Shown in pieces: positions 1 through 64,000 of a stretch of 64,000 nt of DNA. Below the pieces are notes generated by a model. It was not told the origin of the DNA, did no database searches, and saw nothing but the letters and a program-made list of their open reading frames with translations. Numbering within the stretch: the stretch's first letter is position 1; each line of letters opens with the position of its first letter. Source of the stretch: an uncultured Lachnospiraceae bacterium (lineage in GTDB: Bacteria > Bacillota > Clostridia > Lachnospirales > Lachnospiraceae); the NCBI GenBank assembly GCA_902789555.1, contig CADAOF010000011.1:1-64000 (forward strand), in the 5' to 3' direction. The translations under genes were made by a program, and so were the position numbers.

Positions 1-754
1 CCGCTACGATTCAGAAACCGGTCTGTACTACCTGAACAGCCGGTACTACGATCCGGAAACCGGAAGATTCATAAACGCGGACGGATTCGTCAGCACCGGG
101 CAGGGCATTCTCGGAAGCAATATGTTCGCATATTGCATTAACAACCCAGTAAATATGGTTGATTTAGAGGGTTCAATGGCTGAAGCAGCGATTGCAGTTA
201 GCGGTTCTACCTTTGCCGCTTTTACGGCGTGGCTGACTACGATTGGTGGAGCAAACTTTTGGAATCCAGTGGGATGGATAATTGCAGGAGTGCTTGCAGC
301 AGGTGTTATCACTTGGGCGGGAGTAACACTATATAATCGTTGGAAAGCAAGTGCTTCGTCAAAAACGAAAACCCTTTCGGATGTAAAAGCAAAAACAAGC
401 AACTCAAGTGTTTATTATTTAGCATATGTGAATAGTAAGGGCGAACTTATAAAAATTGGTAAAGCAATGAATTACAGTGAAGCTTTAGCAGCTCTAGGCG
501 TTTCAGGTGCCGCCAATACATTGAATAAAGTGTATACATATAACAGAGGCAAATCATCCAAAGCACAAAGAGAATTAGAAAGAAAATCTAGCAATTGGGG
601 CATTTATACAAATAATCAAACGGCAGCAAAAGCATTGGCAATTGTTTTTGGATTTGCTGGAAAGCCAGAGGTTCATGGTTCTGGAATGTATGGGCATTAC
701 CATGATTCCACGCACACTTTCCATATCTGGTATGGTGGAAAAATAACTTATTAA
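1..754 (+). CDS. Rhs/YD-repeat protein, C-terminal end with toxin domain (5' partial)
   Basis: The reading frame is open from base 2, so the gene starts left of the window. The first ~55 residues are the Rhs-repeat-associated core signature: YDSETGLYYLNSRYYDPETG, then GRFINADGF and a NPVNMVDLEG end. After the core come a hydrophobic stretch (about residues 75-105 of the visible part) and a variable C-terminal domain ending in a His-rich block (GHYHDSTHTFHIWYGG). In Rhs proteins the sequence after the core is normally a swappable toxin domain; the His/Asp-rich end would suit a metal-dependent nuclease, but that is inference. The next gene, 14 bp downstream, is a candidate immunity gene. The region is A+T-rich compared with the chromosome to the right of 7.1 kb. 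Confidence 0.85.
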   Translation, partial: RYDSETGLYYLNSRYYDPETGRFINADGFVSTGQGILGSNMFAYCINNPVNMVDLEGSMAEAAIAVSGSTFAAFTAWLTTIGGANFWNPVGWIIAGVLAAGVITWAGVTLYNRWKASASSKTKTLSDVKAKTSNSSVYYLAYVNSKGELIKIGKAMNYSEALAALGVSGAANTLNKVYTYNRGKSSKAQRELERKSSNWGIYTNNQTAAKALAIVFGFAGKPEVHGSGMYGHYHDSTHTFHIWYGGKITY

Positions 755-768
755 CAGGAGGATTTAAT

Positions 769-1149
769 ATGTATCTCCAAATAAAAAAAATATGTTATTT
801 CTTTGAAAAGCTGTCGGATACAGACCGTTATTATTTTAATGATATAGACTATAAGTTTTATTCTGAGGAGGAACGGCAAGGATTAATAATTTCGAAAACT
901 TATGAAGCAAGTGATTTTTTTCTAATTCCCCAAATTTATCGTAATGAAATTGTCAAAAAATATCTATCAATAAAGAACAATCAAAACTTATTGAGAAAGA
1001 TAGAGGATAAAGATTTTTATCGAAAGTTTCACTGGTATATAGAAGATAATCATTTAGTTGATGATTGGAATCATTTCGAACAATTAGAACTAATCTCCTT
1101 TGCAGCCGAGTGGAGTAAGCAAAATCAAATAAAATTCACAATGAAATAA
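769..1149 (+). CDS. candidate immunity protein, UPF0158-like
   Basis: This 126-residue soluble protein has an AGGAGG site ending 8 bases before its ATG. It follows the Rhs toxin end by 14 bp on the same strand, the usual place for the cognate immunity gene. The pattern of residues (an SDFFLIPQIYRNEI block, then FYRKFHWYIEDNHLVDDW, then AAEWSKQNQIKF at the end) resembles the UPF0158 family, where a FRRFK..L...W.....A..W....I block is conserved. No catalytic motif is visible. Neutralising the upstream toxin is inferred from position. It could also be an unrelated small cytosolic protein. Confidence 0.6.
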   Translation: MYLQIKKICYFFEKLSDTDRYYFNDIDYKFYSEEERQGLIISKTYEASDFFLIPQIYRNEIVKKYLSIKNNQNLLRKIEDKDFYRKFHWYIEDNHLVDDWNHFEQLELISFAAEWSKQNQIKFTMK

Positions 1150-1271
1150 GAAATATCAAAATATCACGCTGTCAGAAGATGAAAAAAATCAGTTGAGGGA
1201 TATGCTGAAACCATATGGTTTTTGCTTTCCCTGCTTATGAAAACCAGGCTGTTCAACACAAAAAAACGGCC
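1150..1271 (+). pseudogene. short gene remnant, unidentified
   Basis: Directly after the immunity gene an open stretch of about 30 codons without a start (about 1150-1241) reads as a hydrophilic peptide (ITLSEDEKNQLRDMLKPYG) and ends in TGA. It looks like the tail of a lost gene, as is common downstream of Rhs loci where old toxin/immunity ends accumulate. No family is recognised. Confidence 0.3.
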
Positions 1272-1292
1272 CCAACGCGTTAAAAGCGTTGG
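1272..1292. promoter_or_regulatory. palindrome upstream of AlbA-domain gene
   Basis: Inverted repeat CCAACGC / GCGTTGG with a 7-base centre, 53 bp before the ATG of the AlbA-domain gene. The same core sequence occurs as a longer palindrome just after that gene (2997-3033). Placement suggests an operator for an autoregulated gene; this is inference. Confidence 0.5.
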
Positions 1293-1344
1293 AACTATTG
1301 ACTACAACGCACATTTGTGTTAAAGTGTGTTCGGAGGTGAGATT

Positions 1345-2994
1345 ATGCTGCCGAAGAAAGAGTCATTAACCATTGAATTTAAAAGCGACCTTAAGAAACT
1401 TTCGGATTCTGAGATATTTGAAGCCGTGGTAGCCTTTGCCAATACAGAGGGGGGAGAACTTTACCTTGGCATTGAAGACAATGGAGAAGTAACAGGGGTC
1501 CATAAAGCGCATGAAAACAGTACAACAGTAAGTGCTTTTATTGCAAATAATACAGTACCCCCAGTATCTGTCAGAGCAGAAATTGTCGAGGACATTTTTC
1601 CTGTATTAAAGATTTCCGTGCCCAAATCATATAGTGGGATTACGGCAACTGTATCAGGGAAAACACTGCATCGACAACTCAAAGCTAATGGAGAACCGGA
1701 AAATGTTCCCATGTATCCGACAACCTTTGCGACAAGGTTATCGGATCTTCGACTTTTGGATTATTCTGCAATGCCCTTGGTCCAAGGCAGTATTGAAGAT
1801 TTTGATCCCATAGAGGTGGAGCGGCTTCGACAGTTGATTGCTTCTTACAATGGAGAAAAAAACCTTCTGGATCTCGCTGATGAAGATTTATTTAAGGCGC
1901 TGGGGCTTGTTCGGGAACAGAACGGCACGTTATATCCGACAATCGTAGGTATTCTTCTGATAGGTAAAGTCGATGCAATTAAGCGATATGTTCCCACACA
2001 TGCAGCAGCATTTCAGGTTTTGGAAGGAACAGAAGTAAGGAACAATGATGACTTTGTTCTCCCTTTGCTCCAGACCTTAGAGCGGTTGAATAATAGTCTT
2101 GAAGCCCGTAATCCGGAACAGGAAATCGAAATGGGATTGTTCCGGCTTTCGATTCCGGAGTTTGATAAACGGGCAATAAGAGAAGCCCTGGTCAATGCAT
2201 TCAGTCATCGGGACTATTCAAGAATGGGCCGTGTCAGAGTGACGATCAGTGACGAGGGGCTGACTATTGCTAATCCAGGAGGATTTATTGAAGGTGTTTC
2301 TATAAACAATCTCTTGACTGCTGAACCTCATGGCAGAAATCCTCAGCTGGCAGATGCTTTGAAGCGTATAGGGCTTGCGGAGAGAACAGGAAGAGGTATC
2401 GACAGGATTTATGAAGGCTCTTTGATCTTTGGAAAACCCTTGCCGGATTATTCAGCAAGCACATCGGTAACGGTCTCCCTGTTTATTCAGCGCAGCAAAC
2501 CGGATCGACAGATTGCCCAACTGGTGGCTAATGAGCAGAATCGACTTGGACGGCCTCTTTCGCTTAATACTTTATTGGTGCTGAACACACTAAAAGATAT
2601 CCCGAAATCTACGGTAAGCCAGATTGCTGCAGCAATCAATGTCTCAGAAACGGCAATTAAAGGGATTTTGGACACGTCGATTGAAGCTGGAATAGTTGAA
2701 AGCTTCGGAAACGGAAAAAACAGGACTTATATTCTGTCACCAAAGGTATACCGGACGCAGGCGGGAAAGATTGGCTACGTCAGGCAAGTTGATATTGATG
2801 AAACACGGTATCCGGAACTGATTATTAATCTGGCAAAGAATACAGATTTCCTATCCAGAGCCGATGTCGTTCAGTTGTTGCATGTGAGTCCTTCGAAAGC
2901 ATACACTTTACTGAAAAAACTAGTTGCACAAGGAGAATTGGAACTGGTTAACAAGGGCCACTATGCTAAATATCAATATGTTGGAAAACGATAA
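1345..2994 (+). CDS. AlbA_2 (Schlafen-type) DNA-binding / ATP-binding transcriptional regulator
   Basis: This 549-residue protein begins at the ATG that follows GGAGGT with 6-base spacing; an in-frame GTG 18 bases upstream has no better site. The first ~125 residues form an AlbA_2 domain (ESLTIEFKSDL ... AFANTEGGELYLGIEDNGEV). The middle carries a GHKL-like ATP-binding region (IREALVNAFSHRDYS, then ISDEGLTIANPGGF and GRNPQLADALKRIGLAERTGRGI). The C-terminal third has winged-helix segments (VSQIAAAINVSETAIKGIL; SRADVVQLLHVSPSKAYTLL). Such proteins are usually annotated as ATP-dependent helicase-like or transcriptional regulators and are frequent in defence islands. Palindromes with the same core flank the gene on both sides. 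The HsdS remnant and SIR2 gene follow on the same strand. Confidence 0.85.
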   Translation: MLPKKESLTIEFKSDLKKLSDSEIFEAVVAFANTEGGELYLGIEDNGEVTGVHKAHENSTTVSAFIANNTVPPVSVRAEIVEDIFPVLKISVPKSYSGITATVSGKTLHRQLKANGEPENVPMYPTTFATRLSDLRLLDYSAMPLVQGSIEDFDPIEVERLRQLIASYNGEKNLLDLADEDLFKALGLVREQNGTLYPTIVGILLIGKVDAIKRYVPTHAAAFQVLEGTEVRNNDDFVLPLLQTLERLNNSLEARNPEQEIEMGLFRLSIPEFDKRAIREALVNAFSHRDYSRMGRVRVTISDEGLTIANPGGFIEGVSINNLLTAEPHGRNPQLADALKRIGLAERTGRGIDRIYEGSLIFGKPLPDYSASTSVTVSLFIQRSKPDRQIAQLVANEQNRLGRPLSLNTLLVLNTLKDIPKSTVSQIAAAINVSETAIKGILDTSIEAGIVESFGNGKNRTYILSPKVYRTQAGKIGYVRQVDIDETRYPELIINLAKNTDFLSRADVVQLLHVSPSKAYTLLKKLVAQGELELVNKGHYAKYQYVGKR

Positions 2995-2996
2995 CG

Positions 2997-3033
2997 CAAC
3001 AATTCCAACGCGTTCAACGCGTTGGAATTGTTG
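2997..3033. promoter_or_regulatory. perfect 18-bp-arm palindrome
   Basis: Left arm CAACAATTCCAACGCGTT (2997-3014), one centre base, then its exact reverse complement (3016-3033). It begins 3 bp after the stop of the AlbA-domain gene and contains the CCAACGC/GCGTTGG core also seen upstream at 1272-1292. There is no T-run, so a simple terminator is unlikely. It may be a binding site for the flanked regulator or a recombination/replication hairpin. Confidence 0.6.
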
Positions 3034-3099
3034 TATGCGATAAAGGCGAGTTGGATAAAGGCACAATTTAGAAGAGCACTGTCCAATGCATTTGCTCGG

Positions 3100-3324
3100 T
3101 TAGATTAATAACTTGGTTGATTCTGTTCCTGAGAACTGGAGATGGGAACACTTAGGAAATATCCGTCTCGGTATATGGCGGAAAAAGAATCCCCGCAGGA
3201 AGAACCAAAGCTGGCGATAATACGAATTCAGAATATGGTTATTCCTTTTCCCCCGCTTGCAGAACAAAAGCGTATCGTAGCTAAGTTGGAAGAACTGCTG
3301 CCACTCTGCGAAAAACTGAGATAA
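3100..3324 (+). pseudogene. hsdS: type I restriction specificity subunit (HsdS) remnant
   Basis: Two HsdS signatures survive in different frames. At 3111-3165 one frame reads as the start of a target-recognition domain (VDSVPENWRWEHLGNI). At about 3220-3324 another reads as the conserved C-terminal end (IPFPPLAEQKRIVAKLEELL). A complete HsdS is about 400 residues, so nearly everything between the two is deleted and the frame is lost. No hsdM or hsdR is visible. This is a relic of a type I restriction-modification system next to the intact SIR2 defence gene. Confidence 0.8.
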
Positions 3325-3334
3325 GGAGGCTGTA

Positions 3335-6300
3335 ATGGATACACACATTGAACTTTCCCCCGAACTCCCCAACGGAATAATAGAGGCCTATGAGCGGCAT
3401 GAATTAGCAGTATTTGTAGGGGCAGGTATTTCACGGTTGATGGGTTGCCGGGGCTGGGATCAGATGGCTAATGAATTGGTCGACAAAGTCTGCACTCCAG
3501 CCATGGCAGATCAAGTTAAATGCAGCTGCTCAAACAGTAAAGAGAAAATAACCATTGCGAAAAGGATTGCTGAAAAAGAAAATAAGATAACGGACTTCTG
3601 GAAAATATTTCACGATGCACTTGTTCCAGACCAAGAGAAAGAGGACATATATTCGAAAATCGCTTTATTTGATACACTTTTCTTAACCACTAACTGCGAC
3701 GGCCTGTTAGTGAAAAAGTTCCCTTACTCATACACGACAGACTGTTCCAAGGATGAATACTTAAGACGAGCTGATAAGCCTTTCGTTTATTGCCTGCACG
3801 GGAATTGGGGTAACGGAACCGAGGAAGAGAAAGAACGACTGATTTTTACTGAAGATAAATATCTATTGGAGTATCAACCGGGGAATCAACTGCCGGATTT
3901 TTTACGGCAGGTTATGTATGATAAAACAGTATTGTTTATTGGTTATGGTTTGACTGAATTCGAAATAATCAATGCTGCTTTTGAACCCTCAAAAGTATTG
4001 AAGCATTATCTATTAGAGGGTTTCTTTAAATATCAGCAGGAATTATGTAACGCAAAGGCTGAGTATTTTGCAAGCATCGGTGTAAATCTAATCCCATACA
4101 GCAAAGACGAATGTGGTTATGCCCAGCAAGCTAAAATAATTTCCGAGTGGATAGATGAACTGAAGCATAAAACACCCTATAATAGCCGTGGAATTCTTGC
4201 TGTATTAGAGGCACTTGATGAGTTTTCCGACGAAAATCGTTACATTGTAGAGCAAAGATTGAGACGACCAGATTCACTTAAAGATCTAACAGCTATGCTT
4301 GACGCTCTTCCGCAGTGCCTGCACTGTTATGATTGGATTATCTTTTTATTCGACAAAGGAATCATAAAACCTGACGAGATTCCTGCTATTAAGAGAAAGA
4401 ACGAAAAATCATACAGTTATGTGAATTGGCCTATTTTGCCGTGTGTTTTATCCTGCATAAAAAGAAAAGAACCCACGGAGCACGAAAAACCACGAATAAC
4501 AGAATTTGTCAAAAAAGCAATAGCAGAAGCATACAAAAACGAAAACGTCCAGAAAAACGAATTCGTAATCAATCAACTTTGGGAAGTATATCTCACTCTA
4601 GGTGAATTCCCTGAAGACGACATTGAGATGGCTTTGTGGAATGCTTGGGCCAGTAGTTCCGATTTGGCAATAAGCTTAATGGAACGAAACTATTGCGGAA
4701 GAGTATTTGAATGTGCTGATGACAAGGCAGCACAACTCCTCTGCGCCTTTTTCGCAGCAGGGAAAATTGAAAACCGGGAACATCGTTCATATTGGTTTCC
4801 CAAACTTGCGCAAAAGATTTCTTCATTCCACAATAATCAGGTCCTTGAACGAATTACAGGGAAATGTCTGGCAATGTTTCTTGAAGCAGAAGAACCAAAC
4901 CCATTTTATCGAAGCTTTGATGATAGGTATCATTTTGTCAGATCCGGCTATGCATTTTCTCTGTATAAATCTATAGAAATCTTTTTGGTGAATATGGATT
5001 CTGAAGCGCAAACAAGAATTATATCTGATTTGTTGCGAAAGGCGGACTCTACAGATACATGGCAATTTTCTCTTCACCTAGCAGCAAAGGTGTCACAAGG
5101 AAAAGTGAGTGACTTCGCGGAGAATCCGTTATCATACTCTCATGTATTTGTAGATTTTTACATTTGGTTAGATTCATTTCTATCGTCAAATCATCACAAT
5201 GATGCGGATGTTAAGACGCTTATTGATTGGATCAGTCGGGCATCTTTTGGATATGATCTTAAGAAAGAAAGCGCTTGGTATGGCACCAGTATAAAATGGG
5301 TAAATACATGGCGATATCTTCTGCTTGATCTTCTATCGCGGGTCAATCTGAGTGCTGCAGAATTGAGGGATCAAATCAAAGAAGAGGACCGTTTTGATGA
5401 AAAAAGCCCTCTTGAAGATAAGGAGAGATACTATACAGTCCGAGATGTTCCGCATGAAGAGTACTTTGCAAATAATGATTTTTCATCCTATTCTGCTGAA
5501 GAGCTTTACGGAGAGATTGTAGCAGAAAAAGAAAAGTCAGTGTGGAGCAATGAGTATTACCATGTTTATGAACTCATTGAAGAATTGGGAAAGAAAATCT
5601 CGGATTCACAGCTATGTTCGTTTGTCGACTTTATGCTTTCTAAAACAGGAGATGAATTATGCGCAGTAGCTTCTTTGCTATCTGATGATTCGATTGCTTG
5701 CAGAATACCCAGTGATACACTTGAGTCATTCATACAGAAGCTATATGAAATAATCTGTGAACTGGATGCTACCGCAAAAGAACGCCCACAGTTAACTTCC
5801 AGTTTCGTATATGCCTTACAACATCTTTCTAAAAATGGATGGAAGCAAAAAGAGATAGGTGAACTGCTTCTGTCCTTTGACACTGGCAGACTCTTTGTTA
5901 TTGATGAGCCCTATCATGAAGATATGGATGTAATAATGAATATCATTAATGTTGCAGAAAGCCAGTTTTTTTCACTGACTATTGATAGCATCGCCTCTTG
6001 TAAGGAGGTCGATGATCTTAAAGAGCGGTTCTATACATGGCTTGCTGATGTCATTAATGATAATCCCGGAAAGTGGCTTATCTACGCTTGCGCATTTAAA
6101 TTACAGAATCTCCTTTATCTTGATGATGAAAAAACAAAGTCGTTAGTCTTTCCTGTTTTAAGGAGTGCTGAAGATGTAGCTAGAGTTGCTTTGGCTATGT
6201 GTTGTGGTGCATCGGCTATTATCCCTTTGGTGGTTGACTTTTGCTCGCCTTTCGAAATATTAGATGATATTTCCGTGTTGATAAAAAAGGACGGTCAGGA

Positions 6301-6898
6301 ATACCGAAACGCAGATAGTTTTTTAACCTATATGGTTGCGGCCTATCATTTTGGACTTCTTCATCAAGATAATTATCGACATTTTCTCCAGACGCTGGAA
6401 GAAGATGCAATGAATCATGTGGCGTGGACAATATGTGAAGGAATTAAAGGTATTGAAGAAAAGCAATGCTACATGTTAATCGACGAAACGCTTCACATGT
6501 TAATTGACTATGATTCGAAAGCACAGTATGCAAAGGGAATTATTTATTACTTATCCCGCAAAGAAAAAATAACGGAGGATGACTGGAAAGTGATTTGTCC
6601 AATGATAGATCTTGCCCTTTCTAAATCGGGATTGTGGCATAGCATTGAGGATTGTCTCGAAAAAACAGACAAGTTATATGATGATGTCATTTCTTCGATA
6701 GACAAAATGACACATTATTCTGAGACAATTTATGAGTTCAATGCGGATAAAATAATCCGCGAGTTGGTTAGGCTTGATGGTTTTTCTTCTATTCAACGTT
6801 TTGCCGGGGCGCTTGTTATGCGCAATGTAAATCCTGGCAAATATAGTCAATATGGGGAGAATCCTAAAAAAGCTATTGAACTTCTGGAAAAAGATTAA
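3335..6898 (+). CDS. SIR2-domain antiphage defence protein (large, single-gene type)
   Basis: 1187 residues, preceded by AAGGAGG. The N-terminal ~280 residues are a SIR2-like NAD-hydrolysing domain: GAGIS at 29-33 for NAD binding, TTNCD at 118-122 (N120 and D122 likely catalytic), H155 in CLHGNW, and a GYGLTE motif near 205. The remaining ~900 residues are helical and repeat-like with no recognised domain, probably the sensing part. In defence-associated sirtuins (DSR family, Thoeris ThsA and others) such domains deplete NAD+ after phage recognition and stop the infected cell; that role is inferred here from architecture and context. It follows a dead type I RM gene and sits close to the attachment-site-like sequence at 7072. 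No partner gene is evident downstream. Confidence 0.8.
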   Translation: MDTHIELSPELPNGIIEAYERHELAVFVGAGISRLMGCRGWDQMANELVDKVCTPAMADQVKCSCSNSKEKITIAKRIAEKENKITDFWKIFHDALVPDQEKEDIYSKIALFDTLFLTTNCDGLLVKKFPYSYTTDCSKDEYLRRADKPFVYCLHGNWGNGTEEEKERLIFTEDKYLLEYQPGNQLPDFLRQVMYDKTVLFIGYGLTEFEIINAAFEPSKVLKHYLLEGFFKYQQELCNAKAEYFASIGVNLIPYSKDECGYAQQAKIISEWIDELKHKTPYNSRGILAVLEALDEFSDENRYIVEQRLRRPDSLKDLTAMLDALPQCLHCYDWIIFLFDKGIIKPDEIPAIKRKNEKSYSYVNWPILPCVLSCIKRKEPTEHEKPRITEFVKKAIAEAYKNENVQKNEFVINQLWEVYLTLGEFPEDDIEMALWNAWASSSDLAISLMERNYCGRVFECADDKAAQLLCAFFAAGKIENREHRSYWFPKLAQKISSFHNNQVLERITGKCLAMFLEAEEPNPFYRSFDDRYHFVRSGYAFSLYKSIEIFLVNMDSEAQTRIISDLLRKADSTDTWQFSLHLAAKVSQGKVSDFAENPLSYSHVFVDFYIWLDSFLSSNHHNDADVKTLIDWISRASFGYDLKKESAWYGTSIKWVNTWRYLLLDLLSRVNLSAAELRDQIKEEDRFDEKSPLEDKERYYTVRDVPHEEYFANNDFSSYSAEELYGEIVAEKEKSVWSNEYYHVYELIEELGKKISDSQLCSFVDFMLSKTGDELCAVASLLSDDSIACRIPSDTLESFIQKLYEIICELDATAKERPQLTSSFVYALQHLSKNGWKQKEIGELLLSFDTGRLFVIDEPYHEDMDVIMNIINVAESQFFSLTIDSIASCKEVDDLKERFYTWLADVINDNPGKWLIYACAFKLQNLLYLDDEKTKSLVFPVLRSAEDVARVALAMCCGASAIIPLVVDFCSPFEILDDISVLIKKDGQEYRNADSFLTYMVAAYHFGLLHQDNYRHFLQTLEEDAMNHVAWTICEGIKGIEEKQCYMLIDETLHMLIDYDSKAQYAKGIIYYLSRKEKITEDDWKVICPMIDLALSKSGLWHSIEDCLEKTDKLYDDVISSIDKMTHYSETIYEFNADKIIRELVRLDGFSSIQRFAGALVMRNVNPGKYSQYGENPKKAIELLEKD

Positions 6899-7050
6899 TA
6901 TCAAGGCTTTTGATTTTGACTCATTGCCTGCAGAAGAAAATATTACGTCAAAGACGTTAACCTGTTTTTGGACTGGTATGGAGAAGTATTAATGGCACAA
7001 ATGTGTTCCAAAGAAGCGGGCGATGCACGGAACCTCCTTATTTAACGTGG
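6899..7050 (+). pseudogene. gene remnant at the element boundary
   Basis: About 30 codons (roughly 6952-7044) read as DVNLFLDWYGEVLMAQMCSK and onward to a TAA, without a start codon or ribosome binding site. This looks like the tail of a lost gene between the SIR2 gene and the tRNA-like end. No family recognised. Confidence 0.3.
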
Positions 7051-7071
7051 TTTTTGAGCATCGGGCCCTGA

Positions 7072-7093
7072 GTTCAAATCCCTCCTTCTCCGC
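7072..7093 (+). other. attachment-site-like tRNA-Ser 3' end
   Basis: The 22 bases (GTTCAAATCCCTCCTTCTCC plus GC) match the T-loop, 3' T-stem and 3' acceptor strand of a bacterial tRNA-Ser. The 5' half of the T stem does not pair (CTGAG instead of GAGGG) and no anticodon arm precedes it, so this is a 3'-end copy and not a tRNA gene. Elements that integrate into tRNA genes leave such a copy at the distal junction. The native tRNA-type terminator follows directly, so the element should lie to the left and the intact tRNA-Ser beyond the left edge. Confidence 0.65.
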
Positions 7094-7101
7094 TCCCACG
7101 T

Positions 7102-7142
7102 AGCTCGAAATCGTTGTATTTTCAACGGTTTCGAGCTTTTTT
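7102..7142 (+). terminator. strong terminator after tRNA-like 3' end
   Basis: 15-bp stem AGCTCGAAATCGTTG / CAACGGTTTCGAGCT with one G-U pair, a 6-base loop and a T-run. It sits 9 bp after the tRNA-Ser 3'-end copy, where a tRNA terminator would be. Confidence 0.85.
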
Positions 7143-7420
7143 GATACGGCCGAAAATTGAGCCCTTTTTGAGGCCAAGGGGTATTATTTGCCAAAAAGGC
7201 TTTAGAATGTTATGCGAACGATTAACTATCTTAAGATTTGGCACCATTTTCCACCTCCTCCAGACGGCATCCTGTTGGGCGTTCAAATGAGTTGTGAGTC
7301 CAGACAATTTTCACAGTTCCATCCTGAACTTTAATAACAAAATATCTCAGACCTTCAGCCCTATCCAGCCCTGTCGAGCAGGAAATTGCTTCTGCGGATA
7401 CGTCTCTGAATCAAGTCCCT
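7143..7420. other. intergenic region with a possible minus-strand gene remnant
   Basis: No start-bearing gene is visible. On the minus strand about 55 codons (roughly 7400-7223) stay open and read as GLRYFVIKVQDGTVKIVW followed by THNSFERPTGCRLEEVENG to a stop, with no good start or ribosome binding site. It may be the tail of a lost gene; no family is recognised. Confidence 0.3.
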
Positions 7421-8218
7421 TCAAGGGGGCAGAAACCCCAGATATTCATTGAACGCGTTGAAAAGCATATCTCCCGAACAAACAGGAAGATAGCGGTCTT
7501 CTCCCGCGATGGGAACAAATTCAAAAAGGTCCTGCGCGGCGGTCAGCACCAACACCGGCAGCACTTCCTTTTTCGGGCCGAATACGATCTCCAGATAGGG
7601 CACATACTTGGCAGCCTGCCGGACTTCCTCCGGAACCACGACCTCCTTCATCTTGAACTCGAGCGAAAAGAGTTTCTCCGGAGTGATCACGAGCACGTCC
7701 GCGTAGATACGGACCCATTTGGAATGCTTGAGCTTAAGTTCAAAGGCAATCACCCAATCTTTGTAATCCCGGACTCCGAGTTCTTCCAGATCGGTAAAGA
7801 GCCGGCGCATCGTAAGCCGACAATCCGTAAAGGAATGGATAAGCCCCCGGCTATCGTTCACATTCCGGCCGATATCGCGGCAGCCCTCCAGAAGCGCAGC
7901 CAGCCAGGCTTCTTCGGAGAGAGCCAGGAAGTCCCGGGCTTCCGCGCTGTAGGCGCAGATCTCATGCAGACCGCTGTGAGGAAAAGCCTGGCTCACGAGC
8001 CCGTGCCAGCAGTCCTCTTCATCTTTCCAGCAGAGTTCCTTCATCAGCGGAGAGCTGTAAAGGAGCCGGTTCACCTCGCTGCGGTCCAGTTCCAGCTCCC
8101 GCGCGATCTGGCGGGCTTTGATCCCTTCGCTGCGGCAGATAGCAGAGCAGATAGCCTGCTCTGCCAGTCCTTGTTTGTTCAGCCGGTCTCTTTCACTGAT
8201 CCGCATACGTTGTCCCAT
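7421..8218 (-). CDS. HTH plus PD-(D/E)XK-like nuclease-fold protein
   Basis: 265 residues, soluble. Residues ~15-60 look like a winged helix-turn-helix (ICRSEGIKARQIARELELDRSEVNRLL). The C-terminal half carries a PD-(D/E)XK pattern: D174 in IYADVLVI, E187-x-K189 in LEFKMK, and a following helix with Q201 (VRQAAKYVPYLEIVFG). This resembles nuclease-superfamily proteins of unknown function and not a characterised restriction enzyme. The start is uncertain: the first ATG abuts a GAGAGG site, and an ATG four codons later has a more normal spacing. It is isolated, facing the element boundary. DNA processing or regulation is an inference. Confidence 0.6.
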   Translation of the reverse strand: MGQRMRISERDRLNKQGLAEQAICSAICRSEGIKARQIARELELDRSEVNRLLYSSPLMKELCWKDEEDCWHGLVSQAFPHSGLHEICAYSAEARDFLALSEEAWLAALLEGCRDIGRNVNDSRGLIHSFTDCRLTMRRLFTDLEELGVRDYKDWVIAFELKLKHSKWVRIYADVLVITPEKLFSLEFKMKEVVVPEEVRQAAKYVPYLEIVFGPKKEVLPVLVLTAAQDLFEFVPIAGEDRYLPVCSGDMLFNAFNEYLGFLPP

Positions 8219-8455
8219 CCTCTCATACGGATTTTACCACAGCTTTGCCGCAAAGAAAAGCCGCCGTGCCTGCGGCCCGCCTCCGGTTGAAGGCGCTCGG
8301 GCTACAAATGCCGTCAGCATCAACTCCACTCGGTTCTAAAGAACGAGGAATCAAGGTTTTCTCATCTGTTTTTACTATGCAGCGTCTTCTAAACCGGGTT
8401 GGTATTATAATATAATAATTATTAGAAATAAGAAAACAATTGGGGAAAAAGATAA

Positions 8456-8868
8456 ATGGGCCAGCTGTACGACAGAGCAGAGATCTACGACCTGATAGAA
8501 AGCGAAAAACGAACCGAGATCATCCGCAGGGACTGGAAACGGTTCCTCGGAGACAGAGAGATCCGTTCTTTCACAACGGGACAAGGGTAAACCTTGTGCA
8601 GGTCTGGGATCATGAACCGGACGGATCCATCACGTTCAATCTGCTGTATACCTTCGAGCAGAATGAAAAGATCGTCCAGAAGGAGATCTTTGAAGAGCAT
8701 TATCATCCGTTTCCGCTGCGGATAGTAAAAGAAAAGCTGTCCGATCTCGGATATGAAGAGTTATCTTTACGTCCATTCCCCTGTGATATCCCAGAGACTG
8801 ACTTTGAAAAAATGGAATGGTACAGAGTCATTGCAAGAAAAACACGGGAGCACTGCATGAACCGTTAA
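8456..8868 (+). pseudogene. class I SAM methyltransferase, internally deleted and frameshifted
   Basis: From ATG 8456 one frame gives the usual N-terminus of a small-molecule methyltransferase (MGQLYDRAEIYDLIESEKRT ... WKRFLGDREIRSF) and stops at TAA about 8590. From about 8575 another frame continues with a typical C-terminal half (NGTRVNLVQVWDHEPDGSI ... FEKMEWYRVIARK) to 8868. The SAM-binding glycine motifs that belong between them are missing, so roughly 100 residues are deleted and the frame is broken. A longer open frame starting at 8440 reads through but mixes the two halves. An A+T-rich promoter-like tract (TATAATATAATAA) lies at 8405-8420. Confidence 0.75.
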
Positions 8869-8902
8869 GGAAAAAGCGTAAACGGCCGTGCGCACCGCCG
8901 GC

Positions 8903-9145
8903 TCATACCATCCTGATCAGTTCGTACTGGCGGCTCCCTTCGCATACGGGCATCTTGTTGCACAGGTCCACGCAGGCCTGGTCGAGCGCGACAGGGTCGA
9001 AGGAGGCCAGCATGCCCACGTCCGGAATGATCGGGATGTCGTTTTCGGCGTGGCAGTCGCAGAAGGGCGAAACGTCGCAGATTAGTGAAATGTGGAAGGC
9101 GGGCCGGTCTTTTACGACAACGTAGGCGTATTCGGAGATCTTCAT
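8903..9145 (-). pseudogene. DUF362-family protein remnant (C-terminal)
   Basis: 80 codons match the C-terminal part of DUF362 proteins: CDVSPFCDCHAENDIPIIPD, then VGMLASFDPVALDQACVDL and an end SRQYELIRMV. A full DUF362 protein is about 300-370 residues. The N-terminal bulk is absent, and the segment between the ALDQACVDL motif and the final REYEL-like motif is also shortened. This is a decayed gene beside another decayed gene (8456-8868). Confidence 0.7.
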
Positions 9146-9266
9146 TGACGGATCGCCGCGAATTGTTTATTCTGCAGGAAGAACGGTACGGCAGGATGCA
9201 CACGGGGCGAATATCCCCCGGCAGACGGCAAAGTGAGCAGCGTACCGTGAACGGAGGTGCAGACGG

Positions 9267-9899
9267 ATGAACGGAGAAGCAAAAACGCCGGAACGGACCA
9301 CTCCCGGGAAAGCCGGGAGCATGGAGGACCTCATCCGGCACGGCGCAGCAGTCCTGGTGCCGCTCGTCCGGGGAGAAAACGGGCCGGCGCTGCTCATGGA
9401 AGTACGGTCCATGAACGTCTGGCAGCCGGGAGAGATCTGCTTTCCGGGCGGCCACATTGAAGAGGGGGAGACCGCGGCAGAGACTGCCGTGCGCGAAACG
9501 GAGGAGGAACTCGGCATCCCGGCTTCTTCGGTCAGGGTGCTGAAGGAACTGGCGCCGGAACTGCACCGGGAAGGCCGCATGCGCGTGTATCCGGTACTGG
9601 CAGAGATCGAAGGCTTTGATCCGGGGCGGCTTACCCTGCGCCGGGAGGAGGTCGCAGAGGTCTTTGCCCTGCCGCTTTCCCGGCTCCTCGCGCAGGATCC
9701 GGAGATTTACGACATGAGCGATCCCGAAAGCCCGGACATGCCCGGAAAGCTGAAAAACTACCTCGCCCATTACCCGCCCATCCCGAAGAACAGAACGACG
9801 CCTTACTGGGAGTACGGACCCTACGGGATCTGGGGCCTTACGGCGCGCATCCTCGTGAAAGTGCGGGATCATTTCCGAAAAGAAGAGACGGCGCATTGA
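9267..9899 (+). CDS. Nudix hydrolase, CoA-pyrophosphatase type
   Basis: 210 residues with GGAGGT about 8 bases before ATG. A complete Nudix box starts at GGHIEEGETAAETAVRETEE, with the Mg-binding REXXEE, and is followed by LGIP. The preceding VWQPGEICFPGG and the acidic central region fit the CoA diphosphatase (NudL/YeaB-like) branch, which splits CoA into 3',5'-ADP and phosphopantetheine; the substrate is assigned by family only. The C-terminal part (TTPYWEYGPYGIWGLTARIL) is characteristic of the branch. The gene ends inside a rho-independent terminator shared with the upstream border of msrA. Confidence 0.8.
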   Translation: MNGEAKTPERTTPGKAGSMEDLIRHGAAVLVPLVRGENGPALLMEVRSMNVWQPGEICFPGGHIEEGETAAETAVRETEEELGIPASSVRVLKELAPELHREGRMRVYPVLAEIEGFDPGRLTLRREEVAEVFALPLSRLLAQDPEIYDMSDPESPDMPGKLKNYLAHYPPIPKNRTTPYWEYGPYGIWGLTARILVKVRDHFRKEETAH

Positions 9900-9914
9900 C
9901 AGCCGTCTTTTTTC
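9884..9914 (+). terminator. terminator of Nudix gene
   Basis: Stem AGACGGC / GCCGTCT around a 9-base loop followed by a T-run. The left arm overlaps the last codons of the Nudix gene. Confidence 0.7.
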
Positions 9915-9924
9915 ATGATTGGAT

Positions 9925-9954
9925 TTGATTATTGGGGCATATTTGTGCTAAAAT
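9925..9954 (+). promoter_or_regulatory. promoter of msrA
   Basis: TTGATT (9925-9930), 18 bases, TAAAAT (9949-9954), with an extended -10 TGTGC directly before the -10 box. Confidence 0.55.
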
Positions 9955-9993
9955 ATCCTAAAAAGAGACGATAATGCGAAAAAAGGGGAAATC

Positions 9994-10482
9994 ATGAAAA
10001 CGATCTATCTTGCAGGAGGCTGTTTCTGGGGCGTCCAGCGCTATTTCGATCAGTTTGACGGTGTCAGGGAAACGGAAGTCGGCTATGCCAACGGGCCGGA
10101 CCGCGCGCCGAGCTATCAGGAGGTCTGCAAAAACAGCGGCCACGCAGAAACCGTGAAGATCGTCTACGACGAAGACCGGATCGGAACAGAGGCCCTCCTG
10201 GACTTTTACTTTAACGTGATCGACCCGCTCTCCGTGAACCGGCAGGGCCATGACGAAGGCATCCAGTACCGCACGGGGATCTTTTATGACGACGAAACGC
10301 TCCTCCCGGCCATCCGCACCGTCTGTGCACGCGAGGAAGAGAAGGCGGGGCAGAAGCTTGCCGTCGTCATTGAACCGCTGAAGAATTTTTACTCCGCGGA
10401 AGAATACCACCAGAAATATCTGGAGAAAAATCCGGGCGGCTACTGCCACATCCCGGACAGCTATTTCCACCTGAACGAATAA
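9994..10482 (+). CDS. msrA: peptide methionine sulfoxide reductase A
   Basis: 162 residues, the normal MsrA length. The catalytic GGCFWG motif is at residues 8-13 with Cys10 as nucleophile. Other family blocks follow: GYANG, SYQEVCKNSGHAETV, DPLSVNRQGHDEGIQYRTGIF and the end FYSAEEYHQKYL. The enzyme reduces methionine-S-sulfoxide in proteins or free methionine, using thioredoxin; a thioredoxin gene lies elsewhere in the window (50825). No fused MsrB domain. It is followed 42 bp later by a lysoplasmalogenase-like gene, possibly co-transcribed. Confidence 0.95.
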   Translation: MKTIYLAGGCFWGVQRYFDQFDGVRETEVGYANGPDRAPSYQEVCKNSGHAETVKIVYDEDRIGTEALLDFYFNVIDPLSVNRQGHDEGIQYRTGIFYDDETLLPAIRTVCAREEEKAGQKLAVVIEPLKNFYSAEEYHQKYLEKNPGGYCHIPDSYFHLNE

Positions 10483-10524
10483 GCGGCAAAGAGGCCGCGG
10501 AACCCTGCTCCGGAAGGAGAACGT

Positions 10525-11184
10525 ATGCAGATCTTACAATATCCGATGCTGGCCATGTTCGTCCTGGCGACGACGGTCCACCTGAACGCATCCCTGAAAC
10601 AGAACAAAATGCTGCGGAACAAGACCAAGCCGTTCATCCTGATCGGTCTCATGGGCTTTTATCTCGGTGCGGCGAATCCGGTCATCCTGTCCGTCGTCCT
10701 GGCCCTCTTTTTCTCCTGGCTCGGCGACATGCTGCTGATCCCGAAGGGGACGAAATGGTTCACGGCCGGCGGCATTGCCTTCATGGTGAGCCACGCCTTC
10801 TTCATTCTGAGCTATGTGCAGGATACCGATTTCCGGACGATCCCGCTGGCGGTCCTCATCCTGCTGCCTGCGGCCTTCATTGCCGCGTCGCTCGTCATTT
10901 TCCGCTTTCTGCGGCCGCATCTGCCGAAGGGGCTGTTCTATCCGATGCTGTTCTACCTGATCTTAAACGGCGCGATGAACTGCTTCGCCTGGTTCCGCGC
11001 GATCACGGTGGGGGGCGCCGCAGGCATCATCACCGCAGTCGGCGCATTGCTGTTCTTCGTGTCCGACTCATCGCTTTTCTTCGTGCGCTTCCACAAGGAC
11101 AGCCGCCTGAAGACGCATTTTCTGGTCATGCTGACCTACTCGCTGGGTGAATTCCTGATCATTTTAGGCCTGATCTTGAGATAG
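10525..11184 (+). CDS. YhhN family membrane protein (lysoplasmalogenase-like)
   Basis: 219 residues with about eight predicted transmembrane helices and the YhhN/TMEM86 blocks: the acidic GDMLLI motif after the third helix (FFSWLGDMLLIP), SHAFFI, and a second acidic SDSSLFF segment near residue 185. Family members in animals and Legionella hydrolyse the vinyl-ether bond of lysoplasmalogens. Clostridia make plasmalogens, so the role is plausible but unproven here. AAGGAG lies before ATG. The next gene is a lipid-kinase family member 26 bp downstream, which fits a lipid-related operon. Confidence 0.8.
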   Translation: MQILQYPMLAMFVLATTVHLNASLKQNKMLRNKTKPFILIGLMGFYLGAANPVILSVVLALFFSWLGDMLLIPKGTKWFTAGGIAFMVSHAFFILSYVQDTDFRTIPLAVLILLPAAFIAASLVIFRFLRPHLPKGLFYPMLFYLILNGAMNCFAWFRAITVGGAAGIITAVGALLFFVSDSSLFFVRFHKDSRLKTHFLVMLTYSLGEFLIILGLILR

Positions 11185-11210
11185 GCGATCGATAAATAAG
11201 GAGGTCCGAT

Positions 11211-12041
11211 ATGAAATATTACCTGTACAATCCGCTGGCCAACAACGGGATCCTGCCCGGCGTTTCCCTTGAGGAACTGAAAAAGACCGGCGCGCAGCCG
11301 GTTGACGCAACGAAGACCGACTACGCGGAATTTTTCGGAAAGCTCGCGCCGGAGGATGAGGTGGTGATGGTCGGCGGGGACGGCACGATCAACTACCTGA
11401 TCAACCACGTCGACTGCGAAAACCTGAAGAACAACGTGTATCTTCTCGGAAACGGCAGCGGCAACGATTTCCTGAACGACATCGGCGAAAAACCCGGCAA
11501 GGAGATCCTGCTGAACAAATATCTGAAGAACCTGCCGGTCGCCCGCGTAAACGGCAGGGAGTGGAAGTATATCAACAACATGAGCTACGGGATCGACGGC
11601 TACTGCTGTGAGGTCGCGGATAAGATCAAGGCTAAAACGCCCGGCAAGAAAATCAACTACACCTCGATCGCGATCAAGGGCGTGCTTTACGATTTCAAAC
11701 CCGGCAGCGCGGACGTGACGGTCGACGGCGTGACCCGTCACTTCGACAACATCTGGCTCGCACCGGCCATGAAGGGAAGATACTGCGGCGGCGGCATGAT
11801 GCTGGCGCCCGGTCAGGACCGCTTCTCCGACAAACTGACCGTGATGATCTACTGCGGAAAGTCCAGGCTGAAGACGCTGATCGCGTTCCCGAAGATTTTC
11901 GAGGGCAAGCATGTGGAGATGACGGACAGGGTGACGGTCATCACCGGCAATAAGGTCCACGTGAAGTTCTCCCGACCCTGTGCGGCGCAGATCGACGGCG
12001 AGACCGTGCTGAATGTCATGGAATATGAGGCGGAACTGTAA
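11211..12041 (+). CDS. diacylglycerol/lipid kinase family protein (YegS/DgkB-like)
   Basis: 276 residues. The catalytic-domain signature GGDGTIN is present (residues ~63-69, in EVVMVGGDGTINYLIN), with GNGSGNDF as the second nucleotide-binding motif. The C-terminal half has the beta-rich substrate domain (NIWLAPAMKGRYCGGGMMLA, then CAAQIDGETV). These enzymes phosphorylate diacylglycerol or other lipids with ATP at the membrane; the exact substrate is unknown. AAGGAGG ends 6 bases before ATG. It follows the lysoplasmalogenase-like gene and precedes a surface-protein gene by 46 bp. Confidence 0.85.
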   Translation: MKYYLYNPLANNGILPGVSLEELKKTGAQPVDATKTDYAEFFGKLAPEDEVVMVGGDGTINYLINHVDCENLKNNVYLLGNGSGNDFLNDIGEKPGKEILLNKYLKNLPVARVNGREWKYINNMSYGIDGYCCEVADKIKAKTPGKKINYTSIAIKGVLYDFKPGSADVTVDGVTRHFDNIWLAPAMKGRYCGGGMMLAPGQDRFSDKLTVMIYCGKSRLKTLIAFPKIFEGKHVEMTDRVTVITGNKVHVKFSRPCAAQIDGETVLNVMEYEAEL

Positions 12042-12087
12042 CACCAAAACCGCAGCGGCATAAAAATAAACTTTACAGGAGGCGGAC

Positions 12088-13947
12088 ATGAAAAAGTGGA
12101 CCAAATGGCTGCTGCTCCTCGCAGCTGTTATTCTGGCAGCCGGTTTCAGCCGGGGTGCCAGGGCGGCAGATGCGCCGAGCATACGCTATGACGCGAACTG
12201 CGTCCATGACGGAACCGTAAAGCGTTATTACGAAGCCACGGTTTCGTTCTATCTCTATAAGGATGAACTGGACGGCTGCATCATCAGCGGCAATCTTCCC
12301 GACGGGGTCTATGCCTATGTCAATACGAAAGCGAGCCGGGTGGATCTGAAGGGCACGCCGACCAAGGCCGGGACGTACAAATTCAAGGTCACCGGGGAAG
12401 GCCTTAAAGCCGGCAAGTCCTCATCGCCGGAATTCACGGTCACGATCGCGGGGGAAAACATCGTTTACAGCGTAACGACCATGGGCTGCACCTCCTGCAG
12501 CGAGGGCGGAACGCCCAAGACCAACTTCGCGGCGGGCGACTGGGTCAGGATGTCGACCACGACCAGTGCAGCCCTGTATCTCGACCATTATGAGACCAGC
12601 GTTTCCTCAGTGAAGATCCCGACCGGGAATCCCGGAGAAAGGATCTACGGTGCGCCGATCGGCTTTTTCTACATGCCGGCACAGAACGTTAGCGTCTATG
12701 CCGCGCTGAAGGAGAAAAATCAGGGCTCGTACAATCATAACGCGGCGGCAAAGGATACCGGTACCCTCTGCGGTGAGACCCTCATCACGACGATGGAACT
12801 GGCGATCGACCGCGGTCTGGTCAAGGCAAGCTATACGTCGGAGTCGATAGCGGACAGGATCCAGAGCGGCATGCTCTACCGCTATAAGATCGATCTGGAC
12901 AAGAACGGTACGCCCGATCTCGAAATGGTCAAAACCGTTCCGGATTGCTTCGGGACCGGCGGTTACGGCCAGGCCATCTCCGTGCTCTCCGGGAGAAACG
13001 TATACGGGAGCTATACGCTGACGATCCCGCAGAACGACATCAATACGTCCGCGGATTCGGCGGTCTATTCGAAGGTCGTATTCAACATGGGCGAAGCGCC
13101 GCATACACACAGCCCGAAGCTCGTCGCGGCCAAGGACCCGACCTGCACGGCACCGGGGGGCAAGGAACACTATGAATGCTCCTGCGGCAGCTGGTTCTGG
13201 GATGCCGCCGGCAAGAGCGTGATCAGCAACCATGCAGACGCGATCATCAAACCTCTCGGCCACAAGATGAACGTGGTCACGGCGAAGGCGGCCACCTGCA
13301 CGGCAGACGGCATAAACTGGCATGTTGAGTGCGAGAACTGCGGCAACTGGTACTGGGACGTTTACGGCAACAGCCTCATTGCGGATCACAGCAAGCTGGT
13401 CACGAAAGCGTACGGCCACAAATGGTCCGAGTGGACGGTCGTGAAGGCTGCCACGGAGACGGAAGAAGGACTGAAGGAGCGCCATTGCTACAATAATGCG
13501 GCGCATAAGGAGCAGGAGACGATCCCGAAGCTTGAGCCGGCGCCGACTGAGCCTCCGACGACTGAGGCTCCGCCCGAGTCAGCAACCACCGAAGCGCCGA
13601 CCGAACCGACGACAGAGGAACCGCCGGTGACGACTGAGGCGCCGGAAACGACGGAAGCCCCGACTGAGCCCACGACGGAAGAACCGCCGGTGACGACAGA
13701 GGTGCCGGAAACGACTGCGGCTCCGACCGAACCGGAAAGCACTTCGGCGCCGACGGAAGCGCCTACCGCGCCCGCCCCTACGCAGCCTGCGCCTACACAG
13801 CCGGCTTCGACCGAAGCGCCGCAGAAGGAAGGCGGCGGAAACACCGTCCTGTGGATCCTGCTTGCACTTATGGTCCTCGTTGCCGGCCTCCTCGGCGGCA
13901 TCCTGATCGGCCAGTCCGGGAAGAAAGGCAAACAGGGCAAAAAATAA
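12088..13947 (+). CDS. secreted, membrane-anchored surface protein with Pro/Thr-rich stalk
   Basis: 619 residues with a signal peptide (KKWTKWLLLLAAVILAAGF, cleavage near ARAAD). An Ig-like putative domain (about 50-115; LKGTPTKAGTYKFKV) is followed by an uncharacterised region. Two copies of a Cys/Trp module follow (CTAPGGKEHYECSCGSWFWD at about 352-371, and a related CTADGINWHVECENCGNWYW). Residues ~480-580 are a Pro/Thr/Glu-rich stalk with a 21-residue exact tandem duplication. The C-terminus is a hydrophobic helix (TVLWILLALMVLVAGLLGGI) with a Lys-rich tail and no LPXTG, so it is probably held in the membrane and not sorted by sortase. Function unknown; adhesion or cell-surface interaction is a guess. 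Confidence 0.75.
   Translation: MKKWTKWLLLLAAVILAAGFSRGARAADAPSIRYDANCVHDGTVKRYYEATVSFYLYKDELDGCIISGNLPDGVYAYVNTKASRVDLKGTPTKAGTYKFKVTGEGLKAGKSSSPEFTVTIAGENIVYSVTTMGCTSCSEGGTPKTNFAAGDWVRMSTTTSAALYLDHYETSVSSVKIPTGNPGERIYGAPIGFFYMPAQNVSVYAALKEKNQGSYNHNAAAKDTGTLCGETLITTMELAIDRGLVKASYTSESIADRIQSGMLYRYKIDLDKNGTPDLEMVKTVPDCFGTGGYGQAISVLSGRNVYGSYTLTIPQNDINTSADSAVYSKVVFNMGEAPHTHSPKLVAAKDPTCTAPGGKEHYECSCGSWFWDAAGKSVISNHADAIIKPLGHKMNVVTAKAATCTADGINWHVECENCGNWYWDVYGNSLIADHSKLVTKAYGHKWSEWTVVKAATETEEGLKERHCYNNAAHKEQETIPKLEPAPTEPPTTEAPPESATTEAPTEPTTEEPPVTTEAPETTEAPTEPTTEEPPVTTEVPETTAAPTEPESTSAPTEAPTAPAPTQPAPTQPASTEAPQKEGGGNTVLWILLALMVLVAGLLGGILIGQSGKKGKQGKK
13594..13719 (+). repeat. 63-bp tandem duplication in surface-protein stalk
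   Basis: Two near-identical 63-bp units (13594-13656 and 13657-13719), each encoding a 21-residue PTEPTTEEPPVTTE-type block. Shorter degenerate versions follow. Such repeats can change copy number by slippage and alter stalk length. Confidence 0.85.
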
Positions 13948-13972
13948 GACGTGAGCGTGCAGCAGGCACGAA

Positions 13973-14004
13973 AAAGACCGCACCCTGAACGGATGCGGTC
14001 TTTT
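13973..14004. terminator. bidirectional terminator between convergent genes
   Basis: Stem AAAGACCGCA / TGCGGTCTTT with a 10-base loop, A-run on the left and T-run on the right, between the surface-protein gene (+) and the acyltransferase-like gene (-). Confidence 0.8.
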
Positions 14005-14024
14005 CATCTGCTGCGAAGCGGCGT

Positions 14025-14918
14025 TCATTCGGCTTTTTTCGGTTTCGCTTCGCTGTATTCCAGGTCATGGTCGAAGAGGACCTTTTCCGGCGGCTGCTCC
14101 AGAAGCTCGGGATGCAGCAGGTAGCGGCGCATGTCCGTGAAGAAGTGCGCGTAGTGCGCACCGGAGCAGATGCGTTCGTCTGCCGTGATGCCGATGGGCA
14201 GGAAGCGCTTCGTGCGCATGGTCCCGTTTTCTTCAACGACGATCCTTTCCGCGGTACCGAGGCTGAAGAAGAGGCCGATATTGCCGAAATTGTAGATGTG
14301 GTGATTCACCTCGTGCAGACGGATGGACGCGACGTTGGTCATGTACATGCTCCCGTGGAAGGGAAGTTCGTTCAGCAGGGCGCCGGGGCAGAGGCCGTAG
14401 CGGTCGAGCAGGCGGATCAGCGCCACGAGGAAGGTGGCAAGGCCGGGGACCGCGAAGCCGAAGTTCAGGAGCTTCTCCAGAAAGCCTTCCTCCGCGTTTG
14501 CGCCGCGCAGGGCATCGATGTTCGCCTCGATCCTGTCGCGGACGTCGTAGATGGTATCGGTAAGGTCGAAGCGAGTCTTGCAGACCAGCTCGCCCTTGTC
14601 GATGTGATAGGGATCCTTCAGCACATTGAAGGAAACGGTGCAGTTGTTCCGTGCAAAGAGCTGCTTGTTCATGACGAAGCGGTTGACGCAGGGATTCTGG
14701 CTGAGCGCGCGTACATAGGCGGCGATCAGGATGGTCATATAGCCCAGCTTTTCGCCCTTATCCGCCTGCTTGTGGATATAGGACGCCAGGAGTTCCATGT
14801 CCGTGCGGTGCTTTAAGAAAATCTGCGCGTCGCAGCGCTGGGGCATGACATAGGGGGTGATCTTGACTACGGGATCGATATCATTGACGCGTCTTCCGTC
14901 GGGACGTCTTCCGAACAT
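14025..14918 (-). CDS. stand-alone 2-oxoacid dehydrogenase E2-like acyltransferase domain protein, altered active site
   Basis: 297 residues resembling the catalytic domain of E2 acyltransferases / chloramphenicol acetyltransferase fold: an N-terminal block with ASYIHKQADKGEKLGYMTIL, then FGNIGLFFSLGTAE and a C-terminal LPIGITADERICSGAHYAHF. In true E2 enzymes that last motif is DHRxxDG, with the His catalytic. Here it reads DERICSG, so the catalytic His is Glu and the Asp is Ser. No lipoyl domain and no E1/E3 genes are nearby. It may have lost acyltransferase activity or use another mechanism. An extended -10 promoter lies at 14967-14995. Confidence 0.65.
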   Translation of the reverse strand: MFGRRPDGRRVNDIDPVVKITPYVMPQRCDAQIFLKHRTDMELLASYIHKQADKGEKLGYMTILIAAYVRALSQNPCVNRFVMNKQLFARNNCTVSFNVLKDPYHIDKGELVCKTRFDLTDTIYDVRDRIEANIDALRGANAEEGFLEKLLNFGFAVPGLATFLVALIRLLDRYGLCPGALLNELPFHGSMYMTNVASIRLHEVNHHIYNFGNIGLFFSLGTAERIVVEENGTMRTKRFLPIGITADERICSGAHYAHFFTDMRRYLLHPELLEQPPEKVLFDHDLEYSEAKPKKAE

Positions 14919-14966
14919 GGGCTACCTCTTTCTGCGCCGCTTCTTCGTGCGGCAGCATACACGGAA

Positions 14967-14995
14967 AATATAGCACAAACCTGTGCCGCGGGCAA
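14967..14995 (-). promoter_or_regulatory. promoter of the E2-like gene
   Basis: On the minus strand: TTGCCC, 17 bases ending in TGTGC, then TATATT. The extended TGTGC motif before the -10 box recurs at many genes in this window. Confidence 0.6.
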
Positions 14996-15090
14996 CGGAA
15001 AAGAAAAAAATCAGAAATAAAATCGAAAAAAAGAATAAAAAAACCTGCCGGAGCGCGGCAGGATAGTATTCCGTTGACTGGCTGAGCAGG

Positions 15091-15870
15091 TCACTTGCGT
15101 GCGCGCCGCAGGAGGAAGAGGTACCGCAGCCCGTACCAGAGCGCGGTGACGGCAGTCCCGATCAGGATGAAGGCGGTCAGATACCCGCCGTAGCCGCCGC
15201 GTTCGTAGAACGAAGTAAGCGGCGAGTCGTAGCCGGGCTCCGCCATGAACCAGTAGTTCGTTCCGGTCGCTTTGTCGAAGAAATACATGAGGAACATGCC
15301 GGAGAGGAGGAAAATGGCCGAACGCCCGAAATCGCGGAGGATCAGTTTTTTCGGCTCCGCTGCCTCCGCGTTCCGCACGAGGATCGAGGCGCCGTAAACG
15401 GAGACCATGCCGTGGCCCATGAAACCGCAGATGCTGAGGTAATTCCAGAAGGGATAGTACAGCCAGTCCGGAAAGAGCAGGGCGGCCCAGGCGGCCAGGA
15501 TGCCCGGGTGGAAGATGACGGCGCCGAGGAAAGCGTGGAGTTTTGCACCGAAGGACCCGGGCCGCGCGGCGTTCGTCCAGGCGTGGAGAGGGACCAGCAT
15601 GTACATGAGGCTGCAGACGTGGATCGGCAGGGTGTAGATCGTGAAGCGGCCGACGAGGAAGGTGATGAAGTATTCGCAGAAGCCGAAAAAGAAGACGAGG
15701 GAGCCGGTGATCCGCTCGGCGGTTTTCCGGTGGCGTTCATCGGTCTTTCGGAACCAGACGGCGCAGAGGACCGTGGCAATAAGAAAGACTGCGATGTACA
15801 CAAGGTGCATCGCGCAGAAACGTTCGTTTCCGACGTCCGCCGGAAGATCTTCACCGTGAAGCCAGAACAT
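15091..15870 (-). CDS. YwaF/TIGR02206-like integral membrane protein
   Basis: 259 residues with about seven predicted membrane helices, matching the YwaF (TIGR02206, TMEM164-like) family pattern: FCEYFITFLVGRFTIYTLPIHVC, a conserved His-Cys in the TLPIHVCSL helix, FHPGILAA, and a late NYWFMAEP motif. Function in bacteria is unknown. The start at 15870 (MFWLHGEDL) has GAGG 6 bases upstream. An open frame extends to 15978, but that extension is the dispersed repeat at 15911-15960 and is unlikely to be coding. Transcribed alone, away from PhzF. Confidence 0.75.
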   Translation of the reverse strand: MFWLHGEDLPADVGNERFCAMHLVYIAVFLIATVLCAVWFRKTDERHRKTAERITGSLVFFFGFCEYFITFLVGRFTIYTLPIHVCSLMYMLVPLHAWTNAARPGSFGAKLHAFLGAVIFHPGILAAWAALLFPDWLYYPFWNYLSICGFMGHGMVSVYGASILVRNAEAAEPKKLILRDFGRSAIFLLSGMFLMYFFDKATGTNYWFMAEPGYDSPLTSFYERGGYGGYLTAFILIGTAVTALWYGLRYLFLLRRARK

Positions 15871-15910
15871 AAAGTGCCTCGTAATAACTTCGGCTCCTTG
15901 CTCGCACAGA

Positions 15911-15960
15911 TCTTTCTCAGCTCCGTTCCGCTTCGCTTCAAAGTCGCTTCGAAAGACATG
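15911..15960 (-). repeat. dispersed intergenic repeat, copy A
   Basis: The minus strand reads GCGACTTTGAAGCGAAGCGG followed by AACGGAGCTGAGAAAGA. The same sequence with one change occurs on the plus strand at 25978-26014. A second shared module (CCGGACGCGAGGCG) lies on the other side of the core here (about 15986-15999) compared with copy B (26047-26060). Both copies are directly upstream of genes. Confidence 0.75.
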
Positions 15961-16020
15961 TGCTCCCGTTCGCCGCAATCATGCCGCCTCGCGTCCGGGG
16001 CAGGCCTGCCAGGCGGGCTG

Positions 16021-16884
16021 TCAGTCCAGTCTTGCCTTGCCGCTGATCCTTGTGGCAGTCACTTCGCAGCCCTCAAGGAAGCAGGCAGCGTAGATGAGGC
16101 TCGGTCTGCCCATGGCTTCGCCCTGACGCACCGTGATCTCGTTCCAGCCGTCCGCAAGCGGGATCAGGCGGTGTCTGATCAGATAGGCTGAAAGGGCCGA
16201 GGCAGCAACGCCGGTCGCCGGATCTTCGGGGTAGCCCGCGCGGCAGGGGAACTGCCTTGCGCAGAAGAGGAAGGGGTCTGTTCCCGGTTCCTTCGCGTAA
16301 GGGTAAAAGCCTGTCGTTCCGTATTTGTCGCAAAGCGACCAGAGATATTCGTAATCGGGTTCGAGTGCATACACCGTTTCCTTATCGGCAAGCGGAACGA
16401 TCAGCTTGAAGCGCGAGGTGGCGGAGGATTCCACAGGCAGATCCGCGAGCTTGTCCGGGGTGATGTTTAACGCCCGGCAGAGCTCGTCTTTCGTGGGCGC
16501 CTCTTCCTTAACGCGCGGCAGGAACTGTGAAAGCGAGACCTTGACGGTGTCGCCGTCCATTTCCCAGTCGACGAGGACCTGGCCGAGGGCGGTCTCGAGC
16601 CGCACCGGGGAGGCGGTCACGCGCCCGGTCTTAACTAACACCGTCACGGCGCCGATCGTATCGTGGCTGCACATCTCCATCTCATGCAGCGGGACGAAAT
16701 AGCGGGCTTTGACGTCGCAGTCATCACGCGAAGGCTTCATCAGAAACACGGACTCCTCGCCGAAGCGGAAAGTCATCGCCTGCATTTCTTCCGTGGAGAG
16801 TTCGTCCGCATCCAGGGTCACGGGCGCGGGATTGCCGCCGCCCGGCTTTTCTTCAAATACGACGGAATGAACGGTTTTGTACAT
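16021..16884 (-). CDS. PhzF family isomerase/epimerase
   Basis: 287 residues of the diaminopimelate-epimerase-fold PhzF family. The general acid/base Glu44 is in GEESVF. Other family motifs are GGGNPAPV near the N-terminus, HDTIGA, and EDPATGVAASALSAYL in the second half. Family members isomerise small molecules (PhzF acts in phenazine synthesis), but no phenazine genes are nearby and the substrate is unknown. The start at 16884 follows GAGG by 7 bases; a GTG four codons upstream lacks a site. The gene lies downstream of dehydratase cluster 1 but is separated from it by a terminator. Confidence 0.85.
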   Translation of the reverse strand: MYKTVHSVVFEEKPGGGNPAPVTLDADELSTEEMQAMTFRFGEESVFLMKPSRDDCDVKARYFVPLHEMEMCSHDTIGAVTVLVKTGRVTASPVRLETALGQVLVDWEMDGDTVKVSLSQFLPRVKEEAPTKDELCRALNITPDKLADLPVESSATSRFKLIVPLADKETVYALEPDYEYLWSLCDKYGTTGFYPYAKEPGTDPFLFCARQFPCRAGYPEDPATGVAASALSAYLIRHRLIPLADGWNEITVRQGEAMGRPSLIYAACFLEGCEVTATRISGKARLD

Positions 16885-16951
16885 GGAAAGCCTCACTTAG
16901 ATGAAATCGTAAGAAAAGGATAGCATAATCGGCGGGCAAAGGCAAGAAGCC

Positions 16952-16985
16952 AAACAGCGGGGCGGCCTTTCGGCCGCCCCGTTTC
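16952..16985 (-). terminator. terminator of dehydratase cluster 1
   Basis: Stem GGGGCGGCC / GGCCGCCCC with a 4-base loop; on the minus strand it follows the small membrane-protein gene and precedes phzF. Confidence 0.65.
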
Positions 16986-17016
16986 ATTTTTCGCCGGTCC
17001 TTCAGACCGACCTTGC

Positions 17017-17238
17017 TTAATCGTTTACCGGTTCTTTCGGGCCGTAAGGCGTTCCGGTGAGGTCCGGGCGTTCCATCTTGTTGAAGTGGTCGTTCATGTT
17101 CGGCTCCACCACGTGGTAGAGGAGCTTGCCGTCCAGGTCGAAGAAGAAAACGACGAAGAGGATGAGATAGGCAAAGCCGGCGACTTTCAGCAGGAACCAC
17201 AGCGCTTTCAGGCATTTTTTAACGATAGCTTTTTTCAT
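17017..17238 (-). CDS. small single-helix membrane protein linked to 2-hydroxyacyl-CoA dehydratase (cluster 1)
   Basis: 73 residues from the ATG at 17238, preceded by AAGGAGAG. Basic N-terminus (MKKAIVKKCLKALWFLL), one membrane helix ending VVFFFDLDGKLLYHVVEP, and a polar C-terminal tail. A protein with the same layout lies in cluster 2 (30027-30194), and both share the V-x-F-x-x-L-D-x-K-L segment at the helix end. It lies 25 bp after the long dehydratase subunit on the same strand, so co-transcription is likely. Not a known family to me. It might tether or assist the dehydratase; that is inference. Confidence 0.65.
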   Translation of the reverse strand: MKKAIVKKCLKALWFLLKVAGFAYLILFVVFFFDLDGKLLYHVVEPNMNDHFNKMERPDLTGTPYGPKEPVND

Positions 17239-17263
17239 GAGACTCTCCTTATCTGTCGGTGCT

Positions 17264-19015
17264 TTACCACGAATCGTTGTCATCGAAATCCAGCAGCGTG
17301 GGATCGAGCGGCTCTTCGTGCATGACGGTGAACATGTAGTCGTTGATGATCTGACGGATCTCGCGGCGGGAGACCGTGCGCTTATCCGGCAGCGCGTGCG
17401 GCAGCCAGATCGCGTGGATGTTCCGCTTGCGGAATTCGTCCTCGAACATGCCGTGGACGCCCTGCATGCCCTTGCACTGCAGCTGGTCGTACATCATGAC
17501 CATGTCGCAGTTGAAGCGCTCCATGTATTCCCAGAGCTTGAAGATGTGCTCGTGGCCGCCCACGGCCATCGCGCGCATGGGCGCCTTCTCGTTGAACCAG
17601 GTCAGGTCTTCCAGGGCGTGCTCGTAGGTGTCGGTGCGCAGCATCTGGTCGAACATCAGGGAGTCCATGTTGATGATGCAGTTGAGGCCCCAGCAGTTGT
17701 AGGCCCAGGTACACCAGTGTGAGTAGTAAAGCGGCGCGCAGCTCCAGGCGATCACGCGGTGGCGGGTCTTCGGGAAGGAATTGATCTTCTGCGTCACGCA
17801 CTTTTCGATGATGCGTTTGACCTTCCTGTCGACGAAGTGCCAAATGTCGCGGTCGCCGTCCTGCGAATAGTAGATGCGGTACAGCGCCTGCGCGACGCCG
17901 GTGATCGGGTAGTAGTCCGTGTTCGCGGCAACGTCCCATTTTTCATGCTCGAATTCGGTGAGCTTGTTGAAGGCTTCGGCGTGCCTTACGTATTCGTCCC
18001 AGTTCATCTTCTGGCCGGTCTGCTCCTCGATGAAGCGCCAGCAGCCTTCGATCTCTTCCTGGCAGTGCTTCTGCACGAGCGGATCGTCGTAGCGCATGGG
18101 CTGCGGCATGGCGTAGAGCGGGCGGTCGAGGAACCAGTCCTGCAGGATGGAGGTGCCCACGGAGCCGTCGCAGGCTTCGTTCGAGGTTACGACCACGGGG
18201 CTGTAGTCCGGAACGTCGTTCAGCACGAAGATGCCGGCTTCGGCCTGGCACATCGGGCAGGGGTCGCCAGGCAGGCCTATGGACTGGGCAGCGTCGATGT
18301 AATTTAGGACCGTGTGGTTGTTGACGTGGCAGGTGACGAAGTAGGGGATCATCTGCAGGGCCACGTCGTCCATGCGGTCGCGCCAGCCGTAGAAGATGTT
18401 TCCGGAAACGGTCTCGTCATGGGAAATCGTGTTCTTCCAGACTTCATTCCCTTCACCGTTGTAGCGCGTATCGGCCTTGAACATACGCATGAACTGGCGG
18501 ATGGTCTCACTGACCATGCCGCGGTAGTGCCAGGCGGAGGCCCGGAGTGCTTCCCCGCGCGTGCCTTCAAGGCCGCGGTCGAACCAGTGCATGACGGTGA
18601 GGTAGGTCTGGCCCATCCAGCGGTAGCGGAGAGTTCCCTGAAGGAACGGGACGAGGCCGCCGCCCTTCATGATGTCCATGACCATGTGCGCGTAGTTGTA
18701 CAGCCAGATATTATTGAAATAATACATGGTGTCCTTCACGCCGCGCCACTCGCGGTGCTTATAGAGGCCGGTGCCCGGGATGTAGAGGTCGCCGAGGCGG
18801 CGCTCTTCGTGCGGCTTGCCGTACATGAAATCGCGGGCGGTCTTCTTAACGTCGAGATTCTTGATCTTTTCCGCCGTGTCTTTCGCTTTCTGTTTGAAGT
18901 CGGTTGCTTTCAGCTTTTCGAGCTTTGCCGCGGCCGCTTCCTTTAGCTTCAGATCCTGCAGCCAGCCCTTGGAGAACAGGCGGATCTCTTTTGCTTCATT
19001 GGTCTTGTAGATCAT
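17264..19015 (-). CDS. 2-hydroxyacyl-CoA dehydratase-family long subunit (cluster 1)
   Basis: 583 residues, about 200 longer than ordinary HgdB/FldB-type subunits. A charged helical N-terminal extension (~80 residues) precedes a conserved core with GDPCPMCQAEAG, NEACDGSVGTS and late blocks (RVIAWSCAPLYYSHWCTWAY; QLQCKGMQG). Several of its Cys positions match the cluster 2 paralogue. Family enzymes remove water from (R)-2-hydroxyacyl-CoA via a ketyl radical using [4Fe-4S] clusters, or reduce benzoyl-CoA; the substrate here is unknown. The ATG overlaps the stop of the 402-residue subunit (ATGA) behind GGAGGTGA. No activator gene is present in this cluster. Confidence 0.8.
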   Translation of the reverse strand: MIYKTNEAKEIRLFSKGWLQDLKLKEAAAAKLEKLKATDFKQKAKDTAEKIKNLDVKKTARDFMYGKPHEERRLGDLYIPGTGLYKHREWRGVKDTMYYFNNIWLYNYAHMVMDIMKGGGLVPFLQGTLRYRWMGQTYLTVMHWFDRGLEGTRGEALRASAWHYRGMVSETIRQFMRMFKADTRYNGEGNEVWKNTISHDETVSGNIFYGWRDRMDDVALQMIPYFVTCHVNNHTVLNYIDAAQSIGLPGDPCPMCQAEAGIFVLNDVPDYSPVVVTSNEACDGSVGTSILQDWFLDRPLYAMPQPMRYDDPLVQKHCQEEIEGCWRFIEEQTGQKMNWDEYVRHAEAFNKLTEFEHEKWDVAANTDYYPITGVAQALYRIYYSQDGDRDIWHFVDRKVKRIIEKCVTQKINSFPKTRHRVIAWSCAPLYYSHWCTWAYNCWGLNCIINMDSLMFDQMLRTDTYEHALEDLTWFNEKAPMRAMAVGGHEHIFKLWEYMERFNCDMVMMYDQLQCKGMQGVHGMFEDEFRKRNIHAIWLPHALPDKRTVSRREIRQIINDYMFTVMHEEPLDPTLLDFDDNDSW

Positions 19016-20220
19016 GCTTCACCTCCGGATGCCTTCTGCTCCTGGGCAAGTTTCTTCAGTTCGATGCTCTCGACGAAGGCCTGGAAACGGGTCCTGAGCT
19101 GGCCGACGGCGTTGTTGACATATTCTTTTTCGATGGAGCAAACCGGGATGCCGTAGTCACGGTTCAGGACGATGGTGTCGATGGTCCGCTCGTAGCTCCA
19201 GTATTCGCAGAACTTCATCTGCGCGATGACGATGCCGTCCGCCTTGTATTCCTTCGCAAGATCCGCAAGATAGGCCTTGCGTTCCCGCATGACGTGCTGT
19301 TCCATGAAGCGCGGGCACTGGCTGTGTTCCAGATAGTGGCGGGCGATCGCGTAGAGCGGCGTTTCGCCTTCTTTAACAACGATGTCCTCGCGGCCGGGGA
19401 GAGAGCCGTAGCAGTGGCGGTCGGCAACCACCAGAGCGCCGCATTCCTCGATCAGCTTCGTGAAATCGGGGTCGTCTTCCTCGGAGCCGGCAAGGACCAC
19501 CTTGCAGCGCCACGAAGGCTTTTCATCGGGCTCGCGGGTCTTTAGCTGCTCCGCAATGTCGCGCAGCTTATCCATGATGAGGTACTTCGGGCAGACCTGC
19601 GTGATGAGCTGGATGATCTGGAATTCGCGCCCGGTGATGGTCGGATTGTCCAGTTTCCGGTATTCGCCGATCTCGCGGATCAGGCGGCAGAGCTCGTTGT
19701 GCTCTTCGATGGCCTTCATCAGCGCTTCGTCCGAAGTATCGATCCCGAAATGCTCACTGAGCTTATCCAGGACGTGCGCCTGCAGCTGGCGGGCGTAGTG
19801 GTCGACGGAGTTTTCGTTCTTCTTGAAGGGGACGTCGGTGAACTCGCAGAAGAAATCGGGGTTTTGGATGACGTCCATCCGCTGCAGATGCTCCTGGAAG
19901 CGGCAGGTGACGGTGCAGGTCTCGGTCGCCATCTCGGCGTCCAGAAAGTTGAAGCCGCCTTCCATGGCGCGCTCCAGAAGACAGCGGCCGTACATGCAGG
20001 TACGGTTGGTCATGTAGTAGGTCGCGATGTCCGGCGAAGTGCTCCGGGGCGCACGGAGGCGCACGGAGAAGCAGCCGGGGATGTCCAAAAGGACTTCCGG
20101 CATGAAGTTGCAGGTGTAGCCGAGGGCGCGTTTTCCCTCTTCCTTTGCCTGCCGGACCAGGTCGTTGCCTGCTTCCTGGAGCAGGTTTTCAAATTCGATG
20201 ATGTGTACTAGGTCACGCAC
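19012..20220 (-). CDS. 2-hydroxyacyl-CoA dehydratase-family short subunit (cluster 1)
   Basis: 402 residues, the usual size of HgdA/B and BcrB/C-type subunits. Cys-containing family blocks are visible: GYTCNFMPEVLLDIPGCFSV, NRTCMYGRCLLERAMEGGF, AGSEEDDPDFTKLIEECGAL, ADRHCYGSLPGRED and AQMKFCEYW. These Cys residues would bind the [4Fe-4S] cluster. It starts at GTG 20220, 7 bases after GGGAGG. It is the first gene of the operon, with a promoter and a perfect palindrome upstream (20270-20324). It is clearly paralogous to the 399-residue protein of cluster 2 over its whole length. Confidence 0.85.
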   Translation of the reverse strand: MRDLVHIIEFENLLQEAGNDLVRQAKEEGKRALGYTCNFMPEVLLDIPGCFSVRLRAPRSTSPDIATYYMTNRTCMYGRCLLERAMEGGFNFLDAEMATETCTVTCRFQEHLQRMDVIQNPDFFCEFTDVPFKKNENSVDHYARQLQAHVLDKLSEHFGIDTSDEALMKAIEEHNELCRLIREIGEYRKLDNPTITGREFQIIQLITQVCPKYLIMDKLRDIAEQLKTREPDEKPSWRCKVVLAGSEEDDPDFTKLIEECGALVVADRHCYGSLPGREDIVVKEGETPLYAIARHYLEHSQCPRFMEQHVMRERKAYLADLAKEYKADGIVIAQMKFCEYWSYERTIDTIVLNRDYGIPVCSIEKEYVNNAVGQLRTRFQAFVESIELKKLAQEQKASGGEA

Positions 20221-20269
20221 GCAGGGACCTCCCTTTCGTTTCGGGTATTCGATTGTTTTTCGGTCAATT

Positions 20270-20284
20270 GCAGACGACGTCTGC
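20270..20284. promoter_or_regulatory. operator-like palindrome before dehydratase cluster 1
   Basis: GCAGACG / CGTCTGC with one centre base, placed just after the -10 box of the cluster 1 promoter, where a repressor would block transcription. No copy was seen upstream of cluster 2. Confidence 0.55.
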
Positions 20285-20295
20285 TCCCTCTTATC

Positions 20296-20324
20296 AATCT
20301 AACATATTTTCGGGAAAACGTAAA
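20296..20324 (-). promoter_or_regulatory. promoter of dehydratase cluster 1
   Basis: Minus strand TTTACG (20324-20319), 17-base spacer, TAGATT (20301-20296), about 75 bp before the GTG start of the short subunit. Confidence 0.5.
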
Positions 20325-20356
20325 CCGGAAAATGCACGGACGGCAAAAGGAATCAA

Positions 20357-20388
20357 AAAAAGCCTGCGGTTTGTTTCCGCAGGCTTTT
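20357..20388. terminator. terminator between the decayed alcohol dehydrogenase and cluster 1
   Basis: Stem AGCCTGCGG / CCGCAGGCT with a 7-base loop, A-run before and T-run after. On the minus strand it lies downstream of the alcohol dehydrogenase remnant. Confidence 0.75.
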
Positions 20389-20426
20389 CCGGCTGCTTGG
20401 AGCCGTTATTTATGTCATGGATCGGC

Positions 20427-20630
20427 TTAGAAATCCACTTCGGTGTCGTAGTAGCAGCACTTCAGCAGCTTTTCCATCTCTTCCTGGCTCGGCTGACGGG
20501 GATTGGAGCCGGTGCAGGCGTCTTCGATGGCGCGGGCGGCGATGCCGGGCAGCGCGTTGGAGAAGGCCATGCCGGCTTCTTCCAGATACTTCTGGGCCCT
20601 GTCAAGGAACGGCGCGATGAATTCGCACCG
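20427..20630 (-). pseudogene. iron-containing alcohol dehydrogenase, C-terminal remnant
   Basis: About 66 codons read as the C-terminal end of an Fe-dependent alcohol dehydrogenase (FLDRAQKYLEEAGMAFSNAL, then EDACTGSNPRQPSQEEMEKL and YYDTEVDF). The DACTGSNPRxPS block is typical of the last domain. An in-frame TAA stands immediately before the fragment, and the Nudix gene begins its 3' end 24 bp away, so the N-terminal ~320 residues were lost by deletion. Confidence 0.7.
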
Positions 20631-20653
20631 TTACAAGTCGTTTTTATGCTTTT

Positions 20654-21307
20654 TCAGAAATGGACCGTTTCTTCGCGGATGCGGCGGATCGCTTCGAGGA
20701 TCAGCAGGCCGTGATCTCCGGCGAGGCCTTCGGCTTCGTAATCCTTATACCGGTATTCGTTCAGGTATTCGTTTCCGCAGCGGACACGGGTCGCCTTTAC
20801 GGAAAGACGGAGGTCTCCGGCGGCAAGGTCCAGTTCAAGACGGGTGCCGTTTTCCGCGGGCGTTTCCCGAAGCGACCAGGTAAACCAGACGGCGTCCGCC
20901 GCGTCGTCGCCGGCTTTTGCCGCAGGCTTTTCGGGAAGCACGGCGGCGTACAGGGTGGTAATGACCCGCCAGCGCGGATCGCGGTCCCAGGCGCCGAAGG
21001 TCCTTACCTGCACGAGGGGAAGATCCCGTACGCCGGTCTCCTCCATGAGCTCCCGGGCAGCGGCAGTCTCCAGATCCTCACGCAGTTCGACAAAGCCGCC
21101 GGGAAGCGCAAACATGCCGATGTTCGGGTGTCCGCCCCGTCTGATCAGCAGCAGCTCGCGGCCGGAAAAGACGGCAATGTCCACCGTATTGCTGGGACAG
21201 TCATATTTCTTCGGGTCGTAAGCATCGAGAAATTCCTGCAGGGTCTTGCCTTTCCCATCCCGCTCTCCGGTACCGAGAAAGGCGGTATTGTCCTGTAAAT
21301 AGCTCAT
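20654..21307 (-). CDS. Nudix hydrolase, ADP-ribose pyrophosphatase-like
   Basis: 217 residues. The Nudix box reads GGFVELREDLETAAARELME with the following ETGV; upstream is NIGMFALPGGFV. A C-terminal extension follows (residues 150-217), and no winged-helix domain of the NrtR kind is evident. Likely substrates are nucleoside diphosphate derivatives such as ADP-ribose; not proven. Its ATG overlaps the stop of the KdpE-like regulator (ATGA) after AGGGAGACCA, so it belongs to the kdpD-kdpE-like operon. This coupling to a two-component system is unusual. Confidence 0.8.
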   Translation of the reverse strand: MSYLQDNTAFLGTGERDGKGKTLQEFLDAYDPKKYDCPSNTVDIAVFSGRELLLIRRGGHPNIGMFALPGGFVELREDLETAAARELMEETGVRDLPLVQVRTFGAWDRDPRWRVITTLYAAVLPEKPAAKAGDDAADAVWFTWSLRETPAENGTRLELDLAAGDLRLSVKATRVRCGNEYLNEYRYKDYEAEGLAGDHGLLILEAIRRIREETVHF

Positions 21308-22059
21308 TGGTCTCCCTTTCGGGGCGGAGCGCCGGAAGCGCCCATCTCCCCCTGCTCAGCCATTCGGTAGCCGACGCCGACTTCCGTGATGATGTACTTC
21401 GGGTCGTTCGGGTTTTCTTCGATCTTGCGGCGGATATTGGCCATGTGTACCCGCAGGATCTTGTTGTCCATGCCCGACGAGGGGCCCCAGAGCTCCCGCA
21501 TCATCATCTTGTAGGTGAGCACGCGGCCCGGATATTTGCCCAGAAGCGAAATGATACGGAATTCGTTCGGGGTAAGGCCTGCGTCAACATCCCGAATATA
21601 AACCCTCATTTTTTTATAGTCAATCACCAGATCGCCCACGCTGTAGCTGCCGCTCAGGGCCACCTCCTCGCTTTCTGCTGTCGTGCGGGTGTGGCGGAGC
21701 GCCGCCCGGATGCGCGCTTTCAGTTCGACCACGCCGAAGGGCTTGGTCAGATAGTCGTCAGCGCCCAGATCGAGGGCATTGGCCTTGTCCGCTTCCTGCG
21801 AACGGGCGGAGATCACGATGATCGGCATCTGGGTCCATTTCCGCACGCTTTCGATGACCTTGCCGCCGTCCATGTCCGGAAGACCGAGGTCCAGAAGCAC
21901 GCAGTCCGGACAGTGCGAGGGGATCATCTGCAGGGCCGTGCCCGCAGCGGCAGCGCAGAGAACGTCATAGCCCTCCGCGCGCAGCGTTGTTTTCAGAAAG
22001 GTGCTGATCCCGGGATCATCTTCCACGATAAGTATCTTTTTTCTTGCGGTCTCTGTCAT
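21304..22059 (-). CDS. kdpE: response regulator, OmpR/KdpE type
   Basis: 251 residues. Receiver domain with phosphoacceptor Asp57 (LLDLGLPDMDGG), acidic pair in VEDD, and Lys in YLTKPF. A C-terminal OmpR-type winged helix follows (LTPNEFRIISLLGKYPGRVL ... VHMANIRRKI ... EVGVGYRM). The sequence is closest in layout to KdpE. Its start overlaps the histidine kinase stop by 4 bp and its stop overlaps the Nudix start. No kdpFABC potassium pump lies in the window, so the regulated genes may be elsewhere or different. Confidence 0.85.
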   Translation of the reverse strand: MTETARKKILIVEDDPGISTFLKTTLRAEGYDVLCAAAAGTALQMIPSHCPDCVLLDLGLPDMDGGKVIESVRKWTQMPIIVISARSQEADKANALDLGADDYLTKPFGVVELKARIRAALRHTRTTAESEEVALSGSYSVGDLVIDYKKMRVYIRDVDAGLTPNEFRIISLLGKYPGRVLTYKMMMRELWGPSSGMDNKILRVHMANIRRKIEENPNDPKYIITEVGVGYRMAEQGEMGASGAPPRKGDQ

Positions 22060-23126
22060 TCCGTCTCCTTTTCGAGCGGGAGCGTAAAGCTGATCTTCAC
22101 GCCGCCGTGGCGTATGCTTTTTTCGGCTTTCATTTCCCCGCCGTGAGCGCGGATGATCGAGCGGCAGACAGAGAGCCCGATGCCCATGCTGCGGACGGCG
22201 TCCGAGGTCCCGCGGTGTGCACGCGGAGAGGAAACAGCGTCGGAGAAGAAGGAGGCGATGAGATTCTCGGGAAGATCCCGTCCGTTGTCTTCCACGGAGA
22301 GCTCGGCGGCGTCCTCTCCTTTCCGGACGTGGAGCCAGATCCGGTCCGCGTCCTTTGCGTGTGCGGTAACGTTGTCGAAGAGGTTGAGCAGCACCTGCTC
22401 GATCAGAACGGGATCCATCGGGACCATGAGGATCTCATCGAGCCGGTCCGCGACCACCGGAAGCGCGCCGTCGGTGCGCCGGTATTTGGCAACGGCGCTG
22501 CCGATGATCTCTTCAAGCACCTCCTCCTGCTTCCGGACACTTCCGCCGTCCTTCAGGACGCGCGTGACCGTCAGGAGGTTTTCCGTCACGCGGATCAGCC
22601 ATTCGGCGTCTCGACGGATGCCGCCGGCAAGCGATTTCTGCTCTTCAGAAGAGACGTTCTCTTCCATGAGGACCGTAGCCGAGCCGAGGATCGCCGAAAG
22701 GGGCGTCCGCAGGTCGTGCGCGATGGCGCGCAGAAGGTCCGCCTGGATCCTTTCCCATTCCGCCTCGAGGCGCAGCTGTTCCTGTCTCTTTATCTGCGTG
22801 GTCAGCGCACTGATCAGAAGAGAGACGCCGAGCATGACCGTCACCGTCAGCGGATAGCCGGGATAAGTCACGTTCAGTGCCCAGAAGGGAATCGTAAAAA
22901 TGTAATTCACGCAGAACGTTCCGACGAGCGAGGCAAGGACGCCCCAGAGATATCCGTCGGTAAAGCGCGCGATAAGCGCGACAGCCAGAATGTACATGGC
23001 CATCGCGAAGGGATTATTGTCGTTATCAATGCGGGCAAGAGCAAGACAGATCGCGGTCGTCAGCCCCAGCACCGCAAGAAAGATGCACAGATCGGTCAGG
23101 AGCCGCTTTGTATTCTTTTTCGCCAT
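22056..23126 (-). CDS. sensor histidine kinase, KdpD C-terminal-like (DUF4118)
   Basis: 356 residues from the ATG at 23126, behind AAGGAGG; an upstream in-frame start lacks a site. Four membrane helices (about residues 8-115) form a DUF4118 sensor region, then a HisKA domain with His137 (AIAHDLRTPLSAI) and a HATPase domain (NLFDNVTAHAKDA for the N box, VEDNGRDLP and MGIGLSVCRSIIRAHGG for the G boxes). Compared with full KdpD (~900 residues) the N-terminal KdpD and USP domains are missing. Operon order: kinase, regulator, Nudix, all with ATGA overlaps. Confidence 0.85.
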   Translation of the reverse strand: MAKKNTKRLLTDLCIFLAVLGLTTAICLALARIDNDNNPFAMAMYILAVALIARFTDGYLWGVLASLVGTFCVNYIFTIPFWALNVTYPGYPLTVTVMLGVSLLISALTTQIKRQEQLRLEAEWERIQADLLRAIAHDLRTPLSAILGSATVLMEENVSSEEQKSLAGGIRRDAEWLIRVTENLLTVTRVLKDGGSVRKQEEVLEEIIGSAVAKYRRTDGALPVVADRLDEILMVPMDPVLIEQVLLNLFDNVTAHAKDADRIWLHVRKGEDAAELSVEDNGRDLPENLIASFFSDAVSSPRAHRGTSDAVRSMGIGLSVCRSIIRAHGGEMKAEKSIRHGGVKISFTLPLEKETE

Positions 23127-23287
23127 GCGAACAAGCCTCCTTTTCCGACTAATCATAGCACCTGAAGAGAGTTTCGTGGCGGCTCCGCAGGGAAAAACGA
23201 TATCCTTTCCGAAAAATTAACGCGGAATCAGTGTATTGTCAAAAAGAAGGAACGCGGCGTGACCGCGGACGGAAAGGACGGATGATC

Positions 23288-23488
23288 ATGGGATTATTTC
23301 ATAAAGGCGGAAAGAAGGAAAAGCAGCTGACGAAGTACAGGATCACCATGACGGTCGACGGCAAACTGCACGAAGACAGCAAGCCGACGGTCGTGGAGAT
23401 CGAAGAAGACTGCGAATTCAACGCGATCTGGGAAGCGGAGAAAAAGAATCCGCACATGAAAGTTGCCAAATGCGAAAAAGCAGAATAA
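23288..23488 (+). CDS. small conserved protein, MGLF family member 1
   Basis: 66 residues, basic, no membrane helix. A paralogue of 73 residues lies at 38278-38499 (minus strand). Shared features are MGLF at the start, a Lys-rich segment, R-I-x-M near residue 20, GK, a V-x-I-x-x-D-x-EF block and AEKK-x-P-x-x-KV near the end. GGAAAGGA lies before an ATGATCATG start region; I chose the ATG giving MGLF because it matches the paralogue. Followed by a terminator at 23519, so it is monocistronic. Function unknown. Confidence 0.6.
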   Translation: MGLFHKGGKKEKQLTKYRITMTVDGKLHEDSKPTVVEIEEDCEFNAIWEAEKKNPHMKVAKCEKAE

Positions 23489-23518
23489 AGTTTCCTCCGG
23501 GCGGACTGGGCTGCCCCG

Positions 23519-23542
23519 AACCGCGCTTCGGCGCGGTTTTTT
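23519..23542 (+). terminator. terminator of small MGLF-family gene
   Basis: AACCGCGC / GCGCGGTT stem with a TTCG tetraloop and T-run. Confidence 0.85.
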
Positions 23543-23736
23543 ATTATGTTTGAAACATGGTGATCACACGGCAGACCTTGTAAAACGAAATATGGCTGTG
23601 TACAATGAAAACGAAGCAGCCGGTGCTGATCTGCCGGTGGATCCCGCAAAAAATTGAAACGTTTTGTCGTGAAACGACGCTTATAAGGGTGAAAGACCCT
23701 GAGAACGGAAAGCTTCTCGGAGAAGGAGGTACAGCC

Positions 23737-24297
23737 TTGGATGACAACAAGATCATAGAGCTTTATTTATCCAGGGATGAATCCGCTATCCGGGAAACGC
23801 AGGAAAAGTACGGCGCTAAACTTTGGCAGACGGCTTACCGAATTCTGGAAAACCACGAAGCGGCAGAAGAGTGCGAAAACGACACCTATCTGAAGGCCTG
23901 GAACAGTATCCCGCCGCATGAACCGCGGGGTTATCTCTTCGAATTCCTTGTCAGGATCATCAAACATGAAGCAATTGATGCATGCCGGCGAAACAGCCGG
24001 CTGAAACGGAAGGCAAATTTCTGCGAACTGACGAAGGAAATGGAGGAATGCCTGCCCGGGGAAGGAGGCGCGGACCGAAAAATCGAATCACAGGAACTGA
24101 ATGAAATCATTGCGGATTTTCTGCGGGGTTATCCGGAAGAGCCAAGAGGCATCTTCCTGCGCCGCTACTGGTATTTTGATACCGTCCCGGAGATCAGCCG
24201 CCGCTTCGGCTGTACGCAGGGAAAGGTCAAAAGCACCCTTTTCCGCATGCGGGAAGCGCTGAAAAAGCGATTGGAAAGGGAGGGGTATACACCATGA
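23737..24297 (+). CDS. ECF-like RNA polymerase sigma factor
   Basis: 186 residues starting at TTG, 7 bases after GGAGG; an in-frame upstream ATG (23605) has no site and its extension does not match sigma factors. Region 2 is visible at residues ~5-75 (DESAIRETQEKYGAKLWQTA, YRILENHEAAEECENDTYLK, AWNSIP), and region 4 at ~125-180 with a helix-turn-helix (DTVPEISRRFGCTQGKVKSTLFR). The downstream membrane protein overlaps by 4 bp and is probably its anti-sigma partner. A paralogous sigma lies at 56310-56861. Upstream (23655-23690) TGAAAC occurs twice in a row, which may be an autoregulated -35 region. Confidence 0.85.
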   Translation: MDDNKIIELYLSRDESAIRETQEKYGAKLWQTAYRILENHEAAEECENDTYLKAWNSIPPHEPRGYLFEFLVRIIKHEAIDACRRNSRLKRKANFCELTKEMEECLPGEGGADRKIESQELNEIIADFLRGYPEEPRGIFLRRYWYFDTVPEISRRFGCTQGKVKSTLFRMREALKKRLEREGYTP

Positions 24298-24908
24298 TGA
24301 GTGCGTATGATGTATACGATCTGCTGGATGCAGTAAATAACGTTGATCTGCAAACTCTCGATCCGGGAAGAAAACTCAGGCCGGCTGTGGTGATCCGCCG
24401 CATTGTCATTCTCGCCGTTATCGCGTTGTTTCTCATTCCGCTGCCGTTTAGAAGGACGGTTCAGGCGGTAGAGATTGACCAGGGAAGCGGCGAGGCGACC
24501 CTTCGGGAAGTTCAGATCAAAGGTTGGTATCACATCAATTTGTTTACTCCCGACCGTTTCCGGGGTACGATCCGGATCGACGGATATCCGCTGACAGAAC
24601 TGCCGACAGTGAATGGCGTTGAGGTAAAACTTTCCGTGGAAAGCCCGGTAGAATACGAATGGAAAGCGGTTTGTGAGAGACTCCCGGAACTGGAGAGCAT
24701 GAAAGATGAGCGGGGAATGATCTGGCATTTTTCACTGATTTCTTCCCGGCCGTGGTTCGGACGCTTTGTGATCAGCGTTTATGATCACGAGATCGCGGAT
24801 GGGAAAGTCACGGCGCATTTTTCGGGAGCGGAAGGGACGGTTATCGTCGGCGGATTTACGGAACCCGAGGCCGCGGAGAAGTGGCTGAAAGAAAAACGGG
24901 GCTGGTAA
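24294..24908 (+). CDS. probable anti-sigma or sigma-associated membrane protein
   Basis: 204 residues; ATGA overlap with the sigma gene. A short cytoplasmic N-terminus (about 30 residues) is followed by one membrane helix (about 35-52; VVIRRIVILAVIALFLIPLP) and a ~150-residue extracytoplasmic domain with no family recognised. The first residues (AYDVYDLLDAVNNVD) could be the sigma-contacting segment. Anti-sigma function is inferred from the overlap and topology; there is no zinc-binding HxxxCxxC motif. Confidence 0.6.
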   Translation: MMSAYDVYDLLDAVNNVDLQTLDPGRKLRPAVVIRRIVILAVIALFLIPLPFRRTVQAVEIDQGSGEATLREVQIKGWYHINLFTPDRFRGTIRIDGYPLTELPTVNGVEVKLSVESPVEYEWKAVCERLPELESMKDERGMIWHFSLISSRPWFGRFVISVYDHEIADGKVTAHFSGAEGTVIVGGFTEPEAAEKWLKEKRGW

Positions 24909-24969
24909 GCGATTACACAGCTCATCAATGCAAAAAATAAGGGGGATAGCAGGCTACAATTAGTCATTG

Positions 24970-24999
24970 TAAAGACAGAGAGCAATCTCTGTCTTTTTC
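24970..24999 (+). terminator. terminator of sigma/anti-sigma operon
   Basis: Stem AAAGACAGAGA / TCTCTGTCTTT with a GCAA loop and T-run. Confidence 0.85.
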
Positions 25000-25000
25000 A

Positions 25001-25029
25001 TTGACGAAAAGCGGCAATCGTGATACCTT
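25001..25029 (+). promoter_or_regulatory. candidate promoter of the CooC-like gene / cluster 2
   Basis: TTGACG (25001-25006), 17-base spacer, TACCTT (25024-25029), 38 bp before the CooC-like ATG and directly after the preceding terminator. Confidence 0.45.
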
Positions 25030-25067
25030 ATTATTACGAAGAATTTCGAAAAAACAAGGAGTTTGAC

Positions 25068-25826
25068 ATGCATCAGGCTAGTGTTATCGCGCTGACCGGC
25101 AAGGGCGGGGTCGGCAAGACGTCGCTGTCTGCCGCCATCGTGAGAGTTTTAACGGAAGCGCATCCTGAGGCGAAAATACTGGCGATCGACGCGGACCCGG
25201 CCATTGGCCTTTCCGTGGCTCTTGGCGTGGACGTAAAAGAAACGCTGGACGAGATCAGGCTGCGCGTCGCGAAGGACGTGACCGAAGGCCTGCAGGATAC
25301 GCAGGATATTCTCGCGGAAGCGAAATTCCGTATTTTCGAAGCGATGCAGGAACAGAAAGGCTTTGCCTTTTTAGCGATCGGGCGCCCCGAGGCGGCCGGC
25401 TGTTACTGCGCCATAAATACGTATCTCAGGCAGGTAATCAGCCTGCTCGTGAATGAATTCGACTACGTCGTCATCGACGGCGAGGCGGGCATCGAACAGA
25501 TCAACCGCCGCGTCATGGAGAAGGTGACGCATCTTCTGTGCGTCTCGGACCAGAGCCGGAAGGGCATCCAGATCATCTCCACGATCAAGGAGGTCTCGGA
25601 CAGCCTGGTCGCGGCCGATAAGGTCGGCGCGGTCTTAAACCGCGTGCTCCTGCCCGAGCGAATCACCGAGACCGAGATCGGCGGCGTCCCGCTCATCGCC
25701 GTCATCCCGCCGGATCCCGCCCACGCGGAAAACGACATCGAAGGAAAGAGCGTCTTCGACCTGCCTGACGACTCCGTCATCCTCGCCGGCGCAAGAGAGA
25801 TCCTGAGGAAAATGGAAATCTCATAA
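25068..25826 (+). CDS. CooC-type nickel-insertion ATPase (MinD/SIMIBI family)
   Basis: 252 residues behind AAGGAG. Deviant Walker A GKGGVGKTS starts at residue 11; LAIDADPAIGL is the Walker A'-like switch and VVIDGEAGIEQINR the Walker B region. The layout fits CooC/AcsF-type ATPases, which help load nickel into CO dehydrogenase or acetyl-CoA synthase. No CODH catalytic gene is in the window, but the genes downstream include an ACS-like protein and a CooT-type protein. It is separated from the dehydratase genes by 271 bp holding a dispersed repeat and a weak hairpin, so it may be a separate transcript. Confidence 0.8.
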   Translation: MHQASVIALTGKGGVGKTSLSAAIVRVLTEAHPEAKILAIDADPAIGLSVALGVDVKETLDEIRLRVAKDVTEGLQDTQDILAEAKFRIFEAMQEQKGFAFLAIGRPEAAGCYCAINTYLRQVISLLVNEFDYVVIDGEAGIEQINRRVMEKVTHLLCVSDQSRKGIQIISTIKEVSDSLVAADKVGAVLNRVLLPERITETEIGGVPLIAVIPPDPAHAENDIEGKSVFDLPDDSVILAGAREILRKMEIS

Positions 25827-25840
25827 AACTGCCGCCGCCC

Positions 25841-25863
25841 GGCGGACGCCCCGTCCGCCCTTT
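25841..25863 (+). terminator. weak hairpin after the CooC-like gene
   Basis: GGCGGAC / GTCCGCC stem with a 5-base loop followed by CTTTC; only a few Ts, so termination may be partial. Confidence 0.35.
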
Positions 25864-25965
25864 CACAGGACCTCAGTCCTGAAAAGGGAAAGGATGCGAT
25901 TAAGATTATCAGCGCCGAGCGCATCGGACATTTTTTGCTTTTCCTTACCGCGAGCGCGCCCGAAA

Positions 25966-26060
25966 TGTTCTTTTGAGGCGACTTTGAAGCGAAGCGGAAC
26001 GGAGCCGAGAAAGAATATTCGAGGCAGCGAGCAGGATAGCTTAAGTCCGGACGCGAGGCG
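25966..26060 (+). repeat. dispersed intergenic repeat, copy B
   Basis: Core GCGACTTTGAAGCGAAGCGG then AACGGAGCCGAGAAAGA at 25978-26014, one base different from copy A at 15911-15960 (opposite strand). The module CCGGACGCGAGGCG follows at 26047-26060. It lies in the leader of the dehydratase genes; an in-frame open stretch from 25894 into the gene runs through the repeat and is not taken as coding. Confidence 0.75.
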
Positions 26061-26097
26061 CAGCGAATACACGTACATTTTTAGGAAGGGAGGTCCT

Positions 26098-27297
26098 ATG
26101 AAAGATCTCAAATACCTGATCGAATTTGAAAACCTGCTGGAGGACGCGGACAACGCCCTGGTCCGGCAGGCGCAGGAGGAAGGAGGGATCGCGGTCGGCT
26201 ATACCTGCTACCACATGCCGGAAGTGCTCTGCAACGTGGGCAAGGCCTTCTCGGTGCGCATCCGCGCGCCGCGCACGGGCAGCATCGATATCGCCACCTA
26301 CTACATGTCCAACTACACCTGCGAGTACGCCAGGTCTCTGCTCGAGAGAGCGATCGAAGGCGGCTACCAGTTCCTGGATGCGTTAGCCGGCGTTGACGCC
26401 TGCTCCGCCATGAACCGCTGCTACGAGCACATGGAGATCCTGAACTGCAACACAAAGCCGAATTTCTTCGTCAGCCACTGTGACATCCCGTATAAGGTGG
26501 AAACTTATACCGTGGAGCAGATGCGCACCCAGATGCGGCTGCATCTCCTGGATGAGCTGACGGCGCGCTACGGCGTGGACACCTCCGACGAAGCCCTGCT
26601 GAAGGCTGTCGAGGAACACAACGAAGTCTGCCGCATCATCACCGAGATCGGCAACCTCAGGAAGCTGCCGAACCCGCCGGTCACCGGTTACGAATTCCAC
26701 GTGATCGTTCTGGCAAGCTACTGCTGCCCGAAGGCCCTCATCCTGCCGAAGCTCCGCGAAACGCTGGAGGAGATCAGGAACCGTGAAGTGGATGAAAAAC
26801 CGAAGTTCCGCGCAAGAGTCGCGGTGGTGGGCAGCGAGATCGACGACCTCGACTTCACCCGCCTGCTGGAAGATTCCGGCGCTCTGGTCGTGGCCGACCG
26901 CTACTGCTACGGCTCGACGCCCGGCCGCGAGGAGATCGTGATCAACGAAGGCGAGGACATCCTCACCCAGATCGTGCGGCACTACATGAAGACCTCCGAA
27001 TGCGCGCGCTACATGAGCGAAGAAAAGATCACGCAGCGCCGCGAGACGGCCGACCGCCTGGCCCGTGAATACGGCGCGGACGGCATCGTCTACGAGCAGA
27101 TGAAGTTCTGCGATTTCTGGGCCTTCGAGCGTCCGCTTGCCAGCCACATCCTGCACGATGAGTACGGCTGGCCGGTGCTGTCGATCGACCGTCCGTACAA
27201 CGTCCGCAACTCCGGACAGCTCCGCACCCGTTTCCAGGCCTTCGTGGAAGCACTGGAGATCAAGCGGATCCACGCGGAAGAGGAGGCAAGAGCATGA
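26098..27297 (+). CDS. 2-hydroxyacyl-CoA dehydratase-family short subunit (cluster 2)
   Basis: 399 residues from the ATG at 26098, 4 bases after GGGAGGT. Paralogue of the 402-residue protein of cluster 1 along its full length. Cys-bearing family blocks are conserved: GYTCYHMPEVLCNVGKAFSV, NYTCEYARSLLERAIEGGY, VGSEIDDLDFTRLLEDSGAL, ADRYCYGSTPGREE and EQMKFCDFWAFERP. It probably binds a [4Fe-4S] cluster and pairs with the long subunit, whose ATG overlaps its stop (ATGA). The substrate is unknown. The true start is fixed by the ribosome binding site and by alignment with cluster 1. Confidence 0.85.
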   Translation: MKDLKYLIEFENLLEDADNALVRQAQEEGGIAVGYTCYHMPEVLCNVGKAFSVRIRAPRTGSIDIATYYMSNYTCEYARSLLERAIEGGYQFLDALAGVDACSAMNRCYEHMEILNCNTKPNFFVSHCDIPYKVETYTVEQMRTQMRLHLLDELTARYGVDTSDEALLKAVEEHNEVCRIITEIGNLRKLPNPPVTGYEFHVIVLASYCCPKALILPKLRETLEEIRNREVDEKPKFRARVAVVGSEIDDLDFTRLLEDSGALVVADRYCYGSTPGREEIVINEGEDILTQIVRHYMKTSECARYMSEEKITQRRETADRLAREYGADGIVYEQMKFCDFWAFERPLASHILHDEYGWPVLSIDRPYNVRNSGQLRTRFQAFVEALEIKRIHAEEEARA

Positions 27298-29078
27298 GCA
27301 AGATCAAATATCCCGATCCGAAATTCTTCCGCATGAAGGACCATATTGACTGGAAGGCCCAGGCGGCAAACCTGAAGGAAGTCGGCGGCATCATCGGCGG
27401 CATGCTGAAGGAGACCGACTGGAAGGGCGTTGCCAAAGCCATGGGGAACGAATGGAAGGCCTTCGGCAAGCGCGCGAAGATGGAAGCCGGCCTGTTCGCG
27501 AAGATGACGAACGAAGAACGCCTGGATTGGCTCTTAAACGGTGAAAAGCAGCTCGGCAAGCTTTACCGGAACGGCAAGATGGCTACCGTCCGCCGCGAAT
27601 GGAGGGGCCTTAAGGACACCGCCTACGACTATTATGAATGGCTCCGCATGTGGGGAATGCTGCTTTCGACCTTCTCCAAGGACCTCATCCCGGCCCTGAA
27701 CGGCGCGGTCCACTATCGCTGGATGATCTCTTACTTCTGCTGCCATTCCTTCATGGACAAGAATACGCTCGGCCTGCGCGGCAACGCACTCAAGATGCAC
27801 CACGAGCTGATCTACGCGATCTTCCGCTACGTAGCGGAAAACCTGGTGCTCCTCATGAAGAGCGACGAAAAGAACGGCAACTCCACCGATCTTTCCAAGA
27901 AGATCGTACTGCTTGACGAAATGACCATGGCGCAGATCATGGCCGGCTTCCCGGATCTGGTAGGCATCCCGTATCAGCTGATGCCGGTGTTCCTGCTGTC
28001 CGAGATCGACCAGCTTGCCTGCATGCCGTACATCGACGCCGTCGAAAGCTACGGCCTGCCGTCCGACACCTGCCCGGTCCCGACCTCCGAATGCGGCGCC
28101 TGCGTCATCGACGCCCTGCCGCACATGGGCGCCTGCTTCATTTCCAGCTCGATGCCCTGCGACGGATCCGTCATGGCCTCGTCCTACACGAGCCGCCGCT
28201 TCAAGGATCTGCCGACCTACCACCTCTGCTTCCCGGTCCGCTACGAGGACGAATCCTCCATGCAGGCGGCCGTGGCAGACATCAAGGGCTGCATCAAATT
28301 TATCGAAGAGCAGACCGGTGCGAAATGGAGCTGGGACGCTTACTTCGCCGCCATGAAGCGCTTCAACAAGGAAACGCAGTATGAGCTGCAGAAGTGGGAA
28401 GTCAACCAGACGCCGTACCCGCAGCTGATCGGCCCGTGCTACGAGCTGTTCCGCAAGTGGAACTACGAGATGGACGGCGGCCTCGATCCGCGCATCCTGA
28501 ATACCTTCAAGAAGGTCGACAAGATCATGATGGAAGCGTATTCGAAGAAGGAAGAGCCGTGGCGCGGCAAGATGCGCCACCGCGCGATCGTCTGGAGCGT
28601 GCCGGCGCATTACTACGCCAACTTCTCCAACTGGCTGGCCAACTGCTGGGGCATCAACGTGCTCGTGGAAATGGAGAGCCTGAACTTCACGAAGCCGCTC
28701 GAGACCGAAGATCCTGAAGAAGCTTTGAAGGACATGGCGAGACTCTACGAGCGCATGGTCATGCGCCGTCACACGAACGGCGGCTACGACCACGTGCTGA
28801 CCGAACTCTGGCGCCAGGTCGAGATTTGGAAGCCGGACATCGTCATCATGTACCAGCACGTTTCCTGCAAGAACATGTCCACGCTGAACGGCCTCTTCGA
28901 CGATCAGGCGAGAGAACACGGCGTGCGCCTCATCTGGATCGAACACGACCTGATGGATCCGCGCACCGTTTCCCGCAAGGACATGCGCGCGAAGGTCAAC
29001 GAATACATGCGCACGGTCATGCGCGAAGAGCCGCTTGATCCGTCGCTCGTGGACTTCGAGGACGACGCCAGCTGGTAA
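27294..29078 (+). CDS. 2-hydroxyacyl-CoA dehydratase-family long subunit (cluster 2)
   Basis: 594 residues, again ~200 longer than standard HgdB-type subunits. The charged N-terminal ~95 residues are variable, then REWRGLKDTAYDYYEWL starts a region shared with cluster 1. Conserved spots include SDTCPVPTSECGACV, MPCDGSVMAS, IEEQTGAKWSWD, RAIVWSVPAHYYANFSNW and QHVSCKNMS, and both paralogues end in PLDP-S/T-L-V/L-D-F-x-x-D-x-SW. Shared Cys positions likely hold the Fe-S cluster. The paralogues are well diverged, so the two clusters probably act on different substrates. Confidence 0.8.
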   Translation: MSKIKYPDPKFFRMKDHIDWKAQAANLKEVGGIIGGMLKETDWKGVAKAMGNEWKAFGKRAKMEAGLFAKMTNEERLDWLLNGEKQLGKLYRNGKMATVRREWRGLKDTAYDYYEWLRMWGMLLSTFSKDLIPALNGAVHYRWMISYFCCHSFMDKNTLGLRGNALKMHHELIYAIFRYVAENLVLLMKSDEKNGNSTDLSKKIVLLDEMTMAQIMAGFPDLVGIPYQLMPVFLLSEIDQLACMPYIDAVESYGLPSDTCPVPTSECGACVIDALPHMGACFISSSMPCDGSVMASSYTSRRFKDLPTYHLCFPVRYEDESSMQAAVADIKGCIKFIEEQTGAKWSWDAYFAAMKRFNKETQYELQKWEVNQTPYPQLIGPCYELFRKWNYEMDGGLDPRILNTFKKVDKIMMEAYSKKEEPWRGKMRHRAIVWSVPAHYYANFSNWLANCWGINVLVEMESLNFTKPLETEDPEEALKDMARLYERMVMRRHTNGGYDHVLTELWRQVEIWKPDIVIMYQHVSCKNMSTLNGLFDDQAREHGVRLIWIEHDLMDPRTVSRKDMRAKVNEYMRTVMREEPLDPSLVDFEDDASW

Positions 29079-29207
29079 AGATCTTCCCTGTCATCCCGAC
29101 ACCCGGAGGGCGTGCCTTGTGCAGGCAGGCAAAGCCCGGCGAAGGAGAAGGCAGAGAGTGCTGACATAACGCATCTTTAATGAATCATATAAAGGAGAAT
29201 ATATATC

Positions 29208-30008
29208 ATGAAATATTTCGGCGGCTGCGACGTTGGGTCGACTTACACCAAGGCAGTGATCGTGGACGAGAACGGCAAGATCGTGGCGGATACCACGATG
29301 AAGAGCAAGATCAACGCGGAAGAATCCGCGAAGCTCGCGATGGCCGAGGTCCTGAAACAGGTCGGGCTGGAGAAGTCCGAAGACCTCGCCTACCTCATCG
29401 GCACCGGCTACGGCCGCAACAAGGTCCCGTTCGCGGATGAGAACATCTCCGAGATCTCCTGCCATGCCATGGGCGTGCACGTCACGAACCCGAACGTCAA
29501 GGCTATCATCGACATCGGCGGCCAGGACATCAAGGGTATTTCCATTGATGCCGACGGCACCGTAAAGAACTTTGCCATGAACGACAAATGCGCTGCCGGT
29601 ACCGGCCGTTTCTACGAAGCCATGGCGCGCTCCTTTGAGATGAGCCTTCCGGAATTCTCGAAGCTGTCCCTGAGCGCGAAGAACGTGATCCCGATCACCG
29701 CGCAGTGCACCGTGTTTGCGGAATCCGAAGTCATCACCCTGGTCGGTGAAGGCAAGCCCATGAACGAGATCGCGGCCGGCATCCAGATGGCTGTCGCAAA
29801 ACGCTGCTTCGTCATGAGCAAGAAGGCCGGCGCGACCGATTCCATCACCCTGACCGGCGGCTGCGCGAAGAACGACGGCCTGAAGGCAGCCATCGAGCAC
29901 GTGCTGAAGCTGAAGGTCGTCGACCTGGATACCGACCCGCAGCTGATGGGAGCGCTGGGCGCAGCGGAATATGCCCGTCAGAAAGGGATGGCGAAAAAGA
30001 CCGCCTGA
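29208..30008 (+). CDS. 2-hydroxyacyl-CoA dehydratase activator ATPase (HgdC/BadF-BcrA type)
   Basis: 266 residues, normal for HgdC/FldI activators. ASKHA ATPase motifs: GGCDVGSTYTKAVIVDENGK at the start, DIGGQDIKG in the middle and LTGGCAKNDGL near the end. The Cys in NDKCAAGTGRFYE and the Cys in ITAQCTVFAESEV are those that bridge the dimer through one [4Fe-4S] cluster. The homodimer hydrolyses ATP to push one low-potential electron into the dehydratase. It is the only activator in the window, so it may serve both clusters. It lies 129 bp after the long subunit. Confidence 0.9.
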   Translation: MKYFGGCDVGSTYTKAVIVDENGKIVADTTMKSKINAEESAKLAMAEVLKQVGLEKSEDLAYLIGTGYGRNKVPFADENISEISCHAMGVHVTNPNVKAIIDIGGQDIKGISIDADGTVKNFAMNDKCAAGTGRFYEAMARSFEMSLPEFSKLSLSAKNVIPITAQCTVFAESEVITLVGEGKPMNEIAAGIQMAVAKRCFVMSKKAGATDSITLTGGCAKNDGLKAAIEHVLKLKVVDLDTDPQLMGALGAAEYARQKGMAKKTA

Positions 30009-30026
30009 GCGTGAAAGGAAAAGCGC

Positions 30027-30194
30027 ATGAAAGAATTTTTCAAAGTACTGAAGGTGGTCCTGGGGATCCTGCTGGCCCTGTGCATCGTGCTTTTCGTGGT
30101 TTATTTCTGGAATCTCGATCAGAAGCTCATGGAATGGGCCTACCGCAGAGTCAACACCATCTTTGACCGGAAGAAGACAGACATCCGGTTCTAG
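30027..30194 (+). CDS. small single-helix membrane protein linked to 2-hydroxyacyl-CoA dehydratase (cluster 2)
   Basis: 55 residues, starting 18 bp after the activator, with GAAAGGAAAAGC before ATG. One membrane helix (residues ~8-28; VLKVVLGILLALCIVLFVVY), then FWNLDQKLMEWAYRRV and a basic tail. It has the same order (basic start, helix, aromatic-LD-x-KL) as the 73-residue protein of cluster 1. Because both dehydratase loci carry one, it is likely a real, overlooked component. Function unknown; membrane anchoring of the complex or electron donor is a hypothesis. Confidence 0.65.
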   Translation: MKEFFKVLKVVLGILLALCIVLFVVYFWNLDQKLMEWAYRRVNTIFDRKKTDIRF

Positions 30195-30199
30195 CGGCA

Positions 30200-30895
30200 A
30201 TGAAGCTATACGACGCGATAATCAATGCGACAAGGGACGCGGCAGGCGGCGCGAAGCGCCTGCCGGAAAGGCCCGCCTGGCCGGATCTCGGCCGGAGCGA
30301 GCTTGTGATGCAGCGGGACGCCGCCTTTGAACTGGGCGGCTCCGGCTGCCCGTCCGTCAACTATACCTGCGTGACCACGTCGGCGCTTCCGGGCGGCGAA
30401 GGGGTATTCCTGCTGGGCCGGGATCTTCCGGAACTGAAGAAGGATACGGCCTTTGCCCGCATCGTCGTGCTGCAGACGGAGGAGATCTCGGAGGATGACG
30501 AAGGCCACGACATGATCCGCTCGATGGAATACGTGCGCTATCACGTGTTTCCGACGGGCTACATGGTCCGCGTTTCCTCAACGAGTTACGAAGAGCAGGT
30601 CCGGGTAAGCAAAGAGGCTGTTAAGCGCGGGATAAATTTTGCTGCGGTCGGCGCCGCGTACCTCGAAAAGTACAGGGCGGTGAAGGGTGTTAAGGACGCG
30701 CAGATCGTTTTCATCACCGATGAAGCGGTGGTGAAAGCCCTGCAGCCGAACGCGAAGAAGGTCGAAGACATCACGAAGACCCTCTCGCACATTCTGGACG
30801 GTCTGCCCACGGACTGCAGCCACTGCACGCTGAAGCCGGTCTGCGACGAAGTCGAGGGCATGAAGGAAATGCACCTCGGAAGGAAGAAATCATGA
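30200..30895 (+). CDS. acetyl-CoA synthase A2-domain-like protein with C-x2-C-x5-C motif
   Basis: 231 residues, soluble. From about residue 40 the order of motifs resembles the middle (A2) domain of CdhC/AcsB: FELGGSG, then FLLGRDLPEL, then EYVRYHVFPTGYMVRVSST, EEQVRVSKEAVKRGINFAAV and IVFITDEAVVKAL. A Cys cluster follows at C206, C209, C215 (DCSHCTLKPVCDEVEG), roughly where acetyl-CoA synthase has the cysteines of its A-cluster cubane, but with shorter spacing and no CGC nickel motif. So it is not a functional acetyl-CoA synthase; it may bind a metal cluster. The resemblance is from memory of the family and is moderate. The stop overlaps the next start (ATGA). The ribosome binding site is weak. 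Confidence 0.5.
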   Translation: MKLYDAIINATRDAAGGAKRLPERPAWPDLGRSELVMQRDAAFELGGSGCPSVNYTCVTTSALPGGEGVFLLGRDLPELKKDTAFARIVVLQTEEISEDDEGHDMIRSMEYVRYHVFPTGYMVRVSSTSYEEQVRVSKEAVKRGINFAAVGAAYLEKYRAVKGVKDAQIVFITDEAVVKALQPNAKKVEDITKTLSHILDGLPTDCSHCTLKPVCDEVEGMKEMHLGRKKS

Positions 30896-31299
30896 AGTAT
30901 TGCCATCACGACTATCATGGGGAGCATGACCACGGACATCACCACGAGGGCTGCTGCCATGAGCATGAGCACGACCATGACCACTGCTGTCACGAGCATG
31001 AGCACCATCACGACGAGCCGGTAAGAGATCCCGCTTCCCTGGGCGACCTGGAGAAGGCGCGTATCCTTCTTTCTCACATGCTGGATCACAATCAGCATCA
31101 CGAAGAGGAACTGGCGGCGCTCGCGAAGCGCTTTACCGACGCCGGCGACGCGGCCGCGGCAAAGAAGATCCGCTCGGCCCGAGCCCGCATGGTGGAAGCC
31201 AATCTCGCCCTGATGGAGGCCGTGAGCCTCGCCGCACCGAAAGCGGAAGAGACCTCTCCGGCGGAGAAGGAGCCCGCAGCCCCGGGACAGGAGGCGTGA
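30892..31299 (+). CDS. His-rich metal-binding protein (CooJ-like)
   Basis: 135 residues. The first 40 hold 18 His and 5 Cys (blocks such as HDHGHHHEGCCHEHEHDHDH), an obvious Ni/Zn-binding segment. Residues ~50-105 are helical (EKARILLSHMLDHNQHHEEE, LAALAKRF), and the tail is Ala/Glu/Pro-rich. CooJ of Rhodospirillum rubrum also combines a His-rich stretch with helical parts and stores nickel for CO dehydrogenase, though its His-rich part is C-terminal. Together with CooC-like and CooT-like neighbours this suggests nickel handling. GGAAGGAAGAAATC lies before the ATG. Confidence 0.7.
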   Translation: MKYCHHDYHGEHDHGHHHEGCCHEHEHDHDHCCHEHEHHHDEPVRDPASLGDLEKARILLSHMLDHNQHHEEELAALAKRFTDAGDAAAAKKIRSARARMVEANLALMEAVSLAAPKAEETSPAEKEPAAPGQEA

Positions 31300-31300
31300 C

Positions 31301-31516
31301 ATGTGCCTTTCGAACGTTTACCGCGCCTCGGACCGTGAGCTCATCATGGAACTTGCGGCGCAGATCCGGCAGGAGGCGGGGTACGTCACCGTCCGCGACC
31401 TCTTCGGCGCTTCGAAGCGCATCCCCGGAAGCGTCGCATCCGTCGACCTCGAAAACAATGTAGTACTCATTCAGACGCAGGAGGCACCTGCGGATGTTAA
31501 AAAGGAGGTAATATGA
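31301..31516 (+). CDS. cooT: CooT-family nickel-binding protein
   Basis: 71 residues beginning MCLSNVYR; the Cys at position 2 is the nickel ligand in CooT. The core VTVRDLFGASKRIPGSVASV followed by DLENNVVLIQ matches the small beta-barrel family. CooT binds nickel and supports CO dehydrogenase maturation in R. rubrum. It starts 1 bp after the His-rich gene with GGAGG upstream, and its stop overlaps the enoate reductase start by 4 bp, so all are translationally coupled. Which enzyme receives the nickel is not evident in the window. Confidence 0.8.
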   Translation: MCLSNVYRASDRELIMELAAQIRQEAGYVTVRDLFGASKRIPGSVASVDLENNVVLIQTQEAPADVKKEVI

Positions 31517-33567
31517 AGCAGGAATACCAAGCATTATTCACCCCCTGGAAAGTCGGCAACCTGGAAATCAAGAACAGGATCGTGCTGGCACCCATGGGCG
31601 GCACCTGCATTTTCGGTTGGATGGAACCCAACCACTTTGACAAGGAGGCGGCAAAGCTCCTGAAGAACGTCGCCGACAACAATTGCGGTCTGGTCATCCC
31701 CGGCATCGCGCCTATCCGCGACGTGCTCGGCCGCATGTGGCTGTACCAGAACAAGGCGAAATTCAAAAAGCTCAAAGAGTTCATGGACGAGCTGCATAAG
31801 ACCGGCGCCAAGATGTTCATCCAGATGACCGCGGGCTTCGGCCGCTCCATGGCCCTGTCGGATGCCCTGGCGATGCTCGCCACCAACAAGGTCCTCGGCC
31901 GCATCGCGAGCCCCGTGATCGACGTCGAATACCTGACGGCTGCCCCGAGCGTGCTCCCGAACCGCTGGCACGACAAGGTCACCTGCCGTGAAGTGACGAA
32001 GAAGGAGATCGCGCAGATCGTCTATGCCTACGGCGAAACGGCCCGCCTGTGCAAGGAAGCCGGCGTCGACGGCGTGGAAGTGCACGCGGTGCATGAAGGC
32101 TATCTGCTTGACCAGTTCACGCTGAAATATACGAACCAGAGGAAGGACGAATATGGCGGATCCTTCGAGAACCGCTACCGCTTCGCCGTGGAGATCGTCC
32201 AGGAGATCAAGAAGAAATGCGGCAAGGACTTCCCGGTCTCGCTCCGCTATTCCGTCGTCTCCAAGACCAAGGCTTTCCGCGAAGGCGCGATGCCCGGCGA
32301 GGACTACATCGAGATCGGCCGCGACATGGAAGAGAGCGAGAAGGCTGCCAAGTACCTGCAGGATGCCGGCTACGACATGCTGAACTGCGATAACGGCACC
32401 TACGACGCCTGGTACTGGTCGCACCCGCCGCAGTACATGCCGCTCAACTGCAACCTTGAGGACGTTGAGCACATCAAGAAATTCGTGGATATCCCGGTAG
32501 TCTGCGCGGGCCGCATGCAGCCGAAGGACGGCGCTGCCGCAATCGAACGGGGCGGCATCGACGCCATGGCTGTGGGCCGTCAGTTCCTGGCCGACCCCGA
32601 ATGGGTCACCAAGCTCCTTGCGGACAAGGAAGAAGAGATCCGTCCGTGCATCGGCTGCCACGCCGCCTGCTTCAACCTGTCGAAGCACAACGGCACCGGC
32701 AACGATCAGGACTTCTCCGATACGCTCGGCATGTGCCGCTGCGCCATCAACCCGCCGTCCATGCAGTCGAACAAGTACAAGATCGTTCCGACCAAGCATC
32801 CGAAGCGTATCGCCATCATCGGCGGCGGCATCGGCGGCATGGAAGCGGCCAGAGTCCTGAAACTGCGCGGCCACTATCCGACCATTTACGAGAAGAGCGG
32901 CGAGCTCGGCGGCATTTTCATCGCGGCTGCAGCCCCGTCCTTCAAGGAAAACGATAAGAAGCTGATCGAATGGTTCAAGCTGCAGATGAAGGATCTGGAC
33001 ATCCCGGTGAAGTTGAATACCGAGGTGAAGGACCTGAATTCCCTGCTGGCCGACGAGATCATCATCGCCACCGGTACCACGCCGAAGAAGATCCCGATCC
33101 CGGGCGCCGAGCGCGCCATGGACGCGACGGAATACCTGCTCGGCGAGAAGGAAGTCGGCGACCACGTGGTCATCATCGGCGGCGGCCTGACCGGCTGCGA
33201 GATCACGCTCGACCTGTTCCGCAAGGGCAAACACCCGGCCATCGTGGAAATGATGAACGACCTGATGGCGGTGAAGAACCTGTGCCTTGCGAACTCCAGC
33301 TATCTGCGCGACTGCTTCAAGACCAACAACATCCCGGTCTTCCTGGAAGCGAAGACGAAGGAGATCGGCCCGGATTACGTGCTGGTTGAAGGCAAGGACA
33401 AGCGGCTGACGAAGGTCCCGGCGGATTCCGTCATCTTCTCGGTCGGCTACCGTCCGGCTCCGCTTGTCCCGGCCGGCAAGAACGTCCACCTCATCGGCGA
33501 CTGCAACAAGGTGGGGAACCTCCGCAGCGCCATCTGGGGCGCCTGGGACGTCGCCATGAAGCTGTAA
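31513..33567 (+). CDS. FldZ-type enoate reductase (FMN / [4Fe-4S] / FAD)
   Basis: 684 residues with the Old Yellow Enzyme plus disulfide-reductase-like fold of 2-enoate reductase, BaiCD/BaiH and FldZ. N-terminal FMN barrel (residues 1-370: FTPWKVGNLEIKNRIVLAPM; H191/H194 in EVHAVHEGYLLDQF; RYS; CAGRM). The [4Fe-4S] ligands are probably C379, C382, C386 and C408 or C410 (RPCIGCHAAC ... MCRCAINP). FAD/NAD domain from ~430 (IAIIGGGIGGMEAARVL; VVIIGGGLTGCE; HLIGDCNKVGNLRSAI). Such enzymes reduce activated C=C bonds with NADH and follow the dehydratase step in Stickland-type reductive pathways. Last gene of cluster 2. Confidence 0.85.
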   Translation: MKQEYQALFTPWKVGNLEIKNRIVLAPMGGTCIFGWMEPNHFDKEAAKLLKNVADNNCGLVIPGIAPIRDVLGRMWLYQNKAKFKKLKEFMDELHKTGAKMFIQMTAGFGRSMALSDALAMLATNKVLGRIASPVIDVEYLTAAPSVLPNRWHDKVTCREVTKKEIAQIVYAYGETARLCKEAGVDGVEVHAVHEGYLLDQFTLKYTNQRKDEYGGSFENRYRFAVEIVQEIKKKCGKDFPVSLRYSVVSKTKAFREGAMPGEDYIEIGRDMEESEKAAKYLQDAGYDMLNCDNGTYDAWYWSHPPQYMPLNCNLEDVEHIKKFVDIPVVCAGRMQPKDGAAAIERGGIDAMAVGRQFLADPEWVTKLLADKEEEIRPCIGCHAACFNLSKHNGTGNDQDFSDTLGMCRCAINPPSMQSNKYKIVPTKHPKRIAIIGGGIGGMEAARVLKLRGHYPTIYEKSGELGGIFIAAAAPSFKENDKKLIEWFKLQMKDLDIPVKLNTEVKDLNSLLADEIIIATGTTPKKIPIPGAERAMDATEYLLGEKEVGDHVVIIGGGLTGCEITLDLFRKGKHPAIVEMMNDLMAVKNLCLANSSYLRDCFKTNNIPVFLEAKTKEIGPDYVLVEGKDKRLTKVPADSVIFSVGYRPAPLVPAGKNVHLIGDCNKVGNLRSAIWGAWDVAMKL

Positions 33568-33690
33568 GAAGCTGAAGCCAAAACAGCGGTCATGTTGTTT
33601 TAGGGCAACCGTCTTTATCCTGATTTCCCCTCCTTTGGGGCAAACGGATTTATCCTGAAACGGCGCGCCAGCGCCGCAAAAAAACCAAGT

Positions 33691-33741
33691 AAGGGCCTTG
33701 CGTCCGCAGAGTAAAATCTGTGGGCTGCAGGGTCCTTTTCT
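33691..33741 (+). terminator. terminator-like hairpin after cluster 2
   Basis: Long imperfect stem from AAGGGCC to GGTCCTTTTCTT. It has the same layout and end (TGCAGGGTCCTTTT) as the hairpin at 35773-35822. Confidence 0.55.
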
Positions 33742-33849
33742 TATACCTGTAGCGCATCCAAACACCGGAGGATCTGCCTCCGTTTCCCTTTTTATCCCGC
33801 TTTTTCCCTCGGGGTAAGGCGGTTCCGCTTCGACTTGAACAGCATTCAA

Positions 33850-33878
33850 TAGAATTTTCAGACCTCCTGTGCTATACT
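33850..33878 (+). promoter_or_regulatory. promoter of first membrane XRE operon
   Basis: TAGAAT, 17 bases ending CCTCCTGTGC, TATACT (33873-33878). The segment is closely similar to the promoter of the paralogous regulator at 38726-38754. Confidence 0.55.
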
Positions 33879-33923
33879 GAAACCGAGAAAAGGCGCAGAG
33901 GCGCGGAAAAGGGAGGCAGTACC

Positions 33924-34229
33924 ATGAGATGGCCACGCGATCTGATGATACTTTGGAATTTGCTTAACGGCCAGTTCGGCGGCTGGATTTTCTGCGCGGC
34001 AGGAATCCTTGCGGCCGTACTTCTGCACCGCAGGGACCCAAAAGCCCGCCTGTGGCCGGCGCTCGTTTCTGTCTTTCTATGGCTGGTCTGCGAATTCACG
34101 GGAATCAATATACAAAGGTATGCCATTGAATTATTGGCTCTTTTAGTCGGTTTTTTTGCCATCGGCTATGCGGCCGGCTGGCTGGTCATGGACGTCGTTT
34201 ATCTGGTGAAAAACAGGAAGAAAAAGTAA
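33924..34229 (+). CDS. small membrane protein preceding the XRE regulator
   Basis: 101 residues, GGGAGG before ATG. Three hydrophobic segments (about 18-37 FGGWIFCAAGILAAVLL, 44-58 WPALVSVFLWLVCEF, 68-93 ELLALLVGFFAIGYAAGW) and a basic C-terminus. It ends 7 bp before the membrane-anchored XRE regulator on the same strand, so the two are probably co-transcribed and may interact. No family recognised. The paralogous regulator at 38776 has no such partner. Confidence 0.6.
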   Translation: MRWPRDLMILWNLLNGQFGGWIFCAAGILAAVLLHRRDPKARLWPALVSVFLWLVCEFTGINIQRYAIELLALLVGFFAIGYAAGWLVMDVVYLVKNRKKK

Positions 34230-34236
34230 CGGGCCA

Positions 34237-35655
34237 ATGAATGCGGAAAAGACAGGAAAACTGATCCGGGAACTCCGAACGGAAAAGAAGCTGACGCAGC
34301 AGGAGCTGGCAGCGCTTCTGAAGGTGTCCCCGACAGCCGTTTCCAAATGGGAGAACGGCCGGGCGCTGCCGGATATTTCCATGCTGGAACCGCTCGTAAA
34401 AGTCTTTGACGTGACGTTTGCCGAAATCATTCTGGGAGAACGGGCTGTCCATGAGGCGGCAGAAACGGAGACCGCGATGAATAATACAGAAGAAAACGGC
34501 GGAGCGGCAAATCCCCCGGTGAAAGATCAGACAAAGGCTGTCGGAGCAGAAAAGACTCCGGCAGAAGATAAGGCAGAAGCCGCGATCAAATCGGTGATCG
34601 CCGAGTCAATCCTCCAAAAAGAAAAAAGTGCGAGATCCGGCCTTGTCCTGATGGCGATCATCATGCTGATCCTGGCAGCGGCGTTTATCGTGGTCACGCT
34701 GACCGGAATCGGTTTTTCAAAGCACCGCTCGACGCTGGATCTTACCGGGCTGGAAAATATATCGTCGCTCCCGATGGACGGCGCATTTGTGCAGGGCGGG
34801 AAGCAGTACCTGCACTACAGCAATGTTGACGGATGGGAATTTGATAATTTGATGGAGAAACTGAATGTTTCGTCTCCGGATCAGATCGGGAAGGTCGTCG
34901 CTTTCCGTTTCACACCGAACGGCAGCGCGTGTTATTATTACTGCACCGTAGATGCGCTGCCTGGCGACTGGCTGCTGATGTTCGATGACGACCGGAGCGG
35001 CGTTCCGAGCGCGAAAAACGCGCTATATCTATTTGGCACGCAGGAAAGTATTGACCGGATATCGGGCCGGCTGCCCGCAGGAGATCTGAACAGTTTTGAT
35101 TATATGCCGGAAGAATCAAACTATGACATAAAGAAGTCAGCGAATCAATATCCCGCCGTTTATGACTGGGAAGCGAAGCCTGCAAAGCAGCTGTATGCGT
35201 ATACGGTCAAGATACCGGAGGAGATGCGTACGGCGCTGGCAAAGCAGTTAAACGGCGCGGAAAAGCTCAGCGCGCTGCTTCCGGTGCATCTCCCGGAAAA
35301 TGCCATGTGGTTTGGAACAGAAGACTATACAAAGAGCTTCCTTTGTCTGATCGACCGGAATCAGACAGGAACCATAACGGCGGTAATTGCCGGGACTGGA
35401 GCCAAAACGGGCACAGTGCGGAATGTCAGCGGAGATTATGAGGGCGTGGACTGGACCGGTATCGCCGGCTATACCTCGCCGGAAGCACCGATGTACCTGT
35501 ATTTTGAAGGGTATCAGTTTTATGCGGTCATCGGCGGGACAGCCTACTGTCTGACCAGAAAGAACAGTCCTTCGATTGAAAAGACCGACAGCTTTGTCCT
35601 CTGTCCCGGCGGGAGCGTGATGGACGTCATGGCACAGGTAAGTTTTCAAAAGTAA
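34237..35655 (+). CDS. membrane-anchored XRE-family regulator with extracytoplasmic sensor domain (paralogue 1)
   Basis: 472 residues. Residues 1-65 are an XRE helix-turn-helix (TQQELAALLKVSPTAVSKWE ... DISMLEPL), then a polar linker with AAIKSVI, one membrane helix (~130-152; SGLVLMAIIMLILAAAFIVV) and a ~320-residue outside domain with no family recognised. Its first 60 residues are almost the same as the regulator at 38776, but the outer domains differ, so the DNA-binding part was duplicated and the sensor diverged or was swapped. Probably regulates genes in response to an extracellular signal; inference. Confidence 0.7.
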   Translation: MNAEKTGKLIRELRTEKKLTQQELAALLKVSPTAVSKWENGRALPDISMLEPLVKVFDVTFAEIILGERAVHEAAETETAMNNTEENGGAANPPVKDQTKAVGAEKTPAEDKAEAAIKSVIAESILQKEKSARSGLVLMAIIMLILAAAFIVVTLTGIGFSKHRSTLDLTGLENISSLPMDGAFVQGGKQYLHYSNVDGWEFDNLMEKLNVSSPDQIGKVVAFRFTPNGSACYYYCTVDALPGDWLLMFDDDRSGVPSAKNALYLFGTQESIDRISGRLPAGDLNSFDYMPEESNYDIKKSANQYPAVYDWEAKPAKQLYAYTVKIPEEMRTALAKQLNGAEKLSALLPVHLPENAMWFGTEDYTKSFLCLIDRNQTGTITAVIAGTGAKTGTVRNVSGDYEGVDWTGIAGYTSPEAPMYLYFEGYQFYAVIGGTAYCLTRKNSPSIEKTDSFVLCPGGSVMDVMAQVSFQK

Positions 35656-35772
35656 CAATTTATATTTGCGGACCAAAGCCGGAAGCGAGAAAGGAAAAAC
35701 CCGGGGAGAAGTGAGAAGGGAAGGATAAAGGAAGTGCTCCACCTGTCCTGAGCGGTGAACTTAAAAAATCAT

Positions 35773-35822
35773 AAGGTCTCTGTGCCTGCGGAGAAATCCG
35801 CAGGTTGCAGGGTCCTTTTTTG
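35773..35822 (+). terminator. terminator of XRE operon
   Basis: CCTGCGGA GAAA TCCGCAGG stem with outer AAGG/CCTT pairing and T-run; same ending as the hairpin at 33691. Confidence 0.65.
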
Positions 35823-35850
35823 TGGATCTTGCGTGTAGATCCCCATTTCT

Positions 35851-35917
35851 TTCAGCGCTTTTCCCCTCTTATCTGGTTCCCACGAATGACCAGTCTCCAA
35901 AGGGGAAAAGCGCTGAA
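35851..35917. repeat. long inverted repeat in intergenic region
   Basis: TTCAGCGCTTTTCCCCT (35851-35867) is exactly mirrored at 35901-35917, with an inner CTGGT/ACCAG pair. A transcript would fold into a 17-bp stem with an internal hairpin. Possible ncRNA element or remnant of a miniature mobile element. Confidence 0.6.
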
Positions 35918-36010
35918 GAAACAAGACTTCCCGCCTTCACCTGAGGACATCTTCCCCTGCTCTCCCCCACCTTCCCATGTTATCCGGGAGGAACGCGGAG
36001 GATGAAGGAA

Positions 36011-36170
36011 GAAAAAGGAAAAAGTTGGAACCGACCCTCCCATAACGGAGAAAGACGACTATAGTAGCCCTTCGCGTTTCTTCCGGCCCCTTCCTGGATT
36101 TTCAGGGAAGAGAAAAGAAAAGTTTGGATCTACCCTCCAAAACGCAGAAAGATGACTATAGTAGCTCTTC
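36011..36170 (+). repeat. pair of ~60-bp imperfect direct repeats
   Basis: Units 36011-36072 and 36112-36170 share GAAAAxGAAAAxxTTGGA, ACCCTCC, CGxAGAAAGA and GACTATAGTAGCYCTTC in the same order. The ACTATAGT core is palindromic. Confidence 0.65.
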
Positions 36171-36554
36171 AACTTTCATCCCGCATTCTCCGGCATCTTC
36201 ACGGAACGCCATCCGGCTCTCTCCGGCACCGTCCGGCAATATCACCGGCTCTCACTGAGGAACAGCGTAAGTCATGGAGGAACCTATGATGAAGTGGGAA
36301 CAGAAGGAACTAGGGAGAAGTGGGAGGATAAAAAGAAGTGCCCCGGAACTGGATAAGAGGGTTTGCCCTGGAACAGCATGGACAGTGAAAGCTGCCTGTG
36401 CAGAGCCTTTTTGTTTCAAGTTCAGACAGGGGGACGGCTCTCTGTCTTAAGTCCGCAAATCCTGTTAACCAACGATCATTTGATTTAGCTAAGCCGATTT
36501 GCTACAATCGCATCGTGGAAAGTGGCTCTTCCGGAAGCCGAACAGGAGGATGGG

Positions 36555-37511
36555 ATGGCTGACGCATCGTTTTATATAATCAGCGAAGAGGAGGCGGGCA
36601 GGACGGTCGGGCAGTTCTTAAAGAACCGCCTGCAGTTTTCGGCTGCCCACATCCGATCACTGAAATTTGCGCCGGAGGGGCTGACGGTAAACGAAGAGCG
36701 AGCAAGGACCGACCGGGTCCTCCGCGCCGGCGACAGGCTGGCGGTGCCGGCCGGCGATTCGGCGGCCAGACCACAAAGATTGCTGCCGTATAAGGGCGTC
36801 CCCCGGGCACTGCAGGTGCTGTATGAGGATGAGAGCCTGATCGTTGTTAATAAACCGGCGGGGCTTGCGATGCATCCTGCCGGCGGGCATACCGCCGATA
36901 CGCTGGCCAATCTGCTGCGATCGTACTTTGACAGTGCCGATCCCAAGGCGCGGGTGCACTTTGCAGGCCGGCTGGATAAAGATACCAGCGGGGTGGTGCT
37001 TTGCGCCAAAACCGCGCTCGCTGCGGAAAAACTGCAAAAAGAAAAAGCGCGCGGGGGCTTTCAAAAGACATATTTTGCGCTGGCGGCAGGGAGCTTTCGG
37101 CCGGGTACGGCGCAGAGGATCGATCTGCCGCTGAGAGCCGCTGAGGACCCGGACTCGGGACTTATCCGCATGTATGCTGATCCTTTCGGAAAGCCGGCTC
37201 TTACGTATTACACGGTGAGACAGGTCTTCCCCGCCTATGCCCTGCTGGAGCTCCGGCTTGACACCGGGCGGATGCATCAGATCCGCGCCCATCTGGCAGC
37301 GGCCGGCCACCCGCTGCTTGGCGATCCGCTCTACGGGGAGAAGGCGGAAAGTGGGGAAGGACTCATTTCCCGCTGCGCGCTGCATGCCGCCGAGATCTGT
37401 TTCCTCCACCCGGAGGATGGCAGACAGATCACACTTTCCGCCCCGCTGCCGGCGGACATGGCGGCCTTGACAAAACCGGTCCGACCCGGGGCAGACCCTT
37501 TCTTGCGATGA
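36555..37511 (+). CDS. RluA-family pseudouridine synthase
   Basis: 318 residues from ATG 36555, 5 bases after AGGAGG; an upstream in-frame ATG (36522) has no site. An N-terminal S4-like RNA-binding segment (~10-70; VGQFLKNRLQFSAAHIRSLK) is followed by the synthase domain with VVNKPAGLAMHP, GRLDKDTSGVVL (catalytic Asp) and LDTGRMHQIRAHLAAAGHPLLGD. It converts uridine to pseudouridine in rRNA or tRNA; which position is not decidable (RluD-like architecture). It stands alone, following the repeat-rich intergenic region. Confidence 0.9.
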   Translation: MADASFYIISEEEAGRTVGQFLKNRLQFSAAHIRSLKFAPEGLTVNEERARTDRVLRAGDRLAVPAGDSAARPQRLLPYKGVPRALQVLYEDESLIVVNKPAGLAMHPAGGHTADTLANLLRSYFDSADPKARVHFAGRLDKDTSGVVLCAKTALAAEKLQKEKARGGFQKTYFALAAGSFRPGTAQRIDLPLRAAEDPDSGLIRMYADPFGKPALTYYTVRQVFPAYALLELRLDTGRMHQIRAHLAAAGHPLLGDPLYGEKAESGEGLISRCALHAAEICFLHPEDGRQITLSAPLPADMAALTKPVRPGADPFLR

Positions 37512-37608
37512 AGCGGGAAAAAGAGAGAGGATAAGCCTATCTCCTGCGGCCATGCTTGACTTTCCTCATGCTGGGATATACAATAGATATACCGAGGAGG
37601 TGAGTACA

Positions 37609-37851
37609 ATGCAAACTCAAATCAAGACATGGGGAAACAGCCAGGGGGTCAGGCTCTCGAAAGAAGTCCTTCAGGCAGCAGCCATGTCAATAGACGATGT
37701 TTTGGATATAAAAGTCTCAAACGGGATGATCATTCTGGTAAAGCCCTTCAGACACAAAACACTTGAGGAACGCGCTGCGGAGTTCGACGGAAAGCATCTG
37801 CTTGACGGAGAATATGACTGGGGAGAAGCGGTCGGAAGAGAGGTCTGGTGA
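37609..37851 (+). CDS. mazE: MazE/AbrB-type antitoxin
   Basis: 80 residues, GGAGGTGAG before ATG. The N-terminal swapped-hairpin AbrB/MazE domain reads TQIKTWGNSQGVRLSKEVLQ, with the conserved WGNSxxVRLPK-like core, followed by DVLDIKVSNGMIILVK and an acidic C-terminal tail that would wrap the toxin. The last bases of its stop overlap the toxin start (TGATG). It is expected to repress its own operon together with the toxin. Confidence 0.9.
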   Translation: MQTQIKTWGNSQGVRLSKEVLQAAAMSIDDVLDIKVSNGMIILVKPFRHKTLEERAAEFDGKHLLDGEYDWGEAVGREVW

Positions 37852-38156
37852 TGCAAAAAGAATTGCACCAGGGCGATATTCTGAAGATCGAGAATATCAG
37901 ACATCCTGTTTTAACCGTCAGTAAGGATTTTTTTAACCGGACGGGGGAGATCATCGGCTGCCCCATTTATCCGGCCGGGCAGGAGGGACCGCTCCATATC
38001 CGCACCCGGACGGACAAAACGGAAGGTATTGTTCAGTGTGAAAAGCTGGCACTGCTGGACCTTAACGTCAGGGCCTGGGTAAAAACGGACAGGATCCACA
38101 TGGAAGACATCATCAATATTACCGATGCCATCCAGGGAATATTCGATTACATCTGA
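37851..38156 (+). CDS. mazF: MazF/PemK-type toxin
   Basis: 101 residues starting at ATG 37851. The PemK-like pattern QGDILKIENIRHPVLTVSKD followed by FFNRTGEIIGCPI, with conserved R in HIRTRTD and EKLALLDL, fits an mRNA interferase. Compared with classical MazF the first beta-strand lacks the usual RP(A/V) pair and has RHPVLTVS, so activity is likely but not certain. It follows the antitoxin with a one-base overlap, and a hairpin terminator lies 65 bp downstream. Confidence 0.8.
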   Translation: MQKELHQGDILKIENIRHPVLTVSKDFFNRTGEIIGCPIYPAGQEGPLHIRTRTDKTEGIVQCEKLALLDLNVRAWVKTDRIHMEDIINITDAIQGIFDYI

Positions 38157-38221
38157 AAATCGATATATGGGCTGCAAAAGACAGGACGCTTCTTAGTCCT
38201 ATCTTCTGTCTAAATCATAAG

Positions 38222-38270
38222 AAAAAGCCTTGCGGCCGCGGGATCTGCGGTACGCAAGGCTTTTTCATCG
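38222..38270. terminator. terminator shared by mazF and the minus-strand MGLF gene
   Basis: Stem AAAAAGCCTTGCG / CGCAAGGCTTTTT, flanked by A- and T-runs, placed between convergent genes. Confidence 0.8.
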
Positions 38271-38277
38271 GAAGGGC

Positions 38278-38499
38278 TTATTTCTTTTCCGGCCAGACTT
38301 CACCGATCTTTTCGACCCGGACGACTTTCAGGCGCGGATAAAACTTCTTCTCCGCGACTCTGACCGCCAGAAATTCATTGTCATCGGTAATATCCACGGT
38401 TTCGGAGGCAGGGTCATGTGCCTTGCCGCTTTCGTTCATGTAGATCCGGAAAGTCCCCTTGGGGTAGATTTTTTTCGGCTTTCTTTTAAACAGTCCCAT
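38278..38499 (-). CDS. small conserved protein, MGLF family member 2
   Basis: 73 residues, AGGAGGAAACAG before ATG. Paralogue of the 66-residue protein at 23288: MGLF start, basic segment KRKPKKIY, FRIYMNESGKAHD, VDITDDNEFLAVRVAEKKFY and LKVVRVEK. No membrane helix, Cys motif or known domain. Monocistronic, with a shared terminator downstream. Two copies in 64 kb suggest a lineage-specific family; function unknown, nucleic-acid binding is possible given the basic charge. Confidence 0.65.
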   Translation of the reverse strand: MGLFKRKPKKIYPKGTFRIYMNESGKAHDPASETVDITDDNEFLAVRVAEKKFYPRLKVVRVEKIGEVWPEKK

Positions 38500-38725
38500 C
38501 TGTTTCCTCCTTCTGTCCGAAAATGCTTTCGCTGCATTTCCGCGTTTGCCGGTATCATAGAATGAAAATTCGCTAATATACCGGAAGGAAGAAAAGCTGG
38601 CCGGAATCTTAACAACGGCCTGTCAGCGGGAGCGGCAAAGCTCCCTCCGGCAGACCTTCGCTTTATCGCTTCATCGTGCGGCTCGGCAGAAAAAGGGCAA
38701 ATCCTTCCGCTTGAGCAGGGCTCAA

Positions 38726-38754
38726 TAGACTTATGCCCTCCTTTGTGCTATGTT
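38726..38754 (+). promoter_or_regulatory. promoter of second membrane XRE regulator
   Basis: TAGACT, 17 bases ending CTTTGTGC, TATGTT (38749-38754); mirrors the promoter at 33850-33878. Confidence 0.55.
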
Positions 38755-38775
38755 TTAGCCGGAGGAGGGGGTTTT

Positions 38776-39696
38776 ATGGATGCGGAAAAGACCGGAAAAC
38801 TGATCAAAGAACTCCGGACGGAGAAAGGCCTGACGCAGCAGGAGCTGGCGGCCCGTCTTAAAGTATCTTCGACAGCCGTTTCCAAATGGGAGAACGGAAA
38901 GAACCTCCCGGATATTTCCATGCTGGAACCGTTAGCAGAAACTTTGGGCGTATCGATCTATGATATCGTCAAGGGAAAGAGTCCCGCGCAGAAGGAGGAA
39001 ACGGAAATGGCAGCAGAGACGGCGAGCGAAAAGGGATCCGCCGACGCGGCGATCAAATCGGTGATCGATGCGGCGATCGACCAGAGAAAGAAACGGACCC
39101 GGCGGATCATCCGGACCGTGCTGGCACTCTCGCTGATAACCCTGGTCTTCTGGTATTATTATCACGACGAGTCCGTTCCGCAGTATTATACGAACTTTGC
39201 AGAGCTGCGGATCCATCACGAAACAGATTATTTGCTGCAGCAGGGGATGATAACCGAATTTGCCGACATTGAAATCCGAAAAGAAGACATCCGGAGAAGC
39301 ATCGAAGAAGCGCTCGGAACGAATGCTCTGGACATAGAGGTGGAAACGCTCGGGCTGATATGGAGATCCGATGACATCAGACTTCAGCTGTACCTGGACG
39401 ATGAAAAAATGTCGGTCGATAACGGGCCGGAAAGCCCGTCCTGGCCGATGAGGCAGGCGGAATATTTAGAGGCACAGTGGAGCCTGCGGCGGCGCATTGA
39501 GGAGACTCAGAAAGGGCTGTATCAGATCGGGACGCAGGGGAGGCTGCTGTATGCCGGTCCTGCGGGTACGGACGTCACGCTGAACGCGCACGTCTGGATC
39601 AAGGTGACGTATCGCGACCGCTTTATCCTGTCCCGACGGCACGAAGTCCTGCTGATCTCGGCAAATTATGCCACGGATACGATTTCGGTAAGATAA
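38776..39696 (+). CDS. membrane-anchored XRE-family regulator with extracytoplasmic domain (paralogue 2)
   Basis: 306 residues from ATG 38776 behind GGAGGAGGGGG; an open frame upstream starts inside the promoter. Residues 1-65 are an XRE helix-turn-helix nearly identical to the protein at 34237 (KTGKLIKELRTEKGLTQQEL; STAVSKWENGKNLPDISMLE). Linker with AAIKSVIDAAID, one membrane helix (~118-135; TVLALSLITLVFWYYYH), then ~170 outside residues unlike paralogue 1 and without a known domain. The shared recognition helix suggests both control the same operators. Confidence 0.7.
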   Translation: MDAEKTGKLIKELRTEKGLTQQELAARLKVSSTAVSKWENGKNLPDISMLEPLAETLGVSIYDIVKGKSPAQKEETEMAAETASEKGSADAAIKSVIDAAIDQRKKRTRRIIRTVLALSLITLVFWYYYHDESVPQYYTNFAELRIHHETDYLLQQGMITEFADIEIRKEDIRRSIEEALGTNALDIEVETLGLIWRSDDIRLQLYLDDEKMSVDNGPESPSWPMRQAEYLEAQWSLRRRIEETQKGLYQIGTQGRLLYAGPAGTDVTLNAHVWIKVTYRDRFILSRRHEVLLISANYATDTISVR

Positions 39697-39789
39697 ATCA
39701 GACACGACTGAAATAAAAAAAGACAGAGTCCGCCCCTTTCTTTATGCTAGTTGTGTCAAGTTCTTCCTGCCGCATTTTTGTGCCAGAGC

Positions 39790-41229
39790 TTAATACCCTG
39801 TGACGACACCCAGTACGATGAAGCCGACCACCAGCAGAAGGTTCATGATGAAGAGCGGGGCGCTTTTTTTGATCCAGGTGAAGTAGGGGACTTCGATCAT
39901 GGAGAGAGAGATCAGAAGTACGGGCGAAGTCGGGAAGATCACGTTCGTGTAGCCGTCGCCGAAGGTATAGAGAAGCACCAGCATCGGCTTCGTGAGCCCC
40001 GTATTCACCATGGCAAGCAGGCCCATCACGAGGATGGCCTTGGCCGTGGACGAGGAGATGAAGAACTCGAGCACGAGCACGATCAGGTAAATGATGAGGG
40101 CGATCATTACGGGACTGTGGCCTTCGATCATGGTGTTGATCTGATTCACGACGGTCGGAAGGACCTGGCCCTTGTCAAAGACGAACTTGATGGATGCCGC
40201 AAGGGCGATAAAGACGATGGTGGGCGCCGCGCCGGCCATGCCGCGCAGGAAGCTCTTCAGAACGAATTTCAGGTCGCCGCTCGCGACAGCGCCGGCCGCG
40301 ATGCCGAAGAGGAGGAAATAAGCCGTCAGGATGACGACGGTATAGCCCCGGAGGGCAGGGGATAGCGATGAAATGACGATCAGAAAAAGCGCGGCGGCAA
40401 GAAAGACCGCGTAGCTGCGGTTCAGCCTGCGCGCTGCGGCAGGGGCCGTTCCGTTCTCGTGCAGGACACCGCCGGCCGCTTCACGGAGCCGTTCGTCATG
40501 GCTGTGGGTGAGGCTCGCGGACGGGTCTTTTTTTATTTTCTTCAGGTACAGGAAGAGAAAGCCCATGAGGAGGCCGAACATCACGAGGAAGATCACGATG
40601 CGGAACCAGATGTGCTCCACGGGATTCGCGCCGACGATCTCGGAGGCAAGGAGCACGGTGAAGGGGTTCGTTAAGGCGCCGGCAAAGCCGAAGCCGCAGG
40701 CGAGGATGCTGCAGATGAAGCCGGTGAAGGAGTCGAAGCCGACGGAAAGGCTTAGCGCGCAGACGATCGGCAGCATGGTCAGCATCTCTTCAAAGAGGCC
40801 GAGAAACGCGCCGAAAGCATAGAAGAGAAAGGCGGTAAGGACGAGCAGGAGGCTTCTTTTCTCCTGAAAGTGCTCTGAGACCGCCACGACGAGGGATCTT
40901 ATCCCGCCGACGTCGTTCATCACCTGGAACGCGGCCGAGACCACGAAAAGGAAAAGGGAGAGCATGAAAAGAGAGAGCCCGTCGCCCGAAAAGAACACGA
41001 GGATCGGCGCGAGCAAGCCCTGCCAGAGGGGAATGCCGCCGGCTTCATCAAGGCGGACGTAGTTCAGATAGTCGGGGCTCCCGTCCGGAAGCGTACCGAA
41101 CGTGCCCTTCGGGACCACGTAGGTGAGGGCGACGGACAGGATAAGGAGGCCCAGCAGGAGGCAGCTGACCTGGAGGAAGGACTTCTCGGAAATGCTGATG
41201 AGGGTCTTCTTTTTCTCAGGCTTTTTCAT
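39790..41229 (-). CDS. YfcC-family membrane transporter
   Basis: 479 residues from the ATG at 41229, about 12 membrane helices. Family blocks: an early helix VLLLGLLILSVALTYVVPKG-like segment, GLFEEMLTMLPIVCALSLSV, FGFAGALTNPFTVLLASEIV, and late SSTAKAILVMGLLAMVNTGL and DGYTNVIFPTSPVL. YfcC proteins are related to C4-dicarboxylate and arginine/ornithine carriers; the substrate here is unknown, probably a peptide-derived or organic acid. The start lies 14 bp inside the 3' end of the VTT-PlsC fusion gene, indicating an operon. An open extension upstream of 41229 is out of the coding context. Confidence 0.8.
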   Translation of the reverse strand: MKKPEKKKTLISISEKSFLQVSCLLLGLLILSVALTYVVPKGTFGTLPDGSPDYLNYVRLDEAGGIPLWQGLLAPILVFFSGDGLSLFMLSLFLFVVSAAFQVMNDVGGIRSLVVAVSEHFQEKRSLLLVLTAFLFYAFGAFLGLFEEMLTMLPIVCALSLSVGFDSFTGFICSILACGFGFAGALTNPFTVLLASEIVGANPVEHIWFRIVIFLVMFGLLMGFLFLYLKKIKKDPSASLTHSHDERLREAAGGVLHENGTAPAAARRLNRSYAVFLAAALFLIVISSLSPALRGYTVVILTAYFLLFGIAAGAVASGDLKFVLKSFLRGMAGAAPTIVFIALAASIKFVFDKGQVLPTVVNQINTMIEGHSPVMIALIIYLIVLVLEFFISSSTAKAILVMGLLAMVNTGLTKPMLVLLYTFGDGYTNVIFPTSPVLLISLSMIEVPYFTWIKKSAPLFIMNLLLVVGFIVLGVVTGY

Positions 41230-43171
41230 GGCTCCGTTCTCCTTCTTCCCCCGTCTGTTTCCGGACGCGGCGTTCTCTCGCGGGGCGCGCTTCGGCCGGT
41301 TCGGCGGGGGCTTCGGTCTCGCGCTTTTCCGCCAGGAGGTCAACAAGCAGGGCCCAGCGGGCGCACTGCGCGCGGTCGTTTACAGGATAGAAATAGTGCA
41401 GCTCGCCGTCATGGTAAAGTTCGAATTCCTCGCCGCAGGAGAAGGCAAGCGCGGGAAGCTCGGCTGTCGGGATCTCAAAGGATTTCTCTCCGGAGCGGTA
41501 ACTGAATTTGTCCTTATCCAGGAAGCATTCGCCGTCTTCCTTCCGCACGGGTCCCTTGTCCTTGCCGAAGATCTTTGTCTTCACGGCGGCGTACAGGGAG
41601 AAGCTTTCCAGCTCCGACTTTTCCAGGCGGATGATCGCGTCGTAGTAAGCGGGGATCGATTCCGGCCCGCTCGTAAAGTGATAGTGATCATCTAAGGTAT
41701 GGCGGCTGCCGCAGGCGTGGCAGACGAGTTCGTTCCCGACGCCTTCCGTCCGGTAGAGGGCGCCGCAGTCCGCGCAGCGGTAGAGAAGGTTTTCCAGGCC
41801 TTCCGCCTTATCCTTCTGCGGATAGAGGGTATTCATGTGCTCCGCGGCATTGCTGAAGAGCTCGGTCTCGATGATCTTCTCAAGCTCGGCGTCGCTCATG
41901 GCCTTAAGCTCGGCAGGGGTTAACACGCGGCGCACCGTGAGGCGCACGTCGGAGGGGTAGCGCTTTTTCCGCCACTTCGGATGGGAGTAGTAGGCGCCTT
42001 CGATCCGCACGAGGACCAGCGTGGTCTTTAACAGCTTGTACAGGCCTGCGCCGCTTTCCGCCATGCGGTTCGTGCGGCCGTCGGGCGAGAGCCGTCCTTC
42101 GGGGAAGATCATGACGGGATAGCCCTTGCGGAGGGTCCGCAGGATCCCCATGACCGTGCCGCTGTCGCGGGTAAAGAGCTTCTTGGAGAGGAAGCCGGCC
42201 TTCTTCGTGGCCGTGCCGATGATCGGGCGGTTCAGATAGTATTCGTTGGCGAGGACCGCGGGATTGCGCGGATGCGCTAACTGCGAGACGAAGTAGAAAT
42301 CTTCGGAACATTCGTGGTTGATGAGGAGGACGTAAGGCGCTTCAACGCCTTTTAACAGTTCGTCGTCGACCGTCAGGCGCTGCCTTTTGCCGAAAAGAAT
42401 CCCGGCGAGGAAAAAGATGAAGGCATACATCATGGAATCGGGCGTGCCGTCGCCTTCACGGAAGATGAAGCGCTTGAGGAAGGCCAGAACGAGGACGATG
42501 AGCGCCGCAGCCAGAGCGAGCAGGATGAGGATCAGGATCCACAGCGGCAGGTCGCTCTTCAGGAAGGCCGCCCCGGCAGCGCCCATGCCGTTGGAGACCA
42601 GGATGGACGGAATGACGCCGGTGGCGATGGTGAAGATGTATTTGCGGTAGGAAAGTTTGGTGCTGCTGCCGTAGTAGCAGATCGCGCCGAACGGGATGAA
42701 CGGCATGAAGAAGAGAAGGTAGAGCAGGAGGACGGTGTTGCGGTCTCGCATGGTCTTGGAGAGGCGTTCGATGGCGCCGCGCCGTTTCTCAAAAGCAATA
42801 TTGCGGACCTTGAACCAGCGGACCAGGGAGAAAATGATGGTGGCGCCCAGGCAGACGCCGAGGTCGCAGAGCAGAATGGCGATCCAGAGCGGGTAGGAGA
42901 GGCCGGTGGAGATCTGAATGAACTCCGCGGGGATGAAGACGACGACCATCTGGAGGGCTTCCACGAGGATGACGCTGAGCGCGCCGAAAAGCCCCTTGTC
43001 GGCCAGGAGCTCCCGCACGCCGTGAAGGTCGTGCCGCATCTCCAGCCGGATCAGGGGGATCATGATGTCTTTCAGGAAGAATACAAACAGAAGGATGATG
43101 ACCGCGATAACTGCTATGACGACGAGTCGCCCTCCTTTGCGGCGCACCGGCGCGCTTTCCTGTCCATTCAT
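41216..43171 (-). CDS. VTT-domain / lysophospholipid acyltransferase / zinc-ribbon fusion protein
   Basis: 651 residues from ATG 43171 (AAGAGG 8 bases upstream). Residues ~15-235 form a VTT (DedA/TVP38-like) membrane domain (FIPAEFIQISTGLSYPLWIA; FMPFIPFGAICYYGSS). Residues ~250-450 are a PlsC-type acyltransferase with NHECSED (NHx4D) and FPEGRLSP. A C-terminal part has a CxxC...CxxC zinc ribbon (YRCADCGALY ... VCHACGS) and a ~130-residue tail. VTT proteins scramble or move phospholipids and PlsC acylates lysophospholipids, so the fusion may couple lipid flipping and re-acylation; inference. Overlaps the YfcC gene. Confidence 0.75.
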   Translation of the reverse strand: MNGQESAPVRRKGGRLVVIAVIAVIILLFVFFLKDIMIPLIRLEMRHDLHGVRELLADKGLFGALSVILVEALQMVVVFIPAEFIQISTGLSYPLWIAILLCDLGVCLGATIIFSLVRWFKVRNIAFEKRRGAIERLSKTMRDRNTVLLLYLLFFMPFIPFGAICYYGSSTKLSYRKYIFTIATGVIPSILVSNGMGAAGAAFLKSDLPLWILILILLALAAALIVLVLAFLKRFIFREGDGTPDSMMYAFIFFLAGILFGKRQRLTVDDELLKGVEAPYVLLINHECSEDFYFVSQLAHPRNPAVLANEYYLNRPIIGTATKKAGFLSKKLFTRDSGTVMGILRTLRKGYPVMIFPEGRLSPDGRTNRMAESGAGLYKLLKTTLVLVRIEGAYYSHPKWRKKRYPSDVRLTVRRVLTPAELKAMSDAELEKIIETELFSNAAEHMNTLYPQKDKAEGLENLLYRCADCGALYRTEGVGNELVCHACGSRHTLDDHYHFTSGPESIPAYYDAIIRLEKSELESFSLYAAVKTKIFGKDKGPVRKEDGECFLDKDKFSYRSGEKSFEIPTAELPALAFSCGEEFELYHDGELHYFYPVNDRAQCARWALLVDLLAEKRETEAPAEPAEARPARERRVRKQTGEEGERSHEKA

Positions 43172-43282
43172 GAAAAAAGCCTCTTGGGAATTTTTCCTTA
43201 TCATATAATGCGGAGGGGGAAAATGCAAGCGGAACAGGATCGCTCCCGGGGGCGCGCCCGCGGGGACTCCCGCTTCCCGCTA

Positions 43283-43311
43283 TTTCTTTATGTACAGTTC
43301 TGTGCTATAAT
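43283..43311 (+). promoter_or_regulatory. promoter of redox-module operon
   Basis: TTTCTT, 17 bases ending TGTGC, TATAAT (43306-43311); a good extended -10, 25 bp before the lipoprotein ATG. Confidence 0.6.
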
Positions 43312-43335
43312 CATTTTCCAAGGAGGGAAAGCCCC

Positions 43336-44289
43336 ATGAAGAAGCGCTTATACCGGGTGGCCGCGCTGCTCGCGGCCGTGGTCCTGCTCGCCGGCTGCGG
43401 TGCCTCGCCGGTGACAACGGAAGAAGAGGCGGACGTCACCGGACGCTACTATCTGGTCGGAACGACGGAGAAGGCGGCGGCCGTGCTGAATGAAGACAAT
43501 TATCTGCGCCTGAAGGAAAACGGCACGGCGATCTATCAGATCGCCCATGACCAGCTGGAGTACAAGTGGAAGCTGAAGGATGACGGGGCGCTGACCCTGA
43601 CCCTGGACGGCGAGAAAACGGCGGGAACGCTTGCGGACGGTGTGATCACGATCCGTCTGGACGGCAGCGACCGCGTGTTCGTCAAGGGAAAGAACGCCGC
43701 GCAGAAGTATATCGACACGCATGCGGATACGATCCTGGTGCCGCCGACGGATAGGCCTGACGGGTCGACCGCGGCAGACACCAAGGCCCCGGATACCACG
43801 GAAGCCCCCTCCCCGAGTACCGAAGATACGAAAGCCCCGGATACCACGGAAGCGCCAGACGCCTCGACTGCCTACAGCGGTCCCTTCGATCCGGACGTCC
43901 GCTTTACCGGCACGGACCAGTACGGAAACGAGATCAACGAGAACGTTTTCCGCGAGCACGTCCTGACCATGATCAACTTCTGGGAGCCCTGGTGCGGCCC
44001 CTGCGTCGGCGAAATGCCGGAGCTGGAGCAGCTGTATCAGGACAGAGGCGGCGAGCTCCTGATCCTCGGCGTCTACTGGACGGAGGACGGCGCCGCCGAA
44101 GTGCTGTCCGAGACCGGCGTCACCTACCCGGTCATCCTCTTTGACAGCGCGTTCGGACGTTACCAGACAGGTTACGTCCCCACGACGATCTTTGTCGATC
44201 CGGGCGGACACGTGATCGGACAGCCCTATGTGGGGGCCCGCAGCGGCGCGGACTGGAATGAGATCGTCACCGGGATGATCGGTCACTGA
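43336..44289 (+). CDS. TlpA/ResA-like thioredoxin-fold lipoprotein
   Basis: 317 residues. Signal peptide with lipobox LLAGC (Cys21), so it is lipid-anchored outside the membrane. Residues ~30-135 are a beta-rich lipocalin-like or META-like region (YLRLKENGTAIYQIAHDQLE), then a Thr/Pro/Asp-rich linker with duplicated DTKAPDTTEAP. Residues ~178-317 are a TlpA-type thioredoxin domain with WCGPC (in FWEPWCGPCVGEMPELEQLY) and cis-Pro VPTT. It probably reduces or exchanges disulfides outside the cell. The next two genes encode a CXXC peptide and a membrane ferredoxin that could feed it electrons. Confidence 0.85.
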   Translation: MKKRLYRVAALLAAVVLLAGCGASPVTTEEEADVTGRYYLVGTTEKAAAVLNEDNYLRLKENGTAIYQIAHDQLEYKWKLKDDGALTLTLDGEKTAGTLADGVITIRLDGSDRVFVKGKNAAQKYIDTHADTILVPPTDRPDGSTAADTKAPDTTEAPSPSTEDTKAPDTTEAPDASTAYSGPFDPDVRFTGTDQYGNEINENVFREHVLTMINFWEPWCGPCVGEMPELEQLYQDRGGELLILGVYWTEDGAAEVLSETGVTYPVILFDSAFGRYQTGYVPTTIFVDPGGHVIGQPYVGARSGADWNEIVTGMIGH

Positions 44290-44297
44290 GGCGCGGC

Positions 44298-44447
44298 ATG
44301 AAGAACAGGAAATCCTCCCGTACGGCCGGGTTCATCCTTCTTGCCGCCGGCGCCGCGCTTACCGCGGCAGGCCTTTTGCAGGGGCAATACGCCTCCGTTC
44401 TCGCGAAGGCCATCCGCATCTGCATGGAGTGTGTCGGCATTGGATAA
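44298..44447 (+). CDS. CD1871A-type small CXXC membrane peptide
   Basis: 49 residues with one hydrophobic helix (TAGFILLAAGAALTAAGLL) and a C-terminal AIRICMECVGIG; the CxxC near the end and the final GIG are the hallmark of the CD1871A family. It lies 8 bp after the TlpA-like gene, and its stop overlaps the start of the NapH-like gene, the same order found in other Clostridia. It may pass electrons between the membrane ferredoxin protein and the lipoprotein. Confidence 0.8.
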   Translation: MKNRKSSRTAGFILLAAGAALTAAGLLQGQYASVLAKAIRICMECVGIG

Positions 44448-45300
44448 GAAAAGAATGGGGATCCAGGCGGCCGCGGCTCTCCTCCAGAACGCGAATATCA
44501 AGGGCTTTTTCACCGGCCGCATCAGTGAAAACGCCGCGAAGGGCGTGTGCGTGCCGGGCCTTAACTGCTATTCTTGCCCGGGTGCGGTGGGCGCCTGTCC
44601 GATGGGCGCGCTCCAGAGCTTTCTGGGCGCGAGACCCTTCCGCATCCCGTATTACGTGGTCGGCCTGCTGGTCTTTTTCGGCGCGCTGCTCGGCCGCGCG
44701 GTCTGCGGTTTCCTCTGTCCCATAGGCTGGCTGCAGGAACTGCTGGACCTCGTTCCGACGAGAAAACGGAACCGCTTCCGGCTTGACAGGCCGCTTCGGA
44801 AGCTGAAGTATCTCGTCCTTGCGGCGAGCGTTATCCTGCCGTTTTTCGTCGCCCGCACGCCGTTTTTCTGCAAGTACGTATGCCCTTCGGGAACGGCGGC
44901 AGCGCTCTTCCTCGCGGCGGCGGACAAGACGGTCCGGAGCATGCTCGGCAGCCTTTTCAGCTGGAAGCTTGCGGTCCTTATCGCACTGATTCTTCTCAGC
45001 CTGTTTATCTTCCGGCCGTTCTGCAAGTACCTCTGCCCGCTCGGCGCGCTGTACGGCTGCTTTAACCGCGTGGCGCTGTACCGAGGGAGCGTGAATGAAA
45101 GCACCTGCATAGGCTGCGGCAAATGTACCGCGGTCTGCCGCATGGGCGTCGACCCCGTGAAAAACATCAACAGCGCCGAATGCATCCGCTGCGGCGACTG
45201 CGTGGGAAGCTGCCCGGCAAAAGCTATCCGTTTCGGCTTCACAGCGGGGAAAGAACCGCGAATTATAGTGAAAGAGGCCGACATGAAAAACGTTCAATAG
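44440..45300 (+). CDS. NapH/MauN-like membrane 4Fe-4S ferredoxin
   Basis: 286 residues starting at TTG 44440 (aligning MDKKRMGIQAAAALL with family N-termini); an ATG at 44455 is the alternative. Four to five membrane helices with paired Cys motifs (CVPGLNCYSCPGAVGACPMG; CGFLCPIGWLQ; CKYVCPSG; CKYLCPLGALYGC), then a C-terminal 2x[4Fe-4S] ferredoxin (CIGCGKCTAVCRMGVDP; CIRCGDCVGSCPAKAI). Such proteins carry electrons across the membrane. Operon with the lipoprotein and CXXC peptide; a terminator follows at 45393. Confidence 0.85.
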   Translation: MDKKRMGIQAAAALLQNANIKGFFTGRISENAAKGVCVPGLNCYSCPGAVGACPMGALQSFLGARPFRIPYYVVGLLVFFGALLGRAVCGFLCPIGWLQELLDLVPTRKRNRFRLDRPLRKLKYLVLAASVILPFFVARTPFFCKYVCPSGTAAALFLAAADKTVRSMLGSLFSWKLAVLIALILLSLFIFRPFCKYLCPLGALYGCFNRVALYRGSVNESTCIGCGKCTAVCRMGVDPVKNINSAECIRCGDCVGSCPAKAIRFGFTAGKEPRIIVKEADMKNVQ

Positions 45301-45301
45301 C

Positions 45302-45333
45302 TTTACCTCTCTACCGTATGTTCAGATGGCAAG
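45302..45333 (+). repeat. 32-bp direct repeat, copy 1
   Basis: Starts 2 bp after the NapH-like stop. 30 of 32 bases match copy 2 at 45624-45655 (shared end CCGTATGTTCAGATGGCAAG). Confidence 0.8.
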
Positions 45334-45392
45334 CAGCTGATTGCTTGAAGGAAAACAGAAGCTGTGTAAAGTCTGCCTCAGCGGTCAGGAAC

Positions 45393-45431
45393 AGCGGCCT
45401 TCAGTTTAGAAAGACTGAAGGCCGCTTTTTT
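45393..45431 (+). terminator. terminator of redox-module operon
   Basis: 13-bp stem AGCGGCCTTCAGT / ACTGAAGGCCGCT and T-run. Confidence 0.9.
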
Positions 45432-45568
45432 GTGGGTCTTTTGTGATGCAGCCGGATTTTCGAGATTCATCACAAACTATGATAACATCTTCATCAAATC
45501 TTAAACTCTTTGCCCCTATTTTCTTAATCGGCGATTGGATAAAATGAAGACAGTCAGGAGGTGAGACT

Positions 45569-45626
45569 GTGGCGAACATTTTGATCTGTGATGATGAGAA
45601 GGATATCGTAAACGTGTTAAAAATTT
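45569..45626 (+). pseudogene. truncated response regulator (N-terminal 19 codons)
   Basis: A GTG start with an excellent AGGAGGTGAG site encodes MANILICDDEKDIVNVLKIY, the typical first strand and acidic pocket of an OmpR/VanR-type receiver. The similarity stops exactly where a 32-bp repeat begins (45624), and the rest of the receiver, its DNA-binding domain and any kinase are gone. The frame happens to stay open into the lipoprotein gene. The start signals are intact, so transcription and translation of a short peptide or leader are possible. Confidence 0.75.
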
Positions 45627-45655
45627 ACCACTCTTCCGTATGTTCAGATGGCAAG
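45624..45655 (+). repeat. 32-bp direct repeat, copy 2
   Basis: Marks the break point of the truncated response regulator and ends 12 bp before the lipoprotein start. See copy 1 at 45302. Confidence 0.8.
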
Positions 45656-45667
45656 GGGCGGCGTCAT

Positions 45668-46732
45668 ATGAAACCGCTGGCCGTATTCTTGTGTGTCGTT
45701 TTACTTTGCACGGGGCTGTGTTCCTGTCAGAACCCACGGGCATCTTCCTCTGCAGAGACGGCTTCCTCTGCAGAGACGGCTTCCTCTGCAGAGACATCTT
45801 CTTCTACAGAAACATCTTCTTCCGAAATCAAAAAGGATCGCCGCTACAAGTACGGTACGGTCCTGGATGAAGAAAGCGGCTGGTGCTGGGAGTTCCTGTA
45901 TTGTGATTACAGCGAGGAGATCCGGAAAAAAGAACCGAATGCCCGAACCTATATTTTTTGGGGAACCAACCTTCGTTACCGTTATGCGGATGATTATTGG
46001 TGTTGGAGTCATAGAGAAACTCCGGAGGGATATTTCAAGTATGGTATAAAAAACGGACTGATTCAATGGGGAGGATCGTCCGAGGCTGAAGCCAGAGACA
46101 TGCGAAAAATGCGTGAGATCTTGTCCAATAAAAACTCTGTTCAGGATTTACTTGCCAAAGAGCAGAGCGAGTTTTCTTTTGAAACATTGGATGGCGCCAT
46201 GGTCTATCGTCTTGTTCATTCTACCCTTGAAGGCCCCTATACAGATGAAATGCCTTTCGAGAACCTTTATACGACGAATCATTATCCGAAGAGCGCCATG
46301 CACTCCCTTATTGAGCCCGGATACAAAGATGGATACAAGTTTCAGGACCTTTATGTCTGTGAATTAGGAATCATCGGAAATACTTATATAGATGTTCTTT
46401 ATCAAACCGGTGAGGAGTATAACGAATATACCCAACTCTCCGATTTGGTTGCGCAGGGGAAGGCAACTGCGGAACAAAAAGAGGCATATGATCTGATACA
46501 ATCGATTCGTACTGCCATTCTGGAAGACAACAGTTTTATCGCGGCTGCGGAAAAATATAAAGGGAAAACAATTGGTGGAATTGATTTTTCCCGTCTTTAT
46601 GACTTTTTAGAGATCATTCATGAAAGTAAATGGGGAGACAGTTACCAGTCTTTGGGGCTTGATCCTTGTCCCACGATCACTGTCGAGATATCTAAGGAGG
46701 AATATGATCTTTTTATGGGAAAAACCGAATAG
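45668..46732 (+). CDS. lipoprotein linked to the dual ABC transporter locus
   Basis: 354 residues from ATG 45668. Signal peptide (KPLAVFLCVVLLCTGLCSC) with a lipobox-like LCSC, then a Ser/Thr/Glu stalk made of a 6-residue repeat (SSAETA) and a ~300-residue outer domain with no family recognised. Upstream in-frame codons belong to a truncated response regulator and are not part of the mature gene, although read-through from that strong start is possible. Codon use is A+T-richer than the genes before 45.3 kb and matches the ABC genes that follow. Likely a surface component or immunity protein of that locus; inference. Confidence 0.6.
   Translation: MKPLAVFLCVVLLCTGLCSCQNPRASSSAETASSAETASSAETSSSTETSSSEIKKDRRYKYGTVLDEESGWCWEFLYCDYSEEIRKKEPNARTYIFWGTNLRYRYADDYWCWSHRETPEGYFKYGIKNGLIQWGGSSEAEARDMRKMREILSNKNSVQDLLAKEQSEFSFETLDGAMVYRLVHSTLEGPYTDEMPFENLYTTNHYPKSAMHSLIEPGYKDGYKFQDLYVCELGIIGNTYIDVLYQTGEEYNEYTQLSDLVAQGKATAEQKEAYDLIQSIRTAILEDNSFIAAAEKYKGKTIGGIDFSRLYDFLEIIHESKWGDSYQSLGLDPCPTITVEISKEEYDLFMGKTE
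45744..45826 (+). repeat. 18-bp tandem repeat in lipoprotein stalk
   Basis: Four full units and a partial one of CTTCCTCTGCAGAGACGG, the fourth diverged. Encodes the repeated Ser-Ala-Glu-Thr stalk; prone to slippage in multiples of six residues. Confidence 0.85.
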
Positions 46733-46786
46733 TTTTTCCTGTTTTTCGGAGGTCCGGCTCAGCCATAGAGGAAACGTGGCTGTCTG

Positions 46787-48805
46787 ATGAACAAAATGAT
46801 AGTCTGTGCAGATCTAAGTAAAAAATACAATGATAAGTGTGTCATCGACCGATTTTCGGGAGTCTTTCCGGAAACCGGTCTCTATTTGCTGCTCGGAGAG
46901 AGCGGCAGCGGCAAGACAAGCTTTTTAAACGTATTGGCGGGATTTCAGCCTTTTGAAGAAGGAACGATTTATTGGGACGGCGAAGCGTTTACTGTACGCG
47001 TGAAGCATCCGGAAGAGCCTTCTTTTGATTATATTACGCAGGAAAATTTCTTTGTTGATTTCCTGACCGTCGAAGAAAATCTCCTTTTGCTCAAGGAGGG
47101 CTTGTCCGGGAAGATGTCTGAATCGGCATTTTCCGCACGAGTTCTTGAGGGGCTGGAACGGTTTGGCCTCGGGGATAAACGGAATGCATTTCCTTCTACA
47201 CTTTCAGGTGGAGAGCGGGGGCGGCTGGCGATCCTTCGTGCACTACTGAAAGGGAAGCGGATTTTGCTTTTGGATGAACCGACGGCAGCTTTAGATGAGG
47301 ACAATAAGAAAAAGATCTTTGACACGCTGTACTCTCTCAAAAGCAGTGTCCTGATCCTGTGCGCAACGCATGATAAAGCGGCGATCCCCTATGCTGACGC
47401 CATCCTGCATTTTTCCAAAAAAGAGAAAACGCCGCAAATGGAATATCTTTCAAAGCGTTTGCCTCCTGATGCAAAAGGAGACAAAGCGGCCGGGGGAGAT
47501 GAAGCATCAAGTTCGGCACACTGTAGGAAAAGAAGAAAAAAGAAGAATGAACTGCGCGGCTTTTTGAGGAAGTGGATGCGTTCTTCGAAAAGAGAACAGC
47601 GTGTAAAAGGATTATACGTTCTGTTTCTGATGCTGTCCTTTTTGCTTGTTCTGCTGGCAGATACACCGGCACATAAATATGCCGTTACCAGTGCAGAGAT
47701 GTATCATATTAACACGATCCAGCTGTCTGTGGTCAGGGGGAAGCATCTGAGTGATTTTCCCTTTGAACGCAGCGAAGTGGATGAGATCGTGGTGGATTAT
47801 CGGGGGAGCTGCCCCGTTGGCACAGAATCGCATCAGGGGGAAAATCCTGCGGCAGCAGGCATACGCTATGACAGTTTCATATGGACGCTGCCGGAGGAAG
47901 AAAAAAGGTTCCTGATCAAAGACGCAATTGCTTTCGGATCTTACTTTACTGGGCCCGAACAGGTGATCTTAAGCTACGAAATGGCAGAATCGCTGATGCC
48001 GGGCCAGCATGAAAAACTGATAGGAAAAACCATCAAACGAAGCTTTTTCAAGCTTGGGATGACAGAGCTTACGATCGTGGGCATTTTCAGACAGTTTACG
48101 TATCGGGAGCAGGTTTACGCGAATTCCTGCGGAGCGGAATATAATCTGGAGAATTATAACCCCGAAAACACGAAAAGTCTCTTTTATGTCAATGCTGCGT
48201 TAACGAAGCCTCTGGTAGATGATCCGGACTTTTTTCACGATGAAGGACAAAGAGCGTTTATCTTCTATTTCGATACCTGTGCAGCCAGAAACAGCTTCCT
48301 GACAGCTCATAGGCAGGATTTTAACGGGGAAACAGGCTTCCATCAAATGGACACGTTATATCCATTGATAGATTGGAAATTCCCGTCTCTTTTCCGGATC
48401 TATATGCCTTTTTCCGTTTTGATTATCATATTTACCGTTGCTTTTTATGCAGAACTGGGCAGGACGGAATTTGCCTATAACAATACATTTGTGTCCGTAT
48501 TCGAGTATGCAGGGTACAGTAAAAAACGTATTATTCGCGAGCTGGTGCTTGCACAGACGGCAGAGTTTTTAAGACTTTTGGGAATCGGTGCGGGGCTGGC
48601 AGGTGTGCTGTCTGCGGCGGGAAATGCTCTGAATACCCGTCTGCAGCTTGTGGATTATGAACTGTTCACCTATAATCCTTGGCTGCTGGCATTGTGTCTG
48701 GGAACGATTATAGGAATGACGTTTGTTATTCTTGCGCTGCGCTTCAGGAAGGTCAAACTTAACAGCTGGTACGAGAATCTGATCGCAAATCGGGATGTAC
48801 TGTAA
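46787..48805 (+). CDS. ABC transporter, ATPase fused to FtsX/MacB-like permease (first of pair)
   Basis: 672 residues. N-terminal ATPase (1-215): Walker A GESGSGKTS at ~38-46, signature LSGGERGRLAI, Walker B ILLLDEPTAALDE, H-loop CATHD. After a Lys/Arg-rich linker comes a permease with one helix at ~275-292, a large outside domain, and three C-terminal helices (about 540-660), the four-helix type-VII (MacB/FtsX) layout. Such transporters act on peptides or envelope proteins and do not import. The neighbouring second fusion (48818) probably forms a heterodimer with it. An ATG three codons downstream is an alternative start. Confidence 0.8.
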   Translation: MNKMIVCADLSKKYNDKCVIDRFSGVFPETGLYLLLGESGSGKTSFLNVLAGFQPFEEGTIYWDGEAFTVRVKHPEEPSFDYITQENFFVDFLTVEENLLLLKEGLSGKMSESAFSARVLEGLERFGLGDKRNAFPSTLSGGERGRLAILRALLKGKRILLLDEPTAALDEDNKKKIFDTLYSLKSSVLILCATHDKAAIPYADAILHFSKKEKTPQMEYLSKRLPPDAKGDKAAGGDEASSSAHCRKRRKKKNELRGFLRKWMRSSKREQRVKGLYVLFLMLSFLLVLLADTPAHKYAVTSAEMYHINTIQLSVVRGKHLSDFPFERSEVDEIVVDYRGSCPVGTESHQGENPAAAGIRYDSFIWTLPEEEKRFLIKDAIAFGSYFTGPEQVILSYEMAESLMPGQHEKLIGKTIKRSFFKLGMTELTIVGIFRQFTYREQVYANSCGAEYNLENYNPENTKSLFYVNAALTKPLVDDPDFFHDEGQRAFIFYFDTCAARNSFLTAHRQDFNGETGFHQMDTLYPLIDWKFPSLFRIYMPFSVLIIIFTVAFYAELGRTEFAYNNTFVSVFEYAGYSKKRIIRELVLAQTAEFLRLLGIGAGLAGVLSAAGNALNTRLQLVDYELFTYNPWLLALCLGTIIGMTFVILALRFRKVKLNSWYENLIANRDVL

Positions 48806-48817
48806 AGGAGAAATACC

Positions 48818-50674
48818 ATGCGGTTAAGACTGGAACATGTTGAGAAAACATTTACCCGCCCGGTCCTGCGGGATGTTTCGTATGTCTTTGAGACAGGCAA
48901 GATGTATGTCATCAAAGGCGTGAGCGGCTGCGGCAAAACAACACTGCTGAACGTGCTGGGAGGGATCGACAACGAATACCAAGGAAAAGTGACCTGGGAA
49001 GAAGATAAACGCTCGGCTCGCACAGGCTATGTGTTTCAAAAAAGCCTGCTGCTGGACGGTCTGACGGCACGGGAGAACCTGCTGCTTATTCGAAATGATC
49101 CTTCGCGGATCAATAAGTTGGGCAGAGAGCTTGGGATTGGAGATCTGTTGGACAAACTGCCGTCTGCGCTTTCCGGTGGTGAACGGCAGCGAGTTTCAGT
49201 CGCACGTGCACTTCTGAATGATCCACTGCTGATTCTCGCAGATGAACCAACGGCTTCATTGGATGGTGACAACTCTGATAGAATTGCAGCGCTGCTGGCG
49301 GGGCTGCGCCGGCAGGACCGACTGATTATCGTGGCGACCCATGAGGATTGTTTCGATTCACTGGCAGATGTTATCCTGCGTCTGGATTACGGCGTACTGA
49401 AAACGGAACATGCTCTGAAAAATCTCCCGGAGCCGGGAGTACAGGAAAGCTGTTTGAGCGATGAGCAGATCCCCGCTTCAGAGCCTTGCATTCAGCTTCA
49501 GCAAGATGATTCCGCAGGGACTAAAGTAAGGCTGCGAAAACGCACACATGTTTATTACTCTCTGAAACGGCATCCGCAGCTGTTTAAGCTGAAAGCACTG
49601 CTGCCGTTGGCATTTGCTTTTTGGCTGCTTCTTTTGGCAGGGACCGTCGGAGCTTGCTTCAGCCGAGAAGCGATTCGTTTGTATGCCAGAAATTTCCCCA
49701 TGGATCTTGTGTGGATAACGCCGGAACAATACCGGGATTTTGAGCATAAGGAGTGGCTTGCCGTTTATGACTATTTGACGGCAGAGGATAAGGGCGTCAC
49801 GGCTTACTATCTGATGCCGGAGCAGGATTCGGTTTTTCGCGTAAAAGGAATGCTTCTTTGCGGACAATTTCCGCAGAAAGATGAAGAAGTTGTCCTCTCG
49901 CAGAAGGCAGCCTCGATCTTATTCCCCGAAAGAGACTGTGCTGCCTGCGTGGGGCAGTCATTTTCTTTCTGCAGCAGGAATTGGCGCGTCAGCGCGATCG
50001 CCGCGGAACGTAACGCAGCGACAGAGACAAACTATATGGCGGATGCTGCTTACTGGAATGTTGAAGCAGCGGTTTTTATTCCTTACGAAAGCTTGCGGAT
50101 GTTTGCGGAAGTGCAAATGCCTCCTTCCGGATACCTGATGGCAGTGGCGAGGGGAATATCCGAAGATGCCGTGAAACGTGCAGCCATTGAAGATGCCATT
50201 TCCTATCACAGCCCCATACCGGATGAGGAGGACCAGAGAGTCTTCGCAAATATGTATTATTCGGTAGTCGATGAGTATCAGAAACGAATTGATGAGATCA
50301 TGATGCATGTATATGCTGTCATCGTGCTGGTCAGCTGCCTTGTCTGTTTATATGTGATCTCGGTGATCCGCATGGAGCTGTTTTACCGCAAGAAAGAATT
50401 GGGGTATCTGCAGGTGTTTGGACTGTCGAAAAAGAAAGTTCTGCAGATGGTCCTCGGCGAACACGGTGTAAAAGTAGCGGCGGGACTAAGCATAGGATGG
50501 CTTTTGACGGGAGTCTGCGTACTGGCATATGATCTGAGTTTTGACGGGCGGGCATATCCTTCTTTTCTGTCTGCCGGATTGTGCCTGGGCGTTTCTCTTG
50601 TTTATCTGCTTTGCATAAGACTGACGATAAGCCGGTTCCTGCGGAAAAATGTCAGAGAGCTCATTTCGGCGTAA
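48818..50674 (+). CDS. ABC transporter, ATPase fused to FtsX/MacB-like permease (second of pair)
   Basis: 618 residues, AAGGAG before ATG, 12 bp after the first fusion. ATPase with Walker A GVSGCGKTT (~34-42), signature LSGGERQRVSVARAL, Walker B LILADEPTASLDGD and H-loop VATHED. Linker ~200-240, membrane helix at ~262-282, outside domain, and three helices near the C-terminus (YAVIVLVSCLVCLYVISVI; AAGLSIGWLLTGVCVLAYD; AGLCLGVSLVYLLCI). Both partners have complete catalytic motifs. Role probably in export of, or resistance to, a peptide; inference. Confidence 0.8.
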   Translation: MRLRLEHVEKTFTRPVLRDVSYVFETGKMYVIKGVSGCGKTTLLNVLGGIDNEYQGKVTWEEDKRSARTGYVFQKSLLLDGLTARENLLLIRNDPSRINKLGRELGIGDLLDKLPSALSGGERQRVSVARALLNDPLLILADEPTASLDGDNSDRIAALLAGLRRQDRLIIVATHEDCFDSLADVILRLDYGVLKTEHALKNLPEPGVQESCLSDEQIPASEPCIQLQQDDSAGTKVRLRKRTHVYYSLKRHPQLFKLKALLPLAFAFWLLLLAGTVGACFSREAIRLYARNFPMDLVWITPEQYRDFEHKEWLAVYDYLTAEDKGVTAYYLMPEQDSVFRVKGMLLCGQFPQKDEEVVLSQKAASILFPERDCAACVGQSFSFCSRNWRVSAIAAERNAATETNYMADAAYWNVEAAVFIPYESLRMFAEVQMPPSGYLMAVARGISEDAVKRAAIEDAISYHSPIPDEEDQRVFANMYYSVVDEYQKRIDEIMMHVYAVIVLVSCLVCLYVISVIRMELFYRKKELGYLQVFGLSKKKVLQMVLGEHGVKVAAGLSIGWLLTGVCVLAYDLSFDGRAYPSFLSAGLCLGVSLVYLLCIRLTISRFLRKNVRELISA

Positions 50675-50700
50675 AAATGCCGCCCTCTTTTCATTTGCGC

Positions 50701-50725
50701 GGCAATATGCTATAACAGTATTGCC
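50701..50725 (+). promoter_or_regulatory. inverted repeat overlapping a -10 box upstream of trxA
   Basis: GGCAATA / TATTGCC arms enclose TGCTATAAC, an extended -10-like box, about 100 bp before the trxA start. May be an operator on the promoter. Confidence 0.45.
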
Positions 50726-50824
50726 GAAGGAGAAAGCCTTCATAGGAGCTTGTTCCCGACCGGCAGCGCGGGGATGCCCCGCTTTACATATATCGTTTGG
50801 CAACGCCGAAAGGAGAGGTTTAAC

Positions 50825-51136
50825 ATGGCGGAAATCAAAATCACGAACGAAAACTTCGAGGCTGAGGTCCTTAAATCAGAGATCCCGGTTCTCGTAGACT
50901 TCTGGGCAGCCTGGTGCGGCCCCTGCCGCATGCTGGCGCCTGCCGTGGCGCAGATCGCTGCGGAATGCGAAGGCAAAATCAAGGTCGGCAAGGTGAACGT
51001 GGACGAACAGCCCGAGCTCGCGCAGCGTTTCGGGATCATGAGCATCCCCACGGTCCTTGTCTTCAAGGACGGAAAGAAGGTTAATCAGTCGATCGGGCTC
51101 GTCCCGAAGGACAAGCTGCTGGCGCTGTTTGACTGA
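50825..51136 (+). CDS. trxA: thioredoxin
   Basis: 103 residues, normal length, GGAGAGG before ATG. Active site WCGPC in DFWAAWCGPCRMLAPAVAQI; cis-Pro in IMSIPTVLVFKDGK; the family Asp in PVLVDF. It reduces protein disulfides and would regenerate MsrA (9994) and ribonucleotide reductase. No thioredoxin reductase gene is nearby. Monocistronic with its own terminator. Confidence 0.95.
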   Translation: MAEIKITNENFEAEVLKSEIPVLVDFWAAWCGPCRMLAPAVAQIAAECEGKIKVGKVNVDEQPELAQRFGIMSIPTVLVFKDGKKVNQSIGLVPKDKLLALFD

Positions 51137-51161
51137 AAAGTTGCCCGGCAGTGCATCACGG

Positions 51162-51190
51162 AAAGGCCCGGCCTGTTTGCCGGGCCTTTT
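51162..51190 (+). terminator. terminator of trxA
   Basis: AAAGGCCCGGC / GCCGGGCCTTT stem with T-run. Confidence 0.85.
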
Positions 51191-51270
51191 GCTTTTCCTG
51201 AAATGACAGGTAAGCCCCCGGGATGACATAAAAAATCATCAGAATGTCAAAAAAATGCTGAAAAAACCTC

Positions 51271-51299
51271 TTGACAGGACGGTCGGTCGATGATAGACT
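51271..51299 (+). promoter_or_regulatory. promoter of blaI/blaR1-like operon
   Basis: TTGACA (51271-51276), 17-base spacer, TAGACT (51294-51299). Confidence 0.75.
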
Positions 51300-51312
51300 C
51301 CTCTTGTCGGGA

Positions 51313-51330
51313 GGTCTATTTTAATAGACC
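51313..51330. promoter_or_regulatory. operator-like palindrome before blaI-like gene
   Basis: GGTCTATTTTAATAGACC, 8-bp arms, about 12 bp after the -10 box. BlaI/MecI repressors bind such inverted repeats over their own promoter. The usual TACA/TGTA core is not present, so specificity differs from the staphylococcal bla operator. Confidence 0.65.
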
Positions 51331-51383
51331 GAGTACGAAACGAAAAACGCTGGCCGGGAAGTGCAAGAGAGGAGGTTTTCGAT

Positions 51384-51755
51384 ATGAGTGATTACAAGCT
51401 GGGTGAGGTGGAGACGAGATTTGCCGAGATCATCTGGGCAAACGAGCCGCTCGGCTCCGGTGAACTGGTGAAGCTCTGCGCAGGAGCTCTGGGCTGGAAG
51501 AAATCCACCACTTACACCGTTTTGAAAAAACTGTGTGAAAAGGGATACTTCCGCAATGAGAACGGCTGCGTGACCTCACTGATCTCCAGAAAAGAAATGC
51601 AGGCGCAGGAAAGCCGGCGCTTCGTGGAAAATACCTTCGACGGGTCGCTGCCGGCATTTCTTGCCGCGTTTACTTCAGAATGCAAACTGTCCGAAGAGGA
51701 GGTCGGTGACATCCGCAGGATGATCGAGGCTTACAGCCGGGAGGAAGGGTTATGA
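51384..51755 (+). CDS. BlaI/MecI/CopY-family repressor
   Basis: 123 residues, GAGGAGG before ATG. N-terminal winged helix (LGEVETRFAEIIWANEPLGS; LGWKKSTTYTVLKKLCEKGY), C-terminal dimer region with the ISRKEMQAQESRRFVENTFD block typical of the family, where the sensor-triggered cleavage occurs. Overlaps the M56 sensor gene by 4 bp (ATGA). It probably represses its own operon at the palindrome 51313-51330. No beta-lactamase gene follows. Confidence 0.9.
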   Translation: MSDYKLGEVETRFAEIIWANEPLGSGELVKLCAGALGWKKSTTYTVLKKLCEKGYFRNENGCVTSLISRKEMQAQESRRFVENTFDGSLPAFLAAFTSECKLSEEEVGDIRRMIEAYSREEGL

Positions 51756-54319
51756 TCGACAGACTGTTCCTGCAGGTGGTTAAGCTCTGCCTTTCCGCCA
51801 GCATCGTGACCGTCCTCGTGCTTTTGCTGCGGCCGTGCCTGAAGAAAGCGCCGCAGGCCATCGTCTGCGCGCTGTGGATCCTGGTGGGACTGCGCCTTGT
51901 CATCCCGGCCATGCCGGAAAGCCGCGTCTCCGTGATCCCGGAGGCGCTATCGGGCGGCGCCGCGGTAAACGCGCTCAGCAGGCAGCCCGTCGAGGAAACG
52001 CTTAAGGTCCGGGAAGACCTTGATCCCGCGCTCTATCGGGAGATCATCGTCAGATACAGGGAACTGCCGGTCTATCGGGAAGACGGAAGCAATTACGTAA
52101 TCGTGAGCGACACGCCGGCGCATACGCCGCCGAAAACATTCGGGGATTCTGCCCTTCCGGTCCTTTCCGTGATCTGGATCGCCGGCACGGGCGTTATGCT
52201 CCTGTACATGTTCGGCAGCTATGCGAAGCTCCGCAGGAACCTGCGCACCGCCGCCCGTAAAGAGGAAGGCGTCTGGGAGAGCGATGCCGTCACCTCGCCC
52301 TTCATCCTGGGGATCGTGCGTCCGTGCATCTATCTGCCCTCGTCGCTGAACGCGGAGGAAGCCGCTTTCGTACTGGCGCATGAACGCACCCATATCAAAC
52401 GCGGCGACCAGATCTGGAAGCCGCTCGGCTTCGTGCTGCTTGCGGTCTACTGGTTCAACCCGCTCTTCTGGCTGGCTTATTTCCTGCTCTGCCGGGACAT
52501 TGAAGCGGCCTGTGACGAGAAGGTGATCCGCACGCAGGATGCGGCTTACCGGAAGGCCTATTCGGAAACGCTCCTTGCCCTGAGCAGAAAGGAACGTCTC
52601 GTGAGCGCCTGCCCGCTTGCCTTTGCCGAAAACGGTGTGAAAGAGCGCATCCGAGATGTCTTAAGCTATCGCAGACCGGCCTTCTGGCTGATCGTCGCAG
52701 CACTTACCGTCAGCCTGGTGGCTGCCGGCTGTTCCCTGACGGATCCGGCGAAGAAAAGCACGGAGCCGTCATCACCGGAAAGCAGCGTGCCGGAAACGAA
52801 AGACAGTTCCGGGGAAACGCAGGGGGCCGTTAGCGATGGATTTGGCCTGTATGCGGCGCAACAATTGGAGGCGTCTTTCCCCTTCGACAAGGACGGCGCG
52901 CCCCTTTATCCGGATGACTACGCCGGCTGTTATCCGGACGGGAAGAACTTGCTCCTTTACCTGAAGGATCCTGACGAGGAAAGCATCAGGAGGTATCTGG
53001 ACCGTATCCCCTCCGCATCTCCAATCGAAGATCGCGTCAAAGTGGAGGCGGTCAGATATTCGTATAACGAGCTGGCGCAGATGATCCGGGAAACGGCGAA
53101 GGAACTGCTGGCCGATAAGATCCAGGTCAATCTGAGCAGCGTAGACGTGAAAAACAACGGCATGATATTTGGCGTGACGGACATTTTCGTGGAAACGGTT
53201 CGTGCGCGGCTGAAGGTAAAATACCCGGACATCCCGGTCACGGTGAACGCCGTAGGGCCGTTCTACTTTGATTCGCCGGATGTCATTTCGCCTGTTGATC
53301 CGGAGGCCGATGCGGGAACGTATGTGTATGCAGCGGGCACGATCCGTGACTATGCCGGCGAGTGGGAAAATGAACGCTATTTCATCCTGCAGGCAGATGC
53401 CGAAGAGGATGTAAAATATCGATATGCGGTAGGCTGCGCACCGAAAGATGAGAAAAACGGAACCGTCCGCTTCCTCGCCGAGCTGGAGTGCGATCATTAT
53501 CAGAATCTCTCAAAAGTCATTGATGGGACCGTGTATGCGGCGACGGACAGGGGGATATTTGCCGTAACGCCGGAAGGAAACGTAACGAATCTGACCGGTG
53601 TAAAAGAGGCGTTCGCAACATATCCGAGCGCCGGGGACCTGTTTCTTTATTCCTACATGCTCAGGCGAGATGAGGGATATGCCATCTGCCTTGAAGCCTA
53701 TTATCCCCGCTTCGGGCAGACGATCCGTTATCTGACGCTGGAGAATTCGGCAGAGCCGGAAAACGCAGGAGATAACCGGTACATCTCTGCGGCAGGTGCA
53801 TTGGACATTGAAGACGGGTTCTACTATGTTCTTATGCAGGGGCCGTCCCAGGAGATCTGGTATCAGCCCTGCTCTGTCCGGGACGTGGAAGAAGGTACGG
53901 TCCGGGAGGCAAAACCGGTGGAAGGCACTAAGAAGCCCATACATCAGATATTCGGCAATGAACATTTTTATGCCCTTGTTTCCGCCGCCGATTCGATGTG
54001 GCTGCATCTGAGCTTCCTCGATGAACCCGTGGCGGCAAGAGAGCTGCCGGTCGCCGGGCCCTGGACCCTCTGCCCCGTTGGCGCGTCGCCTGGCCGGAAT
54101 GGAAACTGGTGCTTCACCGCTGCAAAAATGCGGTTCGAGGTTGACGCGGATGCGCATGAATGCACCATTCGTGAGCTCGGCGTAGAAAATGAAAAAGCCG
54201 GCTGGAGCCTGCTCAGTCTGAGCGGCGATTCCAGGGAGATCGTCCTGCAGAGCGCGGACGGCCACCGAATGCTTTTCGTTCAGGATGATCAGAACGGAGC
54301 GGATGACGGGAACCGTTAA
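51752..54319 (+). CDS. BlaR1/MecR1-like M56 metallopeptidase with unusual sensor domain
   Basis: 855 residues. N-terminal M56 part (1-325): four membrane helices and a zinc site HERTHIKRGD (HExxH type) with a downstream Glu in CRDIEAACDEKVI. After the last helix the sequence RPAFWLIVAALTVSLVAAGC leads to a Ser/Pro/Glu linker and a ~500-residue outside domain. That domain is not the penicillin-binding domain of BlaR1; it has an N-terminal alpha/beta part (~370-470) and beta-rich repeats (~540-855) that look like a propeller. It would sense an outside signal and trigger repressor cleavage. Overlaps the repressor gene. Confidence 0.8.
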   Translation: MIDRLFLQVVKLCLSASIVTVLVLLLRPCLKKAPQAIVCALWILVGLRLVIPAMPESRVSVIPEALSGGAAVNALSRQPVEETLKVREDLDPALYREIIVRYRELPVYREDGSNYVIVSDTPAHTPPKTFGDSALPVLSVIWIAGTGVMLLYMFGSYAKLRRNLRTAARKEEGVWESDAVTSPFILGIVRPCIYLPSSLNAEEAAFVLAHERTHIKRGDQIWKPLGFVLLAVYWFNPLFWLAYFLLCRDIEAACDEKVIRTQDAAYRKAYSETLLALSRKERLVSACPLAFAENGVKERIRDVLSYRRPAFWLIVAALTVSLVAAGCSLTDPAKKSTEPSSPESSVPETKDSSGETQGAVSDGFGLYAAQQLEASFPFDKDGAPLYPDDYAGCYPDGKNLLLYLKDPDEESIRRYLDRIPSASPIEDRVKVEAVRYSYNELAQMIRETAKELLADKIQVNLSSVDVKNNGMIFGVTDIFVETVRARLKVKYPDIPVTVNAVGPFYFDSPDVISPVDPEADAGTYVYAAGTIRDYAGEWENERYFILQADAEEDVKYRYAVGCAPKDEKNGTVRFLAELECDHYQNLSKVIDGTVYAATDRGIFAVTPEGNVTNLTGVKEAFATYPSAGDLFLYSYMLRRDEGYAICLEAYYPRFGQTIRYLTLENSAEPENAGDNRYISAAGALDIEDGFYYVLMQGPSQEIWYQPCSVRDVEEGTVREAKPVEGTKKPIHQIFGNEHFYALVSAADSMWLHLSFLDEPVAARELPVAGPWTLCPVGASPGRNGNWCFTAAKMRFEVDADAHECTIRELGVENEKAGWSLLSLSGDSREIVLQSADGHRMLFVQDDQNGADDGNR

Positions 54320-54351
54320 CGGTCCCGTGAAGTCTCAGAGAGGAATGTGTC

Positions 54352-55443
54352 ATGAGAAAAATATGGATCCGGATATCGCCGTACGTTATCGGCCTGATCG
54401 CTCCGATACTCTTTGCCGCCTGGGCTGCGACGGTTTCGGAGAAGACGAAAGGGACGCTGCTCATCTGGCTGGCTGTGCATTTTCTGCTGACGGCAGCCGT
54501 GGACGTGATCAGCGCCCGAACAGGCATGAAACGTGCGCTTGGTTTCTCCCTGCAGCTCTGGCTGAATCTATTTGTTCAGGTCTTTCTGCGCTGTCTGATC
54601 GATCCGGACTCACTCGTTTTCTTCGACAGGCTCCGGATGGGCTGCCTTTTCCTGCTCGTCACGTACCTGTCTGCTCTGATCCTCGGCACCTGCTTCGGGA
54701 ACCGTAAGCCGCTGCCGAAGGGGAAGAACGTGCTCCGGCTTACTCTTTTGATGCTGATCATGCCGGCGATCCTGATGGGGGTCGGCATCGTTAACCTGAC
54801 GGTTTTCCTGATCGGCCTCGGCTGGGCGCTGGTTACCCTCCTTATCATGATCCTGCAGGTGGCGACGGATCCCGGTGCGCTGCCGGAGGACGGGGACATG
54901 GATACTCCGCCGGAAAAGGACGCGCCGGGCGGCGGCTTGATCAGGATCACGGCGGGGCTTACCCGGCTCGGCATCATTGCTGCGGTCGTACTGGCGGTGG
55001 TTGCCGTCGGCAGGGTAGAGCGCCAGCCGCGCGAGGCGACGGCGGAAGAGATCGCCTATTATTCGCGCTATGAGATGGATGCCAAAGCGCTCACGAAGGC
55101 GGCCGGGACCGGGAACGTAAAGGATGCCGTGCTCCATTTCTGCGAATTTGAAAAGAGTGAAGAGATTGCAGGAAAGACATGGGAAACCTATGCACCAAAA
55201 GGCCTGGAAGCCTTTCTTCCTGAAGCGAAAACAGTTGTTGATGTGGGAGGTACAGCGGAAACGGATACGGTCGTCATCTATTATGTGGCGAAAGACGGCA
55301 GGGAAGTCCGTCTCACGTACGGGATCGACGAGAAGGGAGAAGCCTTTGCGCAGAATACCGTTTACGACGCAGGGACGGATACTCTCTATGAAGGGCACGG
55401 AGAGATCCACCGGATGTATTTCAAGTTCCGGAACGGCGGCTGA
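54352..55443 (+). CDS. multi-pass membrane protein of the blaR1-like operon
   Basis: 363 residues, AGAGAGG before ATG, 32 bp after the M56 gene. About five to six helices in the first 180 residues, another at ~200-222 (LTRLGIIAAVVLAVVAVGRV), then a ~140-residue outside domain with a DUF4878-like or NTF2-like feel (VVIYYVAKDGREVRLTYGID). No family recognised. Position suggests it is the regulated effector or a partner of the sensor. A bidirectional terminator follows. Confidence 0.6.
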   Translation: MRKIWIRISPYVIGLIAPILFAAWAATVSEKTKGTLLIWLAVHFLLTAAVDVISARTGMKRALGFSLQLWLNLFVQVFLRCLIDPDSLVFFDRLRMGCLFLLVTYLSALILGTCFGNRKPLPKGKNVLRLTLLMLIMPAILMGVGIVNLTVFLIGLGWALVTLLIMILQVATDPGALPEDGDMDTPPEKDAPGGGLIRITAGLTRLGIIAAVVLAVVAVGRVERQPREATAEEIAYYSRYEMDAKALTKAAGTGNVKDAVLHFCEFEKSEEIAGKTWETYAPKGLEAFLPEAKTVVDVGGTAETDTVVIYYVAKDGREVRLTYGIDEKGEAFAQNTVYDAGTDTLYEGHGEIHRMYFKFRNGG

Positions 55444-55465
55444 TCCGGGAGGAAGAACAACAAAA

Positions 55466-55495
55466 AAGGCGCAGGTCCGTTCGGACCTGCGCCTT
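55466..55495. terminator. bidirectional terminator between convergent operons
   Basis: 13-bp stem AAGGCGCAGGTCC / GGACCTGCGCCTT with a GTTC loop, A-run before. Confidence 0.85.
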
Positions 55496-55513
55496 CATTT
55501 TGCCCTGGTGCGA

Positions 55514-56308
55514 TTATTTTATGCTTTCCGCCCAGTCGTGAATGATCTTTTCAGCCTCGGCCTGATCTTTGCTCAGAAATGCCGTGTGGCAGCTGTAGAC
55601 GACGTCTCCCGAGACGATATAGCCGGTGATCCCTTTGTAGCCGCTGTCCAGCGGAGACGTTTCGATCGTCTTGCAAAGGAGCCCGGCAGCCGTCTGGAAT
55701 TCATCTTGCGTAAAGCTGACATCCTGAGGGTAAACGTTCTCCATTTCATAGGCTTTCCTGCTGTAGTGTTCCGTGTACAGCGTGGCCCGGCTGAAGGCCC
55801 GGACCTTTGCCGTATAGTTGTCCACCGACACGACGATCTGGCTGATCCTGCCCTTCCGGTCACCGCTCACCTGAACCTGTGTTTTCGCCTCTTCGTAAGG
55901 GAAATAAGGAGTCTGCAGCTTGCTGTATCCTACGTAGTCCGCGGCTTCTTCGGCGCTGCGGAGGTCTTTGCAGAAGGAACCCGGATACAGACTGCTGTAG
56001 GGCTTGTAGTTTTCGAACTGTTTCGGAATGATGACGGAGGCCTCGTTGACATCGCCCGTGATCGCTTTCATGGGAATGCGGGAGAGACTGGTGGAAATGG
56101 TGTATCCGTTGGCCATCACTTTCTTCACCGTGAATCCTCCTGTCGCGCCGTAGACGCCGACGCCGCAGAGGAGCACGAACACCGCCGCAGCAGCCGCCCA
56201 TCGGAAGATCTTCGGCTTTCTGCGGGCAGCGAAAACATGTTTTTCCGCTTCTTCAATGAGGTCCGGGCCGATCCCGCTCATTCCTTCGTAAATATCTTCA
56301 CGCTTCAT
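55514..56308 (-). CDS. probable anti-sigma factor, single-pass membrane protein
   Basis: 264 residues from ATG 56308, 6 bases after GGAGGG. Short cytoplasmic part (1-35; REDIYEGMSGIGPDLIEEAE, KHVFAARRK), one helix (~37-55; WAAAAAVFVLLCGVGVYGAT), then ~205 outside residues with Tyr-rich segments and no known domain. It begins 1 bp after the sigma stop on the same strand, so the pair is translationally linked. The cytoplasmic motif with IxxAxxH-x-x-x-RRK resembles the N-terminus of RsgI/DUF4367-type anti-sigmas. The assignment rests on context. Confidence 0.65.
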   Translation of the reverse strand: MKREDIYEGMSGIGPDLIEEAEKHVFAARRKPKIFRWAAAAAVFVLLCGVGVYGATGGFTVKKVMANGYTISTSLSRIPMKAITGDVNEASVIIPKQFENYKPYSSLYPGSFCKDLRSAEEAADYVGYSKLQTPYFPYEEAKTQVQVSGDRKGRISQIVVSVDNYTAKVRAFSRATLYTEHYSRKAYEMENVYPQDVSFTQDEFQTAAGLLCKTIETSPLDSGYKGITGYIVSGDVVYSCHTAFLSKDQAEAEKIIHDWAESIK

Positions 56309-56309
56309 C

Positions 56310-56861
56310 TTAGTCCCTCCATTTTTCAATCGCTTTCGCGAGGCTCCGCCTGAGGCGCAGCATGGTCTGCGCCATCCGCGCTTCGCCGCAGCCGTACGCC
56401 GCGGCCAGCGCTTTTACGCTTTCCCCGAAATAATACCGCTTGACAAAGAGGACCCGCTCGTCGGTTTTCTGCGCGCGCAGCCAGCTGTCGATAAGGCGCG
56501 AGAGCTCTCCCGCTTCGATCTCCTCTTCGACGTTAACGGAAGAGGGGATGCAGTCGTCCAACTCGTCCAGGGCTGCTGCGGGACCGCCGAAGCGCTTTTC
56601 CGCGCGCTCTTTCCGGAAGCGGCTGATGCTGACGTCGCGGGTGAGCTTGCCGAGAAACGCCTTCACCGAGTCCGGCACGAGCGGCGGGATGCGCTGCCAG
56701 GCGGCGAGCCAGACGTCGTTTAAGATTTCTTCGACGTCTTCCGGGCTGTCCAGCAGGTTTGCCGCAATGCGCCGGCAGAAGGCGGCATACTGCCGCTCGC
56801 ATTCCGCGACCGCGCGTTCGTCTCTTTCCTGAAACAGTCTGATCAGTTCCTTGTCATCCAT
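56310..56861 (-). CDS. ECF-like RNA polymerase sigma factor
   Basis: 183 residues. Region 2: RDERAVAECERQYAAFCRRI, then DVEEILNDVWLAAWQRIPP; region 4 with a helix-turn-helix: KRYYFGESVKALAAAYGCGE, then ARMAQTMLRLRRSL. Paralogous in layout and many positions (start MDDKELIRLF / MDDNKIIELY) to the sigma at 23737. It is followed by the anti-sigma gene. Likely controls an envelope response; target genes not visible. Confidence 0.9.
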   Translation of the reverse strand: MDDKELIRLFQERDERAVAECERQYAAFCRRIAANLLDSPEDVEEILNDVWLAAWQRIPPLVPDSVKAFLGKLTRDVSISRFRKERAEKRFGGPAAALDELDDCIPSSVNVEEEIEAGELSRLIDSWLRAQKTDERVLFVKRYYFGESVKALAAAYGCGEARMAQTMLRLRRSLAKAIEKWRD

Positions 56862-56943
56862 GGTGTGTCGGGTACCTTATGCAGGGGAAATGTCCTTACA
56901 CTGATATAGCCGCAAAATGAAGGGGAATATTGAAGGAGGTGGA

Positions 56944-57007
56944 TAAAAAAATGCCGTCCCTGCCGCCGCGGCCTGCCTATTCCCGACAGGCGTCCGCACG
57001 GGACGGC
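56944..57007 (-). terminator. terminator of nnrD / C39-like operon
   Basis: On the minus strand GCCGTCCC ... GGGACGGC outer stem with an inner GCCTGTC/GGCAGGC hairpin, then a 7-base T-run. Confidence 0.75.
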
Positions 57008-57012
57008 CTCAT

Positions 57013-57663
57013 TTACGAGGCCAGCAGGCGGTAGCCGACGACGAAGCGGTTCTTCGGGACGTAGTCGCCGAGGCTTGAAAACACAGCTTCTTTCGTGCTG
57101 TTGTTGTAGCGGTTGAAGACGTGGAGTTTTCCGTCATCCGGAGAAGTGTAGGCTGCCACGGTGTGCAGCCCGCCGAAGACGGTACCCCGGTTCCAGAAGG
57201 AAAGAATGTAGACCTCGCGGCTGTTTTTGTACTCAGCCATGACCGAGGCCAGCGCATCGTAATTGGTATAGCTGACGCAGTCCGTGCCGTGCGCCTTCAG
57301 AAAATCACCGATCGAAAAAGGGTCGGTCCCCATGTCGCCCTGCACGAAGCCGCGCATGACGTAGCCGGCTTTTTCGTAATCGCGCAGGATCTCCGCGAAA
57401 GAAGCATCCCTGCCCAGCAGGCGCAGTGCATTGTAGGTCGCTGCGATCTCGCAGCCGACGCCGGCCATTTTCTTTTTGCCGAGCGTGAACTGCGGACAGA
57501 CGGCCTGACCGTAGATGAAGCCCATGTCCGGCGCTTCAAGACTCCGGTTTTCCTCGTAATTCCGATCCGCGTCCTTAAAGAAACGGCGGTGAACGGAAAA
57601 AAGCCAGCGTGTGAACGCCAGCGGCAGAGGACGGAGTTTTCGGGTCTTTTTCGTTTCGGACAA
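57013..57663 (-). CDS. C39-like papain-fold cysteine peptidase
   Basis: 216 residues starting at TTG (AAGGT upstream). Candidate catalytic residues: Cys71 in GVGCEIAATYNALRLLG, His167 in GGLHTVAAYTSPDDGK and Asn184 in VFNRYN, the C39-like order Cys-His-Asn/Asp. No signal peptide or membrane helix, so it is probably cytosolic or exported by a partner. It lies 16 bp after nnrD on the same strand. Substrate unknown; proteins of this type range from bacteriocin leader peptidases to amidases. Confidence 0.65.
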   Translation of the reverse strand: MSETKKTRKLRPLPLAFTRWLFSVHRRFFKDADRNYEENRSLEAPDMGFIYGQAVCPQFTLGKKKMAGVGCEIAATYNALRLLGRDASFAEILRDYEKAGYVMRGFVQGDMGTDPFSIGDFLKAHGTDCVSYTNYDALASVMAEYKNSREVYILSFWNRGTVFGGLHTVAAYTSPDDGKLHVFNRYNNSTKEAVFSSLGDYVPKNRFVVGYRLLAS

Positions 57664-57679
57664 TCTGTTTACCTTATCT

Positions 57680-58528
57680 TTATTCCGCGGCCTTCAGGAT
57701 CGCGGGCAGGGCGTCGATGATATCGGAGGCCATCAGGGCGTGCTCACCGAGCTTCGCGGCGGCCTCGTCGCCGGCAAGGCCGTGCAGATACACGCCCAGG
57801 CAGGCGGCATTGTAGGGCTGCATCCCCTGCGCGATGAGGGAAGCGATGATGCCGGAGAGGACGTCGCCGGAGCCGCCGGTCGCCATGCCGGAATTTCCGC
57901 TGTTGTTGATCATGAGGCGGTTCCCGTCGGAAACGGCCGTCCGGTGGCTCTTCAGCACGCAGATGACACCGCGTTCCGCGGCAAAGGAGAGCGACGTTCC
58001 GGGAATGTCCGTCGTCACGGTCTCGACCGGGCAGCCGAGAAGCCGCGCCATTTCCATCGGATGCGGCGTGATGACGGTGCCGAACGGGACTTTGCTCCAG
58101 AGCTCCGGATGCGCGGCGAGCAGATTCAGGCCGTCTGCGTCCAGAACGATGGGCATGGAAGCCGCTTCCAGCGTCCATCTGACGAGGTTCAGGGCATTTT
58201 CGGACTGCCCGAGCCCCGGCCCGAGGACGATCGCCGAAGAGCCTGCAAGCGCATCCTTCAGCCATTCCTCCCCGGCGCCCGTGTCGGGATAGACCTTCAG
58301 AACAGCTTCGGGGAGCTGCGTCTGATAGACCGTGCGGTTCGCTTCGGGACAGACGATGGCAGCAAGGCCGCAGCCCGTGCGGTAAGCCGCCTTTGCGGCA
58401 AGGTACGCCGCGCCGGACATCCCGATGCTCCCGCCGGCCACCGTGACGCGGCCGTACGTGCCCTTGTTCGACTCCTGTGAGCGCTTCGGAAGCGCATTCA
58501 AAAGATAACGGGTGTAGGTCAGTTCCAT
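57680..58528 (-). CDS. nnrD: ADP-dependent (S)-NAD(P)H-hydrate dehydratase
   Basis: 282 residues, GGAGGAG before ATG. Ribokinase-like fold with family motifs: KGTYGRVTVAGGSIGMSGAA at 22-41, VLGPGLGQ, DADGLNLLA, ITPHPMEMARLLG and NSGMATGGSGDVLSGIIA, which holds the catalytic Asp. It removes water from damaged NADHX/NADPHX using ADP. The epimerase partner domain (NnrE) is not fused, unlike many bacterial versions, and no separate nnrE gene is visible here. Co-transcribed with the C39-like gene. Confidence 0.9.
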   Translation of the reverse strand: MELTYTRYLLNALPKRSQESNKGTYGRVTVAGGSIGMSGAAYLAAKAAYRTGCGLAAIVCPEANRTVYQTQLPEAVLKVYPDTGAGEEWLKDALAGSSAIVLGPGLGQSENALNLVRWTLEAASMPIVLDADGLNLLAAHPELWSKVPFGTVITPHPMEMARLLGCPVETVTTDIPGTSLSFAAERGVICVLKSHRTAVSDGNRLMINNSGNSGMATGGSGDVLSGIIASLIAQGMQPYNAACLGVYLHGLAGDEAAAKLGEHALMASDIIDALPAILKAAE

Positions 58529-58565
58529 ATCTGCTCCTCCGGCTTCCCGGCCTCGGAAAATGCGT

Positions 58566-59807
58566 TTATTCTACGGCGCTCATGTAAGCGGCCTGTTCTT
58601 CGCTCAGGCTGTCGATCGTGATCCCCATGGCGGCCAGCTTGACGGTGGCGACGGCCCGGTCGATCTCGTGAGGCACTTGATAGACACCCGGACGCAGATG
58701 GTTGCCGTGCCGCGCCAGGTATTCGAGACTGAGCGCCTGGATGCCGAAGCTCATGTCCATGATCTCGGCAGGGTGGCCGTTGCCGGCGGCGAGGTTTACC
58801 AGCCGTCCGTCGGCCAGCAGGTTCAGAATGCGGCCGTCCGCCATGCGGTAGCCGGTAATGTGCGGCTTGCGCGGCCAGATCTCGATCGCGGCGGCTTCCA
58901 GGTCGCTCTTGTTGATCTCAACGTCGAAATGCCCGGAGTTCGCAAGCAGTGCACCGTCTTTCATCACTTCGAAATGCCGTGCGGTGATGACATCCTTGCA
59001 GCCGGTCAGGGTCACGAAGAGATCGCCGTGCTTCGCGGCTTCGTCCATGGTCATGACAGAAAAGCCGTCCATGGTCGCTTCGATGGCCTTCACGGGGTCG
59101 ATCTCGGTCACGATGACCACGGCGCCCATGCCCTTTGCACGCATTGCAAGGCCCTTGCCGCACCAGCCGTAACCGGCCACGACCACGGTCTTGCCCGCAA
59201 TGATCAGGTTCGTCGGGTTCATGATCCCGTCCAGGGTCGACTGGCCGGTGCCGTAGCGGTTGTCAAACAGATGCTTGCAGTCCGCATCATTGACATCGAT
59301 CATCGGGAAGTTCAGCAGGCCTGCGGCTTCGCGGGTCTTCAGGCGGTGGATCCCGGTCGTCGTTTCCTCGCAGCCGCCGATGAGGTTCTTCGCGTATTCG
59401 CGGCACTCCCCGTGAAGCAGATGCACGAGATCGCCGCCGTCGTCGATGATGAGGTCCGGGCAGGCGGCCAGGGCATTTTTCAGGAGGACGGTGTATTCCT
59501 CTTCCGTAACTCCGTGGCGGGCATGGACTTCCACGCCGCTTTCCGCGAGAGCTGCCGCCACGTCATCCTGGGTGGAGAGCGGGTTGCAGCCGGTCGAGAT
59601 GACCCGCGCGCCGCCGGCAGCGAGCACCTGTGCGAGGTACGCAGTCTTGGCTTCGAGGTGGATCGAGGTGGTGATGGTCATACCAGCAAAGGGCTTTTCT
59701 TTTTCAAAGCGTGCGCGGACGGCATTCAGGATGGGCATGTAGCTTCTGACCCAGGCGATCTTATCGCGGCCGGACGGCGCGAGAGCCATATCTTTGACTT
59801 CGTTCAT
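58566..59807 (-). CDS. ahcY: S-adenosylhomocysteine hydrolase
   Basis: 413 residues, about the length of archaeal/Clostridial types without the C-terminal insertion of eukaryotic enzymes. Motifs: TITTSIHLEAKTAYLAQVLA, DDGGDLVHLLHGE, FDNRYGTGQSTLDGIM (NRYGTGQS), NAD-binding VVVAGYGWCGKGLAMRAKGM, and GHFDVEI. It splits SAH to adenosine and homocysteine with bound NAD+. It lies between nnrD and a PLP dehydratase; no methionine-cycle genes adjoin and no SAH riboswitch is evident upstream. Confidence 0.95.
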   Translation of the reverse strand: MNEVKDMALAPSGRDKIAWVRSYMPILNAVRARFEKEKPFAGMTITTSIHLEAKTAYLAQVLAAGGARVISTGCNPLSTQDDVAAALAESGVEVHARHGVTEEEYTVLLKNALAACPDLIIDDGGDLVHLLHGECREYAKNLIGGCEETTTGIHRLKTREAAGLLNFPMIDVNDADCKHLFDNRYGTGQSTLDGIMNPTNLIIAGKTVVVAGYGWCGKGLAMRAKGMGAVVIVTEIDPVKAIEATMDGFSVMTMDEAAKHGDLFVTLTGCKDVITARHFEVMKDGALLANSGHFDVEINKSDLEAAAIEIWPRKPHITGYRMADGRILNLLADGRLVNLAAGNGHPAEIMDMSFGIQALSLEYLARHGNHLRPGVYQVPHEIDRAVATVKLAAMGITIDSLSEEQAAYMSAVE

Positions 59808-59839
59808 CTTTTTCTTCCCTATAATATGTTTTCAGAGGT

Positions 59840-60796
59840 TTATTGGACGCTCTTCAGCCGGTCGAGCTGTTCCGGACCGATGCTTCCGCCGGAAATGACA
59901 AAGCAGACGTTTTCGTCCGGGCGGACGGGGATCTTTCCCTCGAGTACGCCCCCGAGGCCGATCGCAGAGGAGAATTCCGCAAGGAGCTTGCCTTCAAAGA
60001 GAAGGCGTTTATGCGCCCTCAGCATGGATTCGTCCGTGACCGCAGCAACACCGTCGACATTCCGCGCCACGTAAGGGAAGCAGACGTCACCGGGCATGTT
60101 CGCGACCAAAGCGTCAGCAAACGATTTTTCGACTGTGATCCGCGTCGGCTTTCCTTCCTTCAGCGAGACCGAGTAGCGCGGGGCGGCAGCGGGTTCGGCG
60201 CCCCAGACGGCAACGTCCGGACGAAGCGCCTTCACGGCCGCAGCGATCCCGCCGATGAGGCCGCCTCCGCTCACGGGAACGACGATCTTTTCGATCGACG
60301 GTTCCTGTTCGAGAACCTCAAGCCCGACCGTCCCCTGGCCGGCCATGATCTCTTCATTATTATACGGCGGGACGATGACGGCACCCTTTTCCTTTGCGAT
60401 GCGGGCAGCTACGTCAAAACGTTCCGCAAGGCCGCAGCGCACGACTTCCGCACCGAGAGCGAGAATGTTGTCTACCTTGAGCTGCGGGGCGGTGTCGGGG
60501 ATCACGATGGTCGCCGGGATCCCGAGCGTTTTCGCGGCATAGGCAAGGCCGCGGCCGTGATTGCCGGAAGAAGCAGCGACGACACCGGCGGCGAGTTCTT
60601 CCGGGGAAAGCTGCAGGACCTTGTTGAAGGCGCCGCGCAGCTTGAAGGCACCGGTGATCTGCATGCATTCGGCCTTGGCAAAGACCCGGCAGCCGAAGAC
60701 CGGATCCAGGGCGGAAAGCCGCAGCAGCGGCGTTTTGATGACGTAGGGGGCGATCCGTTCCCTTGCGGCAAGGATCTTTTCAAGGGTGAGCGCCAT
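59840..60796 (-). CDS. PLP-dependent threonine/serine dehydratase (fold type II)
   Basis: 318 residues, AAGGAG before ATG. The PLP-binding Lys is in FKLRGAFNKVLQ (ITGAFKLRGA), followed by the SSGNHGRGLAYAAK loop and the phosphate-binding SGGGLIGG. No C-terminal ACT/regulatory domain, so it is a catabolic (TdcB-like) threonine deaminase or a serine racemase/dehydratase type; these cannot be told apart here. It makes 2-oxobutyrate or pyruvate plus ammonia. Own promoter at 60826-60854. Confidence 0.85.
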   Translation of the reverse strand: MALTLEKILAARERIAPYVIKTPLLRLSALDPVFGCRVFAKAECMQITGAFKLRGAFNKVLQLSPEELAAGVVAASSGNHGRGLAYAAKTLGIPATIVIPDTAPQLKVDNILALGAEVVRCGLAERFDVAARIAKEKGAVIVPPYNNEEIMAGQGTVGLEVLEQEPSIEKIVVPVSGGGLIGGIAAAVKALRPDVAVWGAEPAAAPRYSVSLKEGKPTRITVEKSFADALVANMPGDVCFPYVARNVDGVAAVTDESMLRAHKRLLFEGKLLAEFSSAIGLGGVLEGKIPVRPDENVCFVISGGSIGPEQLDRLKSVQ

Positions 60797-60825
60797 GGTT
60801 TTTCTCCTTATATAAAACTGTGACC

Positions 60826-60854
60826 ATTATAGCATAGATTTGCTCGCTTGCGAA
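60826..60854 (-). promoter_or_regulatory. promoter of PLP dehydratase gene
   Basis: Minus strand TTCGCA, 17-base spacer ending CTATGC, TATAAT; 30 bp before the ATG. Confidence 0.7.
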
Positions 60855-61002
60855 CCATCTCTTCATTTGATATACAGGTTTGCGGCCGGCAGGGGGATCA
60901 TCCTGCAAGCCGCAGGAGTTTCTCTTGCGCAGGCGGCGGAAATAGGCTACAATCATTCTTACCCGCCTTTTTCGGGCAGGACTTTTTCGGCAGGAGGCAA
61001 CG

Positions 61003-61449
61003 ATGCAGATCATGAACAATTATCTTACCCTCTCGATTCTCGGGGATGTTTTCGGCTGGATCGGGGCCGTGGTGATCGTGATATTTCTTTTCGGTCTCGT
61101 CATGGTACTCGCCCGCAGGGATAAGCGCCACCGCGACGAAAGCGCGTCCGCCGGCATTCAGAAGGCCGCGGGAATGAATACGCAGCAGACCTTTGAGATG
61201 AACACCGAAGAATTGGACCTTGACGCGCTCTGCAATCAGCCGGGCATCCGCGCGATCATGAACGACAGTGAGCGCGCGATCCTGAAAGCCTATGCCGGCG
61301 GCGAGACCGAGAGCGAGCTTGCGGGGCGGCTCCTGATTCCCCGCAGCGAGGCAATGAGCCAGATCTCGGAACTCTTTGCCCGTCTGGAAGTGAACAACCG
61401 CGCGGAGCTTCTCAGAAAACTGCAGGAGATGCTTCGCGAAGAGGAGTAG
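61003..61449 (+). CDS. membrane-tethered LuxR-type helix-turn-helix protein
   Basis: 148 residues, AGGAGG before ATG. One N-terminal membrane helix (~10-38; DVFGWIGAVVIVIFLFGLVM), a polar linker, and a C-terminal LuxR-like helix-turn-helix (~88-140; ERAILKAYAGGETESELAGR, then SQISELFARLEVNNRAELL). No receiver or sensor domain. It heads the DUF1538/PII operon, with only 1 bp before the next start. Likely a local regulator of this operon. GCTACAAT near 60948 may be its -10 box. Confidence 0.65.
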   Translation: MQIMNNYLTLSILGDVFGWIGAVVIVIFLFGLVMVLARRDKRHRDESASAGIQKAAGMNTQQTFEMNTEELDLDALCNQPGIRAIMNDSERAILKAYAGGETESELAGRLLIPRSEAMSQISELFARLEVNNRAELLRKLQEMLREEE

Positions 61450-61450
61450 G

Positions 61451-62977
61451 ATGTATCAGACAAAACTGGCTGAAAAACTGAAGGAGGCACTGAGCGCGGT
61501 GGTGCCGATCGCCCTGATCGTGCTGGTACTGTCGCTGACGCTCGTATCGGTGCCCAGCGGAACGCTTCTGACCTTTATGTTCGGAAGCATGATGCTGATC
61601 GTCGGCATGATGTTCTTTACGCTGGGGGCGGAACTGTCCATGCAGCCCATGGGCAGCCGCATCGGGGCGACGCTTACCAAAACGCGGAAACTGCCGCTGA
61701 TCCTGGTCATAGGCTTCGTGCTCGGCGCGCTGATCACCGTGTCGGAGCCGGATCTGCAGGTGCTGGCCGGCCAGGTGCAGTCCATCCCCAACATGACACT
61801 GATCCTCTCGGTCGGCATCGGCGTGGGCATTTTTCTGATGATAGCAATCCTTCGGATCCTGCTGCAGGTGCGGCTTTCCTGGCTGCTGATCGGCCTTTAC
61901 GCCGTCGTTTTCGTGCTGGCGTTTCTGGCGCCGGAAGATTTCCTGGCGGTGGCGTTTGACGCCGGCGGTGTGACGACCGGCCCCATGACGGTACCGTTCA
62001 TCATGAGCTTCGGCCTCGGCATTGCCGCGATCCGCAGCGACCAGGCAGCCTCGGACGACTCCATGGGACTGATCGCACTATGCTCCGTCGGCCCCATCCT
62101 GACTGTTCTGATCCTGAGCCTGATCTATGAGCCGGAAAGCGCAGTCTACGCGGTCACGCAGGTCCCGGACGTTTCCGAATCGCTGGGGCTCGGCCGGATG
62201 TTCCTGAACGGAGTCCCTGTATATATTGAAGAGATCGCGAAAGCGCTGCTGCCGATCGTTCTGGTCTTCGCGGCGTATCAGGTCCTTTTTGTCAGGCACG
62301 GCAAACAGTCGCTGACCAAAGTCGCGGTCGGACTGCTTTATACCTATATCGGTCTGGTCCTGTTCCTGACCGGAGCAGGCGTGGGCTTCATGCCGGCGGG
62401 ATTCTTTCTCGGCAGAGCCCTGGCCTCGTTCAGGGTCCCGGCGGTCATCGTACCCATCGGCATGTTGATCGGCTATTTCATCGTCAGGGCTGAACCGGCG
62501 GTCTACGTGCTGAAAAAACAGGTCGAAGAGATCACTTCCGGCGCCGTATCCGGGGAGATGCTCGGTGCGAGCCTGAGCTTCGGCGTGGCGGTCTCCATCG
62601 GGATCTCCATGGTCCGCGTGCTGACCGGCCTGAATATCCTGTATTTTCTGATCCCGGGCTACGGACTGGCGCTGGTCCTGTCCTTCTTTGTCCCGAAGAT
62701 CTTCACGGCGATCGCCTTTGACTCCGGCGGCGTCGCGTCCGGTCCCATGACGGCGGCCTTCCTGCTGCCCTTTGCCATGGGCGCCTGTTCGACGGCCGGC
62801 GGAAACGTCGTTACCGACGCATTCGGCGTGGTGGCCATGGTGGCCATGACCCCGCTGATCACCATCCAGCTGCTGGGACTGGTCTATCAGGCCCGTAAAC
62901 GCCGGCAGAAGCCGGATGCTGCGGTGTCGGGCGATCTGTTTGCCGAGCTTGACGACAATGCGATCATAGAATTGTAG
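61451..62977 (+). CDS. DUF1538 membrane protein (PII-associated transporter family)
   Basis: 508 residues, about 12-14 membrane helices. The sequence is an internal duplication: AFDAGGVTTGPMTVPFIMSF (~165) and AFDSGGVASGPMTAAFLLPF (~420) are the matching signature loops, with FFTLGAELSMQPMGSRIG in the first half. DUF1538 proteins are thought to be transporters and are often encoded beside PII proteins, as here. The substrate is unknown. Genes are tightly spaced on both sides (1 bp and 8 bp). Confidence 0.85.
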   Translation: MYQTKLAEKLKEALSAVVPIALIVLVLSLTLVSVPSGTLLTFMFGSMMLIVGMMFFTLGAELSMQPMGSRIGATLTKTRKLPLILVIGFVLGALITVSEPDLQVLAGQVQSIPNMTLILSVGIGVGIFLMIAILRILLQVRLSWLLIGLYAVVFVLAFLAPEDFLAVAFDAGGVTTGPMTVPFIMSFGLGIAAIRSDQAASDDSMGLIALCSVGPILTVLILSLIYEPESAVYAVTQVPDVSESLGLGRMFLNGVPVYIEEIAKALLPIVLVFAAYQVLFVRHGKQSLTKVAVGLLYTYIGLVLFLTGAGVGFMPAGFFLGRALASFRVPAVIVPIGMLIGYFIVRAEPAVYVLKKQVEEITSGAVSGEMLGASLSFGVAVSIGISMVRVLTGLNILYFLIPGYGLALVLSFFVPKIFTAIAFDSGGVASGPMTAAFLLPFAMGACSTAGGNVVTDAFGVVAMVAMTPLITIQLLGLVYQARKRRQKPDAAVSGDLFAELDDNAIIEL

Positions 62978-62985
62978 GTGACGGA

Positions 62986-63735
62986 ATGAACGATCTGAGC
63001 ATGATGGTCACGGTGATCGGCCGCGCGAAGCTGCCGTCGCTTCTGACGGTACTGAAAAACAATAAAGTCGAGGTGAATCTGATCGCACTCGGCCGCGGAA
63101 CGGCCGGCGACGAGGTCATGGACGTACTCGGCATCGAAAATGCCGAGAAAGCAGTTTGCTGTTCGATCGTGACGAAAAACACCTGGAAGACGGTCAGGAA
63201 AGATTTGCAGCAAAGGCTGCAGATCGACGCTCCCGGGGTCGGGATCGCCTTTAAGATCCCGCTCAGCAGTATCGGCGGCAAGCGGGAACTGATGTTCCTG
63301 ACACAGGATCAGGACTTTGTCCGCGGGGAGGAAGAAAGCATGAAGAATACGGAGCGCGAGCTTCTGCTGGTGATCAGCAACGAAGGATATAACGATCTGG
63401 TCATGGATGCGGCAAGGGATGCCGGCGCACGAGGGGGCACGATCATTCATGCCCGCGGTACCGGCATGCACCAGGCGGAACGCTTTTTCGGCGTCTCACT
63501 GGCGTCTGAAAAGGATATCCTCTTCATCGTTGCGCGCACCGCGGAGAAAAATAAGATCATGCAGGCGATCATGGAGAAGGCCGGCGTGAACACGCCCGCG
63601 CAGTCGATCGTCTTTTCGCTGCCCGTGACCGACACGGCAGGGCTGACTCTGGTAGACGCCTATGCGAAAGAAGAGGCGGAACAGGCCGAAGAGGACGCGG
63701 AAAAGACCGAAAAGACCGAGACTCCGGCAACGTAA
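62986..63735 (+). CDS. tandem PII-like signalling protein
   Basis: 249 residues with two PII-like domains: the first (~5-110) has a T-loop-like GRGTAGDEVMDVLGIENAEK, the second (~122-225) reads LLLVISNEGYNDLVMDAARD and IHARGTGMHQAERFFGVSLA. GlnB/GlnK-like proteins bind ATP/ADP or 2-oxoglutarate and gate transporters. The Tyr uridylylation site of GlnB is not obvious. A Glu/Lys-rich tail (EEAEQAEEDAEKTEKTE) ends the protein. Last gene of the operon; probably gates the DUF1538 protein. Confidence 0.8.
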   Translation: MNDLSMMVTVIGRAKLPSLLTVLKNNKVEVNLIALGRGTAGDEVMDVLGIENAEKAVCCSIVTKNTWKTVRKDLQQRLQIDAPGVGIAFKIPLSSIGGKRELMFLTQDQDFVRGEEESMKNTERELLLVISNEGYNDLVMDAARDAGARGGTIIHARGTGMHQAERFFGVSLASEKDILFIVARTAEKNKIMQAIMEKAGVNTPAQSIVFSLPVTDTAGLTLVDAYAKEEAEQAEEDAEKTEKTETPAT

Positions 63736-63795
63736 GGACGCAAAAAAACGGTCGGGACCACTACATCTTGTGGCCTCTCCGGAGCCCCTCCACAA

Positions 63796-63830
63796 CGCAA
63801 AAAAACTTTTAAAAAAAGTGAAAAAAGTTG
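63796..63830 (+). promoter_or_regulatory. UP-element-like A/T tract of rRNA promoter
   Basis: A run rich in A-tracts (CGCAAAAAAACTTTTAAAAA and onward) directly upstream of the -35 box, as expected for an RNA polymerase alpha-subunit contact site. Confidence 0.65.
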
Positions 63831-63859
63831 TTGACAAGTTAAGGGGAACGTGGTAGATT
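63831..63859 (+). promoter_or_regulatory. rRNA operon promoter
   Basis: Perfect -35 TTGACA (63831-63836), 17-base spacer, -10 TAGATT (63854-63859), with an extended TG before the -10 box. It drives the leader that runs to the window edge. Confidence 0.8.
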
Positions 63860-63866
63860 ACTCAAT

Positions 63867-64000
63867 GCGCCTCGAAAAAAGGCACCGCACCTTGACAATT
63901 AAATGATGCAATCCAACCCTGAAGATTCTTATTTCCGAGCCGCTTTGAGCGGCGAGGAAGAAAATTCAAGGAACGAAAAAACGACCTAATACAAAGGTAA
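63867..64000 (+). ncRNA. rRNA operon leader (5' partial of pre-16S transcript)
   Basis: The sequence ACCTTGACAATTAAATGATG (about 63889-63908) is typical of Clostridial rRNA leaders, and a hairpin (TTTCCGAGCCGC / GCGGCGAGGAA) lies at 63931-63959. The mature 16S gene is not reached within the window. No ORF with a start is visible here. Confidence 0.65.

Follow-up and report, generated by a model that had tools for sequence, protein, structure and literature searches.

Gene content and arrangement of the operon

The benzoyl-CoA reductase/2-hydroxyacyl-CoA dehydratase superfamily has a member that breaks benzene rings, and nickel-delivery proteins are known from carbon monoxide dehydrogenase (CODH). 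An operon in which genes of both types lie together raises the question of which enzyme the nickel-type genes serve. The operon examined here is located in a 64,000-nucleotide stretch of an uncultured Lachnospiraceae genome (i.e. the window), for which the original prediction had described nine genes in a given order on one strand. All nine were found in that order and orientation at positions 25068–33567, and a further HGD-D pair was present on the opposite strand.

25068..25826, + strand: CooC-type ATPase with a deviant Walker A and the metal-site motif C-Y-C (ATG at 25068; frame open from a GTG at 25020)
26098..27297, + strand: HGDs, an HGD-D subunit and predicted [8Fe-9S] carrier (six invariant Cys: 37, 75, 102, 270, 302, 338)
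27294..29078, + strand: HGDL, a long HGD-D subunit with a predicted catalytic [4Fe-4S] cluster (three invariant Cys: 260, 289, 525)
29208..30008, + strand: ATP-driven activator, BcrAD_BadFG/CoA_E_activ (TIGR00241, PF01869)
30027..30194, + strand: 55-aa one-helix membrane peptide of no known family
30200..30895, + strand: ACSL, a stand-alone acetyl-CoA-synthase A2-like protein (C-terminal C206-x2-C209-x5-C215-D-E...H225)
30892..31299, + strand: small His-rich protein that resembles CooJ in composition only
31301..31516, + strand: CooT with the nickel-binding Cys2 conserved (PF10133)
31513..33567, + strand: OYE/enoate-reductase-type flavoprotein
19012..20220, - strand: HGDs2, a second six-cysteine HGD-D subunit (PF06050, 296.9 bits)
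17264..19015, - strand: HGDL2, a second long HGD-D subunit with no activator beside it (PF06050, 89.2 bits)

The last gene had been called FldZ-type; its product is of the OYE/enoate-reductase type, and the nearest NCBIfam models were those of BaiCD and a long bilirubin reductase, both scoring below cut-off. The CooJ candidate is His-rich as described, but no Pfam or NCBIfam model matched it and the CooJ label is hence one of composition. The activator was assigned with 217 bits to TIGR00241 (cut-off 125.4) and 195.8 bits to PF01869, whilst the one-helix peptide had no Pfam match over cut-off.

The gene neighbourhood is conserved beyond chance. Among 80 loci, 40 had ample flanks, and in 36 of these the CooC-type ATPase, HGDs, HGDL and activator genes all surrounded ACSL. 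Every activator–ACSL gap encoded a peptide that carries N-[LMF]-D-[QM]-K (63/63; the other 17 loci lacked such a gene pair). These six genes form the core set, to which the His-rich protein, CooT and the enoate-reductase-like flavoprotein are frequent additions. An OYE-type gene was present in 35 of the 40 well-flanked loci, some lineages having no flavoprotein or one of a different kind. A divergent relative from outside the class (L164) had HGDs, HGDL, two activators (as compared to one in the window operon), ACSL and CooC together, and kept the six and three cysteines as well as C-x-C in CooC and C-x2-C-x5-C in ACSL, with the D and H of the ACSL motif missing.

Occurrence of the gene set with and without CODH

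Co-occurrence was surveyed in 393 genomes of the order, which are related and do not constitute independent samples. ACSL and the long HGDL were found in an identical set of 34 genomes from 12 genera (i.e. the system genomes). According to record titles the bearers are rumen and gut bacteria, including cultured Butyrivibrio strains. Within the genus of the window genome, ACSL was absent from 7 of 16 genomes, indicating that the gene set is accessory. An ACSL locus without HGDL nearby was observed in 14 further genomes, 13 of which carried HGDL elsewhere.

As CooC, CooT and ACS A2 are families of the CODH/ACS type, the nickel genes could in principle serve a CODH/ACS encoded elsewhere in the genome. 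This reading is extremely improbable and is already contradicted by the CODH-less genomes. CODH exceeded the cut-off in only 5 of the 34 system genomes, where it was on another contig (two genomes) or 87–271 kb away (three genomes) and never within 80 kb; the other 29 had no match over cut-off. Ten of these 29 gave weak sub-threshold matches of prismane type (E 1e-4 to 1e-9), which are probably hybrid cluster proteins. The window's own genome (96.55% complete) had no prismane/CODH family match, and the 10 genomes with AcsB-length matches all fell outside the 34. CooT was detected in 43 genomes, of which 28 had CODH without ACSL, 15 had ACSL without CODH and none had neither; of these 15, 13 had CooT no more than 27 kb from ACSL and two had it on another contig. 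Thus ACSL and the long HGDL, joined by CooT in 15 genomes, co-occur without CODH nearby, no cooS over cut-off or AcsB-length match accompanies the locus in the sampled genomes, and the predicted attachment of the nickel-type genes to the HGDs/HGDL system and not to a hidden CODH is borne out.

CooC and CooT

Residues associated with metal handling were examined in the nickel-type proteins. The Walker A glycines and lysines and the C-x-C of CooC were present in 60/60 aligned copies; both the deviant Walker A and the C-x-C have been described for Ch CooC-1 (PMC6006190). CooT scored 52.3 bits against PF10133 (cut-off 27) and M1-C2 was found in 41/41 copies. No CooT match was obtained in 19 of the 34 system genomes, so the constant part of the nickel-type set is CooC and ACSL.

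The frequent lack of CooT is a point in favour of a nickel-free superfamily enzyme, for which CooC and ACSL would act as ATPase and scaffold in Fe-S assembly or repair, and CooT and the His-rich protein would buffer metal. Other roles are likewise conceivable from PMC6006190, in which CooC is considered a possible folding chaperone of CODH and nickel binding is not a property of every CooC, that of R. rubrum being described as without tight nickel binding. Against this stand the invariant C-x-C metal site and the confinement of CooT to CODH or system genomes (43/43). Moreover, E. coli carrying a BzdNO plasmid equipped the protein with its clusters (PMC11971306), and the double cubane alone therefore seems to have no need of such helpers. 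We consider a nickel-free enzyme unlikely.

The HGD-D subunits

Both subunits belong to the HGD-D family (HGDs 304.9 and HGDL 122.7 bits; cut-off 28.4). In HGDs, all six cysteines (C37, C75, C102, C270, C302 and C338) were invariant in 21 sequences and aligned with C36/73/100/263/293/327 of BzdN, named as [8Fe-9S] ligands in PMC11971306. BzdN was also the best PDB match (E 3.6e-33). In the alignment the ligand set was complete (6/6) in HGDs, as in BzdN and DCCP, but not in HadC (4/6), the one dehydratase compared. The correspondence of ligand set and reaction is not one to one, since MbdN of a benzoyl-CoA-type reductase has 3/6. HGDs did not reach the curated cut-offs of the BzdN model TIGR03190 (77.5 bits; cut-off 453.8) or the DCCP model NF040772 (136.5; 350). 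The NF052456 score was likewise below cut-off (74.6; 700).

The three cysteines of HGDL (C260, C289 and C525) were invariant in 24 sequences. C260 aligns with BzdO C95, C289 falls one column beside C128, and C525 falls on C380 in an alignment stretch below significance. The predicted HGDL model has the HGD-D fold with BzdO as first-ranked match (E 1.4e-11, TMt up to 0.72), and HadB fits about equally well (E 2.7e-11, TMt up to 0.76), so the fold decides neither for a reductase nor for a dehydratase. In the second pair, the six cysteines of HGDs2 were present in 40/40 copies and C253, C282 and C514 of HGDL2 in 34/34; HGDs2 adjoins CooC in divergent orientation in relatives L019, L022 and L024.

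FldBC plus FldZ form a dehydratase and enoate reductase pair in Stickland reduction. An operon that holds an HGD-D pair, an activator and an OYE-type flavoprotein could be accounted for by a genuine 2-hydroxyacyl-CoA dehydratase acting ahead of an enoate reductase, the nickel genes being passengers, and this reading is consistent with the HadB fit. However, the full double-cubane ligand set of HGDs as compared to HadC, the NF052456 score and the constant companionship of ACSL, not of the flavoprotein, argue against it, as does the lack of any match to a CoA transferase model (Pfam, NCBIfam) among the operon's genes. This reading is judged quite unlikely. The predicted dehydratase label is doubtful and, as HGDs has six of six [8Fe-9S] ligands where HadC has four, a Bzd-like reductase appears likelier from the sequence comparison.

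ACSL

The predicted identity of ACSL as an acetyl-CoA-synthase A2-like protein was supported by profile search against ACS chains (E 6e-8) and by its predicted fold, for which all 23 PDB matches at E <= 0.001 were ACS; the score against CdhC PF03598 was below cut-off (21.3 bits; 24). The protein has 231 aa, ends soon after C-x2-C-x5-C and lacks an A3 domain with a complete A-cluster ligand set. The residues of C-x2-C-x5-C-D-E...H were invariant in 38 sequences and again in 40 sequences. This motif sits in low-confidence residues of the predicted model, and can be brought onto the C-x2-C-x8-C of ACS only by forcing a global alignment.

Instead of a maturation protein, ACSL could be a permanent part of the reductase complex that transfers electrons or binds substrate, which is a real though rather doubtful possibility. 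Its occurrence in the same 34 genomes as HGDL and its A2-type fold are consistent with such a role. Conversely, in the 34 system genomes, to which the ACSL count applies, every genome had one ACSL gene whilst HGDL reached at least three; genomes with up to nine HGDL matches also occur. ACSL also directly follows CooC, with no HGD gene between, in loci L094-L096 and L098-L100. One ACSL/CooC set appears to serve several HGDs/HGDL pairs.

Proposed working and significance

The reading that we favour, and consider moderately probable, is of a two-subunit reductase that is driven by ATP, works at low potential and belongs to the class I benzoyl-CoA reductase/2-hydroxyacyl-CoA dehydratase superfamily, equipped with a nickel delivery set of the CODH/ACS type. 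ATP hydrolysis by the activator would drive electrons into the [8Fe-9S] cluster of HGDs, from where they would reach an open-site [4Fe-4S] cluster in HGDL for reduction of the substrate. The one-helix peptide may anchor the complex at the membrane, and the flavoprotein may either receive the product or serve to recycle electrons. Nickel would be held by CooT and the His-rich protein, and CooC would load it with ATP onto the C-x2-C-x5-C-D-E...H tail of ACSL; ACSL might then pass nickel to the HGDL/HGDs clusters or carry it as a shared electron-transfer partner. The gene set indicates an enzyme that is undescribed and probably nickel-dependent. Of the corresponding prediction, the CODH-independence of the nickel-type genes stands and the dehydratase part is in doubt; the clusters, nickel in the enzyme and its site, the electron flow and the substrate are what we infer.

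A more speculative and very improbable alternative is a non-canonical, ATP-driven counterpart of CODH/ACS, in which HGDs/HGDL bearing nickel in an open-site cluster would reduce CO2, another one-carbon or a CoA-bound group and ACSL would take part in acyl-CoA chemistry. The set could then supply the carbonyl-branch enzyme that is missing in Lachnospiraceae such as 'Ca. Galacturonibacter soehngenii'. For this organism PMC7000372 reports that enrichment extracts showed CODH activity and that CO2 entered the acetate carboxyl, with no cooS or acsB homologues.

Few nickel enzymes are known, nine being given in a 2018 review (PMC6006190). The same source lists 111 CooT homologues and gives 85 as the number of proteomes with CooT that also have CODH; some CooT therefore had no known client. 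Every CODH-less CooT among the 393 genomes was in a system genome, which provides a testable client for orphan CooT. We know of no earlier nickel use in the benzoyl-CoA reductase/2-hydroxyacyl-CoA dehydratase superfamily, and nickel in the favoured reductase, if confirmed, would to our knowledge be the first.

Comparison with known systems

The Bzd-type class I benzoyl-CoA reductase (BzdNOPQ) shares with the window operon two HGD-D subunits, one with six ligands and one with three cysteines, and an ATP activator. It differs in having two activators (BzdP and BzdQ) where the operon has a single activator gene, whilst HGDL has a long N-terminal extension unlike the Bzd type and the Bzd equivalog cut-offs are not reached. 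CooC, ACSL, CooT and the helix peptide are not mentioned in the available portion of PMC11971306. DCCP and its reductase share the six cluster cysteines kept in HGDs and an activator of the same broad family; however, DCCP is described as homodimeric, each monomer having a double cubane, as compared to a heterodimeric gene pair with a three-cysteine HGDL. The (R)-2-hydroxyisocaproyl-CoA dehydratase HadBC has the same HGD-D fold, three-cysteine catalytic subunit and ATP activator, but two of the six double-cubane ligands present in HGDs are missing from HadC.

With CODH/ACS maturation (CooC, CooT, CooJ and ACS A2) the operon shares the metal residues of CooC and CooT and the A2-type fold of ACSL, but it encodes no complete ACS, the Cys motif at the C-terminus of ACSL is its own and 29 of 34 bearers are without CODH over cut-off. 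The putative isoprene reductase operon isr (PMC10134865) offers a parallel in the orphan HypA/HypB beside a flavin/Fe-S reductase, with nickel proposed but unproven. There, an FAD/NADH-type oxidoreductase is accompanied by Hyp-type chaperones, whereas those of the present operon are of the Coo type.

Distribution of the gene set relative to CODH

Co-occurrence was examined in 393 genomes sampled from the order at a requested completeness of 90%, of which 388 were in addition ≤5% contaminated, using profile counts for ACSL (the stand-alone acetyl-CoA-synthase A2-like protein), CODH, HGDL (the long three-Cys HGD-D subunit) and CooT that each covered 393 genomes with the same handles and were taken as one draw. 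The ACSL profile matched 44 genomes, consisting of 34 with ACSL proper and 10 with weaker matches to AcsB-length proteins (E 2e-6 to 1.4e-4; frames of 712-722 aa), while the HGDL profile matched 43, namely 34 strongly and nine weakly through partial matches to frames of 376-454 aa. With cuts at a best E < 1e-40 for ACSL and < 1e-190 for HGDL, chosen once the gap was visible, the ACSL-proper and strong-HGDL sets were the identical 34 genomes from 12 genera; the associated P values ignore kinship.

CODH (TIGR01702 over cut-off) was present in 73/393 genomes, five of them among the 34; it lay on another contig in G144 and G317 and at 87, 136 and 271 kb from ACSL in G174, G343 and G364, respectively. 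Weak CODH-type matches below cut-off were observed in 10 more of the 34. CooT was found in 43/393 genomes: 28 with CODH and no ACSL, 15 with ACSL and no CODH, none with both and none with neither. No prismane/CODH match was obtained in the own genome, whose sole PF03598 match was ACSL itself, below cut-off. A hidden CODH as the client of the nickel genes was rejected on account of the lack of a prismane match in the own genome, the presence of CODH over cut-off in only 5/34 genomes and the combination of CooT, ACSL and CODH in 0/393. The claim of nickel-type genes with no CODH client was upheld, with 29/34 genomes having no CODH over cut-off and the remaining five having it on another contig or at least 87 kb away. 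The gene set is real, conserved and unexplained by CODH. AcsF loads ACS with nickel. A nickel dependence of the present system, although putative, is likely. CODH-dependent growth of R. rubrum strains lacking CooC, CooT or CooJ is reported to require nickel supplementation (PMC6006190).

The ACSL profile matched 49 of 343 genomes sampled across the phylum. A short stand-alone ACSL occurred only in the own genome and G602 (245-aa frame, E 6.9e-37). For each of the remaining 47, the best hit was AcsB-like (frames of 416-814 aa; E 1.4e-11 or weaker). The G602 locus, L164, combines HGDs (the six-Cys HGD-D subunit), a 466-aa HGDL, two activators, ACSL and CooC, indicating that the long N-terminus of HGDL is not essential to the set.

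Conservation of the locus

ACSL was present in 11/61 relatives (own genome counted) and, as only 9/16 genomes of the own genus carry it, the ACSL set is accessory. At the other 10 loci, which were fetched, ACSL was accompanied in full or in part by CooC, HGDs, HGDL and the activator (L023 and L025 being cut by contig ends). A genome-collection scan (tblastn, E ≤ 1e-3) retained the best 80 of 438 relatives, a total that may include AcsB. Titles of these best 80 were of Clostridia-group bacteria, including cultured Butyrivibrio strains, with four exceptions: L085 and L103 bear Candidatus names, L104 is titled as Bacillota alone, and L105 as Bacteroidaceae. The L105 contig carries Clostridia-type CooC, HGDs, HGDL, activator and ACSL genes, and is probably misbinned.

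Forty of the 80 loci were well flanked, with ≥9 kb on the upstream side and ≥5 kb on the downstream side. Within these fetched stretches, CooC was found in 38, HGDs, HGDL and the activator in 37 each and all four in 36; the enoate-reductase-like OYE-type flavoprotein was found in 35, CooT in 30, the His-rich protein in 28, and HGDs2 and HGDL2 (a second HGD-D pair) in 30 and 29. The His-rich label in L103 is likely to be a false positive. A helix peptide occupied 63/63 activator-ACSL gaps, such a gene pair being absent in 17/80 loci. Fourteen genomes had no HGDL at the ACSL locus; 13 of these had one to nine HGDL hits elsewhere, including pieces of split genes, and G443 had no HGDL hit anywhere. 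Four genomes (G435, G439, G440 and G442; loci L096, L102, L104 and L107) had six to nine HGDL hits each, some being pieces, an expansion that suggests many substrates. No clear common neighbour that might point to the substrate emerged around the unlinked HGDs/HGDL pairs.

The operon and other HGD-D pairs of the own genome

The window represents nearly all of contig C11 (64,074 bases) of a 2.26 Mb genome that is 96.55% complete. All members of the proposed nine-gene set were present, in the right order, on a single strand and with families as expected. Other features were:

17264-20220, strand opposite to the operon, second HGD-D pair (HGDs2/HGDL2), no activator beside the pair
16021-16896 (-), PhzF-like gene adjoining the HGDs2/HGDL2 pair
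15921-15948 (-) and 25977-26004 (+), a 28-base element present twice, the copies inverted relative to each other and differing by one mismatch
L028:7945-11417 (G000:C5), a further, separate HGD-D pair that has an activator of its own

The conserved cysteines of HGDs/HGDL are retained in HGDs2/HGDL2. No CooC, CooT or ACSL label was found within the 19.9 kb fetched around the L028 pair. The pair of 28-base copies had no counterpart in 100 shuffles; the (+) copy falls within the CooC-HGDs gap, and the element may belong to a small intergenic repeat. A promoter/terminator scan was uninformative as compared to shuffles (4 versus 2.8 and 13 versus 9.4).

Reductase or dehydratase

Six cysteines of HGDs (C37, 75, 102, 270, 302 and 338) were invariant in 21 sequences and, in PDB alignments, fall on BzdN C36/73/100/263/293/327, which are described as [8Fe-9S] ligands in PMC11971306. 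In such alignments DCCP has cysteines at all six of these places, whereas HadC keeps 4/6 and MbdN 3/6. For HGDL, C260, C289 and C525 were invariant in 24 sequences; against BzdO, C260 falls on C95, C289 one column beside C128, and C525 on C380 in a sub-significance stretch. A fold search with the HGDL model (mean pLDDT 81.6) ranked BzdO first (E 1.4e-11) and HadB closely after it (2.7e-11), with TMt up to 0.76 for HadB versus 0.72 for BzdO. As these matches are near-equal, the HGDL fold is undecided between reductase and dehydratase. The six HGDs ligands, judged by alignment, tip the assignment towards a putative Bzd-like reductase. The original prediction was right in its essential point, nickel-type genes without a CODH client, but its dehydratase label is probably wrong, HGDs having 6/6 double-cubane ligands against the four of HadC.

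Identity and probable role of ACSL

All 23 PDB matches (E ≤ 0.001) of the ACSL model (mean pLDDT 85.1) were ACS chains, the region matched being the A2 domain. After the A2-type region, a C206-x2-C209-x5-C215-D-E...H225 motif, in low-confidence residues of the model, was invariant in 38 sequences; ACSL of L164 keeps the three Cys and the E but not the D and H. A forced global profile alignment, with an ACS set of 18 frames (six short or partial), placed C206-x2-C209 on the first two Cys of ACS C-x2-C-x8-C-x9-C, whilst local alignment stopped short; a correspondence of the two motifs is suggestive only.

ACSL was single in each of the 34 genomes (in G333 and G405, two and three ACSL pieces, respectively, lay inside one 312-aa frame), while HGDL numbered up to three in a genome, the most that were scored. 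At L094-L096 and L098-L100, CooC is followed directly by ACSL with no HGD genes between. Together these observations favour a shared maturation or carrier role for ACSL, the ACSL copy count covering the 34 genomes. Both also weigh against ACSL being a fixed subunit of the reductase complex instead of a maturation protein, which we regard as a less likely but serious alternative.

HypA and IsrA-like oxidoreductases

HypA lies downstream in 7/9 loci of genus g55 (L171, L172, L177 and L186-L189), with the family confirmed by PF01155 for L172 only; L184 has a longer frame containing the start motif and L185 has no HypA. The preceding gene, at first taken for an OYE (~30% identity), actually encodes a 960-980-aa FAD oxidoreductase (three loci measured) that is 52% identical to an own-genome protein likewise adjoining HypA. 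We call both IsrA-like on the basis of their domains and neighbours. HypA is a usual companion of IsrA homologues (PMC10134865), and hence gives no independent support in g55; HypA as a replacement nickel chaperone for the ACSL set was rejected, the upstream gene being IsrA-like. HypA also occurred in 5/6 CooT-less system genomes (not G201) and in the own genome, figures that are uninterpretable on their own.

In the seven g55 loci with HypA, ACSL is followed by the IsrA-like oxidoreductase (three loci measured) and HypA, an arrangement in which two candidate nickel reductases are adjacent. At L191:2982-7753 (G000:C1:54981-59752), a 1003-aa FAD oxidoreductase is divergent from HypA and two HypB-like GTPases, named by sequence only. 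This second orphan nickel-chaperone set of the own genome resembles the isoprene reductase operon.

Comparison with known systems

Among the titles listed in searches of PMC literature, outside which most subscription papers lie, none described the gene set. An eLife 2026 study and a gut CODH survey would be blind to the ACSL set because both start from CODH genes. The nearest parallels are the isr operon (PMC10134865) and the CODH-less acetogenic Lachnospiraceae (PMC7000372).
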